Source: a bacterium (lineage in GTDB: Bacteria > Armatimonadota > UBA5829). Taken from it: DNA of 64,000 bases. The translations under genes and the position numbers were made by a program. Location of the stretch: positions 62,001-126,000 of the forward strand of contig JAJFVF010000010.1 in assembly GCA_021371935.1 (NCBI GenBank). The letters run 5' to 3'. Shown here in pieces: positions 1 through 64,000 of the stretch (positions are counted from its first letter, which is position 1; each line of letters opens with the position of its first letter). A model generated the notes under the pieces. It ran no database searches and was not told the origin of the DNA. It saw only the letters and a list, made by a program, of their open reading frames with translations.

Positions 1-696
1 ATTTAGTGCGTCTTCCACATCTTCTTCTAGCGCATCAATATCGTCAGGATACTTTTCCAAAATCTTAAAGTAAATATCGGACTCAGCGAACCATTTCAGT
101 GTGTCCAGTGCTTCCGGTATATCACGCAGGCTTTCGAGCGCGTCTATAACCCTCGGACTTACAGCGCTCAAGTCCATGAGAGCCATACTCGCGAAATACC
201 TAACACTCCAGTTTGTGTCATCAAGCAGTTTGTCGATCTTTTCCGCAGCACCCGATGTACCATTCCTGCCCAGTACGACTGCGGCTGACGTCTTGACATG
301 CCAGTCGGGGTCGTCTAGTGCTTGTATGATTACTTCGTCCGCGCCGCCAATATCACTCAAGCTATTTACACACATAGCCCGTACATCGCCGACTTCATCT
401 GCTTTGGCACGACCTATCAGTAAGTCTCTTGCTTCCACAGCTTTATAATGGCCGAGCCCGATAGCAGCCATCGCTCGCACTCTGGGGGATTGATCGTTCA
501 GCAACTCGATCAGTCCCGGAATTGCGCGTGTGTCTTCGAGGTTCCGTAGTCTAGCGGCAGCGAGTGAGCGAACATCACTGTCGTTATCTTTAATCTTGAG
601 CAGCAATTCTTCCAGGCTATCGGCATCAAATTCGCTGGCCACTCTGGCCAGCCTTTCTATTCTCTCCAGCTTTTGTTCCATGCTCTCTTCGGGCAT
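1..696 (-). CDS. HEAT-repeat protein (3' end off the window)
   Basis: An open minus-strand frame runs from an ATG at 696 to the left edge with no stop, so only the first 232 codons are seen. The start follows a GAGGA box about 8 nt upstream. The product is a string of about 30-residue helical repeats of HEAT/PBS-lyase type, with motifs such as DVRSLAAARL, RVRAMAAIGL, HVKTSAAVVL and SVRYFASMAL at regular spacing. It has no signal peptide or membrane segment, so a cytoplasmic protein-protein scaffold is likely. The C-terminus seen is acidic (DDIDALEEDVEDAL). Family membership is clear; the partner and role are unknown. It lies downstream of the ECF sigma operon, on the same strand, after a 239-nt gap holding a dispersed repeat. 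Confidence 0.85.
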   Translation of the reverse strand, partial: MPEESMEQKLERIERLARVASEFDADSLEELLLKIKDNDSDVRSLAAARLRNLEDTRAIPGLIELLNDQSPRVRAMAAIGLGHYKAVEARDLLIGRAKADEVGDVRAMCVNSLSDIGGADEVIIQALDDPDWHVKTSAAVVLGRNGTSGAAEKIDKLLDDTNWSVRYFASMALMDLSAVSPRVIDALESLRDIPEALDTLKWFAESDIYFKILEKYPDDIDALEEDVEDALN

Positions 697-802
697 TTTG
701 GAATCCTCATATATATTTGAGCTGGCTTAGTATACACGGCTAAGAGGTTATAGTCAAACAAATCAGGCAGCGACAGATGTAGGGCTGAAGTATCTGCCGA
801 CT

Positions 803-841
803 GATGAGCCGGGAGGGCGAGGCTCCTGCCGAGCCTTGTGG
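803..841. repeat. 39-bp dispersed repeat, copy 1
   Basis: This shares 35 of 39 bases with 2882..2920. The core begins GATGAGCCGGGAGGGCG and ends CGAGCCTTGTGG. Inside it AGGCTC and GAGCCT form a small inverted repeat, and CCTGCC pairs with GGCAGG just beyond. The 13-mer GTGAAGCATTTGC lies to the right (847..859) and is echoed in inverted form near 892..905. Otherwise I see nothing in the 697..935 gap. Confidence 0.7.
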
Positions 842-935
842 CAGGTGTGAAGCATTTGCCTGTCGCATTTGATTGGCCTTTGAAATCTAGCTGCAAATGC
901 TTCGCCCGCAGTGTGTATTTGTTCTATGGTTGTTC

Positions 936-1697
936 TTATAGCCCAACAATCAGAGCAATATCCGGGATGGAGTCGTACCAGTGCCGCCAAGTGATACCCC
1001 GATATTCAATTTCAGGATGTCCCGCCAGGTCCTCATAACCCGGATATGTCGGGCCGTTGTATCTCATAGAGAATACTGTCCTGCCGTTATCAGCTACATA
1101 AAACTGCACAGCAGTCTGCCTTTTTCCATTTGGGTTGGCCCAAGTAACCTGAAGACATCGGTATTCTTTTGACCCAATTCTCACAGAATGGACACCGCCG
1201 ACGCTCATTACCCATTCCTCCACATATTCCGGCTCAGTTCCTATTGTATATACAGGTTCATGTCCGGTTATTTCAAGACCTGGCTTAAGCAGTCTTGGCT
1301 TTGGTGTAGTGGTGCCGGACTTATATGCCCACACCCCGGCATCCGGTGTCTCTATCTCCACCATGCCCTTGAGTGATCCTTCACTGATAATATGGTTCCA
1401 GAATGACCGTTCTTTGGGATAATCCGAATGCCCCTCGCGATAGCGAGCCTCGACCTCCAATATCTCAAAGTCATCCACTCGTATTCTGCGTGTCACTCTT
1501 CCCAGATGGGCGCCCGTGAATACCAGCTTCCCATTATTGGGTTGTTCTTTGGGGTAATCATAAAACGCAAACTCACCCTCTCCGCCCAAATGGAGCGGGA
1601 TGAAGTGCCCCATATTGTCTGTGCACTCGATCTCAAGATCATCATTGGCAACAGCGGTAATGCTGATTTCAGGCTCATACTCAGGAAACTTAAACAT
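936..1697 (-). CDS. Hypothetical protein in ECF sigma operon
   Basis: 253 residues, starting at an ATG behind AGGAGAT, 12 nt after the anti-sigma gene on the same strand. I do not recognise a family. It has no signal peptide or membrane helix. The sequence is rich in beta-forming residues and aromatics, with blocks such as GKLVFTGAHLGRVTRR and CLQVTWANPNGKRQTAVQF that suggest a beta-sandwich or lipocalin-like fold; this is inference from composition only. The position as third gene of a sigma/anti-sigma unit suggests it is a target or accessory of that regulon, or simply co-transcribed. Confidence 0.75.
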   Translation of the reverse strand: MFKFPEYEPEISITAVANDDLEIECTDNMGHFIPLHLGGEGEFAFYDYPKEQPNNGKLVFTGAHLGRVTRRIRVDDFEILEVEARYREGHSDYPKERSFWNHIISEGSLKGMVEIETPDAGVWAYKSGTTTPKPRLLKPGLEITGHEPVYTIGTEPEYVEEWVMSVGGVHSVRIGSKEYRCLQVTWANPNGKRQTAVQFYVADNGRTVFSMRYNGPTYPGYEDLAGHPEIEYRGITWRHWYDSIPDIALIVGL

Positions 1698-1709
1698 GGT
1701 CTTTATCTC

Positions 1710-2042
1710 CTATATCGCGCGTCCCCACGGACTCATCACAAGGGGCTTATTCTCTTTTTTTGCAGGTATTATCATTCTGAATGGGTCATCTACATACCAG
1801 ATATGAGCATGTGGCTTAGGCTTGGTGAGCATCAGCTTTTGCCTGATATTTGCACGCAGTGTCTCCGGCATCGGAGGAACTCCCTTATCTGACATTTCAG
1901 CATTTTGATTCTGCACCCGGCTCTGTAACTTCCGGCACTCAGAGCAGGTTCTGAGATGATCCTCAAGCTCTGTCACCTCGACATCAGTAAGCTCGTCATC
2001 AATACCGGCAGATATCATCTCAATGTAGTGCTCGCATGTCAT
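1710..2042 (-). CDS. Zinc-finger anti-sigma factor
   Basis: 110 residues. The N-terminal half carries the zf-HC2/ZAS signature (C at residue 3, then HLRTCSECRKL, the H-x3-C-x2-C motif) typical of anti-sigma factors that hold an ECF sigma inactive. Unlike many relatives there is no membrane helix: the C-terminal half (PETLRANIRQKL, then about 45 polar residues) is soluble, so it may be a cytoplasmic, redox- or zinc-responsive type. Its ATG overlaps the stop of the sigma gene by 4 nt (ATGA), indicating translational coupling and an about 1:1 ratio with its partner. Confidence 0.85.
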   Translation of the reverse strand: MTCEHYIEMISAGIDDELTDVEVTELEDHLRTCSECRKLQSRVQNQNAEMSDKGVPPMPETLRANIRQKLMLTKPKPHAHIWYVDDPFRMIIPAKKENKPLVMSPWGRAI

Positions 2043-2584
2043 TTGATATTTACCTCCAGTGTCTTGGCAAGCGCCATCCTTGCACGTGATATCCTCATCT
2101 TAACTGCGGCTGTAGTGCAATCCAGGATATCGGCGATTTCAGCGTAGCTGAGATTTTCGTAAACACGAAGTATCAGTGGCAGCCGGAGCAATTCAGGCAG
2201 CTTTGTAATCTCAGAGTCAACCGACTCTTTGTTAATGCACTCAACAGGATTACCGCATGTTGTAGTGATTTGATCCATATCATCTATACTGCACACCAAT
2301 TCACGTTTTTGCTTTCTCAACTGCTGTAGGCAGATGTTTGTCGTTACCTTGTACAGCCAAGTGGAGAAAGCGGACTCACACCGGTATGTTCCAATCTGTT
2401 TCCACACTTGAATCCATACCTCCTGAGCCATGTCTTCCGCATCGGTTACGCTGATAGTCATACGTGCGCACAGCCTCCACACCATCTGTCCGTAGAGGTT
2501 ATATAGATCATTGAACGCTTGCTCATCACCTCTCTGGCATCTGACAATCAGATCGGTATGTACGGTTGGCAATTCCGGCTTCAT
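2039..2584 (-). CDS. ECF-family RNA polymerase sigma factor
   Basis: 181 residues, the usual ECF length, with only regions 2 and 4. Region 2 covers about residues 20-85 (DEQAFNDLYNLYG, DAEDMAQEVWIQVWK, FSTWLYKVTTNICLQQLRK). Region 4 covers about residues 125-175 and has the helix-turn-helix LSYAEIADILDCTTAAVKMR followed by ISRARMAL. It directs core polymerase to a small regulon. The start follows AAGGA about 6 nt upstream. It heads a three-gene operon with its anti-sigma factor, which is standard for autoregulated ECF units; the inducing signal cannot be read from the sequence. Confidence 0.93.
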   Translation of the reverse strand: MKPELPTVHTDLIVRCQRGDEQAFNDLYNLYGQMVWRLCARMTISVTDAEDMAQEVWIQVWKQIGTYRCESAFSTWLYKVTTNICLQQLRKQKRELVCSIDDMDQITTTCGNPVECINKESVDSEITKLPELLRLPLILRVYENLSYAEIADILDCTTAAVKMRISRARMALAKTLEVNIK

Positions 2585-2702
2585 AGTGATTCCTTAAAAA
2601 CGTTCTCAGTGGAATAGATGCTTGATCTTAATGCAAAGTAACAACCACAATCAAGATATCCGATGCTTGAGATTGAGAAATAGCACTGAGTGTCCAACCA
2701 AT

Positions 2703-2786
2703 GTCATTCCCGACCTGATCGGGGATCCAGAACGCTGCACTGCAATATGGCTTAAGTGTCTGGATTTCCGCTTTTGCGGAAATGAC
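2703..2786. repeat. Paired REP-like palindromic unit
   Basis: The left arm begins GTCATTCCCGACC and the right arm ends GCGGAAATGAC. The two arms (2703..2730 and 2760..2786) are roughly inverted copies, and each also contains its own hairpin: CCC...GGGG on the left and TTTCCGC/GCGGAAA on the right. This matches the general form of paired REP/BIME or MITE-type intergenic elements. It sits between two divergent genes in the 2585..3112 gap. Confidence 0.6.
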
Positions 2787-2881
2787 AAAAACACAATGCT
2801 GATCTGCTGATCGTCCTGGAAATCTTTCCCCGGATGCACATTTATGGGACAGCCAGATTTTTTGTGAAGCATTTGCTGATT

Positions 2882-2920
2882 GATGAGCCGGGAGGGCGTC
2901 CCTCCTGTCGAGCCTTGTGG
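2882..2920. repeat. 39-bp dispersed repeat, copy 2
   Basis: Second copy of the element at 803..841, with four mismatches clustered at the internal hairpin (here GAGGG/CCCTC). The flanking 13-mer GTGAAGCATTTGC is present but on the left side (2864..2876), so the two copies carry the flank on opposite sides. Confidence 0.7.
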
Positions 2921-3112
2921 CTTCCACGGATAAACGCCTGCCAGCTTGTGTCGATACGTCGACATCTGTAAAATATAAAGTATAACCTGCGCCCGTATCG
3001 AACTATTATGGACGCAGAGTTCGTATTCAATACGTCTGCGAATTACAAAATACCGGCAGTTCCGGGCTCTTTGCCCTCGACTCTCTGCTCTCAGCTGTTT
3101 TAAGGAAAAAAT

Positions 3113-4672
3113 ATGACACCAAGCGAATTGAAAGAGATGCCGCACCGCTCGGAGTATCGACATCCTGAGCCATATCCACCGGAAGATACCCCACCATGCC
3201 CACCGGACAGGTCACAGAAAATCAAGAGCTTTCTTGCCAAGCGGTGGAAGCGGCTTGTTCAACTGGCCATAGTCCTGTCCATATCATTTGCCTTGTATGA
3301 ATATGTCGCGCTGCCGCATCCTGTGAATGTGGCAGGGGTGAAGACTGTGACCACCACCGAGACCATCGGCGCGACGGGCAAGGTTCGGGGCAATCGAGTT
3401 GCCGACCTGGGGATGGACACCTCGGGTGTCATCAGCAGTATATACGTCAAGGAGGGTGACCGTGTCAGTGCGGGCACACCGATCCTGTCGCTTTCACAGC
3501 CTGAACTCAGGGCGAGTGCCGATGCCGCATTAGCGGGTCTGGATAGTGCGAACGCCGAACTCGCCCGTGCAAGCCGTGGTCCGCTTCCGTCAGAGATACG
3601 CGAGGCAAGGGCGAACCTTGCGCAGGCGCAGTCTGTCGGTCAGGCAAGGATTGCTCAGGCTCAGGCCAAACTCAGGACTGTTAAGCGCGGTCCCAGGTCT
3701 CAAGAGATAGCAGAGGCGAATTCAGAACTCCAGCGCAGGCAGGATATTTTCTCTAAAGCGCAGCTCGACTACAAACGTCTGGAAAAACTGGTCAAGCAGG
3801 GCGCGGTAGCTCAGTCTCAGCTCGATGACGCTAAGACCAATCTCGACACTTCCCGGTCGAGTGTCGATGCGCAGAAGTCCCGCGTGAGCCTGCTCAAGGA
3901 GGGCGCGACCTCGGATGAGATAGCCGAGGCAAACGCGGCTCTGGCCGAGGCAAAAGCCAGCCGTGACACGAACGTTGCTGCGGCAAGAGAGCGTCTGAAC
4001 ACGCTGCTCTCCCAGCCACGGCGTGAAGAGGTAACTGCCGCAAGAGCGAATGTCAGTCAGGCGCGAGCCGAATATCGGCGCTCACTGGATGTGTCTTCCA
4101 AGTCCGAGCTGAAAGCGCCGTTCAGCGGTGTGGTGGCTGACATTCCGGTCGAGCAAGGCCAGTCGATCTCGCCGGGTCAGAAGCTTGTGGTCCTTCATGA
4201 GATGACCAGGCCGCTTATAGAAGTGGAGACGGATGAAGAAAACCTAAGCGCTCTGGCAGTCGGCCAGAAAGCGATTGTGACTGCCGACGCATTTCCAGGG
4301 CGCGAACTGAGCGCAGTGGTGACCGATCTCGGCTCGAAGGTCAACCCAGAGCGCGGCACAATCCAGATACTGCTCACTCCGACTAGCCATGCGACCTGGC
4401 TCAGGCCGGACCTCACAGTGGACGTGAACATAATTACCGAGAAGTCGGCTCGACGGATCATACTTCCTGCAGATACTCTGACCCGCCATGGCGGCGGTTC
4501 GGCGGTGTTCGTGGTCAGGCATGGCAGGGCTGTGCCGGTGCGAGTGACTGCTGGTGCAGTAGGCAGTGCGGGTGTGGTCGTCACTGGCGATTTGAGGGAC
4601 GGCGAACAGGTGGTCCGCAACGCAGATAATGTCACTGCATACTCTGATATCAAGCCGAACCGGAGGCGCTAG
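3113..4672 (+). CDS. HlyD-type periplasmic adaptor (membrane-fusion protein) of ABC exporter
   Basis: 519 residues. A proline-rich cytoplasmic N-terminus is followed by one membrane anchor (about residues 45-67), a lipoyl/barrel-sandwich half (TSGVISSIYVKEGDRVSAGTPIL), a long coiled-coil hairpin rich in Ala, Gln, Glu and Arg (about residues 130-325), the second lipoyl half (ELKAPFSGVVADIPVEQGQSI) and a beta-barrel. This is the RND/HlyD adaptor layout, linking an inner-membrane ABC pump to the cell envelope. It starts behind AAGGA and is followed directly by the permease gene, so the three genes form one export unit. No outer-membrane TolC-like gene is nearby, and the substrate is unknown. Confidence 0.9.
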   Translation: MTPSELKEMPHRSEYRHPEPYPPEDTPPCPPDRSQKIKSFLAKRWKRLVQLAIVLSISFALYEYVALPHPVNVAGVKTVTTTETIGATGKVRGNRVADLGMDTSGVISSIYVKEGDRVSAGTPILSLSQPELRASADAALAGLDSANAELARASRGPLPSEIREARANLAQAQSVGQARIAQAQAKLRTVKRGPRSQEIAEANSELQRRQDIFSKAQLDYKRLEKLVKQGAVAQSQLDDAKTNLDTSRSSVDAQKSRVSLLKEGATSDEIAEANAALAEAKASRDTNVAAARERLNTLLSQPRREEVTAARANVSQARAEYRRSLDVSSKSELKAPFSGVVADIPVEQGQSISPGQKLVVLHEMTRPLIEVETDEENLSALAVGQKAIVTADAFPGRELSAVVTDLGSKVNPERGTIQILLTPTSHATWLRPDLTVDVNIITEKSARRIILPADTLTRHGGGSAVFVVRHGRAVPVRVTAGAVGSAGVVVTGDLRDGEQVVRNADNVTAYSDIKPNRRR

Positions 4673-5926
4673 TTGGGTAAATTTGAACTCAGGGTCGCAT
4701 GGCGGCACCTGCTGACCAGCCATGGCCAGACCGAGCTTACTGTCGGCGCAGTGGCGGTGGGTGTGCTGCTGGTGGTCTTTCTCTCTTCTCTGATCAACGG
4801 CCTACAGATAGGTCTAATCGAGGACGTTGTCGGCTCGATTCCGCATGTCAGTGTCGAGGCTGCCACACCGGGAGCCAAGCCGCTGTGGCAGGTTCCAGGC
4901 CAGGGTGGGGTGGGCGGCATGGTCGTCACCAAGATCGAGAAGATGTCCACCCAGAAGCGCAAAATTTCGCAGTGGCAGCGGGTATGCCGCACGATCCGTG
5001 CTCTGCCGGATGTATCCGGGGTCGCACCCTCAGCCGAGGGCAGCGGTTTCGTGAGTCGCGGAGCCAAGACCATGGGTGCGATCATCATAGGCGTGGTTCC
5101 GTCTGAGCAGATCAAGGTCCTCTCGCTCAAAAACAGGGTAGTCGAGGGTGATTTCAACGCCGTCGACAGCCAGAACGCCGCCATAGGCGTCAAGCTCGCC
5201 GACGATATCGGCGCAAAGCTGGGCAGCCGTATCAGACTCGTCTCGGACCAGGGGATCATCCAGACCTTCAGGGTGGCCTGCATCTTCGACATGGGGATCG
5301 ACCAGGCCAACGAGTCCTGGGTCTATACGGGTCTGCCTGCGGCACAGGCCATGTTCAACATAGGCAAGGACGTCACCACCCTTAACGTGCGCGGCAGGGG
5401 GCTTTTCGACGCTAGGCGCATAGCCGATGAGATAAGAGGCTTCTCGCCGCTGATGGTCTCCAGCTGGATGGAGTCCAACAAGGCCTTCCTAGACACCCTT
5501 CGCGCACAGAATACCGCCGCCGCTATCATTCAGGGCATGACGCTGCTCGCATCGGCGTTCGGGGTCGCCAGTGTGATGATAGTGTTCGTGGTCCAGAAGG
5601 CACGCGACATAGGCATCCTCAAAAGTATGGGCGCAACCGCCCGCCAGGTCCAGAAGATATTCATGCTCGAGGGTCTGGGCATCGGAGTAGGCGGCGCGAT
5701 CCTGGGTTCGGGGATCGGGACGGGGCTCTGCTTCCTGGCGACCAATATCCAGGTTCCCGGCGAGACCTTCGGCGGCAGGCAGGCGACTATCGTGCCTATG
5801 AACTGGGACATCAAGTATGTGCTGCTGGCATCAGCCGTGGCGGTCATCGTGGGGCTGCTGAGCAGTGTGGTCCCCGCGATGCGCGCCTCAAAACTCGACC
5901 CTGTGGAGGCTATAAGGCGTGGATAG
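4673..5926 (+). CDS. FtsX/MacB-type ABC transporter permease
   Basis: 417 residues, starting with TTG at 4673 immediately after the adaptor's stop codon. The layout is that of the MacB_PCD-FtsX family: one N-terminal helix (VGVLLVVFLSSLINGL), a large extracytoplasmic domain (about residues 45-265), then three C-terminal helices, including the conserved VVQKARDIGILKSMGATARQV segment and a final [17 protein letters not shown]. That segment is the usual coupling region to the ATPase. It acts in the inner membrane as a mechanotransmission or export permease. It overlaps the ATPase gene by 8 nt. The family is clear; lipoprotein release and drug/peptide export are both possible. Confidence 0.92.
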   Translation: MGKFELRVAWRHLLTSHGQTELTVGAVAVGVLLVVFLSSLINGLQIGLIEDVVGSIPHVSVEAATPGAKPLWQVPGQGGVGGMVVTKIEKMSTQKRKISQWQRVCRTIRALPDVSGVAPSAEGSGFVSRGAKTMGAIIIGVVPSEQIKVLSLKNRVVEGDFNAVDSQNAAIGVKLADDIGAKLGSRIRLVSDQGIIQTFRVACIFDMGIDQANESWVYTGLPAAQAMFNIGKDVTTLNVRGRGLFDARRIADEIRGFSPLMVSSWMESNKAFLDTLRAQNTAAAIIQGMTLLASAFGVASVMIVFVVQKARDIGILKSMGATARQVQKIFMLEGLGIGVGGAILGSGIGTGLCFLATNIQVPGETFGGRQATIVPMNWDIKYVLLASAVAVIVGLLSSVVPAMRASKLDPVEAIRRG

Positions 5927-6644
5927 TGTGGTGCAGGCCATAGACCTGGTCAAGATATACGGTGACGGAGTGGGGACCATGGCTCTTCGTGGTGTCAACT
6001 TCAGCGTTGAGCCGGGCGAGTTTGTGGCAGTGGTCGGCGCATCGGGTTCAGGCAAGAGCACGATGCTCAACATGATCGGTGCACTGGATAGACCCACCTC
6101 CGGGCACGTCATAATAGACGGCTGCAACACCTCGACACTGGACGATGAGGGTCTGGCAGCCCTGCGGGGCGATACCATAGGCTTTATCTTCCAGTTCCAC
6201 TACCTCTTGAACGAGTTCACCGTGCTGGAGAATGCGCTGATGCCGCTGTCGATCCGCAAAGGCTCGCCCACTAAGGACGAGCTGGAGTGGGTAAGGCACC
6301 TGCTGGCGCGTGTGGGTCTGGCGGAGCGCATGAAGTGCCGCCCAACCCAACTCTCCGGTGGTCAGCAGCAGCGTGCGGCCATAGTGCGGGCGCTGGCCAA
6401 CCGTCCCAGGCTGATCCTGGCAGATGAGCCCACCGGCAACCTCGACAGCCAGAACGGCGCACTGGTCTTTGACATGCTCCGCGACCTCAACTCTCAACTC
6501 GGCATAGCGTTTATGCTGGTCACGCATGATGACCGCCTGGCGCAGGAGGCTGAGAGGATAGTGATGGTGGAAGACGGGCAGATTGTGGCGGACTATGATA
6601 CAGACAAAGTGGCCGACGAAATAGATGGACAGCCATCCGCGTAG
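5919..6644 (+). CDS. ABC transporter ATP-binding protein (LolD/MacB type)
   Basis: 241 residues. Walker [10 protein letters not shown] (about residues 40-48), Q-loop in IFQFHYLL, signature LSGGQQQR, Walker B LILADEP and the H-loop in VTHDD are all intact. This is the ATPase that drives the permease encoded just upstream. The start is a GTG inside the end of the permease gene. The C-terminus (about 15 residues, rich in Asp) is slightly longer than usual. A terminator-like repeat and the two-hairpin element follow the stop, closing the operon. Confidence 0.93.
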
Positions 6645-6680
6645 GCATAGGGCATAGGGTATTTTCTGCAAATATGCCGG

Positions 6681-6732
6681 AACGAACTGAGCGTGAAATT
6701 CGGATTTCTGAGCGTGGATGAGTTCGTTTTTA
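6681..6732 (+). terminator. Terminator-like hairpin repeat, copy 1
   Basis: AACGAACT (6681..6688) pairs with AGTTCGTT (6721..6728), followed by TTT. The loop holds two direct copies of GAGCGTG. A close copy lies behind uvrA at 48409..48472. It terminates the ABC exporter operon. Confidence 0.65.
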
Positions 6733-6803
6733 CGCATTATTTACAAGGAGTGAGAATAATGCTCTCGGAACCCGGATTATGCGGGAGACGCATAATCCGG
6801 GTT
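6733..6803 (+). repeat. Two-hairpin 3'-end repeat, copy A
   Basis: Read in the direction of the upstream gene: a degenerate hairpin around GCATTATT...AATAATGC (6734..6762), the link CTCTCGG, then a perfect 15-bp stem AACCCGGATTATGCG (6769..6783) with its complement (6789..6803) around a 5-nt loop. The sequence AGCTGTTTTT follows, so it can act as an intrinsic terminator. Other copies are at 16924, 24462 and 59774. The remainder of the gap to 6920 shows nothing else. Confidence 0.8.
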
Positions 6804-6920
6804 AGCTGTTTTTATAGCAACTTTAATTATAAGATAGCAACTCAGGCAAAATTCAGAGTGTAGAGGTAAAGGCCATCCGACAACACCGGAATGATGAACT
6901 TGACTTTCATGGTAGTCTCC

Positions 6921-7289
6921 TCATATTTTCCGACCAGAATGGCGATTCCATTTCTCAGCGATAATTCGGCCAAGCCATTCCCAGATGGTGAGCAGTATAG
7001 TTGTTATCACAAGTGTTGGGACGAGAAAGATAAAGCTTCCGTAAAGGAATAGATAGGTCATACAGCCGATCCGCTCCATAGGGCTGGCAACTGCGCCTTG
7101 CAACAGCGCTAAAGTCCACTCCCTGAATCCCAAGATCTGCGCCACGCCGTAGATGATTGAGAGCCAAATAGCTCGTTTCAGAAGTTCCTTTCGCACATGC
7201 CATCTGTCCAGTTGTGTAATGCTTCGTCCCTTCTCTATGGTATTTAGACATTTTGTTATTAGTGAAGTCTTGCAAGCACAGCGTTCCAT
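6921..7289 (-). CDS. Small membrane protein, unknown
   Basis: 122 residues from the ATG at 7289, chosen because GGAGGG lies 6-7 nt before it; the longer open frame upstream has no ribosome site. The gene overlaps the end of the upstream gene by 31 nt. Two hydrophobic stretches are visible (about residues 40-58, AIWLSIIYGVAQILGF, and 75-102, YLFLYGSFIFLVPTLVITTILL), with a basic C-terminus (AEKWNRHSGRKI). I recognise no family. It is probably co-transcribed with the linalool dehydratase/isomerase-like gene. Confidence 0.65.
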   Translation of the reverse strand: MERCACKTSLITKCLNTIEKGRSITQLDRWHVRKELLKRAIWLSIIYGVAQILGFREWTLALLQGAVASPMERIGCMTYLFLYGSFIFLVPTLVITTILLTIWEWLGRIIAEKWNRHSGRKI

Positions 7290-8470
7290 AGTGGTCCCTC
7301 CGTCATAGCATAGAGTATTACGGCATCTCCTACCTGATTGCTCGCACAATATCTGAGTTGACCGTCATGCTTTACCGGCAGAGCTCCTATCTCAATTGAG
7401 GCGAATATGCCGCGGAAGTAGTCATCATCATCAAATGCGGCAGCTCCAATCGCAGCCAACCCGGTCGAGCTTGGACTGATATTTAGAAGTGGGGCTATCG
7501 GCCCGGAGTCTATGTCCAGACTGCCGTTATTGCCGCGCGGCCACTCTCGAGCATATCCAAACCTCAGCACATTGGCGCTGAGCGCCTTTTTCGCGAGTCG
7601 GTATTGTTGATGGGCGAAATCATCATCCACGATCTGCAGCATATTGCAGGCCATCCATATAGAAGATCCCTCAGCACCGAATCCGCACTCGGCTGGTTGG
7701 CCGTTCACACTAAATGCCGAGATCAAAATGCCGGTCTTTCGGTCTATCAGCTTTGCTTTAGCTAGGCGAAGCCAGGATGCTAAAAACTCAGAATGATCGG
7801 TTCCGTCAAGCACATCCGCCATCCTAATCGAGGCTAGTGCGATGGTGTTGCAGAAAAGCCAGCATTCATTTGGATAACTCTCAGCCGATAGGACCGGGCT
7901 TTTCGACATTTGAACGGTCATATTGCTAATGCGATTTTGGAGCAGTGGCTTATATGCTGGCTTCTCCTCAACCATCCTCCTGGATGCAAGCATCATGGCA
8001 ATCTCACCGTCTACAAAAATGCTTCGCGGAGGATTGACGGTCCAGTGCCCTTCACGCCCGTAGGGAAGCATGAAGTAATAAAAGCTGTGCTTCCTCTCAA
8101 GTCTCAACGTGTCATCTATGATTGTATCCATGACTTTGCAGGCCGTCCTTTTATACGAAGGATCACGCAGTGCCATATTTGCGAGAGAGAGTACAGTGTA
8201 GGTGCGGCTCATGAAATCCCACTCGGGATTGGCGGCTCGCATTTTGCCCAATTCTCGTGCTCGGACTGTTGGGTTGGACCACATGGCTATTTGAGCCGCA
8301 GCAAGTTCCCGCGCCGGTGCAGAGATACCATGAGCAGGTCGATATCTGGAAACACGGGGTGAGAAGAAAAAGTGAACACTAGGCAACCAAATACAAAATG
8401 CAAACGTTAAAGCTGCCAGGGTCTTCAGCATTTCTTTACCTCTAGGAAAGCAACAAGCATGACGTTTCAT
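7259..8470 (-). CDS. Secreted/anchored alpha-alpha-barrel protein resembling linalool dehydratase/isomerase
   Basis: 403 residues. A hydrophobic segment at about residues 15-32 (LKTLAALTFAFCIWLPSV) acts as signal or anchor, followed by an all-helical domain. The stretch NECWLFCNTIALASIRM, then DVLDGTDHSEF, SWLRLAKAKLIDRKTG and SSIWMACNMLQIVDD, matches from memory the layout of Castellaniella linalool dehydratase/isomerase (CNS..., HGTDYRAATRAWL, KDLIDPERGAF). The conserved Cys of that segment is present. The substrate need not be linalool; members in other bacteria are uncharacterised. ATG 8470 has GGAGG at 6 nt, but the internal ATG at 8431 also has a good GAGG and would give a cleaner signal peptide. 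Confidence 0.6.
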   Translation of the reverse strand: MKRHACCFPRGKEMLKTLAALTFAFCIWLPSVHFFFSPRVSRYRPAHGISAPARELAAAQIAMWSNPTVRARELGKMRAANPEWDFMSRTYTVLSLANMALRDPSYKRTACKVMDTIIDDTLRLERKHSFYYFMLPYGREGHWTVNPPRSIFVDGEIAMMLASRRMVEEKPAYKPLLQNRISNMTVQMSKSPVLSAESYPNECWLFCNTIALASIRMADVLDGTDHSEFLASWLRLAKAKLIDRKTGILISAFSVNGQPAECGFGAEGSSIWMACNMLQIVDDDFAHQQYRLAKKALSANVLRFGYAREWPRGNNGSLDIDSGPIAPLLNISPSSTGLAAIGAAAFDDDDYFRGIFASIEIGALPVKHDGQLRYCASNQVGDAVILYAMTEGPLWNAVLARLH

Positions 8471-8526
8471 AGGGAACCTCCTGCTCCTGTTCCTTTGGAA
8501 CAGGGTTAATAATATACTTTGTTACA

Positions 8527-8541
8527 CAAAGTGCTTTATAT
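8527..8541. promoter_or_regulatory. Operator-like motif upstream of 8470 gene
   Basis: CAAAGTGCTTTATAT differs at two bases from 16678..16692 (CAAAGCACTTTATAT), in the same orientation, and both lie in the promoter region of a minus-strand gene. A short inverted repeat GTTCC/GGAAC (8490..8502) lies between this site and the start codon. A shared repressor site is inferred. Nothing else is visible in 8471..8667. Confidence 0.4.
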
Positions 8542-8667
8542 GGTAGACGGTATTTTCAGCAGGTATGTTCCCAGGTATACAAAATGCATTGGTGGCTACA
8601 ACAACAGTATCTGCAAGGATGGGGATATCTTATTTATATGGTAGAGTGGTTGTGAATGCATCGGTTT

Positions 8668-9765
8668 CTAGTGATGATTCTCCTCTCCGTTCCAAACCAA
8701 CTTTCCTGTTCGATCTATGTAGCATGGCTTTCCGCCAAATTCAGGGTCAACAATCCAAACACGGGCTAAGCTATCTTTAAATTCTTCTGCTTCATAGAAC
8801 TGAGGCTGAATCACTATCTTGCCTGTCTTATCAATGTAGCCGTGTCTTCCGGGAAAAGTCGGCATATTTTGCCCTTGCTTAAATATAGGAGAGGCATCTT
8901 TTTTTGTGATCTCAACTACAGCGAGCCCTTCTGAAAAAGATTCAGCATTATCAAATTTTGCGTCTATAACTATCTTGCCAGCTTTGTCAATATAGCCATC
9001 CTTCCAGTCTTTACTGATAACAGCTAAACCTTCCGAGAAGTCGTCTGCGCTTTCAAATTGTGGTGCAATTACTCTCATTCCAGTTTTGTCGATAAATCCG
9101 TGATTCCGTGTCCCTGATTCTTCAAATTGCGCTAATCCTTCTGAGAATTTATCCGGCTCGGAACCTAGCCCTTCTATAACATACGTGCCAGTTTTATCGA
9201 TATATCCTGCTTTCCATGCCTTGTCGAATTCCATAACACCGGCTAATCCTTCCGAAAATGGACCTGCGCACTCAAATTTGTTGTTAATTGCCTGATGTCC
9301 GTTCTTGTCTATATATATGCTGTAGCCATTCCATGCATTACCTGCTACTACTACGGCCAGCCCATCATAGAAAGAATTGGCGAAATCATAAGTAGCAGGA
9401 ATGACCATTTTTCCAGTTTTATCCAGATATCCCCACTTTCCCATGCGCTGATCCCCAATCTGTACCGCTGCGAGTCCTTCGGAAAATTCAAATATCTGAG
9501 AATATTTAAGTTCGATCACTATGTTACCGGCTTTATCTATGCAGCCGAACTTCCTAGAGTCACCATGACCAGTGCCTACGACAGCCAGCCCTTCATAGAA
9601 ATAATCAGCACAGTTATATTGGGGTTTGATAACAATATGACCGTTCTTGTCTATGTAGCCCCACTTTCCTTTTACATCAACGGGAAAAAGTGGAGGATTA
9701 TCAGACGCTATTGCTGCTGATAGATTAAGAAGAATCACAACTGCTAGGACAATAAAAAGTCTCAT
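8668..9765 (-). CDS. Secreted WG-repeat protein (8 repeats)
   Basis: 365 residues with a signal peptide (MRLFIVLAVVILLNLSAAIA). The mature part is eight full WG (KWG-type) repeats of about 38-45 residues and a partial ninth. Each has the core GYIDKTGKIVI, a variable strand, and FSEGLAVV. The repeats are beta-rich and are thought to form a solenoid or propeller for binding. It starts behind AGGAGGG, 10 nt after the stop of a longer WG paralogue, so the two are an operon and a tandem duplication. No enzymatic domain is seen. The protein is exported to the periplasm or outside; the ligand is unknown. Confidence 0.88.
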   Translation of the reverse strand: MRLFIVLAVVILLNLSAAIASDNPPLFPVDVKGKWGYIDKNGHIVIKPQYNCADYFYEGLAVVGTGHGDSRKFGCIDKAGNIVIELKYSQIFEFSEGLAAVQIGDQRMGKWGYLDKTGKMVIPATYDFANSFYDGLAVVVAGNAWNGYSIYIDKNGHQAINNKFECAGPFSEGLAGVMEFDKAWKAGYIDKTGTYVIEGLGSEPDKFSEGLAQFEESGTRNHGFIDKTGMRVIAPQFESADDFSEGLAVISKDWKDGYIDKAGKIVIDAKFDNAESFSEGLAVVEITKKDASPIFKQGQNMPTFPGRHGYIDKTGKIVIQPQFYEAEEFKDSLARVWIVDPEFGGKPCYIDRTGKLVWNGEENHH

Positions 9766-9775
9766 ATCTACCCTC

Positions 9776-11902
9776 CTATTTTTCCCAGGCTACCCCGGCT
9801 ATGCCGCAGGAGAAATCACCGGCTCCGTCATATTGCGGTTTTATAACCATATGGCCTTTTGAGTTTATATAGCCCCACTTATTTCCTACTCTCACAGCGG
9901 CGAGGCCATCACTGAATTCACGGGCGAAAGCGAATTTAGGTTTTATTACGGTTTTGCCGTTCTTGTCCATATAGCCCCAAATGAACTTGTCACGGAGTTC
10001 TTCTGGCATCATAGGCATAAGGCTATCGCAGAAATAGCCCGAATCGGAGTACGGAAGCTCAAAATTGGGAGGAATCACAATCTTACCGGTTTTGTCGATA
10101 AATGCATTATTATCATTAATAGAGCCAAGATTTACTAAAGCACGACCTCCATAAAACCCTTCGGCTTTGTCGAATTGAGGCTCGATCACCCATTTACCTG
10201 TTTTGTCGATATAACCATACTTGTCATCGATTTCAACAGCGGCCAGCCCTTCTGAAAAAGGGGTTGCATCATCAAACCGAGGCTCTATGACAATTTTGCC
10301 GGATTTATCGATGTAGCCGTAGTTTATATCCTCCATCTCGAAATAATCGCCCGCTTTCAGAGGAGAGTTGGGATCCATAAGTATTCTGTACTGTGCCAAC
10401 TCTTCTGTAACAAGCACATTCTTCTTTGTATCAACTCCGAAAACAGCCAGCCCATCAGAGAAAGAGAAGCCTGGAACCTGAGTGTTTTTGAGTTTAGGAG
10501 GAATGACAAATTCTCCCTTATGGTTTATATAGCCATCTTTTTCGTCGATGCTGACCCAGGCAAGGCCTTCATGAAACTCAGCGGCATTATCGAACTGAGG
10601 CTTGATAACCGTTTTTCCCTTTTTATCTATATAACCCCAAGTGCCTACATAGAAATCACCGTAGCCTACTGGTATAAGCCCCTCCGAGCACTTCCCAACG
10701 ACATCGAACTGTGGCTTTATAACAAGTTTGCCCGTGTTATCGATAAAGCCCCACTTGCCGGTTATTTCATCTCCCATTCGTACAGGCGCAAGTCCTTCGC
10801 AAGCAACACCAACCTGATCATATTTCTGCTTTGTTATAACCTTGCCGTTTTTATTGATGTATCCATACTTCCCTTTGGGCTTGTCAGGCATTATGACAAC
10901 TGCCAGGCCTTCCGAGAAATCGAATACCTGTTTATAAGGAAGCGGACCCAGCACCTCTTTCCCTGTCTTGTCGACAAATAAATTCCTCGATCCGATTTTA
11001 GCCTGGGCAAGGTCTTCATGAAAATCGCCGGTTATCGACAGCTTGCGCATCTGCAAGCAGCTATTCTTCAGCACAATTTTCCCACTCTTGTCGAAATACT
11101 CTCTGCCATCGGGACCATCAATTGATGCAAGGCCCTCTGAGAAGCTGCTGGCGAAACCACCTTCCTTTGGCCCGATAACGATTTTGCCTGTCTTGTCGAT
11201 GTATGCCCATTTCATTTTAAAGGATTCAAAGCTGAGCCGGACTAGCGCTAAACCTTCAGAAAAGGGTTTTGCATCATAGAATTGAGGTTCTATTACCATC
11301 TTGCCCGACTTATCTATAAAACCCCACTTGCCGGTCAAGAGATTACCTGTCATCACAGGGGCAAGACCCTCTGAAAAATCACCTGCATTGATGTATTGAG
11401 GTTCTATAATCATATTGCCGGCTTTATCTATGAACCCCCAGTTCTCAGGAATAGCCTCAAAAGTCACACGAGCCAGCCCATCCGAGAAATCTCCGGCTCT
11501 AAAGAACTGAGGCTTGATAATAAATATTCCTGTCTTATCTATGAAACCCGTGTCGATCTGGTTGGTTGCTACTGCTGCAAGACCCTCTGAAAACTTTTGA
11601 GCGCTATCGAATTTAGTTGGAATTACGACTTTACCGGTCTTATCGATAAAACCTGATTTGGAATTATACAAACCACCGGTCTTGATTACGGCGAGGCCAT
11701 CATGAAACGTTTCGGCCCATCCGTAGTTTGCAGAGATTACGATTTTACCGGTTTTGTCGATATAGCCGCACTTTACATTTGGCTGAACCTCGTAACCCAT
11801 ATCCGATTCAAGATATGGTCCCTGTCTGTAAGGTTCACACTCAGCTCGAATTACTAGAGACAACATGATAATGCAAATTATCAATCTCACTAATTTCTTC
11901 AT
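9776..11902 (-). CDS. Secreted WG-repeat protein (about 17 repeats)
   Basis: 708 residues with a signal peptide (MKKLVRLIICIIMLSLVIRA) and about 17 WG repeats covering the whole mature protein. Most follow GFIDKTGKxVIxPQF...FSEGLAxV; repeats 6, 7, 12 and 15 carry insertions of several residues. It is a longer paralogue of the next gene. Signal, repeat spacing and residue conservation indicate a functional exported repeat protein. It starts behind AAGGATAAG. The DNA of the repeats is diverged, so the array is old rather than recently expanded. Confidence 0.88.
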   Translation of the reverse strand: MKKLVRLIICIIMLSLVIRAECEPYRQGPYLESDMGYEVQPNVKCGYIDKTGKIVISANYGWAETFHDGLAVIKTGGLYNSKSGFIDKTGKVVIPTKFDSAQKFSEGLAAVATNQIDTGFIDKTGIFIIKPQFFRAGDFSDGLARVTFEAIPENWGFIDKAGNMIIEPQYINAGDFSEGLAPVMTGNLLTGKWGFIDKSGKMVIEPQFYDAKPFSEGLALVRLSFESFKMKWAYIDKTGKIVIGPKEGGFASSFSEGLASIDGPDGREYFDKSGKIVLKNSCLQMRKLSITGDFHEDLAQAKIGSRNLFVDKTGKEVLGPLPYKQVFDFSEGLAVVIMPDKPKGKYGYINKNGKVITKQKYDQVGVACEGLAPVRMGDEITGKWGFIDNTGKLVIKPQFDVVGKCSEGLIPVGYGDFYVGTWGYIDKKGKTVIKPQFDNAAEFHEGLAWVSIDEKDGYINHKGEFVIPPKLKNTQVPGFSFSDGLAVFGVDTKKNVLVTEELAQYRILMDPNSPLKAGDYFEMEDINYGYIDKSGKIVIEPRFDDATPFSEGLAAVEIDDKYGYIDKTGKWVIEPQFDKAEGFYGGRALVNLGSINDNNAFIDKTGKIVIPPNFELPYSDSGYFCDSLMPMMPEELRDKFIWGYMDKNGKTVIKPKFAFAREFSDGLAAVRVGNKWGYINSKGHMVIKPQYDGAGDFSCGIAGVAWEK

Positions 11903-11989
11903 TACAGCTTATCCTTCTAATCCCCAGTTTATTTACTCCGCTGGATCTCAAAATCTACGATTTCCCACCATGCTTACGCAGCAGATCGG

Positions 11990-12285
11990 CTATCTTTTCA
12001 TTCTTGCCTCTACAACAATCTGCAGCGGAGTTTTCCAATATTTTGGACCGCCTAGTCCAAATGGTACATTGACCATGATTTCACGAGATAATAGCAATTC
12101 CACAAACTCGACATTCCCTGACATAATTGCACGATGTAAGGGAATGTCACCACCCATAGGCGAGTGCTTACCGACATCCGCTCCGGAATCCAACAGCAAT
12201 CTGGCTGCAGCCAACTGTCCATGTTCTGCAGCGCGGAGAAGAGGGTAAAGCCATCACGATTTTGACTGTTGACATCTACTGTCAA
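11990..12285 (-). pseudogene. Frameshifted ankyrin-repeat remnant
   Basis: Two overlapping minus frames together give an ankyrin pattern. The first reads VDVNSQNRDGFT, then the second, one base out of step near 12240, reads LLRAAEHGQLAAARLLLDSG and continues with GGDIPLHRAIMSGNVEFVEL. One lost base at the DGFT-P-LL junction explains the break. The piece begins right after the stop of the upstream membrane-protein gene, has no good start codon, and ends at 11990 after about three repeats. A sequencing error is the alternative. Confidence 0.65.
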
Positions 12286-12297
12286 CCGATTAATGGT

Positions 12298-12585
12298 TTA
12301 TGTCTTACTTATGCTACAGAGTCCATGAATTCCCGTGCCTGCCAGAATGGAACCTAACATCGCCCAGACACCATCAGCAAATAGATTGATCCGATGAATA
12401 TTCTGCTTGGCGTGAGCAACAAAGAGGTTGTGCATGCTTGAATTTGATGCGGCTACAATTTCATATTGTCGATATGAATCTTGAAGAGCAACCCAGTCTT
12501 TGAGTGCATAATGCGAGCAAATTGCAGCTACAAGAATGCCGGGAATGATGAGCAATAAAACCAATATGATCCTTTTAGTCATCAT
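12298..12585 (-). CDS. Small two-helix membrane protein, unknown
   Basis: 95 residues with a strong N-terminal hydrophobic helix (about residues 5-24, RIILVLLLIIPGILVAAICS), a polar middle with several His and Gln, and a second weaker helix (about residues 70-90). It has AGGA 6 nt before ATG and overlaps the 31-residue peptide gene upstream by 4 nt (ATGA type). It is part of the packed 12.3-16.7 kb operon. No family recognised. Confidence 0.65.
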   Translation of the reverse strand: MMTKRIILVLLLIIPGILVAAICSHYALKDWVALQDSYRQYEIVAASNSSMHNLFVAHAKQNIHRINLFADGVWAMLGSILAGTGIHGLCSISKT

Positions 12586-12677
12586 AGTAGTTCCTGTTTT
12601 CCATACAATGCTGATAGTAATAATCCAAATAGAATACTTGTGATAATCACAGTTATGGCAGATAGCAATACCTTCAT
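12582..12677 (-). CDS. 31-residue membrane peptide
   Basis: A short frame, ATG at 12677, encodes a peptide that is almost wholly one hydrophobic helix (MKVLLSAITVIITSILFGLL) ending YGKQELL. GAGGT precedes the start, the ATG lies 4 nt after the upstream stop, and the stop overlaps the next ATG. The tight coupling on both sides is the main argument that it is translated. Function unknown. Confidence 0.55.
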   Translation of the reverse strand: MKVLLSAITVIITSILFGLLLSALYGKQELL

Positions 12678-12680
12678 GCT

Positions 12681-13505
12681 TTACCTCTGTTCATCGGTTT
12701 TTGGGTTCCACACTGACGCTCGATTAAGCAGGCATGCTGTTACGTGCTCATCGACAAAAGCCGCATACGGATAGGGATTATATGACTTAGGCATTAGTAA
12801 CTCTTGACCACCAGATAAATTTCTGCCTGAAACAGACTCGAAAATCATGATCGTGTGTCCAGAATCCTTTACGTCTTTTAGGTTGCATCCATTTAATTGT
12901 CTGTTGAAGGCGTATGATGGCAGCTTCTTATCACGAGCAATTGGGCAGATCCATATCTGCTCGTCTGGGCACAACCTCCCCGCCGTTTTGTTAATCTCTG
13001 AAATGTAAGGCCTAAGAGAATCGTTCCAATGTTTTTCAGGAGGGAATTTGCCGGAGTGATCGTCGCAATAACTAATCATTGCTGTGCTTAGCACATGCAA
13101 GTGATAAACTCGCATTCGCCTTATTTGGTTTCCACGGACTATCATCAGGTTAGGTTTTTCATAGAACAACATCATCGCCATACTAATGCATGCAAGAACA
13201 ATAGCAAGCCAAGCTGTTCGATTTTCTCTCTTCATTGAGGGATGTTTGGTCCGAACTATGGCTGTAATCCCAAGAATAATGGCAATAAGTGCGCCAGAAG
13301 TGATAATTGAAACCACAATAACTCTGTATTCCGATCTACTATCTGGAATTACGGAGATTGCAAGTGTTGGCGCAAAGATAAGGGTAAATATCAGCAGAAC
13401 AACTGATAACAACACAGATGAATGTAGATGTATTTTATAACTCTTTGCACAAGCGCCTGCTTCTATAGTCGGTTTTTTGTCCGTCACTAGATTTGTCTCC
13501 ACCAT
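12681..13505 (-). CDS. DUF4190-like membrane protein with pseudopilin-like C-terminus (I)
   Basis: About 274 residues. The N-terminal part has three hydrophobic helices; the middle (ILGITAIVRTKHPSM...RTAWLAIVLA) resembles the DUF4190 membrane module. The C-terminal 140 residues look like the globular part of H-X9-DG pseudopilins: a helix with HLHVLSTAMISYCDDHSGKF, a CP...ICP pair, and the end motif AAFVDEHVTACLL in place of the usual FxDGHV. The classical prepilin peptide GFTLIELL is absent. The start is uncertain: ATG 13505 is given, but GTG 13487 behind GGTGGAG is possible. A paralogue lies at 14039..15016. Confidence 0.7.
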   Translation of the reverse strand: MVETNLVTDKKPTIEAGACAKSYKIHLHSSVLLSVVLLIFTLIFAPTLAISVIPDSRSEYRVIVVSIITSGALIAIILGITAIVRTKHPSMKRENRTAWLAIVLACISMAMMLFYEKPNLMIVRGNQIRRMRVYHLHVLSTAMISYCDDHSGKFPPEKHWNDSLRPYISEINKTAGRLCPDEQIWICPIARDKKLPSYAFNRQLNGCNLKDVKDSGHTIMIFESVSGRNLSGGQELLMPKSYNPYPYAAFVDEHVTACLLNRASVWNPKTDEQR

Positions 13506-13604
13506 TCTTATGGCTGTCAAACAGAATATGCTACAAAACTCATACGGTCGTTAAGCACACAATTGCTATTGACACAACAGAAATTATCATGTGCGATCTT
13601 GCTG

Positions 13605-14039
13605 TTATTCCACTACCTCATTTCTATGATGAATATCACAGAATTTGCGCTGTATTGTTGATTTACCTCCCAACGTTCCCCATAAAATCGAAGCAATCGC
13701 GCCACCTACCCAGTAGGCTGCGACATCCCATGGGTCCCCTACTGTTTTTGGCAGAAAGCCGGTCAATCCTGGTGCTATCATTTCAAAAAATATCGACCAG
13801 ATGATCAGATGGACTATCACCTCAAACCGAGTAGGAGGACCATCATGCCAGCGAATCCTCAATTTCCGGTGAAACCACAAAACCGGCGGCAACCAGAACG
13901 GTATGCAGATCAGATCATTAAAATAGCAGTGAAAAAACGCCATCGGTGTTATTGGCTTGATAATGAACCTGTTCATAAAATAAAGCACGAATACCGATAT
14001 AAATATTGGGTCACGGCAATATAGGAACTTACGCTTCAT
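13605..14039 (-). CDS. VanZ-like small membrane protein
   Basis: 144 residues from the ATG at 14039, whose A is the last base of the preceding gene's TGA stop. Three hydrophobic segments are seen; the last contains GDPWDVAAYWVGG, which recalls the D-x-x-D-V-x-A-Y-x-x-G motif of VanZ-like proteins. Conserved His/Cys/Asp residues (FFHCYFNDLICIPFWLP) lie in the middle. The role is unknown; VanZ-like families are often envelope-linked. The 13521..13604 gap to the next gene could hold a tiny hydrophobic peptide, but nothing firm. Confidence 0.6.
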   Translation of the reverse strand: MKRKFLYCRDPIFISVFVLYFMNRFIIKPITPMAFFHCYFNDLICIPFWLPPVLWFHRKLRIRWHDGPPTRFEVIVHLIIWSIFFEMIAPGLTGFLPKTVGDPWDVAAYWVGGAIASILWGTLGGKSTIQRKFCDIHHRNEVVE

Positions 14040-15016
14040 CAGTAATCCACCCATTTCTTTGGGTTCCAGAATGCACCTTTTTTGATAGCCTGAGGATTCA
14101 GAGAATCTATTTTTCCTAACGCGCTCGCAGGCATATTGAACCAAGCAGGTTCACCAACCCCGCTTTTCGGCAACGGCTCAGTTGGAATCTCAGCAGAAGT
14201 GTAGCCACTGCTCTTGATGGCATTAGCTTTTACATGTGAATCAATGTATGCGCAATTGATTATTGTTTCTTCTACTAATCCACTTTGTGGAGCATAGTGC
14301 CAACTCTCTCGCTCGTAGAGAATTATCTGATCGGCAGGATACGGAAAATCCTTCAGTTTCTTGAATCCACCGTACCAAGCTCTATCAACAGCTGCTTTCC
14401 AATAATAGGAGACACATGTTTTTGAACCGCCGCTGACAGCCCGATCGGACGGGCACCAGAAAGCCGAGTGATCTTTGATATACGGATCGGTCAGCACAGG
14501 CCAGCTTCTTCTTATGGCTTGTGCGTCGCCTCGTTTTTTTGCATAGTTGACAAAGTCTTTCTTGTTCCATCTATCTGATCGTCCATACAAAAGTGAACTT
14601 GGAAGAGTTCCATCATAGTCCTCGGCATACAACTGAATTGCTATTGCGAGCGTTTTCATATTGTTTTGACAAGCGGATTTATAGGCTACCGGGGTGCCAT
14701 TTTGCGACATACCGAGGTCAAGCCAGATGATCAGACTGGCGGGGATTCCAACAAATATCGCCGCAAGCGCATAGTTCCTCCCTCTATGGACAATATGGCC
14801 GGGTCCTGTAAAAGCAAGTGCGATTATGGCCAACCCGACTGCTGTAGGAGCCATATAGCGTATTACTGCAGTATAAATTTCAAACCCCAATCCGGCGCGA
14901 CAGTAAATGGTATCTACAACTGACCCCAAATAAAAAAGATGAAGGACAGGAGCGCCGACAGCGATACAATATGAAATTATAGCGAGTCTACGGATGAATT
15001 TAGCTCGTGTGGTCAT
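14039..15016 (-). CDS. DUF4190-like membrane protein with pseudopilin-like C-terminus (II)
   Basis: 325 residues from the ATG at 15016, chosen because GGAGGG lies 5 nt before it. Three N-terminal helices include the DUF4190-like VGLAIIALAFTGPGHIVHRG. After about residue 115 a globular part begins with ACQNNMKTLAIAIQLYAEDY, the typical continuation of H-X9-DG pseudopilins, followed by AFWCPSD, a YPADQIILYERESWH segment and INCAYIDSHVKANA (the FxDGHV position, Gly changed to Ser). The prepilin helix seems to be replaced by a multi-helix anchor. The protein should sit in the inner membrane with its globular part outside. Confidence 0.75.
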   Translation of the reverse strand: MTTRAKFIRRLAIISYCIAVGAPVLHLFYLGSVVDTIYCRAGLGFEIYTAVIRYMAPTAVGLAIIALAFTGPGHIVHRGRNYALAAIFVGIPASLIIWLDLGMSQNGTPVAYKSACQNNMKTLAIAIQLYAEDYDGTLPSSLLYGRSDRWNKKDFVNYAKKRGDAQAIRRSWPVLTDPYIKDHSAFWCPSDRAVSGGSKTCVSYYWKAAVDRAWYGGFKKLKDFPYPADQIILYERESWHYAPQSGLVEETIINCAYIDSHVKANAIKSSGYTSAEIPTEPLPKSGVGEPAWFNMPASALGKIDSLNPQAIKKGAFWNPKKWVDY

Positions 15017-15029
15017 TACACCCTCCATC

Positions 15030-15170
15030 TCAATGTCCTGAGTACGCTGTTGTGATAATGATAAAGCCAATCACAAAAGCCAGAAATACTACGCTGCATC
15101 CATAAAGCGCCAGGTTGCCGAATGAGGGATCAGGCTTGCCATGCTGGTCATTATGTTGCTCGTCGTTCAT
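15030..15170 (-). CDS. 46-residue single-helix protein (SGH tail)
   Basis: The frame runs from ATG 15170 to TGA 15030. Residues 1-18 are polar (MNDEQHNDQHGKPDPSFG), followed by one membrane helix and the end TAYSGH. GAGAGGT lies upstream, the next gene starts 13 nt after the stop, and the layout matches the peptide at 15590..15727 (polar DPK/DPS head, YG before the helix, SGH at the end), so the two are probably paralogues. Function unknown. Confidence 0.6.
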   Translation of the reverse strand: MNDEQHNDQHGKPDPSFGNLALYGCSVVFLAFVIGFIIITTAYSGH

Positions 15171-15184
15171 TTTTACACTACCTC

Positions 15185-15568
15185 TCAAATAATAGCTCCT
15201 TCACTCCTAAGCCAAACCATACATGCCTGCAAGATGAATAAACCAACTGTGATAATTGCACCGATGATGATCCCTGCATAAGCATAATTTTTTCCTCGAA
15301 TAGGTTCCTGGCTTTTCTGAATTCGCCTTAAAGCTATAATGCCAAGGATCAATCCGAAGGGCGCGAGGTAAAACGGCAGGAATGCATAACCAGTCGTATC
15401 CTGAGGGCCGGGGCTGTTCGAATTGATGAAGATGTTTATAGCGATACTCCAAGGAATGAAAACAGTCGGGCCGGCAACCGAAAGCACATATGCGACAACT
15501 GCCAGCATGCTGATCGTTTTTTTAGGTGCCGGTTCATATTCTATTGGGTGAAACTTTATTATCCGCAT
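15185..15568 (-). CDS. DUF4190-like membrane protein
   Basis: 127 residues with three hydrophobic helices (about residues 20-45, 65-80, 97-118). Between the last two lies LILGIIALRRIQKSQEPIRG followed by KNYAYAGIIIGAI, the DUF4190 signature (small helix, basic loop with RG, glycine-rich helix). It is the stand-alone version of the anchor seen in the two pseudopilin-like neighbours. The ribosome site before ATG 15568 is weak, so an internal start is possible. Confidence 0.7.
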   Translation of the reverse strand: MRIIKFHPIEYEPAPKKTISMLAVVAYVLSVAGPTVFIPWSIAINIFINSNSPGPQDTTGYAFLPFYLAPFGLILGIIALRRIQKSQEPIRGKNYAYAGIIIGAIITVGLFILQACMVWLRSEGAII

Positions 15569-15589
15569 AGTCTCTGATTTCCGTAATGA

Positions 15590-15727
15590 TTAATGATGCC
15601 CTGAATCCAGAACCAGGATAATCGGCGCAGTCATAATTGCTATTGCAATCATTATAGATCCGTACGTAATCAGGCTGGATAGAGTCGGTTTCTCTTCTTC
15701 CTCAGGTTCCTTTGGGTCATTTTTCAT
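15590..15727 (-). CDS. 45-residue single-helix protein (SGHH tail)
   Basis: ATG 15727 to TAA 15590. Acidic head MKNDPKEPEEEEKPTLSSL, then TYG, one membrane helix (IMIAIAIMTAPIILVL) and DSGHH at the end. It shares plan and ending with the peptide at 15030..15170. It is preceded by GAGGA about 7 nt upstream and lies 26 nt after the regulator gene. Confidence 0.6.
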   Translation of the reverse strand: MKNDPKEPEEEEKPTLSSLITYGSIMIAIAIMTAPIILVLDSGHH

Positions 15728-15753
15728 ATCAAAATCCTCACTGACCATTCTGA

Positions 15754-16050
15754 TTATCGAGTGGTTGATCCTTTCAATATGCTCTCCAGCTTCTTTACAT
15801 ATGCATCAAAGGCCTCTCGACCTTTGTCTGTTATCCTGTAGGTAGTTCGCGTTTTTTTGCCTGCGAATGATTTAATCACCTCAATCAGCCCTTTGTCCTC
15901 AAGAACAACAGAGTGAACCGATAGGTTGCCGTCGCTCAGGTTCAGCGTACGCTTCAGCGTTAAAAAATCACTTTCGCCGACTGCTGCCAGATGAGCCATT
16001 ATCGCAAGCCGCGTTTTCTGGTGTATTGTCTCGTCTATTTCGTAGTCCAT
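15754..16050 (-). CDS. Winged-helix transcriptional regulator (HTH_34 type)
   Basis: 98 residues, the whole protein being one winged-helix domain: TRLAIMAHLAAVGESDFLTL (helices 1-2), KRTLNLSDGNLSVHSVVLED (recognition helix) and KTRTTYRITDKGREAFDAYV (wing and dimer helix). This fits the PF13601/MarR-like small regulators, which usually sit next to a membrane-protein gene and repress their own operon. That is the case here: the membrane protein precedes it by 4 nt. A candidate operator is at 16678..16692. Confidence 0.88.
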   Translation of the reverse strand: MDYEIDETIHQKTRLAIMAHLAAVGESDFLTLKRTLNLSDGNLSVHSVVLEDKGLIEVIKSFAGKKTRTTYRITDKGREAFDAYVKKLESILKGSTTR

Positions 16051-16054
16051 TACA

Positions 16055-16651
16055 TCACCGGTGGTACTTCACTGCAATCCAGATACCAAATATGATCTGG
16101 TAAACACCAAACGAAAGGGCAAGCGCATAGAGACTATAAGGAACCCTTGACATAAAGAAAAGAGCAATTGTGCCTGTAATGAGCTGAATAATGCCATAGG
16201 TCCAAACTTCTTTTATACTAAAAAGCCCTGCAGAACACAGTGCGGCACCATAACCCAGAGCAAGAACCCCGGGTATTGCGTCGACTGCGCCATCAACCAG
16301 CGCTACAAGAGAAATTACAAAAGCTATAAAAACCCCAGGAAATACGGCTTTGATTATCTGAAAGCCAACAGGATTCCAAATCGTTGTCCCTTGCTTTCTT
16401 GCATTACGCCCGGCTAGCATGAAGTCTTCCGAGATTGCGAAGATAAATACAACAAGCCAGGTTACAAGGCTCCATTTGTTCTGATCAGCCAATGAAACAT
16501 TTACATATATCCAGTAGGTGGCGTATGTCCCGACCAGAGCTGCTATTCCTGAAAGCACCCCTGATAATCCGGTGAAGTGTGTGTATTTTGCTGAGCGCTC
16601 CATTATCTCGCGGATCAACTTAATGTCCTGTTCGGCTTGTGGCTTATTCAT
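16055..16651 (-). CDS. Six-helix membrane protein paired with regulator
   Basis: 198 residues. A short amphipathic N-terminus (QAEQDIKLIREIMERSAKY) is followed by about six membrane helices. I know this pairing with PF13601-type regulators from several phyla, but no biochemical role. It is the first gene of the operon running to about 12 kb, with a promoter directly upstream. Start ATG 16651 is preceded by GGAGAAA. Confidence 0.75.
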   Translation of the reverse strand: MNKPQAEQDIKLIREIMERSAKYTHFTGLSGVLSGIAALVGTYATYWIYVNVSLADQNKWSLVTWLVVFIFAISEDFMLAGRNARKQGTTIWNPVGFQIIKAVFPGVFIAFVISLVALVDGAVDAIPGVLALGYGAALCSAGLFSIKEVWTYGIIQLITGTIALFFMSRVPYSLYALALSFGVYQIIFGIWIAVKYHR

Positions 16652-16677
16652 AGTATTTCTCCAGCAGCTTTAGTTGA

Positions 16678-16700
16678 CAAAGCACTTTATATCTATTATA
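16678..16700 (-). promoter_or_regulatory. Promoter with operator-like motif for the 16.6-12 kb operon
   Basis: On the minus strand TATAAT (16700..16695) is followed within 2 nt by ATATAAAGTGCTTTG (16692..16678), where a bound repressor would block initiation. The motif recurs upstream of the 8470 gene with two changes. No clear -35 box is seen. The rest of 16652..16923 shows nothing convincing. Confidence 0.45.
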
Positions 16701-16923
16701 CTGCGTTTTAAAATTTTTTGTTCCGTAACTATATGTATTAATATTGCTAAGGAGTCAGAATTACCACTATTATCGACGAATAGTATTCTTCGTGGTGAGG
16801 AGATATTTGGCTGTCATCCAGCCAAAACTGTAAAGCGCGTCGGCATCAGTTTAGATATGTTGGCCTCCCATAGGAGATGAGAATGTGATTGCATCAGGCG
16901 TAAATACTCAATACAAAATACCT

Positions 16924-16999
16924 AACCCGGATTATGCGCTTACCGCATAATCCGGGTCTCTGAGAGCATTATTCACGTTCCTCGTGAATAATGCGGGCT
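16924..16999 (-). repeat. Two-hairpin 3'-end repeat, copy B
   Basis: Given here on the strand of the adjoining gene. Hairpin with arms ATTATTCACG/CGTGAATAAT (16968..16977 and 16983..16992), the link, then a perfect 14-bp stem ACCCGGATTATGCG (16925..16938) with its complement (16944..16957). It lies 9 nt beyond the stop of the SpoIIE-type gene and should act as its terminator. Confidence 0.8.
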
Positions 17000-17008
17000 A
17001 ATATAAAA

Positions 17009-18163
17009 TCATATGCGCTCGATTACAACCAGCTTGCCTGAATCTTTGAGTTTTTCGGCTATCAACGGGATGATGGTCTGCCTTGTAAGAATGCCCTTTT
17101 GGCGGAAGCTGATATCTGCTGTGGCAGGATTGACTGCGCTGCCGAGCAGGATGTTGATGCGGTCTGCTTCACGGAGATATTTGTGCAATTGGGTGACGCC
17201 GCTCTCCTCATCGAAGACTCCATAGTCCTCATCGAGCACATTGTATACTTGATTGAGGGTCACGGCTCCCTCGGTCACAAGATCGATTCCGTCTATTATA
17301 TGGCGGGGAGGCGCGAGCATGCTCTGCGGGTTGGGTTCCATGAGCAGCGGTTTGCCCAGAGTCTTTGCCACAAGTTGCGCAGTGGTTCCTCCGCAGACGA
17401 CTTTGATTCCGTCCGTCAGCATGAAGCGCTGGATCACTTCATGGTCCTTTTTCTTGTCTGATGGAGGACCTGTAAGGATATTTACAGTGCGCCCATACCG
17501 GCACGATGCCAGCACGGCTGTGCAGTCGTCACCCAGACCTGCACTCCAAAGCTCCCTCGCACGGTTCAAAACACAGCCGGGAACGCTTCTCAACGACGCG
17601 CCATCACTGAGGCAGTCGCTTATATACTGGCTTGTGCCGTCGACAGTCCAGCCGTTGGCCAGTCCCATACCCAGGCCGGCCTGAGTGATACCGTCCGTGA
17701 CGATCAATATTCCTTCATCGATGGAAAGATGGCAGTTCGCTTCACCGATCAGTGAATGGCCTTCCATAGTGGCGCGCCTGCGCAGAATCTGTGAGTAGCG
17801 CCTGGTGACAAACACTGGAGGCGGCATCTCGTAGGTTAGGATAGTGGTTACGCCATCGTTGAGTATACGCGCGACAGTGAATACCGCATATGGCAGATCG
17901 GTGCCTTTCGCCTGTTCCAGGGTGTTTACCATGCTCGAGAATGCCTTGCGCAGCGATATGCCCTGACGCAGCAGTTCCAGCACTCGTGAGACGCACATCT
18001 GGGCAGCAATATGAGCCTTTATGCCATGCCCCATGCCGTCGCTGACGACCATCGTGAATGAGGATGGTGTCCGCTCATAGGCTGCCATATCGCCACAGAC
18101 GTCGCCCGGACGCTTCGAGATTTGCTGTGTGTCTACTTCGACGTGTATGTATCCTTCAGCCAT
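17009..18163 (-). CDS. SpoIIE/PP2C-type phosphatase next to sensory hydrogenase
   Basis: 384 residues. The first 220 form a PP2C/SpoIIE domain with the metal motifs: GDVCGD, VVSDGMGHG, LIVTDGITQ and GLGDDCTAVL. It has no membrane helices, unlike sporulation SpoIIE, so it is a soluble serine/threonine phosphatase. The last 150 residues (from about TVNILTGPPSDKKKDHEV) are a second domain I do not recognise, with an Rx-rich C-terminus. The gene overlaps the sensory hydrogenase gene by 31 nt. Such pairs are known in anaerobes, where the phosphatase probably passes on the hydrogenase signal. The target is unknown; no anti-sigma antagonist lies nearby. Confidence 0.85.
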   Translation of the reverse strand: MAEGYIHVEVDTQQISKRPGDVCGDMAAYERTPSSFTMVVSDGMGHGIKAHIAAQMCVSRVLELLRQGISLRKAFSSMVNTLEQAKGTDLPYAVFTVARILNDGVTTILTYEMPPPVFVTRRYSQILRRRATMEGHSLIGEANCHLSIDEGILIVTDGITQAGLGMGLANGWTVDGTSQYISDCLSDGASLRSVPGCVLNRARELWSAGLGDDCTAVLASCRYGRTVNILTGPPSDKKKDHEVIQRFMLTDGIKVVCGGTTAQLVAKTLGKPLLMEPNPQSMLAPPRHIIDGIDLVTEGAVTLNQVYNVLDEDYGVFDEESGVTQLHKYLREADRINILLGSAVNPATADISFRQKGILTRQTIIPLIAEKLKDSGKLVVIERI

Positions 18164-19905
18164 TCACTGGTCCCTTTGCCTTTGCCTGAATCGTCGCCAG
18201 CAATCTCTATAAGTTTTTCAAGCAGAGCCTCGCCCTGGCCGGTGCTCTCACCGAGGAATTTCGCTATAGTCTGAGCCATGTTTATCTGATGTTCGAGCAA
18301 TTCCCGCGCCTGGGTTACAGTCTGCGTTCGCAGCCGGTCGAGTTTCTCCTTGCTCACGTTGCTGCCGGTGATATCCACGAAGATTCCGACATACTGCTTC
18401 TCTTCCGGGAGCGCATAGAGTATCTCATGGCAGCGCAGGTTGTAACGGTCGTGCCGGACTACTGTCGTTATCATGCCGGTATTTCCAGATGCCAGTTTTT
18501 CAAACGGGTCGGGGTCCATGAGGTATGATATGGGTCGACCCAACACAGCCTCTGAACACATAAAGAACTTTCTGAACGCAGGGTTCATGTGAATGATCGA
18601 CAGGTGCTCATCCAGGATCACGATGCCGTTGGGGCTGGTCTCAATTATCTTATCGGTGCGCTGTTCGGCCAGGCGCTTCATGTACGGAATGCACATCTCA
18701 AGCTCCGCCATTCCGCGAACCACTGCCGCTGCCTTTTCCCTGCATGAGGAATAGCCGCATGCACCGCAGTTGAGCTGGTCTTCAGGAGAGGCTTTGCCCG
18801 TCTTTTCCAAAACCTCGCGGATCTGTTCCTCAGTGACCTCGTCATCAAAAGATGCGTTGGGTCTGAACCGCGCAGTCAAATCGAGATGCTCGGTCTCAAT
18901 ACCGGGCGTATGCGAACCTGGGTGCTCGGACGCATAGTCGATCACGTCATGGCGTCTTCTGAAAAGACTGCTCTTTGCCGGTATGGCCGGACCGTTGACA
19001 CATCCCTGTTCGCAAAACAGAGGCTCGATCACCTGCGGTGTGCTGTCCGATCCGCAGTCGGCGAGAGCTTCACGTATATCGTTGATGCCGGTTACGGAAA
19101 CCGTGTCTGCGGCCAGCAGATCGGTATCGAGATTGGCAGTACGCATGCTCCCGCCTGTGAGAGGGAAGAAACGCGCATCGCCGCTCGGTTCCTCGTTGAA
19201 ATGGCTCTCCTCGCACATCGAGAGGGATATTCCTTCGCGCTCGAACCAGTCCAGCATTTCGCTTAATGTGAGGACGCAGTCTACGATGTTTTTGTTCTCA
19301 GGTCGGTCTGCTTCGGCTTTCTTGGCTACACATGGTCCTATGAAAATGACCTTTGCATCTTTGCCGAGTTTGGTTTTTATATGACGAGCATGAGCGATCA
19401 TGGGCGAAACGATTGGGGTGAGATCGCTCAGTCTGTTCGGCTCGTAAAGCTCAACATACTTCACCACCGCCGGACATGCCGTGCAAATGTGTGACTTGTC
19501 CGGCTCCGATTTACAGAGTTTGGCCGTTTCCTGCGCGACCTGATATGCCCCAATGGCCGTCTCACCGACGTATGAAAAGCCGAGTTTGCGCAGCGCCGAC
19601 GCCAGGCGCTTTTGCTCCGGCTCGGAGAAAATGGCGGCAAATGACGGCGCAACGCTTGCCGCCACCATATTCGACGATTCTATTATCTGCGAGGCCCGTT
19701 CGATGTCATTTCTGAACTGCTTTGCGCCCTGCGGACATTCGCGGATGCACGTGCCGCACGAAATACAGCGTTCCGGCACGACGTATGCCTGACCGTTTTC
19801 CATGCGGATGGCTTTGACCGGGCATACGCGCAGGCATCGATAGCAGTCCCGGCAATGCGCCTTATTTGTGAATACAACTTGTCCCGAACTCGGATCGTTG
19901 CTCAT
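18133..19905 (-). CDS. hydS: Sensory-type [FeFe]-hydrogenase with PAS domain (HydS-like)
   Basis: 590 residues from ATG 19905 (GAAGG 7 nt before). Order: two [4Fe-4S] ferredoxin motifs (CRDCYRCLRVCP, CISCGTCIRECP; about residues 18-58), H-cluster domain (about 75-350), a further [4Fe-4S] motif (CGACGYSSC), a PAS domain (about 400-510) and a helical tail. H-cluster ligands are present in CTACPAVV, GPCVAKK and FCEQGC. The position of the proton-transfer Cys of catalytic enzymes is Ala (T-A-C-P), as in putative H2-sensing group C enzymes. So it likely senses H2 or redox and signals through the overlapping phosphatase. It follows hydA on the same strand. Confidence 0.85.
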   Translation of the reverse strand: MSNDPSSGQVVFTNKAHCRDCYRCLRVCPVKAIRMENGQAYVVPERCISCGTCIRECPQGAKQFRNDIERASQIIESSNMVAASVAPSFAAIFSEPEQKRLASALRKLGFSYVGETAIGAYQVAQETAKLCKSEPDKSHICTACPAVVKYVELYEPNRLSDLTPIVSPMIAHARHIKTKLGKDAKVIFIGPCVAKKAEADRPENKNIVDCVLTLSEMLDWFEREGISLSMCEESHFNEEPSGDARFFPLTGGSMRTANLDTDLLAADTVSVTGINDIREALADCGSDSTPQVIEPLFCEQGCVNGPAIPAKSSLFRRRHDVIDYASEHPGSHTPGIETEHLDLTARFRPNASFDDEVTEEQIREVLEKTGKASPEDQLNCGACGYSSCREKAAAVVRGMAELEMCIPYMKRLAEQRTDKIIETSPNGIVILDEHLSIIHMNPAFRKFFMCSEAVLGRPISYLMDPDPFEKLASGNTGMITTVVRHDRYNLRCHEILYALPEEKQYVGIFVDITGSNVSKEKLDRLRTQTVTQARELLEHQINMAQTIAKFLGESTGQGEALLEKLIEIAGDDSGKGKGTSEWLKDTYTSK

Positions 19906-19977
19906 AATGTGCCTTCTCAATCAGACTAGTCTAGTACGAGTCTATCACATCTGCGGTTAACACAAAAGCATGCGCCT

Positions 19978-21993
19978 TTATTGCTTTTGCATTATGCGCT
20001 CAAGCTCCTTGTCCAGCGCCTTCACAGCTTTCTCGATAGTGCATTTGTGTATCACTGTGTCGCCGACCGAGATCGTCGGTCCCCGGTCACATGCTTCAAA
20101 GCAGAAAGTAGCTTTCACGTCTACGGCGTTTTGCAGCCCGCGCTCCTCAATTACTTCGATCAACTGGCGCAGAAGCTGTTGTGAACCCCGAACCATGCAG
20201 CTTGTCCCGGAGCACACGCTGATCGGCAGTTTCTCTTTATCCGTGCCGCTCAAGAGGTCCAGGTCACTATCCGCTATGCGTTTGCGACTGCGATAGCCCG
20301 TGTGGAGCAGATTATGCGCTTTCTTGCCGCCGACTTTGCCCAGGCAGTTCGAGTAGCACTCCGTGACCATATAGTTTTCCTGAGATTTGTGGAACTCCAG
20401 CATCTTGTCGGAGTCATACAGGCCGCGAGAGCGCAGTTTCTTGGTCTCAGGGTCACGTGAGACGGGCTGACCCGCTCCACCTATGCACCCGCCGGGGCAT
20501 GTCATGACTTCTACCAGGTCATAGTCACACTCACCGGCCTTGACCTTTTCAGCTATCTTTCTGGCATTTGCAAGTCCGTAGACTATGGCAAGTCTCAGTT
20601 CAATGTCGCCGACATTGATTGTCGCCTCTCGGACTCCTTCTCTGCCGCGAACGGCCTTGAAATCGACTGACCCGAGCTGAGTCCCACTGAGTTTTTCGGC
20701 TGCAAACCGCAATACGGCTTCAGTCACTCCACCCGACGCTCCAAAGATTACGCCTGCGCCGGTCTTGAACCCGAACGGCATATCCAAAGACTCGGGTTCG
20801 AGCTTATTGAACCTGAGGCCGCTTTCCTCGATCATCCTCGCCAGTTCCTGAGTAGTGATCACATGGTCCACATCATGGACATCGCCGTGCTTGAACTCAG
20901 CTCGTTTGGCCTCGAACTTCTTGGCTGTGCATGGCATAATCGAGACAACTACCAGGTCCTCCAGAGCGATTCCGAGTTGACCCGGCAGTGTTTCTTTTGC
21001 GAGCGAGCCGAACATCTGCTGAGGCGACCTGCAGCTTGACAGGTTCGGCAGCAGCTCAGGGTAATACTGCTCGGCAAACTTCACCCAGCTCGGGCAGCAG
21101 CTCGTAAACTGCGGCAGGCTTTCGCCTTTGGTCTTGCGCTCTATGAACTCGGTCGCTTCCTCGACCACTGTCAGGTCAGCCGCAAAAGATGTGTCGTAGA
21201 CCCTGTCGAAGCCCATAGACTTCAGTGCCGCGGCAATCTGGCCTGTCGTGATGGTCCCCGGCTCCAGTCCGAACTGTTCACCAAGAGCGACCCGCACTGC
21301 CGGAGCAATCTGCGCAACAACTGTCTTCTTCGGGTTGTCCAAATCTTTCCAAACTTCATCCACTTCCGACCTGGGTGTCAGCGCACCTGTCGGGCATACG
21401 CTGGCACAAAGCCCGCAGTATACGCATTCCACCTGGTTCAGGTCTTTACCGAAGGCAGGCAGCACGGCAGTCTTTGCCCCGCGTCCTACGAAATCTATTG
21501 CGCCGATGCTCTGAATCTCATTACATGCCCGGACGCAGTCACCGCAGAGGATGCACTTGTTCGGGTCGCGGACAATCGACGGGCTGGTCCGGTCAACCGG
21601 GACAGGCTTGTGAGTCATCTTATAACGCACTTCCTCGACACCAAGCCTGCGAGCCAGGTTTTGGAGCTGGCAGGTAGCGCTCTTTGGGCAGGTCGGGCAG
21701 TTCTGATCGTGGTTTGCCAGCAAAAGCTCGACCGCGATTTTGCGTATCTCACGAATTTCTTCCGTGTTGGTCTTGACCTTCATGCCAGGCGCCGGAGCTG
21801 TGGAGCATGAAGTGACGATGCCGCGTCCCTCCAGTTCGACCAGACACAGCCTGCATGCGCCGTATACGCTCAAGTCCGAATGGTAGCAGAAAGTCGGTAT
21901 ATCTATACCGGCCTTGCGAGCCACCTCCAGGAGATTGCGTTCGCCCTCGATTGGGATTTCTTTTCCGTCTATAGTAACAAAATCGTTTGCCAT
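19978..21993 (-). CDS. hydA: NAD-linked [FeFe]-hydrogenase, catalytic subunit HydA
   Basis: 671 residues with the trimeric group A3 plan. [2Fe-2S] ligands Cys36, 47, 50, 63; His95-Cys99-Cys102-Cys108 [4Fe-4S]; two ferredoxin clusters (Cys147-157 and 190-200); H-cluster motifs TSCCPSW (Cys299 proton-transfer and Cys300), MPCTAKKFEAKR, MTCPGGCIGGAGQP; small-subunit region; and a C-terminal thioredoxin-like [2Fe-2S] domain (CSGTSC...CFEAC). It makes or oxidises H2 using electrons from ferredoxin and, through HydBC, NADH; bifurcation is known for close relatives and is inferred here. It starts 6 nt after hydB. The maturases HydE/F/G are not in the window. Confidence 0.95.
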   Translation of the reverse strand: MANDFVTIDGKEIPIEGERNLLEVARKAGIDIPTFCYHSDLSVYGACRLCLVELEGRGIVTSCSTAPAPGMKVKTNTEEIREIRKIAVELLLANHDQNCPTCPKSATCQLQNLARRLGVEEVRYKMTHKPVPVDRTSPSIVRDPNKCILCGDCVRACNEIQSIGAIDFVGRGAKTAVLPAFGKDLNQVECVYCGLCASVCPTGALTPRSEVDEVWKDLDNPKKTVVAQIAPAVRVALGEQFGLEPGTITTGQIAAALKSMGFDRVYDTSFAADLTVVEEATEFIERKTKGESLPQFTSCCPSWVKFAEQYYPELLPNLSSCRSPQQMFGSLAKETLPGQLGIALEDLVVVSIMPCTAKKFEAKRAEFKHGDVHDVDHVITTQELARMIEESGLRFNKLEPESLDMPFGFKTGAGVIFGASGGVTEAVLRFAAEKLSGTQLGSVDFKAVRGREGVREATINVGDIELRLAIVYGLANARKIAEKVKAGECDYDLVEVMTCPGGCIGGAGQPVSRDPETKKLRSRGLYDSDKMLEFHKSQENYMVTECYSNCLGKVGGKKAHNLLHTGYRSRKRIADSDLDLLSGTDKEKLPISVCSGTSCMVRGSQQLLRQLIEVIEERGLQNAVDVKATFCFEACDRGPTISVGDTVIHKCTIEKAVKALDKELERIMQKQ

Positions 21994-21999
21994 AATTCT

Positions 22000-23931
22000 T
22001 TACACTCCACTGACAGCCTTGAACCTGCATACTTCTGCGCAGGCTCCACACTTGATGCAGATATCCGGGTTGATTACATGTGGCTTTTTCAGCTCACCGG
22101 TGATGGCTCCGACAGGGCACTTCTTTGCGCACATTGTGCAGCCTTTACACTTTGCCGGGTCGATGGTCGGCCTCAACAGCGCCTTGCATTCACCTGCAGG
22201 ACAGCGCTTTTGGTAGACATGAGCCTCGTACTCGGCTCTGAAATACTTCAAGGTCGACAATATCGGGTTCGGAGCGGTCTTGCCAAGCCCACATAGCGAG
22301 CCTTTCTGGACGGCTCTGGCAGTGCGTTCCAGTGTCTCCAGCGTCTTCTCCGTGCCGTTGCCTTCCATAATGTCATCAAGCAGCGCAAGCATCTGCTTTG
22401 TCCCCTCTCGGCACAGCACGCACTTGCCGCACGATTCATTCTGAGTAAACTGCATGAAGAACCGTGCGATCCTGACCATACAGGTCTGCTTGTTCATGAC
22501 GACCAGCCCGCCTGAGCCGACCATAGCGCCCACACCCTTGAGTGAGTCGAAGTCCAAGGGCAGATCGAGATGCTCTTCAGTCAGACACCCGCCCGAGGGC
22601 CCGCCGATCTGCACGGCCTTGAAACCCTCGCCGGTGACATTGCCGCGGTCGTCCGTGACTCCGCCGCCGATGTTGTATACGACCTCGCGCAGTGTGGTCC
22701 CGAACGGCACCTCTATAAGACCCGTGTTGGCCACATGCCCTGTCAGTGCAAATGTCTTTGTGCCCGGTGAGGTCTCCGTTCCGCGCTGTCTGAACTCGGC
22801 TGCGCCTTTTCCGATAACAATCGGCACAGATGCGAGAGTCTCGACATTGTTTATGACCGTCGGTTTGCCCCAGAGACCCGATTGAGCCGGGAACGGCGGC
22901 TTTGGCATGGGCATTCCACGCTGACCCTCAATTGAGGCGATCAAAGCAGTTTCCTCACCGCATACAAACGCCCCTGCGCCTTCCATTACGTTTATCTTGA
23001 AACCGTGGCCGGACCCGAAAATGTTGTCACCCAGCACGCCTATAGCCTCTGCATCTGCCACAGCACGCCGTATTCGCGCTACAGCTAATGGGTATTCAAG
23101 CCTGACATAGACGTAACCTTCGTCGGCACCTATAGCGCGCGCGGCGATCATCATTCCCTCGATTACCGAGTGAGGATTGCCCTCCATAACGCTGCGGTCC
23201 ATAAATGCTCCCGGGTCACCTTCATCGCCGTTGCAGATGACGTATTTCTTCGGGCCGGGCTGGATGCGTGTGAGGTCCCACTTCTTACCGGTTGGGAATC
23301 CGCCTCCTCCGCGTCCTCTCAGACCCGAATAGAGCATCTCTTCACAGACCATCTCCGGTGTCATCTCGGTGTAGGCTCTCTTTGCCGCCATGTAGCCGCC
23401 GCTATGGATGTATTCTCGAATGTCTTCAGGGTCGATGATCCCGCAGGACTTCAAGACCGTTCTGGACTGTCTCTGATAAAATGGAATCTCGGCTGTGCCG
23501 GTGCACTGCTTGCCGCTCACGGGGTCGCGATAGAGCAGACGCTCAACGGCCTTATGGTCAATGAGAGTTGTCTGAACAATTTCGGCCACGTCTTCCGGCT
23601 TGACCTTTGTATAAAGAATGCCTTCCGGTTCGATGGTCACAAGCGGTCCCATCTGGCAGAATCCCTGGCAGCCGCTCTTTGAAAGCCGGATAGGGGCAGA
23701 TGATGATTTCTGAAGGAGAGTGGAAGTGTGGTTATCACCCTCTGCCCCTTCGGCTTTCAGCTCGGTCACGATATCGAGACCGGCACTTTCAATCTGTTTT
23801 ATAAACTCGGCATATACTTTAAGCGAGCCGTTTGCGACGCAACCTGTTCCCGCGCAAATAATAACCCGCCTTGAAACCTTACTTTCAGCGTTACCAAACT
23901 CACTTGCCACTTTTTCCAGTTCAGCAATCAT
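22000..23931 (-). CDS. hydB: NAD-linked [FeFe]-hydrogenase, flavin/NADH subunit HydB
   Basis: 643 residues. An N-terminal thioredoxin-like [2Fe-2S] domain (CAGTGC...CQGFC), then the NuoF-like core with the glycine-rich NADH motif (GLRGRGGGGFPTGKKW) and FMN motif (NGDEGDPGAFMDR), the [4Fe-4S] motif CGKCVLCREG...C, and two C-terminal ferredoxin clusters (CKGCTMCAKKCP, CIKCGACAEVC). This is where NADH is oxidised or NAD+ reduced, and for bifurcating relatives where electrons are split. It overlaps hydC by 4 nt. Length and domain order match Thermotoga-type HydB. Confidence 0.95.
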   Translation of the reverse strand: MIAELEKVASEFGNAESKVSRRVIICAGTGCVANGSLKVYAEFIKQIESAGLDIVTELKAEGAEGDNHTSTLLQKSSSAPIRLSKSGCQGFCQMGPLVTIEPEGILYTKVKPEDVAEIVQTTLIDHKAVERLLYRDPVSGKQCTGTAEIPFYQRQSRTVLKSCGIIDPEDIREYIHSGGYMAAKRAYTEMTPEMVCEEMLYSGLRGRGGGGFPTGKKWDLTRIQPGPKKYVICNGDEGDPGAFMDRSVMEGNPHSVIEGMMIAARAIGADEGYVYVRLEYPLAVARIRRAVADAEAIGVLGDNIFGSGHGFKINVMEGAGAFVCGEETALIASIEGQRGMPMPKPPFPAQSGLWGKPTVINNVETLASVPIVIGKGAAEFRQRGTETSPGTKTFALTGHVANTGLIEVPFGTTLREVVYNIGGGVTDDRGNVTGEGFKAVQIGGPSGGCLTEEHLDLPLDFDSLKGVGAMVGSGGLVVMNKQTCMVRIARFFMQFTQNESCGKCVLCREGTKQMLALLDDIMEGNGTEKTLETLERTARAVQKGSLCGLGKTAPNPILSTLKYFRAEYEAHVYQKRCPAGECKALLRPTIDPAKCKGCTMCAKKCPVGAITGELKKPHVINPDICIKCGACAEVCRFKAVSGV

Positions 23932-24440
23932 TTCTTTCCTTCTTTCGCAGCTATCTCGTCGATGAGCGCAACGGCATGCTCCGGTGTCATCTGGCCGTGG
24001 ACGTCATCATTTATCACCATAACTGGAGCCAGCCCGCACGCACCCAGGCATGAGACCGTCTCGACAGTAAACAACATGTCCGGCGTAGTCCTGACCTTAT
24101 CCGTAAGACCCAGACGCTCGCGCAGGGCTTCCAAAATTGGAATCGATTTCTTGACATGGCAGGCTGTGCCGTCGCAGAGCCTGATTACGTATTTGCCCTT
24201 GGGTTCGAGTGCGAAATGGGCATAGAATGTGGCCACTCCGTAGACCTTGGCGGGCGGAAGCGAGAGCGAGGTTGCGATGTATGTTAGCACCTCCTCCGGC
24301 AGGTAGCGATATTCATCCTGCACGAGCTGGAGTATCGGGATCAGCTTCGCAGGATTGCGTTCGTACCTGTCCAGAATCTCGCATACCTTGTTGAACTGGC
24401 GTAGTTTTTTGGTTGTTTTTTCGAGCGTTTGCGGCATCAC
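23928..24440 (-). CDS. hydC: NAD-linked [FeFe]-hydrogenase, NuoE-like subunit HydC
   Basis: 170 residues, NuoE/HoxE family. The [2Fe-2S] ligands are CDGTACHVKKS and CLGACGLAPVM. The N-terminal helical part (about residues 20-75) has LIPILQLVQDEYRYLPEEV, typical of the family. It completes the HydABC trimer. The two adjacent ATGs at 24440 and 24437 cannot be told apart. Between this gene and rex lies a copy of the two-hairpin repeat and no promoter, so transcription probably reads in from the rex promoter. Confidence 0.95.
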   Translation of the reverse strand: MMPQTLEKTTKKLRQFNKVCEILDRYERNPAKLIPILQLVQDEYRYLPEEVLTYIATSLSLPPAKVYGVATFYAHFALEPKGKYVIRLCDGTACHVKKSIPILEALRERLGLTDKVRTTPDMLFTVETVSCLGACGLAPVMVINDDVHGQMTPEHAVALIDEIAAKEGKK

Positions 24441-24461
24441 TTTACTCCTGAACCTAGTTCG

Positions 24462-24531
24462 TATTATGCGCTTCTCGCATAATCCGGGTCTCCGAGAGCA
24501 TTATTCACGTTAATCGTGAATAATGCGGGCT
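24462..24531 (-). repeat. Two-hairpin 3'-end repeat, copy C (holds the rex stop codon)
   Basis: Arms ATTATTCACG (24500..24509) and CGTGAATAAT (24515..24524) form a 10-bp hairpin; the second hairpin is shortened to TTATGCG/CGCATAA (24464..24482). Read on the minus strand, the last codons of rex (ARIIHD) and its TAA stop (24510..24512) are part of the first hairpin, the stop lying in its loop. The element lies between rex and hydC, so it could attenuate read-through. Confidence 0.8.
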
Positions 24532-25187
24532 AGAAATTGCGGGTCAATATCCGGTATTTTTGACGACTTGACCGATAGGACGGCCAGGCCTGATGAAAGG
24601 TCTTCATTCTGCACGACCACACCTTCGGGCACTTCCAGCACTACCGGTGAGAAATTCCAGATTGCTTCGATTCCACCGGAAACCATCACGCCGGCGACAT
24701 GCTGAGCAGCTTCGGCAGGGACGGTAATAATGCCCAGCTTGATGTTCATTCTGCGCGCAAGATCAGGCAGCTTTTCCAGCGGCAAGACATCCCTGTCGTG
24801 AATTTGCGTGCCGATTTTGCACTCGTCGCAGTCAAAAGCAGCAATGATCTTCATTCCGTGCTGCTCAAAGCCTTTGTAGCCCAGCAGGGCGCTGCCGAGG
24901 TTGCCTGCGCCAACGAGAAAGACTTCCTTATGGCTGTCCCAACCAAGAAACTCCTCAATGGCCTTGATAAGTGACGGCACGTGGTAGCCGATTTTGGGTT
25001 TGCCCTCGATCCCGGTGATTGCGAGGTCTTTTCGCACTTGAATCGGTTCCAGCTTCAGGCATTGAGCGATATGATTGCTGGAAACGATGTCGCGGCCATT
25101 TTGGGCGAGTTGCTTAAGCAAATAAAGATAGGAGGGCAGTCTTCTGATCGTAGGCAGACTGCCGACTTTTTGCTTTGTATTTTCCAT
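24510..25187 (-). CDS. rex: Redox-sensing transcriptional repressor Rex
   Basis: 225 residues from ATG 25187, chosen for GGAGG 8 nt upstream. N-terminal winged helix (about residues 5-75, with RRLPSYLYLLKQLAQNGRD and LEPIQVRKDLAITG) and a Rossmann domain with VFLVGAGNLGSAL that binds NADH/NAD+. Rex releases DNA when NADH is high and is known to control hydrogenase and fermentation genes; its place just before hydCBA fits. The C-terminus ends ARIIHD, residues encoded by a dispersed repeat rather than the usual Rex tail. Confidence 0.93.
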   Translation of the reverse strand: MENTKQKVGSLPTIRRLPSYLYLLKQLAQNGRDIVSSNHIAQCLKLEPIQVRKDLAITGIEGKPKIGYHVPSLIKAIEEFLGWDSHKEVFLVGAGNLGSALLGYKGFEQHGMKIIAAFDCDECKIGTQIHDRDVLPLEKLPDLARRMNIKLGIITVPAEAAQHVAGVMVSGGIEAIWNFSPVVLEVPEGVVVQNEDLSSGLAVLSVKSSKIPDIDPQFLARIIHD

Positions 25188-25248
25188 TTGTATGCCTCCA
25201 GCATTTGAGCTTACAATGTGCATTCCTGCTTAATAGATAAACGGTATT

Positions 25249-25294
25249 GATAAATTATTATCTATATTATGCCACCTCGGATCGGCAATGTCAA
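25249..25294 (-). promoter_or_regulatory. Promoter of rex-hyd operon with inverted repeat
   Basis: On the minus strand TTGACA (25294..25289), a 17-nt spacer and CATAAT (25271..25266). Just downstream, GATAA-ATTA-TTATC (25249..25262) is a perfect inverted repeat over the expected start of transcription, a possible autoregulatory site, though unlike the common TTGTGA-type Rex box. Confidence 0.6.
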
Positions 25295-25575
25295 TAGGCA
25301 ATCGTGTGTTTTTTAACGATTTATTTGCGTAAAACCAAGAGGATTGCGGGCATGACCGTCTTTTTTTGCATTTGAAAGGCAAATTGTATAACCAGGCAGG
25401 CCATAAATGTGGGTTGTGATGTGTTAAAAAGCAACTTATATAACGATTTGGCGAGTCGGGCAGCGTAAATACACCTTGTAATATCAGTTCCAAGCAGACA
25501 TTGGGCTAATTGGCGATGATATTTCACCTGGGAGTTGTTCGTATATCGTGAGCACGCATTTGGCTGGGGAGATTG

Positions 25576-25604
25576 TTGACAGACTGCCTGGTTACTAATA
25601 GAAT
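25576..25604 (+). promoter_or_regulatory. Sigma-70-type promoter for DUF4434 gene
   Basis: TTGACA (25576..25581), 17-nt spacer, TAGAAT (25599..25604). The 5' leader would be about 75 nt. The rest of 25295..25575 shows nothing else. Confidence 0.65.
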
Positions 25605-25686
25605 GCAGCTGAGGATTGACAGGCTGTGGGAGATGAACTACTGCCGTAACGATTATAGATAATTAGAGAGACAGAGGTATAGAACA

Positions 25687-26604
25687 ATGAGAATTACCGG
25701 CACTTTTTTGGATGAGATAAGCGTCGATATCCCACACCAGAATTGGGGATATGCCGAATGGGACCTGGATTTTGCGGCAATGAAAGCCGTTGGGATAAAG
25801 ACCGTGATCCTTATTCGCTGTGGCTATATGCAGTGGATGACATTTCCGTCCAAAGTCCTTGGGCAGATGAGGGGTGGCTATAATCCGCCGGTGGATCTCG
25901 TCCGAATGTTCCTTGAGCTTGCCGCCAAGCATGATATGGCATTCTACTTTGGCCTGTATGATTCGTATGAATATGTGCAGAACAATCAACTCGATAAGGA
26001 ACTGGATATCAACCTTAAGCTCATAGACGAGGTTTGGGCTATGTATGGCGGCTATCCCGCCTTCAAGGGTTGGTATTTGACACATGAGTTCAGCCGTTTC
26101 AAGTCGGATGTGATGGACGTATATGCGTCGATCGGGCGGCATGCCAAGGAGGTCTCAGGTGGGCTTCCAATATTGATCTCTCCGTATATCGAGGGCAAAA
26201 AGATATTGTCTGAGGGCATGACTGCAATTACTCCAGAGCGGCACGAAGCAGAGTGGGACCAGATAATGTCTACGCTCAATGGAGCGGTGGATATAGTTGC
26301 GTTTCAGGATGGGCATGTGGATTTTAACGAGCTTGAGGAGTTTCTTGTCATTAATAAGGCGCTTGCCGATAAACATGGAATGCAGTGCTGGACCAATTCC
26401 GAGACATTCGACAGGGATATGCCGATCAAGTTCCCTCCGATCAAATGGGAAAAGCTGCTTCTTAAGCTCAATGCGGCTGAGAGGGCAGGCTATGAGAATG
26501 CTATCACGTTTGAGTTTTCACACTTTATGAGTCCGAACTCCTGCTATCCGCAGGCACACCATTTATACAAGAGATATTGTGAGCACTTCGGAATATCTAT
26601 ATAG
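25687..26604 (+). CDS. DUF4434 protein (TIM-barrel, glycosidase-like)
   Basis: 305 residues. The N-terminal block GTFLDEISVDIPHQNWG followed by AAMKAVGIKTVILIRCGYMQ is the DUF4434 hallmark. The rest reads as a TIM barrel with acidic and aromatic residues at strand ends (FYFGLYDS, GWYLTHEFS, ISPYIEG, VAFQDGHVDF, CWTNSETFD), which in this family are taken as glycoside-hydrolase-like active-site positions. No signal peptide, so it acts inside the cell. GAGG precedes the ATG. It is monocistronic, with a strong promoter. The substrate is unknown. Confidence 0.8.
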   Translation: MRITGTFLDEISVDIPHQNWGYAEWDLDFAAMKAVGIKTVILIRCGYMQWMTFPSKVLGQMRGGYNPPVDLVRMFLELAAKHDMAFYFGLYDSYEYVQNNQLDKELDINLKLIDEVWAMYGGYPAFKGWYLTHEFSRFKSDVMDVYASIGRHAKEVSGGLPILISPYIEGKKILSEGMTAITPERHEAEWDQIMSTLNGAVDIVAFQDGHVDFNELEEFLVINKALADKHGMQCWTNSETFDRDMPIKFPPIKWEKLLLKLNAAERAGYENAITFEFSHFMSPNSCYPQAHHLYKRYCEHFGISI

Positions 26605-26738
26605 ACGGAAAGCGCAATCAACACGAAGGTCTTGGTGGCTGTCATCCAGGAGACTCGGAATGGTGGTCTGCAACACAAGCACATAATGTTTGGATTGCTC
26701 CCTCATTCCGATATCCTGGGAGAAAAACAAAGTCCGGC

Positions 26739-27389
26739 TCATAGATTTTTTGGTATGTCATCGCAGCCAGGGCAAATGTCATGGCAGGTTACTCCGGCAG
26801 AGTAAAAACGCTCTTCGCGTGAAGCAAGCCATTCCTCCCGGAGCAGGTCACCGATCCATATATCGAACCATTGCCCGTGCGCATAATGCTCTCTTCGTAA
26901 AATGCCGACATCTTTGAATCCGACATGCTTGAGAGCTTTCTTGCTCGGTTCATTGCCGACCAGCACATATGCATATAACTTACTCAGACCGCCCGGAATG
27001 ATGCAGCTAAAGGCATAGTCCGTCGCGAGCATCTCCGCGACTGTGGCAATGCCCTTTCCCCACCATTGTTTATCGCCGATTAGGATGCCTAACTCAGCAT
27101 GACTGTGGGCAAAATCGATGGAATCGATGCCCATGGAGCCTACCAGGCTGCCATTTGCATATATTCCCCAGGTAACTGAGTCTCGGTTTTCGCTTACCCG
27201 TTTTAACCAGTCTCTCTCCTGCATTATAGACGCGGGATATTGCATCAGCATATAGTATCTGACTCGATTGTCATTTATCCATTCGCTGAACTGCCGTATG
27301 GCTGCTTCCTCATCTTTGAGGAGGCCGAGTTCCAGATTTACTGTGCCATCTCCACGATCATAGGTTGCTACAAGTTTTGGTCCAAACAA
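26739..27389 (-). CDS. GNAT N-acetyltransferase (RimJ/RimL-like)
   Basis: 216 residues. The acetyl-CoA-binding region is IGDKQWWGKGIATVAEMLA (about residues 105-123), followed by YAYVLVGNEPSKKALKHVGF, the typical RimJ/RimL sequence (N-xxS-xxxxxKxGF). The acceptor could be a ribosomal protein N-terminus or a small molecule. A 35-residue C-terminal tail with three Cys (TCHDICPGC) is unusual for the family and might bind metal; this is inference. It faces the DUF4434 gene, with 134 nt between the two stops and no clear terminator. Confidence 0.85.
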   Translation of the reverse strand: MFGPKLVATYDRGDGTVNLELGLLKDEEAAIRQFSEWINDNRVRYYMLMQYPASIMQERDWLKRVSENRDSVTWGIYANGSLVGSMGIDSIDFAHSHAELGILIGDKQWWGKGIATVAEMLATDYAFSCIIPGGLSKLYAYVLVGNEPSKKALKHVGFKDVGILRREHYAHGQWFDIWIGDLLREEWLASREERFYSAGVTCHDICPGCDDIPKNL

Positions 27390-27548
27390 GATTTCTCTCC
27401 AGATGTGTAAGTAAGTGACATTTTAGCACATAGTGGGTTTCATTGACATCTGTATCTAGATACTATATTTCAACTGAGCCCGGTGCAGTATGGGAGCTGC
27501 TTTTGCAGTTCTGATAGTGCGTCGGGCTTTGATGATTTTGGGAGTGTG

Positions 27549-27619
27549 TTGTTCGACGGCTTCGGCAGCGAGATTGCCGAATTAATAGGCTATACGAGAT
27601 TTGCTGCTACCGAAGCAAC
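27549..27619. repeat. TIR-type dispersed repeat R, copy 1
   Basis: About 71 bp. It begins near CGGCTTCGGCAGCGAGAT, has a middle related to ATTGACAGGCTATGCGAGAT, and ends GCTGCTACCGAAGCAAC, the imperfect inverse of the start. The end lies 20 nt before TATAAT (27640..27645), the likely -10 box of the gene at 27680. The remainder of 27390..27679 shows nothing else. Confidence 0.7.
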
Positions 27620-27679
27620 AAAACAGGCTCGACCTATGCTATAATGCTGTTCAAAATCACATAGCATAAAAGGTATCCT

Positions 27680-28489
27680 ATGATTATTGAGCTTGAGCCA
27701 AACGCCTTTCGAACTGTAGTTCCATTGTTTGATACGTTGTATATAAAATTTGTTATCAACGCTTTAGTAGCGGGCAATTGCCACGGCAGAATATGGGTAG
27801 ATGATCCGACAGACCCGAAATCTGTTTTTCTTTGGAACAAGGGTCCACAATACTACGTTGCAGGATGCGCAGACAACAAGATATTTAACGACGCTATCAA
27901 ACAAGTAATCATCCACGAAATTGCACCTGCACCTGATTCCTATATGATAGTCTATTACAGCTCAGATGCCTGGGCCGATAGACTTCCAGACATTTTCTCA
28001 GAGCGGGTTTTAGTAAAAGCTCCACGCTATCTTTATGAATTGGATACTCTGAAAATACCTGATTGGCACGAGCATGTTCCTCAAGGCTGCCAAATAGTCC
28101 CGATAAACCGGCAGCTACTTGCCGAAACTCATCTTGCAAACTTGGAACAAGTAACAGATGAAATCAAGTTCATGTGGCCATCTATCGACTTGTTTTTTGA
28201 AAGAGCATTCGGATTTTGTGCGTTACATAATGATCAGATTGTCTGCTGGTGCACAGGCGAGTATGTTTATGACAACCACATCGGAATAGGCATTGAGACC
28301 GTAGAGAATTACCAGCACAAAGGTTTTGCAACTCTTACAGCCTCCGCTTTTGCTGAACATTGCATTTCAAATAACATCAAAGCTCATTGGGACTGTTGGG
28401 CACGAAATACCCCATCTTCTCTGACAGCAGAGAAAGTTGGCTTTTGCAAAGTAGCCGACTACACTGTCTTTTGGGGTCAAATAGATTGA
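27680..28489 (+). CDS. GNAT-family acetyltransferase (GNAT_acetyltran type)
   Basis: 269 residues. The N-terminal 130 residues form the less conserved half, with RIWVDDPTDPKSVFLWN and YYVAGCADN; the C-terminal GNAT half has VCWCTGEYVYDNHIGIGIET, then the acetyl-CoA segment YQHKGFATLTASAFAEHC and HWDCWARNTPSSLTAEKVGF. This fits the PF12746 group found widely in Firmicutes and others, with unknown acceptors. A TATAAT lies 35 nt before the ATG and AAAGG just before it. It is flanked on both sides by copies of repeat R. Confidence 0.82.
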   Translation: MIIELEPNAFRTVVPLFDTLYIKFVINALVAGNCHGRIWVDDPTDPKSVFLWNKGPQYYVAGCADNKIFNDAIKQVIIHEIAPAPDSYMIVYYSSDAWADRLPDIFSERVLVKAPRYLYELDTLKIPDWHEHVPQGCQIVPINRQLLAETHLANLEQVTDEIKFMWPSIDLFFERAFGFCALHNDQIVCWCTGEYVYDNHIGIGIETVENYQHKGFATLTASAFAEHCISNNIKAHWDCWARNTPSSLTAEKVGFCKVADYTVFWGQID

Positions 28490-28520
28490 TAATTTCCCTT
28501 AGTATCTATCAATCCAATAT

Positions 28521-28590
28521 TTCGGCGACTTCGGCAGCGAGATAGCTGGAAATTGACAGGCTGTGCGAGATTGGCTGTTGCCGAAGCAAC
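28521..28590. repeat. TIR-type dispersed repeat R, copy 2
   Basis: 70 bp, closely matching 29717..29782. Starts CGACTTCGGCAGCGAGATAG, contains AATTGACAGGCTGTGCGAGA, and ends TTGCCGAAGCAAC. It lies between the acetyltransferase gene and the sigma-54-type promoter. Confidence 0.75.
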
Positions 28591-28607
28591 TAAAGGCAGT
28601 AATTATT

Positions 28608-28623
28608 TGGCATGAATCTTGCA
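28608..28623 (+). promoter_or_regulatory. Sigma-54 (-24/-12) promoter of PEP-CTERM gene
   Basis: TGGCATGAATCTTGCA fits TGGCACG-N4-TTGCW with GG and GC exactly spaced. Transcription would start about 12 nt after the GC, giving a leader of about 40 nt before the start at 28675. PEP-CTERM genes are known to be driven by sigma-54 with the regulator PrsR. No prsK/prsR gene is in the window. Confidence 0.7.
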
Positions 28624-28674
28624 GGCATTATTATGATAATGGATGAGTCAGATGCCTGATGGTAGGAGGAAGTG

Positions 28675-29658
28675 ATGTCGATACGAACATATGCATTAAT
28701 GCTAATGGCGGTTTTGATCTCGGTTACACCGGCTCAGGCGGATGTATACAATCTGGGCGCCGGATATACAAATCTTGAAACAGTATTTGTGGGTGATCCG
28801 GGCAATACGGGCGAGCTTTCAGGATTAAGCGCCGGAGGATATGGCACTGATCGAATCTGCGGTTCGGTCGATTATACTTACAGCATTGGCAAGTATGAAG
28901 TAACCGCCAAGCAATACACCGATTTCCTCAACTCCAAGGCAAAGTCCGACCCCTATGGTCTATATAGTACCAGTATGGCAAATGGCTGTCATATTCAGCG
29001 AACTGGAACATACGGAGACTACAGCTATATAGTGGAAGATGATTGGGCGAATCGACCGGTAAACTATGTGAGCTATTGGGATGCCTGCAGATTTACCAAT
29101 TGGCTTGGTAACGGCCAGAAAGATGGCGATACCGAGACCGGGGCATATACTCTAGACGGCTACACTGGCAACAAAGGGATTACTATTCAGAGAAATGCCG
29201 GTTGGAAGTGGGCCGTTACCAGTGAGGACGAATGGTATAAGGCCGCCTACTACAAGGGTGGCGGGACCGATGCCGGTTACTGGGACTATCCCCACCAAAG
29301 CGATTTCATCGACACCGGCATGGCCAACTATTATTCTTCTGTGGGACATACGACCAGCGTCGGCTCCTATGCGTATGCCAGTGCATACGGCACATACGAT
29401 CAGGGCGGTAATCTCTGGGAGTGGAACGAGACTGTGTACGAGGATACGTATTACGATCTCCGCGGTCTCCGCGGCGGCATGCTCGACAGTTTCGACCGTG
29501 ACCTAAAGGCGACATTCCGCCATAGCATGGGTGCTCCATCGGGTGAAGAATCCAATATAGGCTTTCGTGTCTCAGCAGCAGTCCCCGAGCCATCCTCGAT
29601 CATCGTTTTACTTGGCGGAATGGCAGGACTTTGGGGAATAAAACGGCGCTCTAGATAA
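28675..29658 (+). CDS. Exported SUMF1-like protein with PEP-CTERM anchor
   Basis: 327 residues from ATG 28675 (AGGAGG 5 nt before). A signal peptide (about 20 residues, ending TPAQA) is followed by a formylglycine-generating-enzyme (SUMF1) fold with RPVNYVSYWDACRFTNWLG, VTSEDEWYKAAYYKGG, GGNLWEWNE and ESNIGFRVS. The active-site Cys pair of true sulfatase-activating enzymes is absent, so a structural or binding role is more likely. The C-terminus VPEPSSIIVLLGGMAGLW then KRRSR is a PEP-CTERM sorting signal, handled by exosortase and associated with exopolysaccharide. The promoter is sigma-54-type. Confidence 0.88.
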   Translation: MSIRTYALMLMAVLISVTPAQADVYNLGAGYTNLETVFVGDPGNTGELSGLSAGGYGTDRICGSVDYTYSIGKYEVTAKQYTDFLNSKAKSDPYGLYSTSMANGCHIQRTGTYGDYSYIVEDDWANRPVNYVSYWDACRFTNWLGNGQKDGDTETGAYTLDGYTGNKGITIQRNAGWKWAVTSEDEWYKAAYYKGGGTDAGYWDYPHQSDFIDTGMANYYSSVGHTTSVGSYAYASAYGTYDQGGNLWEWNETVYEDTYYDLRGLRGGMLDSFDRDLKATFRHSMGAPSGEESNIGFRVSAAVPEPSSIIVLLGGMAGLWGIKRRSR

Positions 29659-29716
29659 AAACGAGAATTCTCGCAAGAGCTTAGTAGATTATCGCTGACT
29701 AATTACTGTGCTATTC

Positions 29717-29782
29717 GTTGCTTCGGCAGCGAGATAGCTGTAAATTGACAGGCTATGCAAGATTGGCTGCTACCGAAGCAAC
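29717..29782. repeat. TIR-type dispersed repeat R, copy 3
   Basis: 66 bp and the cleanest copy: GTTGCTTCGGCAGC at the left and GCTACCGAAGCAAC at the right as near-perfect terminal inverted repeats, with ATAGCTGTAAATTGACAGGC inside. No transposase frame fits, so it is a non-autonomous, MITE-like element. It lies between the PEP-CTERM gene and the rpoD terminator. Confidence 0.78.
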
Positions 29783-29831
29783 TTGTGAAGTTGAAATAAT
29801 CAATACAAAATCTCAAATACTAAATCAGTCA

Positions 29832-29860
29832 AAAAGCCCACCTCATAAAGGCGGGCTTTT
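29832..29860. terminator. Bidirectional terminator between PEP-CTERM gene and rpoD
   Basis: AAAAGCCC (29832..29839) pairs with GGGCTTTT (29853..29860), with an inner CCT/AGG pair. A and T runs on both sides let it work for both converging genes. Confidence 0.85.
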
Positions 29861-29894
29861 AACTCACAACTCATTAACACAAAACTCGAAACTA

Positions 29895-31001
29895 TTATTC
29901 GAGATAATCTCGCAGTTTCTTGCTCCGGCTCGGGTGTCGGAGCTTCTTCAGCGCTTTGGCTTCGATCTGGCGGATGCGCTCGCGAGTGACCTTGAAGTGT
30001 CTGCCGACCTCTTCAAGGGTGCGTGAGTAGCCGTCATCCAGACCGAAACGCATCTTCAGCACGTCGCGCTCGCGGGGAGTCAGTTTATTGAGAGACTCCT
30101 CGATCTTTTCGCGCAGGATCATATTGGATGCCGCCTCAGCAGGCGATATCGCTTCCTGATCCTCTATAAAGTCGGCCAGATGGCTGTCCTCTTCCTCGCC
30201 GATTGGCGTTTCAAGTGAAAGCGGCTCCGGCGCGATTCGTATGATCTCGCTTACCCTGTCAGTCGGGATGCCCATTTCGCGGGCGATCTCGTCCGAGGTG
30301 GGCGCTCTACCAAGGTCCTGCAGCAGTTGGCTGGAGGTCTTGATATACCGGTTGATCGTCTCGACCATGTGGACCGGGATTCGGATCGTTCGGCCCTGGT
30401 CCGCTATTGCACGGGTGATGGCCTGTCTGATCCACCATGTGGCGTATGTGCTGAACTTGTATCCTTTGCGATAGTCGAACTTCTCGACCGCGCGTATAAG
30501 GCCGATGTTGCCCTCCTGGATCAGATCAGGGAAGCTCATTCCCCGGCCAGAATATCTCTTTGCAATGCTTACAACCAGTCTGAGGTTGGCTTCCGTGAGG
30601 ACGGCCTTCGCCTCTTCATTACCCACCTCGATCTTCTTTGCAAGCGAAATCTCCTCATCCATCGTAAGAAGCGGAGTCTTGCCGATCTCTCGCAGCCACA
30701 TCCGAACGGAGTCGTCCAGGGGCATGCCTTCCATCTCGGTCAGGTCGACCTCGGCGGCCTCGCCCTCCTTGGCACCATGCTCTTCCTCATCGGTTTCATC
30801 AAAGCCCTGCGGCTCCTTGATCCTCTCGACTATGCGAATCCCTTCGTCCGCAAAGGTCTGCAAGATGTCATCGACTTGCTCCGCGCTGAGGTCCTCGTGG
30901 CTGAGGGCATCGTTGATCTGATCGTATGTCAGAGCACCGTTTCGCTTGCCCTCTTCTATAAGCTTGTGCAGTTTCTCACTGCCCTTCATCTCAACAGCCA
31001 C
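29895..31001 (-). CDS. rpoD: Primary RNA polymerase sigma factor RpoD (SigA)
   Basis: 368 residues, the short SigA form. Region 1.2 begins near [17 protein letters not shown]; region 2 has [37 protein letters not shown] and [13 protein letters not shown]; region 3 and region 4 follow, with [15 protein letters not shown] and the -35 helix [18 protein letters not shown]. An acidic stretch lies near residues 65-85. It serves housekeeping TTGACA/TATAAT promoters, several of which are visible in this window. GTG start with AAGGGAG 9 nt upstream. It follows dnaG on the same strand, the classic dnaG-rpoD order. Confidence 0.96.
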
Positions 31002-31107
31002 TTAAATCATCTCCCTTCAACCGGCGGAGCATGACCAGATTTATACCACTCGTATATTTGATCATAATGCTGGTTAATTACCTATATAGAACAGCAGCCA
31101 CTTTTTG

Positions 31108-32922
31108 CTAACGCCGCCATGGACTGGACGTTTCTTTGACCAGTTTTGCCCATTCTTCATACTCAGGATCGTCACGCTTGATTTCACCTGCTTGAATCTT
31201 GTCGGCCAGAGCGCGCATCCGCTGACGCTGTTCATTTTTTTTATGTTTTTGTATTACCTGGATCAACTTATCGGCCGGATGATTAAGCTCGGAATCATCT
31301 ATATCCATAAGCAGGTCCATAAGCAATTTCTCACAAGCAGTATCCGCGATCTGAGATCGCAACTGCTCCATGTTAATTTTTCCCGTCTCGGAGTAGAGTC
31401 TACTCACAGCCTTCGCCAAAAGGCGTGTCTGCTCTCCACTAAACTCCTTCGGCGAAAACACCTCAAATACCTTGCTTGCATCAAGGTTTTGAAGAATTAT
31501 TATACCCAATAATAAACGTTCCGAACGTTCGACCAGACTCGGCTTCGCTAGAGGCTTCTGCGCCGACCCATTAGTTTCCTTCATTACTTTTTCAGGCCGA
31601 TATTTTGTGCTTCTGGCAACTTTTGCCCGGGCATTATTAACCTCAGCCCTTAAATGATCTTCTGCAAGAGTCGTGCCGGTACTGAAGTTCGGATGATATT
31701 TTGCAAGACTTCTTATCAACCTTTCGCGGTCCACAACGCTGTCGATCTCGGCCAGGACCAATGCGATCTCTTTGAGCGCGTTTGCTTTGCCCTCGTCGGA
31801 GTGCATATCGTGCTTATCGACAATCAGCCTGATCTTGAAATCCGGTATGGGCACCGCCGATGCGATCACGTTAGCAAAACCCGACACATTGCCTCCACGA
31901 AGCATGCTGTCCGGATCCTCGCCTTTGGGCATACTCAATATACGAGTATTGAAGCCCGCGCGTTCAAAAATCGGTGAACTCCTCAGGGCGGCTTTCATGC
32001 CCGCCGAATCAGAGTCGAACGAGAGGATCACGTTTTTCGTGAACCTCGCAATAACATTTACGTGTTCTTCGGTGAGAGCCGTTCCCAGCGTTGCCACAGT
32101 GTTTTCAAATCCAGCCTCCTGTGCGGCGATCACGTCCATATAGCCTTCAACTATTAAGACGCTGTCAGACGACGTAATAGCCTTTCTGGCAAAGTTGAGG
32201 CCGTACAAAGTCCGATTTTTGATGAACAGCGGCGTCTCCGGCGAGTTGAGATACTTCGGCTCGCCATCTCCCATCACCCTTCCGCCGAAACCGATCACCC
32301 GTTCCTGCGAGTCCAGGATCGGAAACATCAGGCGGTCTCGAAATACATCGTAAAAACCCTGCGAACTCTCTCGCGGCTTGATAAGCCCCGCCTTCACGGC
32401 ATCCGCCGGGCTGACACGTTCCTGCTTGAGATAATTGAGCAGGTTGTCCCAACCATCGAGCGCATAGCCCAGCTTGTATTTTTCAACGGTCGAGTCGACA
32501 ATGCCGCGTTTTGCAAGATACTCTTTAGCTTTTGACGAGCCTGCCAGCATCTTCCGAAAGAAAGTGCACGCCAGATTGTTTGCCCTGAACAGGCGCTCCC
32601 GTTCGCTTAATGCTCTGGCGGCCTGCTGTGAGCGCTCAATCGTGACACCGACCTTTCGCGCAAGCTGTTCAACGGCCTCGCCGAATGTCAGGTTTTCAAT
32701 TTTTTGCACAAAAGAAAAGACGTCTCCTCCTTCGCCGCACCCGAAACACTTCCAAAGCTGGCGGTCCGGGTCAACATTAAAGGACGGCGTCTTTTCATTG
32801 TGAAAAGGGCACAGGCCCTTATAGGTTCTGCCTGTCTTCCGCAGAGCTACATGCGCGGAGATTATCTCCACCAGGTCGCACCGTTCGCGGATCTCCTCCA
32901 CGGGGTAGCGGAAGGTGTTCAA
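31108..32922 (-). CDS. dnaG: DNA primase DnaG
   Basis: 604 residues. An N-terminal CHC2 zinc finger (CPFHNEKTPSFNV...CFGCGEGG, about residues 40-65), the RNA-polymerase core, the Toprim acidic motifs (VLIVEGYMDVIAA; FDSDSAGMKAA), and a C-terminal helicase-binding part. It makes RNA primers at the replication fork. TTG start. Length is normal. It is followed after 106 nt by rpoD. Confidence 0.96.
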   Translation of the reverse strand: MNTFRYPVEEIRERCDLVEIISAHVALRKTGRTYKGLCPFHNEKTPSFNVDPDRQLWKCFGCGEGGDVFSFVQKIENLTFGEAVEQLARKVGVTIERSQQAARALSERERLFRANNLACTFFRKMLAGSSKAKEYLAKRGIVDSTVEKYKLGYALDGWDNLLNYLKQERVSPADAVKAGLIKPRESSQGFYDVFRDRLMFPILDSQERVIGFGGRVMGDGEPKYLNSPETPLFIKNRTLYGLNFARKAITSSDSVLIVEGYMDVIAAQEAGFENTVATLGTALTEEHVNVIARFTKNVILSFDSDSAGMKAALRSSPIFERAGFNTRILSMPKGEDPDSMLRGGNVSGFANVIASAVPIPDFKIRLIVDKHDMHSDEGKANALKEIALVLAEIDSVVDRERLIRSLAKYHPNFSTGTTLAEDHLRAEVNNARAKVARSTKYRPEKVMKETNGSAQKPLAKPSLVERSERLLLGIIILQNLDASKVFEVFSPKEFSGEQTRLLAKAVSRLYSETGKINMEQLRSQIADTACEKLLMDLLMDIDDSELNHPADKLIQVIQKHKKNEQRQRMRALADKIQAGEIKRDDPEYEEWAKLVKETSSPWRR

Positions 32923-32961
32923 TTCAATTCACCTTTTCATGGTCGGATAGTCCGATGGTCG

Positions 32962-33029
32962 GATGGTTTGATGGTCAAGACTAAGGACGTAAGTTCAAAA
33001 CCATCAAACTATCAGTCTATCAAACCATC
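32962..33029. repeat. Inverted GATGGTTTGAT repeat
   Basis: GATGGTTTGAT (32962..32972) and ATCAAACCATC (33019..33029) are inverse, with further partial copies of GATGGT/ACCATC around them. It lies in the short gap between dnaG and the upstream secreted-protein gene and may be a decayed hairpin element or terminator. Confidence 0.5.
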
Positions 33030-33050
33030 AAACCTAAACACATAAAAATC

Positions 33051-33887
33051 TTACTTAAGAGTAATATCATTCGGGACCATAGCGATGGTCACACCGACGA
33101 GTTTGTTCTTAAGGAATGTATACAGTGCTCTGTTCTTGTTTACGTAGCTCGCTCGCAGAAACCGGCCTACATACTTCTGGTTCTCAGGGTAACCGCATAC
33201 CCATAGCGCAAGTTTATAAGTATCGCCGAGTTGAAGCCCGCTCTTTGTCTTGGACAGACCCCATGGTCCCGCGCCGCCGACAGTGATCTGTGTGACCAAG
33301 CCGTCGGTGATAATGAACTCCAGTGTGATGCCGTTTTGGAGGTCGTAGGTCCATGTGACCTCTTCTTCAGAAAGAGCTGCGCTCGACCCTCCGGTTGACT
33401 GAGACTGTGTTGGAGCCCCCTCGCCGGGCATAGTCATACCGGGCAGAGCCGGCAGGCCGCCGGATGTCGTGCCCATAATGGGGTTCTGCAGTCCGACCAT
33501 ACTCGCTGCCATGTTGACGCCCGAAGCAGCCGACGCGTAAGGGTTATATGTTCCACCTGCCACAGGCATCGCCGACGTATAGGCAGGTCCGCCTTCAGGT
33601 GTGGCGTTCTGATCCGTCTGTGGAGAGCCGACCGTGACCCTGGATGGGTTGCCCCACTTGCCGAGTATTTCTCTTGCCGGACGTCCAAGGCGGATACCGG
33701 CGAGACTGTCTTCGGGAACACCGGTTTTGTAGAAAGCCCGTCCCTTTGTAACAGATGAGCCTTTGATGATCTTTGCCGGCACGTATACTTTTGACGAACC
33801 CTTGGCTGCCCATAGACTGCCTGAAGCCAATGAAGATATTAATACTGCCCCTGCCAATATGACAGATGCTCTCCGAATCAAGAACAT
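33051..33887 (-). CDS. Secreted protein with SmpA/OmlA-like features, unknown
   Basis: 278 residues from ATG 33887, preferred because GAGGAG lies 10 nt before it and a clean signal peptide follows (MFLIRRASVILAGAVLISSL, cleavage after SLWA). An early block LAGIRLGRPAREILGKWGNP resembles the G-x-S/P-...-G-x-P motif of SmpA/BamE-like repeats, and a second similar block (GLQLGDTYKLALWVCGYPEN) is near the end. Between them lies a low-complexity stretch rich in Gly, Pro, Ala and Met (about 75 residues). A BamE-like fold split by a linker is a guess. It follows the NodB gene by 82 nt on the same strand. Confidence 0.72.
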   Translation of the reverse strand: MFLIRRASVILAGAVLISSLASGSLWAAKGSSKVYVPAKIIKGSSVTKGRAFYKTGVPEDSLAGIRLGRPAREILGKWGNPSRVTVGSPQTDQNATPEGGPAYTSAMPVAGGTYNPYASAASGVNMAASMVGLQNPIMGTTSGGLPALPGMTMPGEGAPTQSQSTGGSSAALSEEEVTWTYDLQNGITLEFIITDGLVTQITVGGAGPWGLSKTKSGLQLGDTYKLALWVCGYPENQKYVGRFLRASYVNKNRALYTFLKNKLVGVTIAMVPNDITLK

Positions 33888-33969
33888 GGAACCTAACTCC
33901 TCAGTTTGCGAGACGACTCGCTGTCTTATAGCACTTATACTTCTCATCGCCGTTTTCCTTCGCCTTCGG

Positions 33970-35727
33970 CTATTTTTTTACTTCATTCTCTGTCGCCAGT
34001 TCAGATATAGTCACAAATGTGTAGCCTTTCTTCTTAAGCGCATCGATGATATCCGGCAGTGCCTGCAGGGTCACCCCCTCCAGGTTGTGCATAAGTATTA
34101 TTCCCCCCGGCCTTGCCGATGAGACGACGTACCTGAACATTTTTTCTTTCGACGTACCTTCGACCGATGCGCAGTTGGCAGTCCAATAGACGGCCGTCAT
34201 GCCGAGCTGTTTGACGATCTCAGGCAGTCGCTTGCCTGCCCGCGCTCCAGGCGGCCTGATAAAATGTGTGCCTCTGCCGGTTATCTTGCGGACACACACC
34301 GATCCGGCAGCTATTTCCTGCTCTATTTCCTTGGGGCTGAGAAACTCCAGCGCCCGGTGGTTATACGTATGGTTTTGGATATCGTGACCCTCACCAGCCA
34401 TGCGCTTGACTATATCAGGGAAAGCCTCGGCCTGCTTGCCGACTACGAAAAAAGTCGCCCTGACGCCTTTTTGCTTCAAGATATCGAGAAGCACGCCGGA
34501 ATCGGGTTTGGGTCCGTCGTCAAATGAAAGCGCTATTATCTTCCTACTTGTCTTGACGCCATAGAGCTTGGCAGTGTTCCCGCGAGTGCTGTTGAGCCTT
34601 GCAATCAAATCGGATGCGTCCAGATAATTCGGGTTTGCCGCGATTGTCCGTTCCAGCGCATCGACCGCAGTCGGTTCATCATGCATCTTGACGGCGCAGT
34701 GTGCCAGATTATAGTTGATCCCTGCCCGCGAGGGCTTCAGACACATAATTCTCCAAAGCCGCGCCCACAATTTAATCGCTTCATCGCCGGAGACAGGCTC
34801 TGATACTGCGCTCGACACGGCATTTTGCACCATCACCTGGATGCTCTTTTCGCTTACAGCGGACCCATATGTGTCGGTGCCGATGATCTTGACCGTGTGA
34901 GTGCCGTTTGCAAACCGGGTCGTATCCCATGAGTATGAAAACGGCGGATTATTGGTCATCCCGACGAATTTGCCGTCCACATGAAACGAAACAATGATTA
35001 CGCTGTCCGCCTTGCTGAGGTCGGCTTTTAGTGTGATCGTGCCGGAGACCTGAGGCAATTTGGAAGGTTTTGTTTTGTAGTCCGGGTCCTTTATCGGCCA
35101 GCCGGTGAATTGGATTGGTGCGCTTTTGAGGAACGTCATCAGGCAGCCTATGCGCTCACCAAACGCATCGTCCGAAGACTTGTCCTGAAGAGCCGTAAGC
35201 AGGGCCATTGCCTCGGAGTAATCGCCTTTGCTCATCTGACACAGCGCGCTCATCGCCTGCAGAGACTCATCCTCGCCCGCGTCGACCGCATATTTTCCCG
35301 ACTCGATGGCCTTCACATACTCTGTCGCGCCTTTTGTGGGCAGGTCACGAGCCTGGGAAAAACATTCTGCTGCTTCCTTGAGCTTGTTCTTGCTCAGGTA
35401 ATTGAGCCCTTTGCAGTAGTATGCGCAGGAGCAGTGCTTGTTGAGGTCAAGCGCCCGGTCAAACTCGGCTACGGCACCTTCGGAACGGCCTCCGCAAAGC
35501 AGAGTTACGCCCAGCGCGACATGTGCCAGCGTGTCACCGGAGTTGCAGGCAAGAGCTTCTTTCAGAGCGGCTGCGCTCTCATTTGTCTTGCCCTGTTCCA
35601 GTTCGCTCAGGCCGTCCGCTACATGCCCCAAATAGTCCTCAGGCGCACAAAAACATGCGCTGCCTGCGAAAGTCAGCAGCGCCGCGATTATCGTGATAAC
35701 ATGAAATTTGTGTATAACGTTCAACAC
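33970..35727 (-). CDS. TPR / Ig-like / polysaccharide deacetylase (NodB) protein
   Basis: 585 residues with a signal peptide (about 27 residues). Domains: TPR-like helices (about 35-200), a bacterial Ig-like domain (about 225-300, VSFHVDGKFVGMTNNPPFSY), another TPR pair (about 320-375) and a C-terminal NodB domain (about 390-580). NodB motifs: SFDDGP, HTYNHR (metal His pair), RPPGA, and LMHN for the second catalytic position. It likely removes acetyl groups from an extracellular polysaccharide or peptidoglycan. TPR fused to NodB is uncommon; the TPR part could tether it to a synthesis complex. Confidence 0.88.
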   Translation of the reverse strand: MLNVIHKFHVITIIAALLTFAGSACFCAPEDYLGHVADGLSELEQGKTNESAAALKEALACNSGDTLAHVALGVTLLCGGRSEGAVAEFDRALDLNKHCSCAYYCKGLNYLSKNKLKEAAECFSQARDLPTKGATEYVKAIESGKYAVDAGEDESLQAMSALCQMSKGDYSEAMALLTALQDKSSDDAFGERIGCLMTFLKSAPIQFTGWPIKDPDYKTKPSKLPQVSGTITLKADLSKADSVIIVSFHVDGKFVGMTNNPPFSYSWDTTRFANGTHTVKIIGTDTYGSAVSEKSIQVMVQNAVSSAVSEPVSGDEAIKLWARLWRIMCLKPSRAGINYNLAHCAVKMHDEPTAVDALERTIAANPNYLDASDLIARLNSTRGNTAKLYGVKTSRKIIALSFDDGPKPDSGVLLDILKQKGVRATFFVVGKQAEAFPDIVKRMAGEGHDIQNHTYNHRALEFLSPKEIEQEIAAGSVCVRKITGRGTHFIRPPGARAGKRLPEIVKQLGMTAVYWTANCASVEGTSKEKMFRYVVSSARPGGIILMHNLEGVTLQALPDIIDALKKKGYTFVTISELATENEVKK

Positions 35728-35978
35728 CCCTTACATGACGAAAATTTCAGGTAAATAGTTCAGTGGACGGTGCAAATCATCCTGCAAATGCGTGTGCATT
35801 GCCCATATGCGTACCTGCCGATACAAACGCTTAAACCTTGCGAAACAAACATGAAACAATTGGCTAGGATAATAGTACCGAAAAACTGAGCCGTACGGTG
35901 TTATTATAATAGCACGAAAATGCAAGGGCGCATCCGCGGCTATGTAAGCCTGGATTCAATAAGAGAGGAAGATAACTG

Positions 35979-38093
35979 ATGAGTAACCTAAATGGAAGCG
36001 AGCCGGTCAGCAGTTTGTACGGCTCCAATGTATTCAGCGAAGCGGTTATGCGTGAACGCTTGCCCAAGGATGTATACAAGTCCATCAAGCGCACAATTGA
36101 TGGCGGCGCCCCGCTGGATCCGAGCATAGCCGCTACTGTGGCAAGTGCAATGAAAGACTGGGCCATCGAAAAAGGCGCAACACATTTCTGCCACTGGTTC
36201 CAGCCGATGACCGGTGTGACCGCTGAAAAGCATGATGCATTCATATCCCCGACAGGTGACGGCCGCACTATTATGGAGTTCAGCGGCAAGGAACTTATTC
36301 AGGGTGAACCCGATGCTTCATCGTTTCCATCCGGTGGGCTGCGTGCAACATTCGAGGCTCGCGGCTATACGGCATGGGACTGCACTTCCCCGGTTTTCGT
36401 CAAGGAAAGCGGCGACAGCATCTCTCTGTATATTCCGAGCGCGTTCTGCTCATATACCAGCGAGGCGCTCGACAAGAAAACTCCTCTGCTTCGCTCTATG
36501 GATATCCTGAGCAAACAGGCTGTCCGCGTGCTGCGTGCCCTCGGCAACACATCATCCAATCATGTGACCGCCACACTCGGCCCTGAGCAGGAATATTTCC
36601 TGGTCGATGCCGATTTTGTTAAAGAGAGAATGGATCTTATCCTGTGCGGACGCACTCTCTTCGGCGCGCCGCCGCCCAAAGGTCAGGAGATGGAAGACCA
36701 CTACTTCGGCACAATCCACGAGCGAGTGGCGTCATTCATGACCGAAGTCAACGAAGAACTCTGGAAACTGGGCGTATCGGCCAAAACACAGCACAATGAA
36801 GTATCGCCTGCTCAGTATGAGCTGGCTCCCATATTCGCGACTGTCAACGTCGCCACAGACCACAACCAGCTCACCATGGAGACCATGCAGAAAGTGGCCA
36901 TCCGCCATGGTTTCGTCTGCCTGCTGCATGAAAAGCCCTTCGCCGGAGTGAACGGTTCGGGCAAGCACAACAACTGGTCTATCGTGACCGATGACGGCAT
37001 CAATCTGCTCGATCCGGGCAAGACCCCGCATGAGAACGAGCAGTTCCTTATCTTCCTGTGCTCCATAATCAGAGCGGTCGACAAGTATGCCAAGATACTG
37101 CGCGCAAGTGTGGCGACCTCCGGCAACGACCATCGTCTGGGAGCCAACGAAGCACCGCCTGCGATCGTCTCGATCTTCCTCGGCGATCAGCTCACCGATA
37201 TATTCAAGCAGCTCGGAAACGGCGGCGCGAAGAGCAGCAAGTCCGGCGGAGAACTCAAGCTGGGTGTCAGCACACTGCCCAAGCTGCCGATGGACTGCAC
37301 CGACCGCAACAGGACATCGCCGTTTGCATTCACAGGCAACAAGTTCGAGTTCAGAATGGTCGGCTCGACACAGTCTACTGCCGGTCCGAACTTTGTACTA
37401 AACAGCATCGTGGCCGATGTGCTCTCGGAAGTCGCTGATGCATTGGAGAAAGCTCCGGACGTGAGCGCCAAGGCTCAGGAAATCCTGGCCAAGATCGCAA
37501 CCGAACATAAGAAGATTATCTTCAATGGTGACAACTACACAGAAGAATGGACCGTTGAAGCGGAGAAGCGTGGTCTCCCGAACATTTGCAACTCGGTGGA
37601 TTCGCTCGATGCTATGCTGGAGCCGGATGTTGTCAAGCTCTTCTCCAAGCATGGGGTCCTTTCCGAGCATGAGTGGCATGCGCGCTACGAAATCCTGCTC
37701 GAAAGATACTGCAAAGAGATCAATATTGAGGGTCTGACCACGATAAATATCGCAAAGCGCCAGATTCTGCCGGTCGCGATCGAATATTCGAGCATGGTCG
37801 CAAACACCATCAACTCGGTGAAGGCTGCAGGCGCAACCTCAAAGGCTCAGAGCAAGATACTGACCGATGTCTGCTCACTGATCGACGACCTGCAGGTAGG
37901 CATCGTCAAGCTCGAAGAGGCTGTCGAAAAGTCCGCATCTGTCGAGGATGTGCCGAAGCAGGCTCGCGCTTATCGTGACAGCGTAATTCCGGCAATGGCC
38001 GAGGTCCGCAAGGCTGTCGATGCACTTGAGATGATAGTGGATGCAGATATGTGGCCGCTGCCGACATATGCGCAGATGCTGTTTGTCAGGTGA
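35979..38093 (+). CDS. glnN: Glutamine synthetase type III (GlnN)
   Basis: 704 residues, the length of GSIII, well above types I and II. Family motifs: [10 protein letters not shown] (ATP/glutamate loop), [20 protein letters not shown] and [16 protein letters not shown] near the N-terminus. It makes glutamine from glutamate, ammonia and ATP as a homo-dodecamer. GAGAGGA precedes the ATG. Upstream (35728..35978) a TATAAT at 35905..35910 is the only promoter hint, with no clear -35. A strong terminator follows. GSIII is common in Bacteroidetes, cyanobacteria, Armatimonadota and relatives. Confidence 0.95.
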
Positions 38094-38112
38094 TCGGCTG
38101 ATAATAAAATAG

Positions 38113-38146
38113 CAAAAAGCCGGGGCATTTTGTCCCGGCTTTTTTA
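38113..38146. terminator. Terminator behind glnN
   Basis: AAAAGCCGGG pairs with CCCGGCTTTT around a short loop, followed by TTT. Its A-rich left side makes it work also for the converging metalloprotease gene. Confidence 0.88.
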
Positions 38147-40783
38147 TTACGTGTATGGAATGAAACCATAGATGCCGGTACTGATCGGCTCCGTGGGCTG
38201 CTGATCCTTTGGAGCGCGTTCCCAATGCACTTTGATCGAATCCAGTATACGGCCGGGATGCATGGCTTCATATATACTCCAGATGTAATCCTTTGCAGTC
38301 TCAATGTTCGGTGCGCAGACCAGCAGCGACATTCTCTTCATCTTCAGCGGTGAGCCGTCAAGGTCAATGGTCGATACCCACGCCGTGCATTCAGATGTTG
38401 ACTCTTCACACGAAGTCAGCCCCTTGAATATGCCGGGAAGCAATTCCTCAACGGGTGTTGCGTCAGGGAGAGTCTCCTTGCATACGTTTAATGCTTCAAG
38501 AAGCAGGCTGTGCGCACGTTCTTTATTTTCATTTTGATATTCTATGTTCGCAAGACAGAGTAATGACGATGGACTGAATCCAAGCTCAACCACTGCTTCC
38601 AGGTAGTGTTTCGCCTTTTCCATCTCCCCTGCATCAAAACAAATTCTGCCCACTGTCCCAAGGGTTTTTGGTCCCGGCTCTTTTTCAAGAAGTGTATTTA
38701 TCATATTATCGGCATCATCTGCATGTCCAAGAAATGTTTCTGCAACGAGTGCGCATAGCATAACCTCATAATCATCGGGTTGTTCCTTTTGAATGATCGC
38801 GATCTGCTCATTTGCCGCTTTTGCTCGCCGCAAGTCAAGCAGCACCTTGGTCAAAAGCAATCGCAGCGAATGATCGTTCGGCGCCAGGCTCACTGCACGT
38901 CGTATGTTGAACAGGGCTTCATTTAGTTTTTCGCGCTCCCACTGACATCTCGCAAGCAGCGCAAGCACGGTCGGCTCATTAGGGTATCGCGCTGCAGCGT
39001 CAATCAGATAAACTTCAGCAGCGTTCCAGCTTCTCTGCAGCGCAAATGCCCATCCAAATCCCCATGTCAACGTGCCGACGAGGTTGCAGCGGCTGTATAT
39101 AGTGTTGATTGACCGATTCGAGGCGTCCGCGTTGCCGAAATAGGCCTCAGATACGCCGTTAGCCAAAAGAGCCTCGTCACATTTGGAGCTGGCCATGATA
39201 GCCAGTCTTGAAGCGGCGAGTGCTGTCTTGTAGTCGCATTCCTTGAGAGCGGCATAGGCACGGTCTGCCCAATATCTCGCTAAGTTTGCTCTGCCCATCC
39301 TGAGCGGCTTGGCTTGATTCGAAAGCATGGCCTCAAACTCTTTGTCGTTCGCGTCATCAGGATCAGGATTGCACCTCAGCTTCTCATCTACCAGTCTGTA
39401 ACTTGGGAATGGAAGCCCAACGCGCTCACTGTAACCCATAATTCGGAACAGAGCAACACAGATCACAAGGATGGCTGCCATTATCAAAACAGCCAGAATA
39501 GATGCGCTACTGAGCAAGCCTACTATGAAAAACATCAGCGTGAACACACCGATAATAATGAAGAGCGCCTGCCATCCAGTAAACTTCATTTGGCCGATCG
39601 ATTTTTTGCGAATCCAGCGCGCCAGTCTATTCGTATCATCCTGCTCAGCCAAGCTGATGACTCGCTCGATCTCGTCGGCAATTTTCCTGGCCACAAAATC
39701 CGGGTCTCTGATTAGACTGATTGCGGGTTCGCCTGCCTCTGAAATTTCACCCTCACCCCACATCGCCAACCTGTCGGCTGTGGTCGGGTGGGTGTTGAAA
39801 TCACCTGGTTTGCTGTTCGCAAGTGTCTTATTCACCAGTTCAGTTCGCTCTTCACCATCTGCCGGGGAGAGTCTGGCGTGAAGCCAGTCCGTGAAACTCT
39901 CATCGCGTTCAAGATGCATCAGACGCTCTTTGAACGTCAGGTCCCGGCCTTTTATTGAAGCGATATCTGTTGCCAGCAGTGCACTCTTGCACGCGCCTGC
40001 TCCGCATATCCGGGCAGCCAAACGGTCTGCCGCGAACTCATCTTGCCTCATATATGCCGATACAAGTTTGAGAGCGAGTTTTGCAAATTGTCCTGCGATG
40101 CCCGAGAGAATCTCAGCGAGATAAAACCGCTGCTTTGCTTCATGGACAGAAGAGCACAATGATGAAAGCTCCTGCGACATCTGGATACAGCGATATGTGC
40201 CGTTTATGACGACATTGCGATACCCGCGATTGATCAGTTTTGCATGAGAGAGTTCATGCGCCATTATCGCAGCCAGTTCTTGCTCAGAGAGGATCGCCAG
40301 CATATCGAAACCGATCATAAGTCGAGTGCTTCCCTTGCCGGTTCGATAGCCGGATAGATGAACCGAGGCATTGTTTTCCATTTCAAGGACTATCCCATCA
40401 GGCGGCACAACACCAATTTTGCTGGCCAACTCTGTTGAAAGCTCATATAGCCTCGGCGCAACTGATTTTGGGAGTTTGATATGGCAGTCTCGGCTCTCCT
40501 CGAACTTGAAACTGCGAATGATTGTGATCAGCAGCGAGTATACTGCCTGTGTGGGGGCTATAATCTTTCCAGCCAACCCGATCCTCGCAGCCGGTATTAT
40601 TAAAGCAATATCCATAGCAAGAACGACCAAGGTAATTGCAATAGCGCCAGCGCCAAATACATAGCTCAGCAAAGAAATCAGAGCACACCAGACAAGCAGA
40701 GCCGTGTGAGCGCTTCCAGACAGTGGCTTTTCAGGCTTGAGACTTTGCGTGGTTTTGCTCTGCTTTGCAGAATCAATCGTCAT
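38147..40783 (-). CDS. M48-family metalloprotease with TPR domain
   Basis: 878 residues. Two N-terminal membrane helices (about 30-75), an M48 peptidase domain with HELSH in IMAHELSHAKLINRG (about residue 180) and the third zinc ligand in QDEFAADRLAARI, two further helices (about 400-445), then a long TPR region (about 510-800). The last 70 residues are separate. It is an inner-membrane zinc protease like HtpX/Ste24, with TPRs probably for substrate or partner binding. Length is about twice that of plain M48 members. It converges with glnN. Confidence 0.88.
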   Translation of the reverse strand: MTIDSAKQSKTTQSLKPEKPLSGSAHTALLVWCALISLLSYVFGAGAIAITLVVLAMDIALIIPAARIGLAGKIIAPTQAVYSLLITIIRSFKFEESRDCHIKLPKSVAPRLYELSTELASKIGVVPPDGIVLEMENNASVHLSGYRTGKGSTRLMIGFDMLAILSEQELAAIMAHELSHAKLINRGYRNVVINGTYRCIQMSQELSSLCSSVHEAKQRFYLAEILSGIAGQFAKLALKLVSAYMRQDEFAADRLAARICGAGACKSALLATDIASIKGRDLTFKERLMHLERDESFTDWLHARLSPADGEERTELVNKTLANSKPGDFNTHPTTADRLAMWGEGEISEAGEPAISLIRDPDFVARKIADEIERVISLAEQDDTNRLARWIRKKSIGQMKFTGWQALFIIIGVFTLMFFIVGLLSSASILAVLIMAAILVICVALFRIMGYSERVGLPFPSYRLVDEKLRCNPDPDDANDKEFEAMLSNQAKPLRMGRANLARYWADRAYAALKECDYKTALAASRLAIMASSKCDEALLANGVSEAYFGNADASNRSINTIYSRCNLVGTLTWGFGWAFALQRSWNAAEVYLIDAAARYPNEPTVLALLARCQWEREKLNEALFNIRRAVSLAPNDHSLRLLLTKVLLDLRRAKAANEQIAIIQKEQPDDYEVMLCALVAETFLGHADDADNMINTLLEKEPGPKTLGTVGRICFDAGEMEKAKHYLEAVVELGFSPSSLLCLANIEYQNENKERAHSLLLEALNVCKETLPDATPVEELLPGIFKGLTSCEESTSECTAWVSTIDLDGSPLKMKRMSLLVCAPNIETAKDYIWSIYEAMHPGRILDSIKVHWERAPKDQQPTEPISTGIYGFIPYT

Positions 40784-40925
40784 ATTCGATCTCCCCGCCG
40801 ATGAAAATCGGTTACATATACCAATAATGTTCGACCAAAGTTACATTTCGACCTTCAGTTGCTTGTTACCGGAGTCAGTATGGGAATAAATCAACCGAAT
40901 TACCAACAAAAGGAGGCATATTACG

Positions 40926-41192
40926 ATGCGGCTAAACATATTGGCCTTTGGTCTGACCTGCGGAATAATGTGGGGTTTCGGAGTTTTCTTTCTCACATGG
41001 TGGATAATGGCATTCATGGGTGTGACGAATGACCCTATCGTGCTTGGTTATATGTACAGAGGCTATAACATCAGCCCAATTGGAAGCGTTATTGGATTGG
41101 CGTGGGCTTTAGCCGATGGGTTTGTAGGCGGCGTGATATTCGCCTGGTTATACAATCTGATAACAAGCAAGATGCATCCATCCAACGAGTGA
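40926..41192 (+). CDS. Small two-helix membrane protein (holin-named family)
   Basis: 88 residues. Helix one LAFGLTCGIMWGFGVFFLTW, a loop with GYMYRGYNISPIGS, and helix two (SVIGLAWALADGFVGGVIFAWLYN). I recall many small proteins of this pattern in environmental genomes named bacteriophage holin, but no phage genes are near and the role is not established. AAAGGAGG precedes the ATG. Confidence 0.75.
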   Translation: MRLNILAFGLTCGIMWGFGVFFLTWWIMAFMGVTNDPIVLGYMYRGYNISPIGSVIGLAWALADGFVGGVIFAWLYNLITSKMHPSNE

Positions 41193-41339
41193 ACTCTATC
41201 TTGAATCAGCCAAGATAATTTTGTGTCGGTTACAAACGTTGAGTGGGAGGGCGGACACGGTCATCTGTTTCCAGGACAAAAAAACAGTGCTATGGGACGT
41301 CTATAACAGTGACAGACAAAAAATATGGAGGAGAAAGCT

Positions 41340-41879
41340 ATGAAGTATTGGATTGCAATTTTTGTTCTGGCACTGGCATTGGCAGGTTGCGGCAGGCAAA
41401 ACGTCAATCTTCCAGGTTGGGCGCCCAAAAACCCTTCTTCTGGGTTCGTCAGAGCTGCAAATGCGCTGAAATCGTTCCCGGACGGATCCGACAAGGCGCA
41501 AGATGCCCGTCTTCATCAAATCTTGGTGCCTGCATGGGAGTTTTTAGGCACACTTGGCGATGATCAGATCAGCAGTCTGACCAATAACAAGCAACTCCGT
41601 CTGCCCTACGGTTCATTAACGAAAGCTCAGCAGAGCCTGATCTCCAGCTTTTTTGAGACCTATCGACAAACAATGAAAAATGTGCCTCCCAGTGACGACT
41701 GGCCAAGTGATGAATTGGCAGAGATCGTTAAACTCGGCGCAAAACAAGACTTGTCGAATGTGGATATACAACTGGATATCAGAGCAAACAATCTGGTGCG
41801 ATTTGCCTGTGTTATCCAATATCCGAATGGAAGCGAGAGTAAGCCACTGCCTCTTATTGGTTTGGGATATATGCGCTGA
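41340..41879 (+). CDS. Lipoprotein, unknown
   Basis: 179 residues from ATG 41340 (GGAGGAGAAAG upstream). The signal peptide KYWIAIFVLALALAGCG has a lipobox LAGC, so Cys17 should be lipidated. The mature part is helical and polar with no family I recognise (FVRAANALKSFPDGSD, LTKAQQSLISSFFETYRQTM). It sits between a small membrane protein and an acetyltransferase, all on the plus strand. Confidence 0.78.
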   Translation: MKYWIAIFVLALALAGCGRQNVNLPGWAPKNPSSGFVRAANALKSFPDGSDKAQDARLHQILVPAWEFLGTLGDDQISSLTNNKQLRLPYGSLTKAQQSLISSFFETYRQTMKNVPPSDDWPSDELAEIVKLGAKQDLSNVDIQLDIRANNLVRFACVIQYPNGSESKPLPLIGLGYMR

Positions 41880-41933
41880 AAACCGTCAGACCAATTGGAG
41901 GTGTTATTGGACTTTGGTCGACGGGTTCGTGGA

Positions 41934-41963
41934 TTGGCCTGGCAGTTGTCTTGCTGTTATACT
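41934..41963 (+). promoter_or_regulatory. Promoter ending at the start codon (possible leaderless mRNA)
   Basis: TTGGCC (41934..41939), 18-nt spacer, TATACT (41958..41963). ATG 41964 and ATG 41970 follow at once, so transcription would begin about at the second ATG. Confidence 0.45.
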
Positions 41964-42437
41964 ATGGATATGAAAGACATTGCCCAAGAGTTTCAGTTCA
42001 TGGACCCGGGACATCTTGTCGACGAAGAACTTGAACTCATACTTGTTGAGAGGCTGCCTGGCGATCCTGCGCGCGCCTTTGTTCCTGCCTATGTGTTCGA
42101 TATGCGTGTTGACGGCCAGAAGGTCGGTGGTATCAACCTGCGAATCGGCAATACTGATGGTATTGTCACTTACGGTGGACATATCGGGTATGTCGTTGAG
42201 CCTGAGTCACGCGGGCATCATTATGCTGAGCGGGCCTGTCGACTGGTTTTTCCATTGGCTAAAAATCATGGTCTCACAATCCTCTGGATAACTTGTAATC
42301 CAGATAACATACCTTCTCGTAGGACATGCGAGCGGTTGGGGGCGACTTTGGTCGAGATCGTCGATCTTCCCGAAGATAACAATATGTATCAGCGGGGGGA
42401 ACGTGAAAAGTGCCGATTTAGGATTGATTTAGATTAA
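41964..42437 (+). CDS. GNAT acetyltransferase
   Basis: 157 residues from ATG 41964; ATG 41970 is the alternative. The C-terminal GNAT core shows GGHIGYVVEPESRGHHYAER (acetyl-CoA loop with R-G-H), then ACRLVFPLAKNHGL and CNPDNIPSRRTCERLGATLV. This pattern is typical of RimJ-like small-molecule or tagged-peptide acetyltransferases. No ribosome-binding site is visible, and a -10 box abuts the ATG, so translation may be leaderless. A longer open frame upstream lacks start signals. Confidence 0.82.
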   Translation: MDMKDIAQEFQFMDPGHLVDEELELILVERLPGDPARAFVPAYVFDMRVDGQKVGGINLRIGNTDGIVTYGGHIGYVVEPESRGHHYAERACRLVFPLAKNHGLTILWITCNPDNIPSRRTCERLGATLVEIVDLPEDNNMYQRGEREKCRFRIDLD

Positions 42438-42508
42438 GCAATTCACACTAAGTAAATTGCATCTCCCATATTACGAACACATGTCTTTGATATAATCAAG
42501 ACCGTATA

Positions 42509-43783
42509 TTACTTAATTTCCCCTGGGTTTGCATACTGCTTCATTACGTCAGAGTATGCACTTTGTATCTCTGCAATAGAGGGCTGCCTCAGGGCTGCTT
42601 GATGTGCATAAGACTCCGCCTCGGACTTCCTTCCCAACTTAATCAGCAGTGACAAGCAGTCTCTAAGTCCTTCAATATCTCTGGGGTTGAGCGCAAAAGC
42701 TTTTTTGTATTCGATTACTGCATCTTTCGGCCTGGAGCTTTCGAGGAACCTGGCATAGCTGAAATGAATGCCGGCTTCGCATGGACCGAGCGTCAATGCT
42801 TTTTTATAATGCTGCCAAGCTAAGTCCATCTGATCGTTATAGAATGCTGATTGTGCAAGAAGCATGTGTGCATACGCAGAGAAAGGGCGCAGCTTTACTA
42901 ATTCTTTGGCACAAGAAAGCTGATCATTGAGTGTGGAAACAGTGAAGTAGTGGATTATGTTTAAGAAAGCTTCTTTTGAATTCTCAGTCGATGATTGGAG
43001 AGGCCTATAATTCTTTGGCTCATTGATTTTGCGCGTGATTGCGGCCAATTGGTTTGCGGTGCATGTTCCGATTGCAGTAGTGTAGCCCAACTTTTGACTA
43101 TGTGCGCGTGTATGGAATATACCAACCATGTTGCCCGTGTTTGATGAGATGACCGGCGAACCGGGCCAGACAGACTCGACCTCCTGACTGGTATCACGCA
43201 TCCACAACATAAGCGGTTGGCCATGCTTAACACCCACGGCTGTCACAGTTAATTTGTCTGTACATAGATCAAGCTCACTTTCCATACGAACTTTTTTTGT
43301 ATTATAGAAGGATATTAAGACACGATCTGTGTCCAATATCTCTTGCTCTTTTGCAAGCGAGAAGGCGGGATGCTTGGTCCATGGCAATTTCAGAATGGCA
43401 ACGTCCAATTTAGGATAAATTGCTACAATTCTTGCCTCGCAAATGTCGCCTAAATAGGGGCTGATGACATAGGGATTACTTAACCCTGTAAAGTTGTTGT
43501 AGCGGTGTGACTGCACAATATACTCGCAACTTGCAACTAAATACCTGCCATCTCCAAACACAAATCCGGGACCTATTTTCCATGAATTGCCCCATGAATT
43601 AATAATTATCAGCAGTGCTTCAGGATCAAGCTGCTTCCCGTTTTCAAATGTGATGGCTTCCTGCTGTTTTACCTTAGGATTCTGTATTTGATCTGCATTA
43701 ATGCGTAGGCTGATGGTGCCAACGCTAACCAAAATAAATAGTATGCAAACTAATTTAGATATAACTCTGGGATGAGACTCCAT
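42509..43783 (-). CDS. Trypsin-like pseudoprotease with TPR domain
   Basis: 424 residues from ATG 43783 (GGAGGAACGA upstream). Signal peptide about 30 residues, a trypsin-fold domain (about 45-250) and C-terminal TPRs. It is a paralogue of the next gene, 21 nt apart. At the catalytic His position the sequence is VASCEYIV (His replaced by Glu in the alignment), and at the serine position VWPGSPVIS (Ser replaced by Pro); the Asp in KLDVAILKLPW remains. It should not cleave peptides. The TPR half is about 90% identical to the paralogue, the protease half much less. Confidence 0.82.
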   Translation of the reverse strand: MESHPRVISKLVCILFILVSVGTISLRINADQIQNPKVKQQEAITFENGKQLDPEALLIIINSWGNSWKIGPGFVFGDGRYLVASCEYIVQSHRYNNFTGLSNPYVISPYLGDICEARIVAIYPKLDVAILKLPWTKHPAFSLAKEQEILDTDRVLISFYNTKKVRMESELDLCTDKLTVTAVGVKHGQPLMLWMRDTSQEVESVWPGSPVISSNTGNMVGIFHTRAHSQKLGYTTAIGTCTANQLAAITRKINEPKNYRPLQSSTENSKEAFLNIIHYFTVSTLNDQLSCAKELVKLRPFSAYAHMLLAQSAFYNDQMDLAWQHYKKALTLGPCEAGIHFSYARFLESSRPKDAVIEYKKAFALNPRDIEGLRDCLSLLIKLGRKSEAESYAHQAALRQPSIAEIQSAYSDVMKQYANPGEIK

Positions 43784-43804
43784 TCGTTCCTCCAGCAGCA
43801 ACCA

Positions 43805-45361
43805 TCATTCACTGATCCGTTTTCGCAGCTTGTCTATCTTTTCGGCTGAAATAATACTCGACTTGTTGAGCGCGGACGCCTTGTCCAGCGCATCCAGCGC
43901 CAATTGGTAGTCTTGCTTCTTATAATTGCAGATGAACTCCGCATATGCATACCAAATCCTCGGATCATCTGGTGCCAGTTTCAGTAATGCCGCGTATTGT
44001 GTTTGTGCATCGTCCAATCGACCCAACTGCGCAAGCAAATCAGCCAGAGTCAACCTGTATGCCGGATTCATGGGAACAAGCTTAACTGCTTTCTCTGAGA
44101 GTGTGGCCGCTTCTTCGGGTTTTTTAAGCTGTTCCATTACATTAGAATAGACACTCCATATCTCAGCAATCGAGGGCTGTCTCTGGGCAGCTTGATGCGC
44201 AATAAACTCTGCTTCGGACTTCCTCCCCAACTTAATTAGCAGCGATAAGCAGTCTCTAAGTCCTTCTATATCTCTGGGGTCAAGTGCAAGAGCTTTTTTG
44301 TATTCGATTGCAGCATCTTTCGGCCTGGAGCTTTCGAGGAACCTGGCATAGCTGAAATGAATGCCGGCTTCGCAAGGACCGAGCGTCAGTGCTTTTTTGT
44401 AATGCTGCCAGGCCAGGTCTATCTGATCGTTATAGAATGCTGATTGTGCAAGAAGCATGTGCGCATACGCAGAGGAAGGGCGCAGTTTTATAAATTCTTT
44501 TGCATATTTAATTTGGTCATCGAGTGTAGATGCAGCAAAATAAAGAATTATGTTCGAGAAAGCCTCTTTTGAATTCTCTGTCGATGCTTGGAGGTGCTTA
44601 CCACTCTTTGGCTCATTGATTTTGCTTGCAATTTCAGCCAATTGATTTGCAGTACATCTTGCAGTTGCAGGTCTACCCATACCTATGTCATCGACTATTC
44701 CACTGAGCACACCAATCACATTGCCTGTCTTTGATGAGATAACCGGAGAACCACTCCAGCCCTGCTCAATTCGTTGGCTGTCATCTTCCATCAACAGCAT
44801 GCGAGGTTTATTGTGTTTTATGCCTGCGGCCGTTACAAGAAGCCAATCAGTACATAAATCAATTTTCCCCTCCGTAAAGACTCTTTTTATGTTATAGGAA
44901 GATATTGATACATTATCCGTGTTCAATACTTCCTGCTCATTTGCAAGCGTTAGAGCGGGATGCTTATTCCATGGTAATTCAAGAATAGCAACGTCCAACT
45001 CAGGATCTGCAGCAATAATCCTGGCCTTACTTATGTCTCCCCAATAGCGGCTGATAACGTAGGGGCTCTTTAATCCAATAAAGCTGCCGAACTCATTACA
45101 GCAATCGACATTGTGATAGTTGGTGGCTATATATCTTCCATCTCCAGATACAAATCCGCATCCCGCGTTTATTTCGTCTGCCCAGATATCAATTGTTACC
45201 ACCAGCGCTTTGGTGTCAACTATCTTTCCTTTATTACCTGACAGACCTATAGTGTCAGCAATTTTATGGCTTTCTGTTTGAATGGCAGTACACGGCAGAC
45301 AATTACTGAGTAAAACGACAAAAATGGGAATGCAATGGTATCTAATCACAGTTAACTCCAT
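43805..45361 (-). CDS. Trypsin-like serine protease with TPR domain
   Basis: 518 residues. Signal peptide about 25 residues, then an S1-type domain with the triad: His in YIATNYHNVD, Asp in ELDVAILELPW, and Ser in GWSGSPVISSKTGNVIG. From about residue 285 there are several TPR motifs (SAYAHMLLAQSAFYNDQIDL, AGIHFSYARFLESSRPKDAA). It is a periplasmic or surface protease related to DegP-like S1C but with no PDZ domain. The extra C-terminal 90 residues (TPR) are missing in the paralogue. A TTGACA/TAGAAT promoter lies upstream. Confidence 0.85.
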   Translation of the reverse strand: MELTVIRYHCIPIFVVLLSNCLPCTAIQTESHKIADTIGLSGNKGKIVDTKALVVTIDIWADEINAGCGFVSGDGRYIATNYHNVDCCNEFGSFIGLKSPYVISRYWGDISKARIIAADPELDVAILELPWNKHPALTLANEQEVLNTDNVSISSYNIKRVFTEGKIDLCTDWLLVTAAGIKHNKPRMLLMEDDSQRIEQGWSGSPVISSKTGNVIGVLSGIVDDIGMGRPATARCTANQLAEIASKINEPKSGKHLQASTENSKEAFSNIILYFAASTLDDQIKYAKEFIKLRPSSAYAHMLLAQSAFYNDQIDLAWQHYKKALTLGPCEAGIHFSYARFLESSRPKDAAIEYKKALALDPRDIEGLRDCLSLLIKLGRKSEAEFIAHQAAQRQPSIAEIWSVYSNVMEQLKKPEEAATLSEKAVKLVPMNPAYRLTLADLLAQLGRLDDAQTQYAALLKLAPDDPRIWYAYAEFICNYKKQDYQLALDALDKASALNKSSIISAEKIDKLRKRISE

Positions 45362-45398
45362 GATTTACTTGCTGATGTGATGCGGTAGACTCACACGC

Positions 45399-45427
45399 AT
45401 TCTATCTGCGATCGTTCAGACTGTCAA
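45399..45427 (-). promoter_or_regulatory. Sigma-70 promoter of protease pair
   Basis: On the minus strand TTGACA (45427..45422), 17-nt spacer, TAGAAT (45404..45399). Surrounding bases (TTGTTGACAG and TAGAATGC) match the promoters at 25576 and 48657. Confidence 0.7.
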
Positions 45428-45507
45428 CAATATCCTCTTCTACAATTGATTAGTTCCAACACCTTCGCCATTCAAGAAAATAATCGAACATATGTGCGCC
45501 AAAACGC

Positions 45508-45536
45508 TTGTATGGCAGCATCCGGCGTGATAGAAT
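45508..45536 (+). promoter_or_regulatory. uvrA: Sigma-70 promoter of uvrA
   Basis: TTGTAT (45508..45513), 17-nt spacer, TAGAAT (45531..45536), 34 nt before the start codon. No LexA-type palindrome is obvious. Confidence 0.6.
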
Positions 45537-45570
45537 AGGTTAACCAAAATTTGATGATATAGAGAGCAGC

Positions 45571-48396
45571 ATGGGTCAAGACAAGATAGTCATCAGAGGT
45601 GCAAGGCAAAATAACCTCAAAAATATAAGTGTCGAGATACCGCGGGACAAGATGGTGGTCATCACAGGTCTTTCAGGCTCGGGCAAATCGTCTCTGGCGT
45701 TTGACACCATATACGCAGAGGGTCAGAGGCGGTATGTGGAGTCGCTGTCGAGCTATGCACGCCAGTTCCTCGGTCAGATGGACAAACCCGATGTGGATGA
45801 TATACAAGGGCTTTCGCCAGCCGTCTCCATAGACCAGAAGTCCACAACCCGCAACCCTCGGTCGACTGTCGGCACCGTCACTGAGATATACGACTATTTG
45901 CGATTGCTCTTTGCCCGGATAGGACACCCGCATTGCCCTCAGTGCGGACGTGAGATAACCCAGCAGACAGTCGAGCAGATGGTCGACACGATCATGGCTC
46001 TGCCCGAAGGGACAAAGATTCAAGTCCTGGCGCCACTCGTTCGCGGCAAGAAAGGTCACTATAGGAAGCTAATCGAGGATGTGCGCAAGGAAGGGTTCGT
46101 GCGTGTGCGTGTAGATGGCGAAATGCACGAGGTTACTGATGACATAGAGATGGACCGCTACAAGCAGCACACCATCGAGATAGTAGTGGACCGGCTGGTC
46201 GTCAAGGACGGTATCCAGAAGCGCCTGAATGACTCTGTGGAAACTGCTCTCAAGAAGGGCAACGGTGTGCTGGGAGTGGATGTGGTCGGTGAGGAGGAGA
46301 TGATCTTCTCCGAAAACTTCGCATGCGCCGAGTGCGGGATCAGCATTGGCGAGGTAGAGCCGAGGAGCTTTTCGTTCAATACTCCTTATGGCGCATGCCC
46401 AGAGTGCAATGGCCTGGGCAGTCACAAACACCTGAACCCCAATCTTATCATACCGGATAAGAACAAATCTATCGACCAGGGAGCAATTGTCCCATTCGCG
46501 CGCGGCACGCATGAATGGATCAAGGCACTGCTCAAAGGTCTTGCCTCCGAACTTGGTTTCTCTCTCAAAACGCCGATAAAAGACTTGACGGATGTTCAAT
46601 ACGATACGCTGCTATATGGCACGAGCATGCCGATAACGGTCACATATGCCAGCCGGTTCCGTGGGTCGACCAGAACATATCGCACTCACTTCGAGGGGAT
46701 CATCAACCTGATGCAGCGGCGCTACTCCGAGACTGGCTCGGATATGATCAAGGAAGAGGTCGAGCACTACATGTCCGAAATTCCGTGCTCCACCTGCGGC
46801 GGCAAACGTCTGAGGCCGGAGAGCCTGGCAGTCACTATTGGGGGGCTGAATATCTCTGAGGTGGCTCATAAGTCTATCGGCGCAACATACGAATGGTTCA
46901 ACACACTCCGCCTCAGCCGCCGCGAGACGATCATCGGCGAGCAGATCATCAAAGAAATTTGCGCTCGACTCAAGTTTTTGCTGGATGTCGGGCTGGAGTA
47001 TCTGACTCTGGACCGGACCGCGGCCACTCTGGCCGGAGGCGAGGCTCAGAGGATCAGACTGGCGACCCAGATCGGCAGCGGACTGATGGGTGTCTTGTAT
47101 ATCCTCGACGAGCCGAGCATCGGCCTCCACCAGAGAGACAACAGGCGGCTGATCGATACACTGCTGCGTCTGCGCGACCTGGGCAACACGATAATCGTGG
47201 TCGAGCATGACGAGGAAACTATTGAGTCCGCGGACTGGATAATAGACATAGGCCCCGGTGCAGGCGAGCATGGCGGAGAAGTTATCGCAGAAGGCACTTT
47301 GGACAAAATCAAGGCGGCAAAGGACTCTTACACTGGTATGTATATGTCCGGCAAGCTCTCTATACCGGTGCCTGAGCAGCGCCGCAAGCCCAACGGCAAG
47401 TGGATCGAGATAAACGGCGCACGCGCTCATAATCTGAAAAGCATTGATGCCAGGTTCCCTATGGGGGTTTTCATATGCGTGACGGGTGTGTCCGGCTCCG
47501 GTAAGAGCACTCTCATACAAGAGACACTGTTTCCCAGGCTGATGTATGCCATTGAAGGGACACATCGCGTCTGGGGCGATCACGACAGTGTCGGAGGACT
47601 CGAAAATATTGACAAAGTGATCGATATCGACCAGTCACCTATTGGCCGCACGCCTCGGTCGAACCCGGCGACGTATACCGGCGTGTTCGACGTAATCCGC
47701 GAACTTTTCAGCAAGACGCCCGATGCCAAGGTGAGAGGTTACCAGCCGGGGCGGTTCAGCTTCAACGTGAAAGGTGGCAGATGCGAGGCGTGTAAAGGCG
47801 ATGGGATCATCAAGATTGAGATGCAGTTTCTGCCGGATGTCTACGTGCCGTGCGAGGTCTGCAAGGGCAAGCGATATAACCGCGAGACCCTCGAAATCAA
47901 GTATAAGGGCAAGAGCATTGCAGATGTTTTGGATATGACGGTCAGCCAGGCGACCGAGTTCTTCAAGCACGTTCCAAAGATCCACCGCCGCTTGGAGACT
48001 ATTCATGACGTTGGGCTGGACTACATACGCATGGGTCAGCCTGCGACCACTCTCTCGGGCGGCGAAGCTCAGCGTGTGAAGCTGGCAACTGAGCTTGCCA
48101 GGCGCGCCACGGGCAAGACCCTCTATATCCTGGACGAGCCGACAACCGGTCTGCACTTCCATGACATCAAGAAGCTCCTCGAAGTGCTGGGGCGTCTGGT
48201 CGATGCGGGGAACACTGTGCTTGTGATCGAGCACAATATGGATGTGATCAAGACAGCCGACTATATAATCGACCTGGGACCCGAAGGCGGGGACAAGGGC
48301 GGTACGATTGTCGCCACAGGCACACCCGAGCAAATCGCCGAGGTGCCGGAGAGCTATACCGGGCAGTTTTTGCAAAAGATGCTCGGCAAGAAGTAA
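45571..48396 (+). CDS. uvrA: UvrABC excinuclease subunit A
   Basis: 941 residues, normal length. Two ABC modules with Walker [13 protein letters not shown] and [12 protein letters not shown], signatures LAGGEAQR and [11 protein letters not shown], Walker [12 protein letters not shown] and [12 protein letters not shown]. Zinc motifs CPQCG, CAECG, CPECNG, CSTCGG and the C-terminal CEACKGDG...[10 protein letters not shown] are intact. It finds bulky DNA lesions with UvrB. It starts about 20 nt beyond ATTTGATG; ribosome site AGAGAG is weak. A terminator repeat follows. Confidence 0.97.
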
Positions 48397-48408
48397 ACGC
48401 AATATAGT

Positions 48409-48472
48409 CAAAACGAACTGAGCGTGGATTCTAAAATTTCGAGCGTGAGCAGTTCGTTTTGGCTGTTTTTTT
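48409..48472 (+). terminator. Terminator-like hairpin repeat, copy 2 (behind uvrA)
   Basis: CAAAACGAACTG (48409..48420) pairs with CAGTTCGTTTTG (48450..48461), followed by GCTGTTTTTTTA. The loop has GAGCGTG twice, as in 6681..6732. The gap to 48837 also holds a promoter and a copy of repeat R. Confidence 0.82.
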
Positions 48473-48656
48473 ATATCAACATTTCTATCCTCTCACGAAA
48501 ACACGAAATTACGAAAGAGCGAAGAATCGGTCATCGGCAAAATACCCTCCTCATAATTACAAGACAACAACTCAGGCAAAATGTAGTTAACAGGCCAAGA
48601 TATTTCAGCTAAATGTTGTTCACAAGTGGTGCGCGCGCATTGAGATATGGTGGTTG

Positions 48657-48685
48657 TTGACAGCATGGCTGGTTGCGGATAGAAT
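48657..48685 (+). promoter_or_regulatory. Sigma-70 promoter for HEPN-like gene
   Basis: TTGACA (48657..48662), 17-nt spacer, TAGAAT (48680..48685), in the same local context as 25576..25604. The leader would be about 145 nt and contain repeat R copy 4. Confidence 0.6.
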
Positions 48686-48720
48686 GCGGATGAGTTTTTC
48701 TTGTGTTGGTATGTGATTTC

Positions 48721-48774
48721 AGCGGCGAGGCTGGGATAATTGATGGGTTTGTAAGGAACTGCTACCGAAGCAAC
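48721..48774. repeat. TIR-type dispersed repeat R, copy 4 (left end decayed)
   Basis: AGCGGCGAGGCTGGGATAAT at the left and CTGCTACCGAAGCAAC at the right match the middle and right end of copies 1-3; the left terminal repeat is lost. Confidence 0.55.
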
Positions 48775-48836
48775 AAAAACTTGTTCCCGAAGCACCGAAA
48801 TTGATTGCTGGCAATTGCGAGGTTGTGAATAGAGTC

Positions 48837-49565
48837 ATGACAAAAAATGCAGCAAAAAAGAATAATGAAATACCTGTAGTTATTACACCGCTCAATCTTG
48901 ACATTAATGGTCCTTATGAAATGCTTACGAAATGGTTAGGGGATATAGAGTCTAAACCAATTGATATCTTGAAAGCACTATTCCGAGATGACTCACCAGA
49001 TATAGTGAAGGACATCATGCAGCGCAATGTTGAATTGAAAGAAGCTGCCGACGGCGTAGATGTGCTAATTGCTCTTGAGGACAAGACTGTTATTGAAAAA
49101 CTGGTGATGCCACTTAGGTCAGCAAAGCAAGCTTATTGCCTGGCCGACAATTTAGGATGTATTGCATTGTGTGGTTATGCTTGCGAGATGGCAGCCGTAT
49201 TTGCATTGACAATAGCTGCTCGTAGTGTGGATTGCACGAATCTAGACGATGTATGCAAATTTGCCTTGAATAAGAAAAAATGTGAGTCATGGAGGCAGGA
49301 GCAGCGTATAGAGTGTCTTGAGAAACTGCAGATATTGCCAGACTTAGTCACTCTGGAAAAGATGAGGGATGTAAAACGAATCCGCAACCGGTATCTACAC
49401 TCTATTTCGAAGTGCCACAGTAAGATACGGCAAGATGCTGTTGCGTGTTACGTAGCCAGTTCGTATGTTATGAAATCCATGATTCACATCGGGTTGCATT
49501 GTGATGGATTGCATATACCAGATCATCTTGTCGGCTACCTGAAGGGCAAAAAACGTTCTGGCTGA
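48837..49565 (+). CDS. Hypothetical helical protein with HEPN-like RX4H motif
   Basis: 242 residues from ATG 48837; no good ribosome site is seen and in-frame starts upstream are possible. The protein is mostly helical, with a Cys-rich core (GCIALCGYACEMAAVFALTI). Near residue 185 the sequence RIRNRYLHSISK holds R-N-x3-H, the RX4-6H motif of HEPN RNases. HEPN domains occur in toxins and defence proteins. No antitoxin partner is adjacent, so the call is tentative. Base use is more AT-rich than in the neighbouring uvrA, and hairpin repeats lie on both sides, suggesting an accessory gene. Confidence 0.6.
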   Translation: MTKNAAKKNNEIPVVITPLNLDINGPYEMLTKWLGDIESKPIDILKALFRDDSPDIVKDIMQRNVELKEAADGVDVLIALEDKTVIEKLVMPLRSAKQAYCLADNLGCIALCGYACEMAAVFALTIAARSVDCTNLDDVCKFALNKKKCESWRQEQRIECLEKLQILPDLVTLEKMRDVKRIRNRYLHSISKCHSKIRQDAVACYVASSYVMKSMIHIGLHCDGLHIPDHLVGYLKGKKRSG

Positions 49566-49598
49566 TAGTCCGAGATTTGAATCCCGGACTATCTTTGT
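49564..49598 (+). terminator. Hairpin repeat F, copy 1 (terminator)
   Basis: GATAGTCCG (49564..49572) pairs with CGGACTATC (49585..49593), followed by TTTGTTT. The 30-odd bases from CTGGCTGATAGTCCG on recur at 51907..51940. Confidence 0.75.
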
Positions 49599-49631
49599 TT
49601 CGACGAGGTAACAGACTCTCAGCTTTTTCCT

Positions 49632-51578
49632 CTACTTTGCTCTTTTCTTCCTATCCGGCACTTTGATCTTAACCCGGTGATATGTCGAATTCTCAGATGT
49701 TCTGGTTGTTCCTGAGAACTCGGGGACCAGCTGATTTATGGCCGGGTTATAGCCTTCATAGTGTACGGCCATAGTGTAGACAATATCGTTTTGTGCAATC
49801 ACATTCTGCGGGTCGGCTTTACTGCCGAGACGGTTTCGCGCTGCAAGCAGGGCCTCTTCAGGGGTAGTTGCAACAGTTAACTCAAAGACACGAGAGTCAA
49901 TATCATCCCCTGGTTTCAGATAGACGAAGCTTCCACTGCAGGTCATTTGAATCGTAACTGCCTGAGTGCCTAACGGACCACGGACAACTTGAGGCTCATT
50001 CATATTCAGACCATCATTGTTGTAGACGCCTACACGAGTAGGATTGGAAGAATAGAGAAGAGCCGCCAGCGCATTACGCTGTTCCATAGTTAATCCCATC
50101 GCCCCAACTCCACCAGAGAAAATTTCGCTTTTCTGCTTCGAGGTAAGCAGTCCGTAGAACCGCAACACAGCATTCTCACGACCACCTAGATCATCGACTT
50201 CGTTACACTCACCAAGTTTTAGATAATGGCAGTTTTCCGATATTGCCTGTCTCTGCTCGCCGCTCAGAAAAGCCGCCGCCTGTGCAAGTTCCTCAAGACC
50301 CCTGTAGCCCTGTTTCTTTACCACAGCCTGCCATGGTCTAAGAAATCGGTTAGGTATCTCTTTTGCATCGGCTGTTCGGACATCCTTTACACGTGTATAA
50401 AGGAGATTGCCGTCCCATCCACAGTTCGCAGCAAAACCGGGCAGTTTCTCCTCAATAAGCTGCTTTACACTAGTGTCCTGAACATCCGTGAATGCTACCC
50501 AACTGCTGTAGTAGTCCGAGAATATCTGCAATCCAAGCCTGTTGTGCAGTGCTGCGAGTAGATCCGTCCTGGTTGCAGAACAGGTGCCGTTTTTCTCCTC
50601 GGCTATAGCTCCTTCGTCTACAAGCTCCATAGAGCTTATGGAAACCTTCTTACTTAATAGTTTGTCTGCCGGTTTGCCAGGCAGTGTGTTCTGAAGTGTT
50701 TCTGAAGGACTGTCTATCTCCTGGTCGCACAGGTCAAGCCCGCCTTCTCTCGCGGAGGTCCCTGCTGATCTCGAAGACCCGCAGACAACACTGTAGATTC
50801 CCATTGATCCTGACCCCGAATTAGAATCCGGATGGGTGTAGCCGACAACGACTTTGCACCGTGCTACAATCAGATTCGCGTCAATAGCCGAGTACAGTTC
50901 GATCATGACATCACTGGGAGTTGTTGGGTCCGGGGTCCATGGTGACCAATCCTCGTTTCCTTTGTAAGTCGGTTTTTGCATTTGACTCTCAGCGTTGGAG
51001 AATTCATCCATTACCAACTGCGAAGGACGCCAGGCAGGGTTGGGAGTTGCCAGGCTGTAACAAATGCGCATACCGGACAGATATGCCTTGCGCAACTCTG
51101 GTGAAAGTGATCTGAATTGCTGAAGAGCAAGAGTCTTGTAGAAGCCGGCATTGTCTTCCGCATTGTATGACAGCGAGTCCAGCTTTGCACCAAGAGTTTG
51201 CCATGCATTATCAAGCGCCTCCTGTCGATCAGCTTCCCGCTGCTGCCTCAGCGGATCATAGATGATGTAAGTGTCAACACCATCGTCATCGGCTTTTACA
51301 GTCCAGCTCCAGCCAAAGAGTTTTGCCAGGTGATTCATTACATTTCTTAGCGGCATATTATCTACAAGAATGGTGACCTTCTGATCGGCCACATCTTTTG
51401 ACGGGCGGATATTGACCCCTGCCGCTTTGGATAGAACTTTTGCAACATCCGACAGCGCTTCGCCCTTCAAGTCCAGCGTGACAGTCTTTGAAAAAGCAAC
51501 ATCATTAGAAAACAGGTCGACAGCGGCTGCTGGCATGCAAATAGCTAGCAGGCTAATAATGATAAGTGCTAAACGCAT
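49632..51578 (-). CDS. Secreted protein with secretin-type STN domain
   Basis: 648 residues with a signal peptide (MRLALIIISLLAICMPAAA). Residues about 30-105 look like an STN domain: VTLDLKGEALSDVAKVLSKA, AGVNIRPSKD, VTILVDNMPLRNVMNHLAKL, WSWTVKADDDG. The remaining 540 residues have no family I recognise and no secretin channel, so this is a periplasmic or outer-membrane protein that borrows the STN fold. Many His-poor, Gly/Ser-rich loops; C-terminus basic (VPDRKKRAK). Single gene with its own short gaps. Confidence 0.75.
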   Translation of the reverse strand: MRLALIIISLLAICMPAAAVDLFSNDVAFSKTVTLDLKGEALSDVAKVLSKAAGVNIRPSKDVADQKVTILVDNMPLRNVMNHLAKLFGWSWTVKADDDGVDTYIIYDPLRQQREADRQEALDNAWQTLGAKLDSLSYNAEDNAGFYKTLALQQFRSLSPELRKAYLSGMRICYSLATPNPAWRPSQLVMDEFSNAESQMQKPTYKGNEDWSPWTPDPTTPSDVMIELYSAIDANLIVARCKVVVGYTHPDSNSGSGSMGIYSVVCGSSRSAGTSAREGGLDLCDQEIDSPSETLQNTLPGKPADKLLSKKVSISSMELVDEGAIAEEKNGTCSATRTDLLAALHNRLGLQIFSDYYSSWVAFTDVQDTSVKQLIEEKLPGFAANCGWDGNLLYTRVKDVRTADAKEIPNRFLRPWQAVVKKQGYRGLEELAQAAAFLSGEQRQAISENCHYLKLGECNEVDDLGGRENAVLRFYGLLTSKQKSEIFSGGVGAMGLTMEQRNALAALLYSSNPTRVGVYNNDGLNMNEPQVVRGPLGTQAVTIQMTCSGSFVYLKPGDDIDSRVFELTVATTPEEALLAARNRLGSKADPQNVIAQNDIVYTMAVHYEGYNPAINQLVPEFSGTTRTSENSTYHRVKIKVPDRKKRAK

Positions 51579-51770
51579 ATTTGCCTATTTGCCTCCTCGC
51601 TTTATTGATATCATTATACTAAGCAATTTACGGTCAGTAAATTGCACGATTGTATGTGGTTTTACTGGTGTGAAACACTATAGTGGTATGCAAGCGACCA
51701 ACCGTAATTTACATAGACGGACGTTTGGTACCAAATGTTGCCTCAAGTTGGGATGCGATACACTGCGTTC

Positions 51771-51837
51771 GTTGCTTCGGCAGCAGCTAATCAAATTCAA
51801 ACCTTGCAACTATGAATAAGTCCCGCTGCCGAAGCCG
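51771..51837. repeat. TIR-type dispersed repeat R, copy 5 (different middle)
   Basis: Starts GTTGCTTCGGCAGCAGCT and ends CTGCCGAAGCCGCCG, near-inverse ends, but the middle differs from copies 1-3, so only the termini are conserved. The 51579..52135 gap also holds hairpin F2 and a small stem TTCGGGA/TCCCGAA at about 52030..52052. Confidence 0.55.
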
Positions 51838-51906
51838 CCGTGCCGGATTAGTCATCATATTTTTGCGAGATATCTGTAGATGGTATAATAAAACCAGCTT
51901 GTTGAC

Positions 51907-51942
51907 TGGCTGATAGTCCGGGATTTGAATCACGGACTATAG
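51907..51942. repeat. Hairpin repeat F, copy 2
   Basis: CTGGCTGATAGTCCGGGATT is shared with copy 1 but for one base, and ATAGTCCG (51913..51920) pairs with CGGACTAT (51933..51940). No gene ends here, so it is not simply a terminator. Confidence 0.6.
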
Positions 51943-52135
51943 CATGGAGAATCTTAATCCACTTGCGATATCTTTGAACCACTGAAATGTTGAACACATC
52001 AGTCACCAGCGATTTTGAAGAAGTGCTCGTTTCGGGAATTAGTTTCCCGAAAACACCGAAAGAAAGACTATGAAGACCCATATGTGAGAGGCTATCTTCC
52101 TGTGGATGTTTGAAAGCTGCTGTAAGGAGAGAAAT

Positions 52136-52906
52136 ATGAAACTCGTTTATAGGGTGTTGCTCTTCGGAATTGTATTTGCCATCGGGATTGTTATCGGGGG
52201 CTATAGGACTACCCATCACATTGTTAGGGGCAATAGCACTAACCATCATATCGTTAGGGCTAATGGTGGCAGCAACAGTGCTCCAGTCTTCCAAGGACTA
52301 GATATTTTCAAACACAAGCAGTATGTATGTTTCAAGTATATTGCATACGAATGGATTATTGACGATAAACACGCCGCAAACATCAGGTTTGAGAGAGTCG
52401 GTTCAAATAAATGGCAAATGATGGTTCGTGGTCCATCCAAAACAAATAACCAACCCGAGGACACGGTGTGGGGACCTGAGTGGTCTTCCTGCTCGAAGGA
52501 AGAATGCCTTCGGATGATGGACCGAAGTCTGTCAGACTTCCGTGCCATTTATCCCCATGATAGCTTGCACTTGGTGAAGATTGAGACGCATGTTATCCGA
52601 GATTTATGGGTTGAATTACTGTCTGGGATGCGCCGAACTGTATCAACACTTGATGGAACAGTGAGTCATGAAGTGGAGGATACTCCTCCCGAGGTTGATA
52701 ATGAAGTTCAACGGATTTTGGACGAGTCTTCTACGACTAGAGCAATTAGGGCGCTTTTGGACAAGCATGGAATGAAAGTGCGGAGCATTAGTGGTGCATT
52801 AGGTTTCAAAGAATCGCTTGCCGGTCAGAAATGGTCTCATGTCGCTAAGTTGCGGGACGTGGGAGTTTACGGGCCGAATTTCATTGTGTTTTCAGTGGAT
52901 CCATAG
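52136..52906 (+). CDS. Membrane-anchored hypothetical protein
   Basis: 256 residues from ATG 52136 (AAGGAGAG upstream). One N-terminal helix (MKLVYRVLLFGIVFAIGIVI) anchors a soluble domain outside the membrane. A short tandem repeat follows: YRTTHHIVRGNS then TNHHIVRANGGS. The rest is mixed alpha/beta with no family I recognise. AT-rich codon use compared with its neighbours. Confidence 0.7.
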   Translation: MKLVYRVLLFGIVFAIGIVIGGYRTTHHIVRGNSTNHHIVRANGGSNSAPVFQGLDIFKHKQYVCFKYIAYEWIIDDKHAANIRFERVGSNKWQMMVRGPSKTNNQPEDTVWGPEWSSCSKEECLRMMDRSLSDFRAIYPHDSLHLVKIETHVIRDLWVELLSGMRRTVSTLDGTVSHEVEDTPPEVDNEVQRILDESSTTRAIRALLDKHGMKVRSISGALGFKESLAGQKWSHVAKLRDVGVYGPNFIVFSVDP

Positions 52907-53040
52907 TCATCGGAGACTCGTGCGATAGCCCGGACATGCGGTTGAGAGCCAAGCATTCACTTGATCCATGATCATAGATCATAATTCTGGGTATATGCGT
53001 CGGGGATTCAAACCCCCGATAACCTGTGTAAAATATCGAT

Positions 53041-53415
53041 ATGCGTATCTGGTTCGTACCCGTAACCGAACTCGATGACCGCCACCTGCTCGGCGAACAT
53101 TTGGAACTGCATGTCATGGCCAATGAGCTGATATCACCAGGTGGGGGATGGCGTAATCATCCGGCGGTGAAGCTCTTCAGAGGCAAGATCGGCGCGCTCT
53201 ACAGGCGGCATGAGGCGCAGGTCGCCGAGATGCAGAGGCGAGGTTTTACGGGTCACAAAACTCCTTTCCCCATCGACAAAATTCCACCCGATCAGATGGA
53301 TGCAGAAATAGAGATAACTGCCGAAATGCTGGAAAAGGACCGCCGCGATCTTGCCCACCGCAACAGGCTGTCGGAAGAGCACGGCGGTATGAGTTGGCGT
53401 AAGGTCACACCCTGA
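53041..53415 (+). CDS. Pyrimidine-dimer DNA glycosylase (T4 endonuclease V-like)
   Basis: 124 residues. ELDDRHLLGEHLEL matches ELADQHLMAEYREL of T4 DenV (including the catalytic Glu), and ALYRRHEAQVAEMQRRGF matches the region FLRKRQIELIAECLKRGF. It excises UV-made thymine dimers and nicks the abasic site. T4 uses the amino group of Thr2; here residue 2 is Arg (MRIW), as in cellular PF03013 members. The last 11 nt overlap the converging aminotransferase gene. A hairpin TCGGGG/CCCCGA lies at 53002..53020. Confidence 0.82.
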   Translation: MRIWFVPVTELDDRHLLGEHLELHVMANELISPGGGWRNHPAVKLFRGKIGALYRRHEAQVAEMQRRGFTGHKTPFPIDKIPPDQMDAEIEITAEMLEKDRRDLAHRNRLSEEHGGMSWRKVTP

Positions 53416-54649
53416 ACCAGTCAGCCACCTTAACTATCGCTTCCACCGTTTCTTCCAGGTCTTTGTCGGTGAAATTCTCGTTGACTGGCAGCGTGATGGC
53501 TGTCTCCAGAACTGATTCAGCCATAGGGCACATACCTTTGCCGTAATTAACCCTGGAGAATGGATGGTCACCGTGATCGAATGCGCTGTGGTCCGCGAAT
53601 ATCGGATATTCGTATACGCATTGGGCGATGTAATGCGCGCCCGCGCCCAGCCCCTCCGCCTGCAGTGCTTTTGCAAACTCATCTGTGTTTGCTTTGAAAG
53701 CTGTCGGGTCGATCCTGAGCATATAGAACCACCACGAAGGGTCACATCCCGCAGTCGGCTTTGGAGTGAAAATCCCCTTTACGTCCGACAGGCGTTCGTT
53801 CAGCTTTGTGGCCCATGATCTGCGCTTGGAGACTATGCTTTCGAGCCTATGGCTCTGTGCAAGAGCCACTGCGCCCTGCAATTCGGTCATTCTATAGTTG
53901 TTTGCCAGGAAGAATGCCCGGCGCATGGCTTTGCCCGGCTCGCGGTCGTAACATTTATCGGTCGAAAGGCGAAGACGTCGCGCCAGATTATCGTCGTTTG
54001 TGATGACAACACCGCCGTCGCCACAGGATATATGCTTGAACTCATTGAGGCTAAAGCAGCCCATATCGCCGATAGTGCCGATGTATTTCTCATCATATGT
54101 GCAGCCCCATGCCTGAGCACAGTCCTCGATCAGAAATATGCCATGCTCGTCGCACAATGGTTTCATTGCGTTGAGGTCACATGCATTGCCCCATAGGTGG
54201 ACCGCCAGTACTGCGCGAGTTTTGTCCGTGATGCACTTTTCCACCGACTTCGGATCTATCACATATGAGTGCGGGTCGACATCGGCGAAGATGGGCACCG
54301 CTCCTTGCCAGAGTATCGGCACAAGAGAACCCATGTCCGTGATGGGTGTGACGATCACCTCATCACCCGGCGATATTCCGGCGGCCATCATCGCAGCATG
54401 TATGCTTGCAGTGCCGCTGCTGGTTGCCACGGCGTATTTTGTGCCCATGATCTGAGTAAATCGCTGTTCCATCTCATGGACTTTTTTGCCATGAGCGTAG
54501 AAAAGTGTTCCCTGATCCAGCACCTCTCGGAGCTGCGTCATTTCTTCTTCGAGATACCTCTTGCCTGAGCCGAATGGCTCGCTCTTTGCAGGCGATCCGC
54601 CTGCAATAGCTGGGAGCTTGTTGTCGGTTGAATTGTTAGAACATGTCAT
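53405..54649 (-). CDS. DegT/DnrJ/EryC1 aminotransferase (I)
   Basis: 414 residues. PLP-enzyme of the sugar aminotransferase family: VATSSGTASIHAAMMAAGIS (phosphate-binding), AHLWGNACDLNAMKP, LIEDCAQAWGCTYD (PLP Asp) and CFSLNEFKHISCGDGGVVIT with the PLP-lysine in EFKH. It would convert a keto-sugar or keto-cyclitol to the amine using Glu or Gln. Last gene of the 61-53 kb minus-strand cluster; start 15 nt after the amidohydrolase stop. Confidence 0.92.
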   Translation of the reverse strand: MTCSNNSTDNKLPAIAGGSPAKSEPFGSGKRYLEEEMTQLREVLDQGTLFYAHGKKVHEMEQRFTQIMGTKYAVATSSGTASIHAAMMAAGISPGDEVIVTPITDMGSLVPILWQGAVPIFADVDPHSYVIDPKSVEKCITDKTRAVLAVHLWGNACDLNAMKPLCDEHGIFLIEDCAQAWGCTYDEKYIGTIGDMGCFSLNEFKHISCGDGGVVITNDDNLARRLRLSTDKCYDREPGKAMRRAFFLANNYRMTELQGAVALAQSHRLESIVSKRRSWATKLNERLSDVKGIFTPKPTAGCDPSWWFYMLRIDPTAFKANTDEFAKALQAEGLGAGAHYIAQCVYEYPIFADHSAFDHGDHPFSRVNYGKGMCPMAESVLETAITLPVNENFTDKDLEETVEAIVKVADWFRV

Positions 54650-54664
54650 TGGTTTACTGCCTTC

Positions 54665-55534
54665 TTAGCTCACATTCGGAACAAGTTTTAATGCATTGCC
54701 GGAATAGATTCGCTCGAGCACGTCTTTGGGCAAGTCGAGCGAGTTTATGAACTCCTGATGCTGGTTATCGAAATAATCGCGAGCATAGAGTATCCTGTCG
54801 CTGTAGTCGATCAAGAACTTGCGCCCGAACTCGGGGTCTCGGCCTAGAGCGTTGCAGCCAGATCCGCTCGACATATCACAATACAGGTTCGGGTATGACT
54901 CGAGCAGCTCTATGAGCTTGCCGCCAGGCTTCACCTTGCCGGTCGGGTAGGGTTCTTTATCGAATTTGTCGTCACCGGATATGTGCGCCCAGAACCCAGG
55001 CGCATGACCGAGGAATATTGTCTCCGGGCATGCTCTGACTGCACGTTCGAGCGCGTCAATACCTCCGCCATACCAATAGTTCGGGCGAGGATACTTGTTT
55101 GGTGAATTGAATTCATAGTCGAGGTGGACCACCACCGGCAGTCCTTTCTCGCCACAGAATCTGAACATGCGGATCGCGTCGGGGTTGTCATACATCATCC
55201 TAAGCTTCAACTCACCGCATACACGCACTCCATAGATTCGTATAGCCGCATCCAGCTTGTCTATGGCGTCCGGTTTTCGCGGATCGGGCGCATAACCCAG
55301 AATGAACCTGTTTGGCGCTCGCTCGACATATGAGATACATCTGTCGAATGAAATGGCGTAGTTAGTGCCGGCCTCCGGCGGCAGCACGAACAAATACGCC
55401 GGGTCATACTCATCCGCGGGGGTCTCCCAGGAGAGCAGCCACGTGATATCGATATTGTGATCGTCCATATTTTTTATGAAACGATCCAGATTATGACCGT
55501 GCCAGTCGGGATGATTATGCGCATCGATTATCAT
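54665..55534 (-). CDS. Amidohydrolase-2 family protein
   Basis: 289 residues. Metal-binding motif IIDAHNHPDWHG at the N-terminus, a central VVHLDYEF, FLGHAPGFW, and LYCDMSSGSG...DRILYARDYFD near the end, the order seen in PF04909 TIM-barrel hydrolases/decarboxylases. It may open a lactone or cleave a C-N or C-C bond in the pathway of this cluster. It starts 9 nt after the oxidoreductase stop. Confidence 0.88.
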   Translation of the reverse strand: MIIDAHNHPDWHGHNLDRFIKNMDDHNIDITWLLSWETPADEYDPAYLFVLPPEAGTNYAISFDRCISYVERAPNRFILGYAPDPRKPDAIDKLDAAIRIYGVRVCGELKLRMMYDNPDAIRMFRFCGEKGLPVVVHLDYEFNSPNKYPRPNYWYGGGIDALERAVRACPETIFLGHAPGFWAHISGDDKFDKEPYPTGKVKPGGKLIELLESYPNLYCDMSSGSGCNALGRDPEFGRKFLIDYSDRILYARDYFDNQHQEFINSLDLPKDVLERIYSGNALKLVPNVS

Positions 55535-55543
55535 TACCGGATC

Positions 55544-56575
55544 CTACTTCAATGGCAGCGTTATGGGCTTGCCTGTTCTAGATGATTTATAGATCGCCAA
55601 GATCAGTTCAACTGCTTTTCTGGCCTCTTGGCCTGTAACCATTGGGTCGCGGTCGTCTTGTATTGCTTGGACAAAGTCTTGTATCAGGATTCGGTGACCC
55701 TCTTTCCCAATATTTGTCGGGTCCGACGCAGCCGTGTCTTTAGTGTCGTCAACATTTTCCGGCTTTCCATCATCAGGGACATTCCAGTCAATAATCTGTT
55801 CTCCCTCGATGCGTATGCTGCCGTTTTCACCATGAAATTCCATTCTATGGTTGAGCCCAGGGTTCACAGAAGTGGTGCATTCGATTACGCCGAACGCGCC
55901 GTTTTTGAACTTAACTGCCGCAACAGCCGTGTCTTCTACCTCTATATTGCGCACAAGCGGCGCTGCATGCGCATAGATACTTTCGATTGGACCCATTATC
56001 CAGTTGAGCAGGTCGATGCAGTGGACGCCCTGGTTCATCAATGCTCCGCCGCCGTCAAGTTTCCATGTGCCGCGCCAGTCACCCGAATCGTAATATTCCT
56101 GACTTCGATAATATTTGATGTATGCGTCGCCGAGCACCATCTTTCCGAGTTTGCCGCCGCGCACTGCGTTTCTCACTTTGATCCAGTTTTCGGATGTTCT
56201 TCTCTGGAAAATGCCGCCGAGCTTTACATTTGCCTTATGGCAGGCATCTATCAGAGCATCTATATTTTTGAGCGTAATGTCGATGGGCTTTTCGGACAAT
56301 ACATGCTTGCCTGCTTTTGCGGCATCTATCCCTATCTTTGCATGCAGCCCGGACGGCGTGCATATACACACTGCGTCCACCTCGGGATCGGCAAGCAGCT
56401 TTTTGTAGTTTGTATAAACCTTAGGGCTGCCGTTCTCTTCAGAGATGGCTTTGGCTTTTTCCTTTACGACGTCACAGACAGCGACAAGCCTTGCGCCTTC
56501 GGAGTTTTCTATGCCGTATGTATGACATGGCGCAATCACCCCACATCCGATTATGCCGAACCTTACATCATTCAT
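55544..56575 (-). CDS. Gfo/Idh/MocA oxidoreductase (I)
   Basis: 343 residues. N-terminal Rossmann domain (FGIIGCGVIAPCHTYGI), then VCICTPSGLHAKIGIDAAKA and HVLSEKPIDITLKNIDALID with the catalytic Lys of EKP. C-terminal alpha/beta domain has GGGALMNQGVHCIDLLNWIMG with the active-site His. NAD(P)-dependent oxidation of a sugar or inositol is expected. About 45% alike by eye to the enzyme at 58676..59746. Confidence 0.93.
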   Translation of the reverse strand: MNDVRFGIIGCGVIAPCHTYGIENSEGARLVAVCDVVKEKAKAISEENGSPKVYTNYKKLLADPEVDAVCICTPSGLHAKIGIDAAKAGKHVLSEKPIDITLKNIDALIDACHKANVKLGGIFQRRTSENWIKVRNAVRGGKLGKMVLGDAYIKYYRSQEYYDSGDWRGTWKLDGGGALMNQGVHCIDLLNWIMGPIESIYAHAAPLVRNIEVEDTAVAAVKFKNGAFGVIECTTSVNPGLNHRMEFHGENGSIRIEGEQIIDWNVPDDGKPENVDDTKDTAASDPTNIGKEGHRILIQDFVQAIQDDRDPMVTGQEARKAVELILAIYKSSRTGKPITLPLK

Positions 56576-56630
56576 TGTTCATTACTGTCCTTTTCAACCA
56601 CAAATATGCTGAACACATTGTGTATGAATA

Positions 56631-57638
56631 TTATCGAACTGCCTTTTGGCGGCGAACCGAACCAGCGTATTTCGTGAACTCATCGTGTGCCCACTCCTGC
56701 CATTCAGGCTCGACGCCCAGCGAGCGCACATCACTATAATATCCACATATGAACCCACCGCCATTCGACCCGAGCTTGTCTATGAGTTCGCGTGCTTTTT
56801 CACGGATATGTTGTTCATCGCCAGTCGGCAGGTCACGCTGAATATCCACGGGTGACCAGATTGTGGTCTTGCCCTTGCAAGTTTCTGCCAGGAAATCCAA
56901 CCCCGAGAGTGTGGGCTGTTGAAGCTGAAGCACCTTAATGCCTATATCTGAAAGAGTTGGGATGATATCCTTTATATATCCGCAGGAGTGCATCCATACG
57001 GTAAGCCCCAGGCTGTCTGCATGGTCCACCAGTTCTCTAAATCCCCACTCAAACATCTCATGCCAGAGCTTGGGTGAGACCAGTAGCCTCTCTTGAGTTC
57101 CCCAGTCTTCGTAGAAGAACACACCGTCCGCGCCTGCTTTTGACCACTGCGTCATGCAGCCCTTGAGCAGGTCGACTATCTTGCGCTGCAGAGCATTTAC
57201 TTTATCAGGGTAAAGCAGCACGTCCGCCAGAAACTCCTCAATCCTGCGCATATAACGCATGATAGCAAATGGGAACCCTTTCAACGTTCCCAGTCTATAC
57301 TTATCAGAGTTTTGTGCGAAGATATCTTTTGCGCATTCATACCGAAGAGGCAAATCCAGACGAGGCATTACATAGCTGTCCAGGTCGGACCAGTCCTTAA
57401 TAACGCCTTCTACGACTTCGCCCTGTTTAGTGTTCGGCAGGCATTTCCAGACGTTGTGCCACTCGTCTTCCCACTGCATATAGCCTTCGCACTCCCATGT
57501 TCGCCATGGCTTCCAATCTGGGTCATCAGTGATGCCAAGAATGCACAAGTCACTCACATATGGTTCCGGCAAACAGCAGGGACACCGCTCTGGTCCCTCA
57601 AAATTAAGGCACTTGATTATCAGTTCTCTGCCCGTCAT
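56631..57638 (-). CDS. Uroporphyrinogen decarboxylase-like protein (non-haem)
   Basis: 335 residues from ATG 57638, one base beyond the TAA of the upstream gene; longer open frame upstream overlaps that gene and is spurious. The sequence follows the UroD/MtaA TIM barrel (MTGRELIIKCLNFEGPERCP, VFFYEDWGTQERLLVSPKLW, VWMHSCGYIKDIIPTLSDIG, LQQPTLSGLDFLAETCKGKT). In such clusters the family members are usually corrinoid methyltransferase- or lyase-like rather than haem enzymes. HSCG could bind zinc. Confidence 0.85.
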   Translation of the reverse strand: MTGRELIIKCLNFEGPERCPCCLPEPYVSDLCILGITDDPDWKPWRTWECEGYMQWEDEWHNVWKCLPNTKQGEVVEGVIKDWSDLDSYVMPRLDLPLRYECAKDIFAQNSDKYRLGTLKGFPFAIMRYMRRIEEFLADVLLYPDKVNALQRKIVDLLKGCMTQWSKAGADGVFFYEDWGTQERLLVSPKLWHEMFEWGFRELVDHADSLGLTVWMHSCGYIKDIIPTLSDIGIKVLQLQQPTLSGLDFLAETCKGKTTIWSPVDIQRDLPTGDEQHIREKARELIDKLGSNGGGFICGYYSDVRSLGVEPEWQEWAHDEFTKYAGSVRRQKAVR

Positions 57639-57639
57639 T

Positions 57640-58536
57640 TTATCCGCGCACAACCTTTTCCGGTTTATTCGACTGTGACGACTTCTCTGCTGCATCCAGA
57701 AGCGCCATAATTTCGAGCGCATCGTCCATAGTTGCCGGCTGCTCGGTTCCATTGAAGAACGCCTGAACTTTTTGCAATAACGAGGTATATGATTTGGACA
57801 TATCCACCGTGTATGAGACTGCATGCTCTTTATCTCGCAGACACCCGCCATAGGTCCAATAGCCTTTTGTCAGTTCGACCACTCCCCGGCGTCCATCATC
57901 ATAATCCACCGTGCAGACCACACCGGTCGATGTATTGGCAGACTGAACACTTACTGCGCCGCTGCCTATGGCTCTCTGGAGCATCTCGAAGGCATGGACG
58001 CCGTACCAGATAATGGAACTGCCTGCCGGAGCCTCGCCGAGTGGGCCATATGTCCAGACCATTTTGGGCTCAGGTATCTGACCGGCAGCATCCTGGAGTT
58101 CACTGACGAACCTGAGCGAAGATGCGGAGAAGACTTTTAGTTTTTTGTAGACAGCCAGATCATGGATTTTTCTGCCGTTCTCGATTGTGTCGGCAAGGGG
58201 TTTGTCTAAAAACATAGGCTTGCCAAGTTCTGCTGCTCGATTGAAATATTCAAGATGATATGCAGGATCGTTAATTTCAAGCATGATCGCGTCGCAGTCA
58301 GCTACGGCCTCATCAAAATCGAGTGTGACCGGCACACCCCAAGATTCCAACTGCTGCTGTCTCTCGTTCAGACCCTCTTCACTCTGAAACGGTGTGGAGA
58401 ATCTCAGACAACTGACCGCTTTCATCCCAACAATTTTGCGCTCATCAGGGCATTCAGGATCATTCATGCTCCCGGAGAACGCGAGGCTGTGGGTGGTATC
58501 CAGACCAATTATTGCTACTCTTACTTTATTCGACAA
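57640..58536 (-). CDS. Gfo/Idh/MocA oxidoreductase-like protein (II)
   Basis: 298 residues, starting with TTG 58536 behind GGGGGT. Rossmann start VRVAIIGLDTTHSLAFSG departs from the usual G-x-G-x-x-G (G-L-D-T-T-H), and DKP replaces EKP at the catalytic Lys (PMFLDKPLADT). Shorter than the other two. It may bind NAD weakly or use another substrate. Translationally coupled to the UroD-like gene. Confidence 0.87.
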   Translation of the reverse strand: MSNKVRVAIIGLDTTHSLAFSGSMNDPECPDERKIVGMKAVSCLRFSTPFQSEEGLNERQQQLESWGVPVTLDFDEAVADCDAIMLEINDPAYHLEYFNRAAELGKPMFLDKPLADTIENGRKIHDLAVYKKLKVFSASSLRFVSELQDAAGQIPEPKMVWTYGPLGEAPAGSSIIWYGVHAFEMLQRAIGSGAVSVQSANTSTGVVCTVDYDDGRRGVVELTKGYWTYGGCLRDKEHAVSYTVDMSKSYTSLLQKVQAFFNGTEQPATMDDALEIMALLDAAEKSSQSNKPEKVVRG

Positions 58537-58675
58537 AACACTACCCCCAAATTGGATGTTAGAAGATTAGAAATAAGATGCTAAGTAAACTACGCCCATA
58601 AACTTGTATTAGGGATTGCACTTTAACACATACGGATTTTATGCTGAGAAGTGCGATTTATATAGCGTAAATTGC

Positions 58676-59746
58676 TTATAGGTTTGAACTCCTGCAGGCT
58701 GTATCTATTTTGAGAGGTAAACTTAGTGGTTTGCCCGTCCGGCTGGACGCGTATGCTCCAAGCACGATCTCGACAGCCCTGCGTCCTTCGACCCCGTCGA
58801 TAGCCGGTTTCCTGTCTTCATCGATTGCGTTGATAAAGTCTTTGAACTGAGCTATATGTCCCGCAGCCGAAAAGGCCATGGGGTTATATGACCCACTGCC
58901 GATTGAACTGTTTTTGGACAGGGCGGGGCAGGGCGCTTCATCTTTCGTCTTCCAGTATACTATATCACTGTCTTCAATGACAGCCGTTCCGGCATCACCC
59001 AAAACTTCCAGGCGTACATGCAGACCCGGATATGCGCATGTTGTTGATTGGAGAGTGCCCAGCGTACCATTTTCAAATTCCAGCGAGGCCACAAGCGTGT
59101 CTTCCACTTCGATATCGTGGTGGAGCGTCCGCGCATTTGCGCAAATGCTTTTGACCGGCCCGCCGATCCATCTTATCAGGTCGACCGCATGAATGCCCTG
59201 GTTCATCAGTGCGCCGCCGCCGTCCATGCTCCAAGTCCCTCGCCAATCACTGGATGAGTAATATTCGGGCTTTCTATAATAGTGCACATGACCGTTGAGC
59301 AGGATCAGTCTTCCGAACAGACCATTATCGACTGCAGACTTTATGGCGGCAATGGCAGGGTCATAGCGTCTTTGTGAGACAACACCCAGCTTCACACCCA
59401 TTTGGTCTGCAGTATTTATAACTTTATCCGCATCTTCGATGGAGATGGCAAGCGGCTTTTCGACTATAACATGCTTGCCCGACTCGAGCAGCGTTATTGC
59501 CTGTTTGGCGTGCAGACCCGATGGAGTGCAGAGTGTTACAACATCAATATCCGGGTCGGATGCAATCTCGTCTATGTTCTGATAAGCCTTTGCGTTATAT
59601 TCCTGGGCGAAGGACTCGGCGGCGTCGAACGGAATTGCCGTAACCCCGATCAATTTGCAGCGTTCGATTGCGCCGATTGCCTCAGCATGCAGCTTTGCGA
59701 CATTACCTGCTCCGATTATTCCGAAATTATATACGGCTTTTTGCAT
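58676..59746 (-). CDS. Gfo/Idh/MocA oxidoreductase (III)
   Basis: 356 residues, ATG behind GGAGG. Motifs FGIIGAGNVAKLHAEAI, TLCTPSGLHAKQAI, HVIVEKPLAISIEDADKVI and GGGALMNQGIHAVDLIRWIG are complete. Closest in the window to the enzyme at 55544. It is separated from the upstream DegT gene by repeat copy D, and from the next gene by 139 nt that could hold a promoter. Confidence 0.93.
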   Translation of the reverse strand: MQKAVYNFGIIGAGNVAKLHAEAIGAIERCKLIGVTAIPFDAAESFAQEYNAKAYQNIDEIASDPDIDVVTLCTPSGLHAKQAITLLESGKHVIVEKPLAISIEDADKVINTADQMGVKLGVVSQRRYDPAIAAIKSAVDNGLFGRLILLNGHVHYYRKPEYYSSSDWRGTWSMDGGGALMNQGIHAVDLIRWIGGPVKSICANARTLHHDIEVEDTLVASLEFENGTLGTLQSTTCAYPGLHVRLEVLGDAGTAVIEDSDIVYWKTKDEAPCPALSKNSSIGSGSYNPMAFSAAGHIAQFKDFINAIDEDRKPAIDGVEGRRAVEIVLGAYASSRTGKPLSLPLKIDTACRSSNL

Positions 59747-59773
59747 CTTTCCTCCGTTTATGTCGAGTGCCTA

Positions 59774-59850
59774 ACTCTGATTATGCGCTTTCTTCATCAT
59801 CAGGGTCTCCGAGAGCATTATTCAAATTCCTCGTGAATAATGCGGACTAA
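59774..59850 (-). repeat. Two-hairpin 3'-end repeat, copy D (holds a DegT stop codon)
   Basis: The gene-proximal hairpin ATTATTCA...TGAATAAT (59817..59841) is intact; the second is decayed (TGATTATG.../CATCATCA). On the minus strand the last codons of the DegT gene (SPHYSRGI) and its TGA stop (59824..59822) lie inside, in a frame different from that used at rex. Confidence 0.75.
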
Positions 59851-61162
59851 AGAAGTGCCAGTTACCCAATTGCTCGGGGTCACCGCAATCATCAGCAAGC
59901 AATGTCTTATAGTTAGACAATGTCTTTCTGAAAGCCTCCACATATTCGTCAATAATTTCAGGCTTATAATGTTTGAACCATGGCACGGCAAATGTCCGTT
60001 TGCCGATACCTTCGCTTATCTGCAGACTTCCAGCACCTTGTCTGATGTCCCTGATGGTGTATGCGATGCGGGTAGGTTTGCCATGGCCGTATACATCGCA
60101 AGTATTGAAAAGCGGATGCAGATGCAGCGGCAGATTGCAGCCCGGGCTGCACATTTCGCAGCCTTCTTCCTGCAATGCCATACAAAACCGCGTAATGGAG
60201 AGTCCGTCCAGTTCTTCGGGCATATACAGCCCATGTGGGAAATACCAGCCGCCCATTGTGGAATTCGATCCTGGGTCGGTGCGATGCGCTCTTATGCCAG
60301 GCAGGCCATCGAGCTGGTCCCAGAAGTAGTTCATGGCTTTTTGTATCTCGGCTATGCGCTGGTCATAATACTTGAGCTGCACACGTCCGACTGCCGAACT
60401 CATCTGATGCATACGAAACTTATAACCTCCCAGCGGAAGCCCGGCAAACGGCTTCAGATATGGTGTCTGTATCTGCGAATTGAATTTTTCATAGTGGCCG
60501 AATGCGACAGCCCTCTCGTAGATTTCCAGGTCATCGGTCACCAACATCCCTGCTTCGCCAACTGCAAATGCTTTTGCGCTCATCAGAGACATTGCGCCGA
60601 CATCACCAATAGTGCCCAGCTTTTTACCTTTATATAAGCCACCCTGAGCATGCGAGACATCTTCGATAACTTTCAAATCATATTTGTGTGCAATTTCCAT
60701 TATCGGGTCCATATCGCATGGGTATCCGACATAGTGGACGACCACGATTGCTTTGGTGCAATCCGAAATTCTGTTTTCTATATCCGCCGGGTCGATGCAG
60801 AGTGTATGCGGATCGATATCAGCGAATACAGGGGTTGCGCCGAGATTGAAGCATGGCAGGCATGAGGCCCAATATGTGATCGACGGGCAAATTACTTCAT
60901 CACCTGCGCTGATACCGCAGCCGAACATCGCAGACAAAATCGCAGAAGTTCCGTTGTTAGTGCCCAGGGCATATTTAGTTTTTTGCCACGCCGCAAACTC
61001 GCATTCAAATTGAGCCGTGATATCCGTGCCGGACATAGCCGCATGTCTGAGTACATCAAGCACGGCCTCCTCATCTTCACTGCTGATTATGGGCCAGCGA
61101 AACATATCCTCATGGTTTGATGTGATGACCTTGTTGTCAGTTAGCGCTGTTGGTTTGGACAA
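59822..61162 (-). CDS. DegT/DnrJ/EryC1 aminotransferase (II)
   Basis: 446 residues from TTG 61162, chosen because GGAGG lies 6 nt before it; TTG 61183 has no ribosome site. Motifs ALGTNNGTSAILSAMFGCGI, VVVHYVGYPCDMDPI, VIEDVSHAQGG and AMSLMSAKAFAVGEAGMLVT with the PLP-lysine in SAKA. Longer than the other DegT by about 30 residues. The C-terminus SPHYSRGI is supplied by the dispersed repeat copy D. First structural gene of the cluster. Confidence 0.9.
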   Translation of the reverse strand: MSKPTALTDNKVITSNHEDMFRWPIISSEDEEAVLDVLRHAAMSGTDITAQFECEFAAWQKTKYALGTNNGTSAILSAMFGCGISAGDEVICPSITYWASCLPCFNLGATPVFADIDPHTLCIDPADIENRISDCTKAIVVVHYVGYPCDMDPIMEIAHKYDLKVIEDVSHAQGGLYKGKKLGTIGDVGAMSLMSAKAFAVGEAGMLVTDDLEIYERAVAFGHYEKFNSQIQTPYLKPFAGLPLGGYKFRMHQMSSAVGRVQLKYYDQRIAEIQKAMNYFWDQLDGLPGIRAHRTDPGSNSTMGGWYFPHGLYMPEELDGLSITRFCMALQEEGCEMCSPGCNLPLHLHPLFNTCDVYGHGKPTRIAYTIRDIRQGAGSLQISEGIGKRTFAVPWFKHYKPEIIDEYVEAFRKTLSNYKTLLADDCGDPEQLGNWHFFSPHYSRGI

Positions 61163-61305
61163 ATCATGCCTCCATATTCTCAAGAACCTGAATTCAGTAT
61201 GCCAAAGGCAATTAGTTGAGCGCTACCGAAAACCGGCCAAAATGTGTCGAAAAGAGGTCATCAAATAGCATATTACATGCTGCTGCTGTAATGTGTCGTG
61301 GAGTA

Positions 61306-62145
61306 TTATCGTGTCGATCGTCGATAGTCTGATGGGCTGATACCTGTTACAAGTCTGAACTCTCTGTTAAAAGCTGAAAGGCTGTCATATCCTACTGAAT
61401 AAGCAACTGCGGCAACTTTTGTGTCCGAATCTTCAAGCAGTTTCTTTGCTGCATTGATGCGTATTTGGATAATAAATTCCTTAACTCCGAGTCCGGTCTC
61501 TTGTCTGAATGCTCTTCTGAGTGTAGATTGTGAGATGCAGCATTCTTTGGCTATATCTGCAACGGATTGTTTTTTTGCGTAGGTGTTGTTGAGGTAGTAT
61601 ATAACATCTTTAATGATAGAGTTTGGGACTTTTACTTTCTCAGAGCTTTCAAGTGCTGCTCGGCCGATAGTCAGCAGGAAGCGTTCAAGCTCACTGCAGA
61701 TGATATCTTTCCATCCGTCTCTCTTGCCGGCTTTTTCATCTTCAATGTTCCTAATCAGCAGTTCGATATTGTTCGTTTCAGTGGAGCTAAGTGTAAATGT
61801 CGTCAGCCCGGTAAGTTCTTCAAGCTTTTTCAATGCGGCAGGCCTTGATTCCAATAATGCGGGTGAGAACATGAGCACCGCTCGAAGTAGTCCGCCTTTT
61901 TCTATCGGAAAACCATAGTGGATATCTTGCCCATGAACAATAAGCCCGGAACCCGGATAGAGTTCATATACGGTGTCTTTCACAAAGTACCTGCCATGGC
62001 CCCTAAGCGTAATGGAGACCTCAAGTTCGGAGTGATAATGCGCTATTGGAGGGAGTGTGCTCCACGATATCCGAACAGGCAGATCGCCTTCTCGAAATAG
62101 CATTTCTTTGTATGATTTTTTATGAATGCTATTTTCCGTCTTCAT
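61306..62145 (-). CDS. AraC-family transcriptional regulator
   Basis: 279 residues from ATG 62145 (AGGAGAG upstream). A cupin-like sensor half (HYHSELEVSITLRGHGRYFV, GSGLIVHGQDIHYGF) and a C-terminal pair of helix-turn-helix motifs (VADIAKECCISQSTLRRAF and VAAVAYSVGYDSLSAFNREF) ending ISPSDYRR. It likely activates the downstream sugar cluster on the same strand in response to a sugar-like ligand. Confidence 0.92.
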   Translation of the reverse strand: MKTENSIHKKSYKEMLFREGDLPVRISWSTLPPIAHYHSELEVSITLRGHGRYFVKDTVYELYPGSGLIVHGQDIHYGFPIEKGGLLRAVLMFSPALLESRPAALKKLEELTGLTTFTLSSTETNNIELLIRNIEDEKAGKRDGWKDIICSELERFLLTIGRAALESSEKVKVPNSIIKDVIYYLNNTYAKKQSVADIAKECCISQSTLRRAFRQETGLGVKEFIIQIRINAAKKLLEDSDTKVAAVAYSVGYDSLSAFNREFRLVTGISPSDYRRSTR

Positions 62146-62344
62146 AATCAGCTTTGCTCTCCTGCAAGTAATGTCGGCCAAAATATTGGTAGGATGCCGA
62201 ATTCCACAATAGCGAGACCTAAACTGTTATCATTTGCTATAGTATAACTCAGTTGTTCCATCAGCGCCAGGAGATCGAGGCAATTAAGACAAATTTGTCT
62301 ATCACAACGATCTGGATGTTCGCATATCTTGGAGCAGACTAATA

Positions 62345-62373
62345 TTGACAGAGTGGTGGACTCAGGATAAACT
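62345..62373 (+). promoter_or_regulatory. Sigma-70 promoter of pseudopilin gene
   Basis: TTGACA (62345..62350), 17-nt spacer, TAAACT (62368..62373), giving a leader of about 85 nt. Confidence 0.6.
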
Positions 62374-62464
62374 GCACGTGTGTGGTGGGAATGCATAAGG
62401 ATTCGTTTGAGTTAGCGAAGATCAGCGAAACAGATGGCATGAATGCGAAAAGAGGTGGGTTATT

Positions 62465-63169
62465 ATGGCAGTGCAAAAGAGGCTGCGCTTGGGGTTTACG
62501 TTAATCGAGTTACTTGTGGTAATTGCAATAATCGCTGTACTTGCTGCAATCTTGTTTCCAGTATTGACAAACGCCAAAGAAAAAGGTCGTCTGACAACCT
62601 GCATATTCAATTTGAAGACTCTGTCCAGTGGGATGAGGATGTATGCTGATGATAATGCGGGCAGACTTCCATGTTCCTATTATGGTTGGCTGGATGCTGG
62701 GGTTCACGATTGGTGCGGCTGTGAGTATGGTAGTACAAACCGTGTTTACCCTGACAGAGGCTCGCTCTATAAGTATTTAAAAAATATCAACGTATACAAA
62801 TGTCCTTCGGATGCGGGCATTGCACCGAGAAATGTCACTTTAGTCGACACAAAAACTGCGCTGAAAGACTACCCACTGTCATATTCAATGAACTGGAAAA
62901 TCGGTTACAATTGGGTCGAGACCCCTCCTGTGATCGACGCGATGACACGCCCAAGCAAGGTATTGTTACTGATTCATGAAGGTCGCAAGTTTATTGATGA
63001 TGGCTGTTTCTATTGGGGTATCGGGGGTAATGGCGAGGCAAATCAGCCCAGCGATATCCATCTTAGTGGAACTGCCGCATCATATATCGATGGTCACGCG
63101 AAGTGGCTGAGTTTTGAGGCTTTTATTCTCGAACGTGATACCAATGTCTGGTATCCAGGCAAGTCATAG
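62465..63169 (+). CDS. Type II secretion/pilin-like protein with H-X9-DG tail
   Basis: 234 residues. Prepilin peptide and helix RLGFTLIELLVVIAIIAVLA (cleavage G/FTLIE), then CIFNLKTLSSGMRMYADDNA, VYKCPSD and SKVLLLIHEGRKF, ending with HLSGTAASYIDGHAKW, the H-X9-DG motif. Such proteins are very numerous in Armatimonadota, Planctomycetes and Lentisphaerae. It is probably processed by a prepilin peptidase encoded elsewhere. Its globular part is the same type as that in 12681 and 14039. Confidence 0.92.
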   Translation: MAVQKRLRLGFTLIELLVVIAIIAVLAAILFPVLTNAKEKGRLTTCIFNLKTLSSGMRMYADDNAGRLPCSYYGWLDAGVHDWCGCEYGSTNRVYPDRGSLYKYLKNINVYKCPSDAGIAPRNVTLVDTKTALKDYPLSYSMNWKIGYNWVETPPVIDAMTRPSKVLLLIHEGRKFIDDGCFYWGIGGNGEANQPSDIHLSGTAASYIDGHAKWLSFEAFILERDTNVWYPGKS

Positions 63170-63199
63170 CCAAAAAGAGAAATATGTGATATGCTGACA

Positions 63200-63223
63200 G
63201 GGTCAGGGTCTTGAATCTGACCC
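63200..63223. repeat. Short hairpin GGGTCAG/CTGACCC before the last gene
   Basis: GGGTCAG (63200..63206) and CTGACCC (63217..63223) flank GTCTTGAAT. This resembles hairpins commonly associated with REP-associated transposases. It ends 7 nt before the next ATG, where a ribosome site would be. Confidence 0.55.
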
Positions 63224-63230
63224 CATATTT

Positions 63231-64000
63231 ATGAGAAAAACTGCGCTTTACATCCTTGTTATACTGTTGTTTCTCACGCCTTATGCATTTGCGCAAGACC
63301 AAGCCTCGCAATCCAGCATCTGGTTTGGAGACATTGCCGCTCCGCTTAGCCTATCCGGCCAGGACCAGGCATCCATCATGAAGATATTGAGCGAATGTCT
63401 CCTTTCGGGTTCAAAAGTATCCAACAGTAAATTTCCCGATGCCGTCTCAACTGACATGGGCAAGCGCATTGTATTTGTGTCCCTCTTTGACGGCAAATCG
63501 CGCGCACAAATCTTTCGTGGTGAAGGATTGGGTTTGTCGAGTGCGATCAACTGCGCCCTGACAAGGATAGCATCTCAGCCTGATGCGCCCAAAAAATGGA
63601 GCGGTGTCAGGTTGGATATTGTGCGATCGGCGCGCATGCTGGACAACAAACTCGTGCCGCTTGAGCCGGGGCTGAATGGCTTGGCGACAGGCAGTCAGCA
63701 GGCTGTAGCTGTGCTTGCCGATGAACTTATTGCGGATGGGTGCGTGCGCGATGATGGCGATGTCAAATGGGATAAAGTAGCATTCCTCATAGAACGGCAT
63801 GGCCTTAAGATTTATGACATTTCATCGCATACAATCGATCTGATGAAAATTGCCTATACATTCACAACCGACAGTCTCTACACCGACGGCAGGAATGTAA
63901 TGCCGCTTTATCGCGGCCATACGGCAAATGTTCAGGTCACGTCATCTAATTTGCTTCAAGCGGTAAAAGCGGGAGGTGACTACTTGAAATGGTCGCTCGA
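63231..64000 (+). CDS. Secreted protein, unknown (3' end off the window)
   Basis: The frame runs from ATG 63231 to the right edge without a stop: 256 codons and two further bases. Signal peptide KTALYILVILLFLTPYAFA, then a mixed domain (GKRIVFVSLFDGKSRAQIFR, EGLGLSSAINCALTRIA, WSGVRLDIVRSARMLDNKLV, PLEPGLNGLATG) that I do not recognise. The missing C-terminus may hold the defining domain. The ribosome site is replaced by the hairpin at 63200..63223. Confidence 0.75.
   Translation, partial: MRKTALYILVILLFLTPYAFAQDQASQSSIWFGDIAAPLSLSGQDQASIMKILSECLLSGSKVSNSKFPDAVSTDMGKRIVFVSLFDGKSRAQIFRGEGLGLSSAINCALTRIASQPDAPKKWSGVRLDIVRSARMLDNKLVPLEPGLNGLATGSQQAVAVLADELIADGCVRDDGDVKWDKVAFLIERHGLKIYDISSHTIDLMKIAYTFTTDSLYTDGRNVMPLYRGHTANVQVTSSNLLQAVKAGGDYLKWSL

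Follow-up and report, generated by a model that had tools for sequence, protein, structure and literature searches.

The dispersed repeat found at the 3' end of rex is very probably a non-autonomous mini-transposon (MITE) that inserts at YTAR, and three genes, encoding a DegT-type aminotransferase, a DEAD-box helicase and Rex, are predicted to take their C-terminus and stop codon from it. The element is short and non-coding and exists as many dispersed copies of one sequence; its identification as a MITE follows from target-site duplications together with empty sites in a genome of the same genus. Throughout, 'the window' denotes the whole 64,000-nucleotide stretch of DNA that was analysed.

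Copies and structure of the element

A search of the 3.54-Mb genome (22 contigs) with the 24-base core of the element, allowing up to 3 mismatches, returned 104 matches, and a reversed control pattern returned none, so that the four window copies from which the repeat was first described are real members of a family of more than a hundred. Three further, weaker copies were found in 400 kb sampled, partly between the listed ones, and the true number is therefore somewhat above 104. In the window they are copy A (6731-6801, minus strand), which is old and degenerate; copy B (16926-16997, plus strand), which is near consensus, lies 7 nt past the stop of the gene at 17009-18163 (minus strand) and is flanked by CTAA duplications at 16922-16925 and 16998-17001; copy C (24458-24529, plus strand) at the 3' end of rex; and copy D (59775-59846, plus strand), 4 codons before the original stop of the DegT gene.

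Aligned copies are 72 bp long and consist of two perfect hairpins with a 9-nt spacer, TCTCYGAGA, between them. Hairpin 1 is made of CCCGGATTATGCG, a 5-nt loop and the complement, and hairpin 2 of GCATTATTCACG, a 5-nt loop and the complement, followed by GGG (in copy C, 24458-24488 and 24498-24526). Both ends of the element have the form CCCGSATTAT; its left end, CCCGGATTAT, and reversed right end, CCCGCATTAT, are terminal inverted repeats with 9 of 10 bases alike. Mean identity to the consensus is 0.896 across 90 full-length copies. Stem pairs covary, pair 5-27 being G-C in 57 cases and T-A in 18, with the same GC/TA alternation at pair 4-28, and the loops are found in both complementary forms (e.g. 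TTCCT and AGGAA); such joint variation can mean that the shape is required or that one arm is corrected against the other. The fold is strong (z -5.4), as it would be for any such palindrome. Nearly all copies contain stops in all six frames, 0, 8 or about 10-21 codons in, so that insertion at a gene end adds a short tail in any frame and on either strand. Neither an Rfam scan nor a tRNA scan of the 64-kb window gave a match, and the element matched nothing in phage, plasmid and viral sequence collections.

Several other repeats share the genome. Single-hairpin palindromes of ~30 bp with YTA-like flanks lie at C12:60868 (L010), C13:176970 (L041), C10:41695, C11:42530 and C2:66271; they are either minimal mobile units or remnants, and a search for this type found few beyond the known copies. 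A second hairpin-bearing repeat, CTAAGTAAATTACGGCC...GCGTAAATTGCTTAG (~80-98 bp), is present in the window at 42435-42515 and at 58581-58678, where the stop codon of a GFO/IDH/MocA gene (58676-58678) falls within its end, and also at L083, L010, L045, L013 and L261. At L022, L027 and L088 the 72 bp element occupies an identical site inside this second repeat, and the two, one nested in the other, seem to have spread together as a composite. The window further contains two adjoining genes of many ~30-38-codon repeats with low DNA identity (8668-11902), a direct repeat of 300 bp whose two copies, in adjacent genes, are 86% identical (42518-42817 and 44111-44410), and dispersed 40-63 bp repeats around ATTGACAGGCT..GAGAT (25592, 27580, 28529 and 29721). 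Motifs like the latter stand at contig ends beside sequence that we presume to be IS110-like.

Target-site duplications and empty sites

Identical 4-mers flank 52 of 101 copies, against 16.6 expected with shuffled partners (maximum 28 in 2000 shuffles). YTAR accounts for 44 of these 52 exact duplications, most commonly as CTAA, CTAG or TTAG, and the remaining eight pairs are TAAA, CCAG, CTGG, TACA, CTAT, ATAG, TGTA and TATA. Exact pairs that vary in this way could not come from a fixed element end, so the 4-mers are target-site duplications and lie outside the element. The fifth base outward is identical in 32 of 101 copies, near chance, which sets the length of the duplication at 4 bp. We put the roughly half of copies without an exact duplication down to mutation.

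A genome of the same genus, G004, whose Rex and DegT proteins are 90% and 84% identical to those in the window, preserves empty sites. At the DegT gene, at a GNAT acetyltransferase gene (target CTGG) that is broken here by an internal insertion, and at C22:132404, G004 has the 4-mer once and aligns with no further base left over. None of the 11 orthologous places at which both flanks were found is filled in G004, while copy A is present there too, with a worn right end; most of the sampled copies thus postdate the split of the two genomes, and at least one predates it. G022, a member of another family of the class, has an abundance of a related element that is 80-86% identical and has a different spacer; this element is absent from most other genomes of the class that were examined. 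The mobility suspected in the preliminary description is thereby borne out.

The element inserts at YTAR and duplicates those 4 bp, as expected if it is moved in trans by a DDE transposase. YTAR, its own reverse complement, contains TAA or TAG on both strands, so that insertion at the last codons of a gene either duplicates the stop or lets the frame enter the element, to end in about 8-22 codons in nearly every copy and frame. Insertions at gene ends may accordingly be near-neutral and survive, those inside genes being mostly lost.

Predicted C-termini encoded by the element

Copy D sits in the 3' end of a DegT/DnrJ/EryC1/StrS-type aminotransferase gene (59822-61183, minus strand) and is bordered by CTAA (TTAG in gene sense) at 59771-59774 and 59847-59850. 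The protein ends WHFFRHSA in G004 and would end WHFFRHST if the window flanks were joined, but at the filled site it ends WHFFSPHYSRGI, insertion having changed RHST to SPHYSRGI. This tail and its stop are read from the element at 59822-59848 (minus strand) as AGT CCG CAT TAT TCA CGA GGA ATT TGA, confirming that, as first described, the DegT tail comes from the same stem as the Rex tail in another frame. WHFF[RKQ]H[ST] is likewise found at, or close to, the end of five other DegT relatives. At a DEAD-box helicase gene (C13:324537) the corresponding termini are VHARH in G004, VRTRH for the joined flanks and VRTSPHYSRET at the filled site, RH having been changed to SPHYSRET. DegT and the helicase read the element in the same frame, giving two unrelated proteins near-identical tails. 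The proposal that the element has been adopted as a coding tail is, on the predicted proteins, clean for these two genes, whose relatives end differently; at rex it also needs a 2-nt difference in frame.

rex (24510-25223, minus strand; Put_DNA-bind_N and CoA_binding domains) is the first gene of an [FeFe]-hydrogenase gene cluster. The nearest named relative of its product is the Rex of Armatimonadetes bacterium UBA5829, which makes an armatimonadote the most likely host. Its stop, TAA at 24510-24512, lies in a hairpin loop and its tail is read from the stem, as had been claimed; the loop is that of hairpin 2, and the tail, LARIIHD, includes the flanking CTAG, the 3' end being CTA GCC CGC ATT ATT CAC GAT TAA (24510-24533, minus strand). 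CTAG duplications border copy C at 24454-24457 and 24530-24533, and the latter aligns within 1 bp with the stop, TTAA, of rex in G004, where the orthologous place is empty. The comparison with this relative lacking the element bears on the origin of the tail: Rex of G004 ends PDIELPNC, not ARIIHD. The window rex differs from that of G004 by 2 bases just before the target, and its frame consequently runs through the old TAG to the TAA in the hairpin-2 loop, where it stops. If the element were absent, the frame as it now stands would run on to LGSGVK, stopping where the next gene begins. We infer that the element landed on the old stop and that a separate indel opened the frame into it, in either order. 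Copy C now separates rex from the rest of the cluster (2Fe-2S thioredoxin-like, NuoF-like and hydrogenase genes), with the downstream GGAG ribosome site left intact, and an effect on expression is possible.

A further candidate for an element-coded stop, proB (C6:190770), was rejected: the copy there has lost part of its left end, and the stop falls outside the recognisable element. Where gene starts were called inside copies (C5:75573 and C2:432942), the calls probably extend the genes too far upstream.

Copies at stop codons and gene ends

By the calls of a simple codon-usage caller, checked on the window only, 18 copies adjoin a called gene that stops on the TAR of the flanking YTAR, and several of these genes have Pfam domains (GidB, FlgK, peptidase M48, PIG-L). 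Twice the insertion fell in a CTAG in which two convergent genes both ended, and its duplication left each of them with a separate stop (a phosphoribosyltransferase-type gene and a glycosyl hydrolase 2 gene at L016; one gene and a DUF2795 gene at L096). The 2232 eligible YTAR sites in 464 kb comprise 87 at stops, 626 in other intergenic positions and 1519 in coding sequence, yet the last hold only ~3 of 101 copies. Counting all copies, 18 at stops and 76 in other intergenic positions compare with 87 and 626 sites (p = 0.07). Restricting the count to YTAR-flanked copies gives 18 of 78 at stops against 87 of 713 sites (odds ratio 2.2, p = 0.013), a test that tilts slightly to stops because stop-site copies have YTAR by definition. 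Within 10 nt downstream of stops lie 13 of 76 copies against 44 of 626 sites (~5 expected, p 0.006).

On a plain reading, enrichment at stops is about two-fold and borderline, and is largely accounted for by a preference for YTAR together with selection against insertions in coding sequence. The association with gene ends pointed out in the preliminary description is mostly a by-product of target and selection. That the element actively seeks out stop codons or the ends of genes as safe sites, over and above its preference for YTAR, seems improbable to us: the odds ratio among YTAR-flanked copies and the excess just past stops speak for it, but the p value with all copies is 0.07 and selection on surviving copies gives the same pattern. 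Slightly more credence, though still little, can be given to the idea that YTAR sites at stop codons are recognised by the element, or favour it, beyond chance, so that duplicating the site duplicates the stop.

Candidate transposases and alternative readings of the element

Searches with PF01609, PF13586 and PF13701 found no autonomous element with matching ends in the 22-contig assembly, which may lack such an element. PF13586 and PF13701 had no match in the genome, and the lone PF01609 (DDE_Tnp_1) gene was set aside as a partner, since it belongs to what we take to be an ISAs1-like family and its ends are unrelated. IS5 ends differ from the CCCG.. of the 72 bp element, and the assembly contains no IS5-type transposase; the ISAs1, IS1380 and Y1 types did not yield a fitting partner either. 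Contig ends (17 right-hand, 3 left-hand), checked for a partner that breaks the assembly, carried other repeats only.

The genome does contain three Y1_Tnp (RAYT-like) genes, with open frames of 160-182 aa. These genes, and the position of the two hairpins flush with the tetranucleotide at the insertion site, would suit an element of REP/BIME type that a Y1 tyrosine (RAYT) transposase mobilises, YTAR then being a conserved foot motif and not a duplication. We consider this very unlikely, because the 4-mers on both sides vary jointly, non-YTAR pairs included, and the empty sites have one copy; moreover, none of the three Y1 genes has the 72 bp element nearby, and one of them, a short gene at L301 (C19:139741), is bordered by inverted hairpins of its own, GGTGGCGATCTCCGAATCGCCACC, that differ from the 72 bp element.

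The repeat had also been described as terminator-like and as always in one orientation relative to the gene it follows. The constant orientation holds in the window only: genome-wide, genes ending at or in a copy number 11 in the same and 14 in the opposite orientation, and those ending within 30 nt of a copy 12 and 6. In 8.6 kb around copies B and C there are 4 terminator-like sites versus 7.7 in shuffles, with one U-rich tail, a weak one at copy B, and a terminator function does not appear supported. That the repeat serves as a transcription terminator or as an RNA element of the 3'-UTR, its dispersed copies being retained at gene ends in a single orientation because they function there, is very unlikely: this would agree with the strong fold, the excess within 10 nt of 3' ends and the covariation of the arms, but that covariation may also come from template switching between them, there is no general U-tract, orientation is mixed, many copies lie between divergent genes and several no more than 12 nt upstream of start codons, and the element is patchy across the class, with the orthologous G004 places unfilled.

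Comparison with known systems

C-termini and stops supplied by MITEs are already documented, for EnhC and for ECA3499. QMITE2 of Coxiella burnetii, like the 72 bp element, is a MITE with a strong hairpin and is found mainly on the 3' side of genes. The final 33 aa of EnhC are encoded by it in one strain, and whether or not a stop comes ahead of QMITE2 depends on an indel, much as at rex; but it is 150-190 bp long, has 7-11 nt variable direct repeats, contains a GTAG REP and is unrelated in sequence (PMC5896051). The enterobacterial RU-1 (ERIC) similarly removes the normal stop at the 3' end of ECA3499 and gives a new C-terminus and stop; it differs in being 127 bp long, in having an open frame and in its unrelated sequence, and it is not known to make a 4-bp YTAR duplication (PMC2759123). 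Among other MITE-like elements, RUP of pneumococcus shares stops in all six frames but is 107 bp long, and Rickettsia palindromic elements (RPE) are likewise read into proteins but are located within genes, where they preserve an open frame (PMC2229807). A 4-bp YTAR duplication is a mark of IS5, whose target and duplication length are those of the 72 bp element (PMC10359306). REP/BIME elements resemble it in their paired hairpins beside a tetranucleotide and their position mostly 3' of genes, but their tetranucleotide is a fixed tag, whereas here it is a varying target duplication (PMC3733652). A search of limited open-access literature found no prior description of the 72 bp family, which is new as a family but of a known kind; its before-and-after record is unusually clear.

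Implications

For the DegT protein and the helicase, G004 represents the state before insertion, making these genes a clean example of how new C-termini arise, and annotators should not take shared ends such as SPHYSRGI and SPHYSRET for conserved motifs. With a palindromic target that holds a stop on both strands, an element can land safely at gene ends, and the same may go for other elements with YTAR targets. A preference for stop sites, if true, would be a built-in way for a transposon to adjoin genes harmlessly.

Follow-up and report, generated by a model that had tools for sequence, protein, structure and literature searches.

A tandem protease and pseudoprotease pair with a gene-conversion-like tract inside its TPR region

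Two adjacent genes of the 64,000-nucleotide stretch of DNA analysed here (the window) are tandem duplicates. The upstream copy (UP) encodes a predicted active protease with tetratricopeptide repeats (TPRs) and the downstream copy (DN) a predicted inactive paralogue, and gene conversion of an inner TPR segment between the two is well supported. The full account, in which an old tandem duplication gave a live UP and a dead DN that acts by binding, with the inner TPR segment later converted, is judged probable, if not strongly so. An earlier note on this DNA had placed the tandem at 42509-45361; this location is confirmed, with both ORFs on one strand:

43805..45361, minus strand: UP, ORF; Trypsin_2 (S1-like) protease with TPR repeats, 518 aa, hydrophobic N-terminus
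43784..43804, minus strand: spacer from the UP stop to the DN ATG, 21 nt, holding GGAGGA, a ribosome-binding-like site
42509..43783, minus strand: DN, ORF; predicted pseudoprotease paralogue of UP, 424 aa from the ATG at 43783, with a shorter TPR part
45399..45427, minus strand: sigma-70-like promoter TTGACA-17-TAGAAT, a consensus match only, 37 nt before the UP ATG

The paralogy of UP and DN is beyond chance (E = 2e-160 within the window, 1e-158 in the genome). The mechanical ORF of DN begins at the TTG at 43801; the ATG at 43783, with GGAGGA directly 5′ of it, is the better start and is the one that DN would use. The promoter before UP matches 11 of 12 consensus positions, but because the region as a whole is not enriched in promoter-like sites over shuffles (seven found, 7.4 expected), it is counted as a consensus match and not as proof. 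UP and DN probably form one operon. Both N-termini are hydrophobic, and it is likely from their sequences that both proteins are exported. DN is shorter than UP, as the alignment stops at UP residue 418 of 518 and the last TPRs are absent. No remnant of these TPRs was found downstream of DN or elsewhere in the window, and the reading of DN as a recognisable pseudogene whose tail has been frameshifted is therefore rejected.

The only Pfam families found in UP and DN are Trypsin_2 and TPR families. In UP, Trypsin_2 (PF13365) scores 55.7 bits (E 1.2e-14), above the curated cut-off of 27.6; in DN it scores 27.5 bits (6.1e-06), 0.1 below that cut-off, although the homology of DN to UP is beyond doubt. 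In the AlphaFold2 model of UP (mean pLDDT 77.5), strands span residues 54-236 and TPR helices residues 264-517, a helix count corresponding to about seven TPRs, of which DN keeps about 4.5. The model of DN (mean pLDDT 71.2) aligns with HtrA and Rv3671c protease folds at Z 16-17 and rmsd 2.5-4.8 among the top matches, and DN is thus predicted to keep the trypsin fold; its protease domain lies largely at pLDDT 45-80, at which fine detail of the model is unsafe. PADLOC models gave partial, weak matches to UP, none to DN and no full-length match, so known anti-phage defence proteins are ruled out as an identity for the pair.

The catalytic positions were located by alignment:

45113..45115, minus strand: UP catalytic His83, codon CAC
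44993..44995, minus strand: UP catalytic Asp123, codon GAC
44753..44755, minus strand: UP catalytic Ser203, codon AGT, within GWSGSP
43523..43525, minus strand: DN Glu (GAG) at the His position
43403..43405, minus strand: DN Asp (GAC), kept
43163..43165, minus strand: DN Pro (CCC) at the Ser position

UP therefore keeps the S1 triad, and DN has Glu for His and Pro for Ser with only Asp left, just as the earlier note had read them. To that residue list can be added the oxyanion Gly201 of UP, two codons before the Ser position, which is Val in DN (GGC to GTC). Thus UP has His, Asp, Gly and Ser in register (H83, D123, G201 and S203), and DN, with E, D, V and P at those positions, lacks an active S1-type residue set. 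Identity between the copies is 0/16 residues near the His, 14/19 near the Asp and 12/18 near the Ser. Because of the residues at the triad and oxyanion positions, UP is probably an active protease and DN is probably inactive; the earlier proposal that DN is a pseudoenzyme is supported at the level of sequence.

The two halves of the pair have diverged unequally. The protease parts are identical at 105 of 201 residues (52%); in the TPR part amino-acid identity is 83% over residues 262-418 (130/157) and 87% over residues 298-418 (105/121); the TPR halves had been put at about 90% identical, which is right in direction and somewhat too high. Synonymous divergence (pS) is 0.66 [0.56-0.75] in the protease, 0.55 [0.33-0.83] over aa 251-292, 0.22 [0.10-0.35] over the roughly 79 codons of aa 293-371, and 0.60 [0.40-0.80] over aa 372-418. 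The low segment, in which amino-acid divergence is also very low (pN 0.03), has these positions in the two genes:

44249..44485, minus strand: conversion-like tract in UP, defined by pS; aa 293-371, TPR2 to the first helix of TPR4
42656..42892, minus strand: matching conversion-like tract in DN, sharing exact runs of 62 and 41 nt with UP

This tract was picked after viewing the data and therefore a scan of all windows along the pair, with degeneracy-matched permutations, was made. The strongest window, aa 293-357, has 7 changes among 60 same-amino-acid codons where 21.2 were expected; 2 of 5000 permutations were as extreme. Uniform synonymous divergence, the pattern that the earlier note had set against conversion, was tested and not found: with that note's own split, the protease has 48 changed codons among 100 that encode the same amino acid, and the TPR part has 32 among 127 (5 of 5000 permutations as extreme). 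An unstratified test for the tract gave 4/400. Comparison of the downstream tail with the tract gave 232 of 5000 permutations, and in the unstratified test adding a second breakpoint to the first brought no improvement beyond chance (251/400). The tract is thus well delimited upstream; its downstream edge, though likely, is weaker. The longest exact run shared by the copies is 62 nt, a length that none of 5000 codon shuffles reached, and the two longest runs (62 and 41 nt) both lie inside the tract; the longest outside is 21 nt. These run lengths suggest why only the tract would still recombine. Outside the tract the duplication is old.

Gene conversion had been proposed for the TPR part, and it is supported for the inner segment and not for the TPR half as a unit, which is ruled out by the pS of 0.60 at aa 372-418, close to that of the protease half. 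Strong selection on the TPR part was the other cause proposed in the earlier note. If purifying selection alone held this segment, at the protein level and possibly at the codon level, the pN of 0.03 would be accounted for; however, the dip extends to synonymous sites, and single-copy relatives do not show it in the homologous segment. In all 10 single-copy orthologue pairs of the sister gene (the third family member, described below), pS of the tract equivalent is 0.62-1.01, with no comparable dip relative to the pair's own protease half, and the same scan on five of the control pairs gave 31, 173, 47, 168 and 81 of 300, none of them significant. Because these orthologue pairs show no dip, slow synonymous change is not an intrinsic property of the TPR segment. 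Selection as the sole cause is thereby ruled out as an account of the TPR identity, and a pair without any conversion is considered very improbable.

The divergence of DN bears on whether it is maintained or decaying. Branch lengths in the protease tree are 0.53 for DN and 0.40 for UP. At sites where at least two of four active relatives agree, the consensus is kept solely by UP at 12 and solely by DN at 12; where three of the four agree, 10 sites are lost only in DN and six only in UP, with the DN-only losses taking in the H83, G201 and S203 positions. DN therefore evolves no faster than UP, and its losses fall at the active site. With 10, 20 or 30% of sites changed at random, the first 260 codons were still an open frame in 86, 9 and 0 runs, respectively, out of 2000. 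The open frame of DN reflects constraint since the duplication, not necessarily since the loss of catalysis. A decaying DN, which lost catalysis and its C-terminal TPRs recently and whose product has no role, would fit the shortened C-terminus, the 0/16 identity around the lost His and the lack of an orthologue to show retention. The 424-codon open frame speaks against decay, although it covers the whole time since duplication and is compatible with a recent loss; so do the ribosome-site-like sequence before the DN ATG and a departure from consensus no faster than that of UP. On this evidence decay is rated unlikely.

In the preferred account, an exported Trypsin_2-TPR protease would have been duplicated in tandem long ago, giving UP and DN. 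UP would remain a protease, cutting in the cell envelope and guided by its seven or so TPRs, and DN, with catalysis gone but the fold and about 4.5 TPRs kept, would most likely work by binding. Because the genes lie side by side, recombination between them could have copied an inner TPR segment of about 200-240 nt once divergence had set in elsewhere; by then the protease halves would be too different to recombine, with TPR2-TPR4 still similar. UP and DN would in consequence display one common TPR2-TPR4 surface. Two roles for DN can be envisaged: it may bind the partner or substrate of UP without cutting it, as a competitor or decoy, or it may join UP in a mixed complex that tunes UP, in the way that the non-catalytic MamO acts for MamE. 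That DN regulates or competes with UP, a kind of role that the earlier note had also suggested, is our best guess, by analogy.

MamE and MamO are the closest precedent for the pair. As far as described in the available part of PMC4794232, MamO activates MamE-dependent proteolysis without a triad of its own and binds metal, and protease duplications with triad loss arose several times. On the same source, an active trypsin-like protease with a degenerate paralogue is common to both cases, here in one genome region and at residue level, and the dead partner MamO, like DN, has a non-Gly residue at position 193. Unlike DN, in which only Trypsin_2 and TPR families were found, MamO carries a TauE-like domain and has a known metal-binding role, and the description there, in that part, does not include a conversion tract. 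A survey of prokaryotic serine proteases called 42 of 966 catalytically inactive; its main text contains neither 'TPR' nor 'tetratricopeptide' (PMC2605481).

Among solved structures, the best match of the UP protease is MarP/Rv3671c of Mycobacterium tuberculosis (E 3.8e-06), to which the DN model aligns at Z 16.3 (3k6y). However, the score with the NCBIfam MarP model is 30 bits, below its cut-off of 250, and TPRs are not named in the match results. HtrA, DegP and DegS share the fold, but carry PDZ where UP and DN carry TPRs, no PDZ match being found in the pair; the degP_htrA_DO model scores 20.4 bits against a cut-off of 416.2, below the level of HtrA (Deg) membership. Gene conversion between tandem paralogues is known, as are live and dead protease pairs. 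Literature searches on related pairs and on gene conversion in such pairs yielded nothing on this TPR-fused family, a weak negative, on which a TPR-fused family with two separate losses and a conversion confined to part of the binding domain are apparently new.

Orthologues of UP and DN were found neither in 61 relatives, 19 genomes of the order and viral contigs nor in a genome collection scanned by short patterns. The only match from that collection, obtained with an alignment of the two sequences, was to a Nitrospinaceae MAG and covered TPR residues 265-362 (28%). The lack of a second genome with the pair weighs against the preferred account. It is likely that the pair was gained in this lineage, possibly by transfer. 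It may have arrived horizontally, already duplicated and converted elsewhere, which is compatible with the preferred account and is a substantial possibility, short of an even one. GC over 40-46 kb of the window is 0.44-0.48, as opposed to 0.54-0.56 in most of uvrA (0.44 for the pair and 0.55 for uvrA), three genomes (G001, G002 and G006) lack, next to uvrA, the gene block that lies to its left in the window, and the tree places the pair with active members from other families of the phylum. However, the join of UP and DN with the G263 relative was flagged as a possible long-branch effect, and no donor was found in the viral contigs or the genome collection. In G004 the contig stops 313 bases before the uvrA start.

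Other genes lie around the pair. The low-GC stretch at 40000-46000 lies between what we take, by eye, to be a glutamine synthetase gene (35979-38093) and uvrA. An M48 peptidase with TPRs (878 aa) is encoded at 38147-40783 on the minus strand, and among seven close genomes it is present only in that of the window (E 1e-50). At 49632-51578, also on the minus strand, is a gene for a 648-aa protein with no Pfam match at E 0.001, to which the DNA upstream of the G002 uvrA holds a weak match.

A third family member is present in the same genome on another contig (G000:C6, L042 274-1857), with the architecture of UP and DN and about 520 aa. When 291 genomes of the phylum were searched with a profile, full-length protease-TPR relatives turned up in 17 of the order's 19 genomes and, outside the order, in G032, G059, G046 and G263; five candidates were scored per genome at E 1e-25, and counts outside the order are a lower bound. 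HtrA-like proteins with PGNSGGP or PGNSGAP (12 rows) had been removed from the family set before alignment, alignment A2 excludes L026 and L058, and the G003 gene, interrupted by a stretch of Ns within the contig, was read as separate halves and excluded from trees. All three triad residues are kept in the four relatives outside the order. None of the 17 order-wide members keeps either the His or the Asp: the His position holds Asp in 15, Thr in G009 and Ile in G008, and the Asp position Asn in 12. Only in G010 is there a Ser in the aligned Ser column, in a loop without the GxSGxP motif. In a tree of 22 rows, 16 order-wide rows fall on one side with support of 100/100, and UP and DN fall with the active ones. 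Differing from DN in both clade and replacements, the order-wide member would have died separately, catalysis being lost at least twice if the ancestor was active.

The near-fixed Asp and Asn replacements of this order-wide pseudoprotease resemble a conserved, replaced site. DN might by the same token have taken on a role that has nothing to do with UP, for example ligand binding in what was once its active-site cleft; the sister family, which died separately, looks as if it has a new site, and MamO offers a metal-binding example (PMC4794232). However, the Glu, Asp and Pro of DN are unlike the replacements in the sister family and the ligand role is putative, and such repurposing is also rated unlikely. 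A broader version of the preferred account is considered less likely than not: the TPR domain would be what the family members use in common, and the protease fold would have been turned repeatedly into a binding module, by one ancient loss in the order-wide pseudoprotease and a second, separate loss in DN, with conversion keeping UP and DN directed at one partner, DN serving as a competitor or allosteric subunit of UP, and the tract marking the binding surface. If the reading of the pair is right, UP and DN would offer a small-scale natural experiment on how a pseudoenzyme stays useful, in which the catalytic half is free to change and recombination keeps the binding half matched to the live enzyme, and the tract would indicate a surface worth mutating. 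The family would likewise give two separate losses of one triad, with different replacements, for comparison with MamE and MamO.

The neighbours of the order-wide pseudoprotease showed no conservation beyond close pairs of genomes. In one case it adjoins a type II/IV secretion ATPase with an N-terminal zf-HC2 zinc finger (L100 4327-5748), and a related ORF is also present in L101. Outside the order, in G032 (L109 1642-6828) and G046 (L111 621-7481), an active protease-TPR gene on the minus strand is followed by genes for a hydantoinase/oxoprolinase and a Rhomboid-TPR protein; order and strand of the three genes are identical in the two genomes, and they are possibly a set of TPR-bearing proteases.
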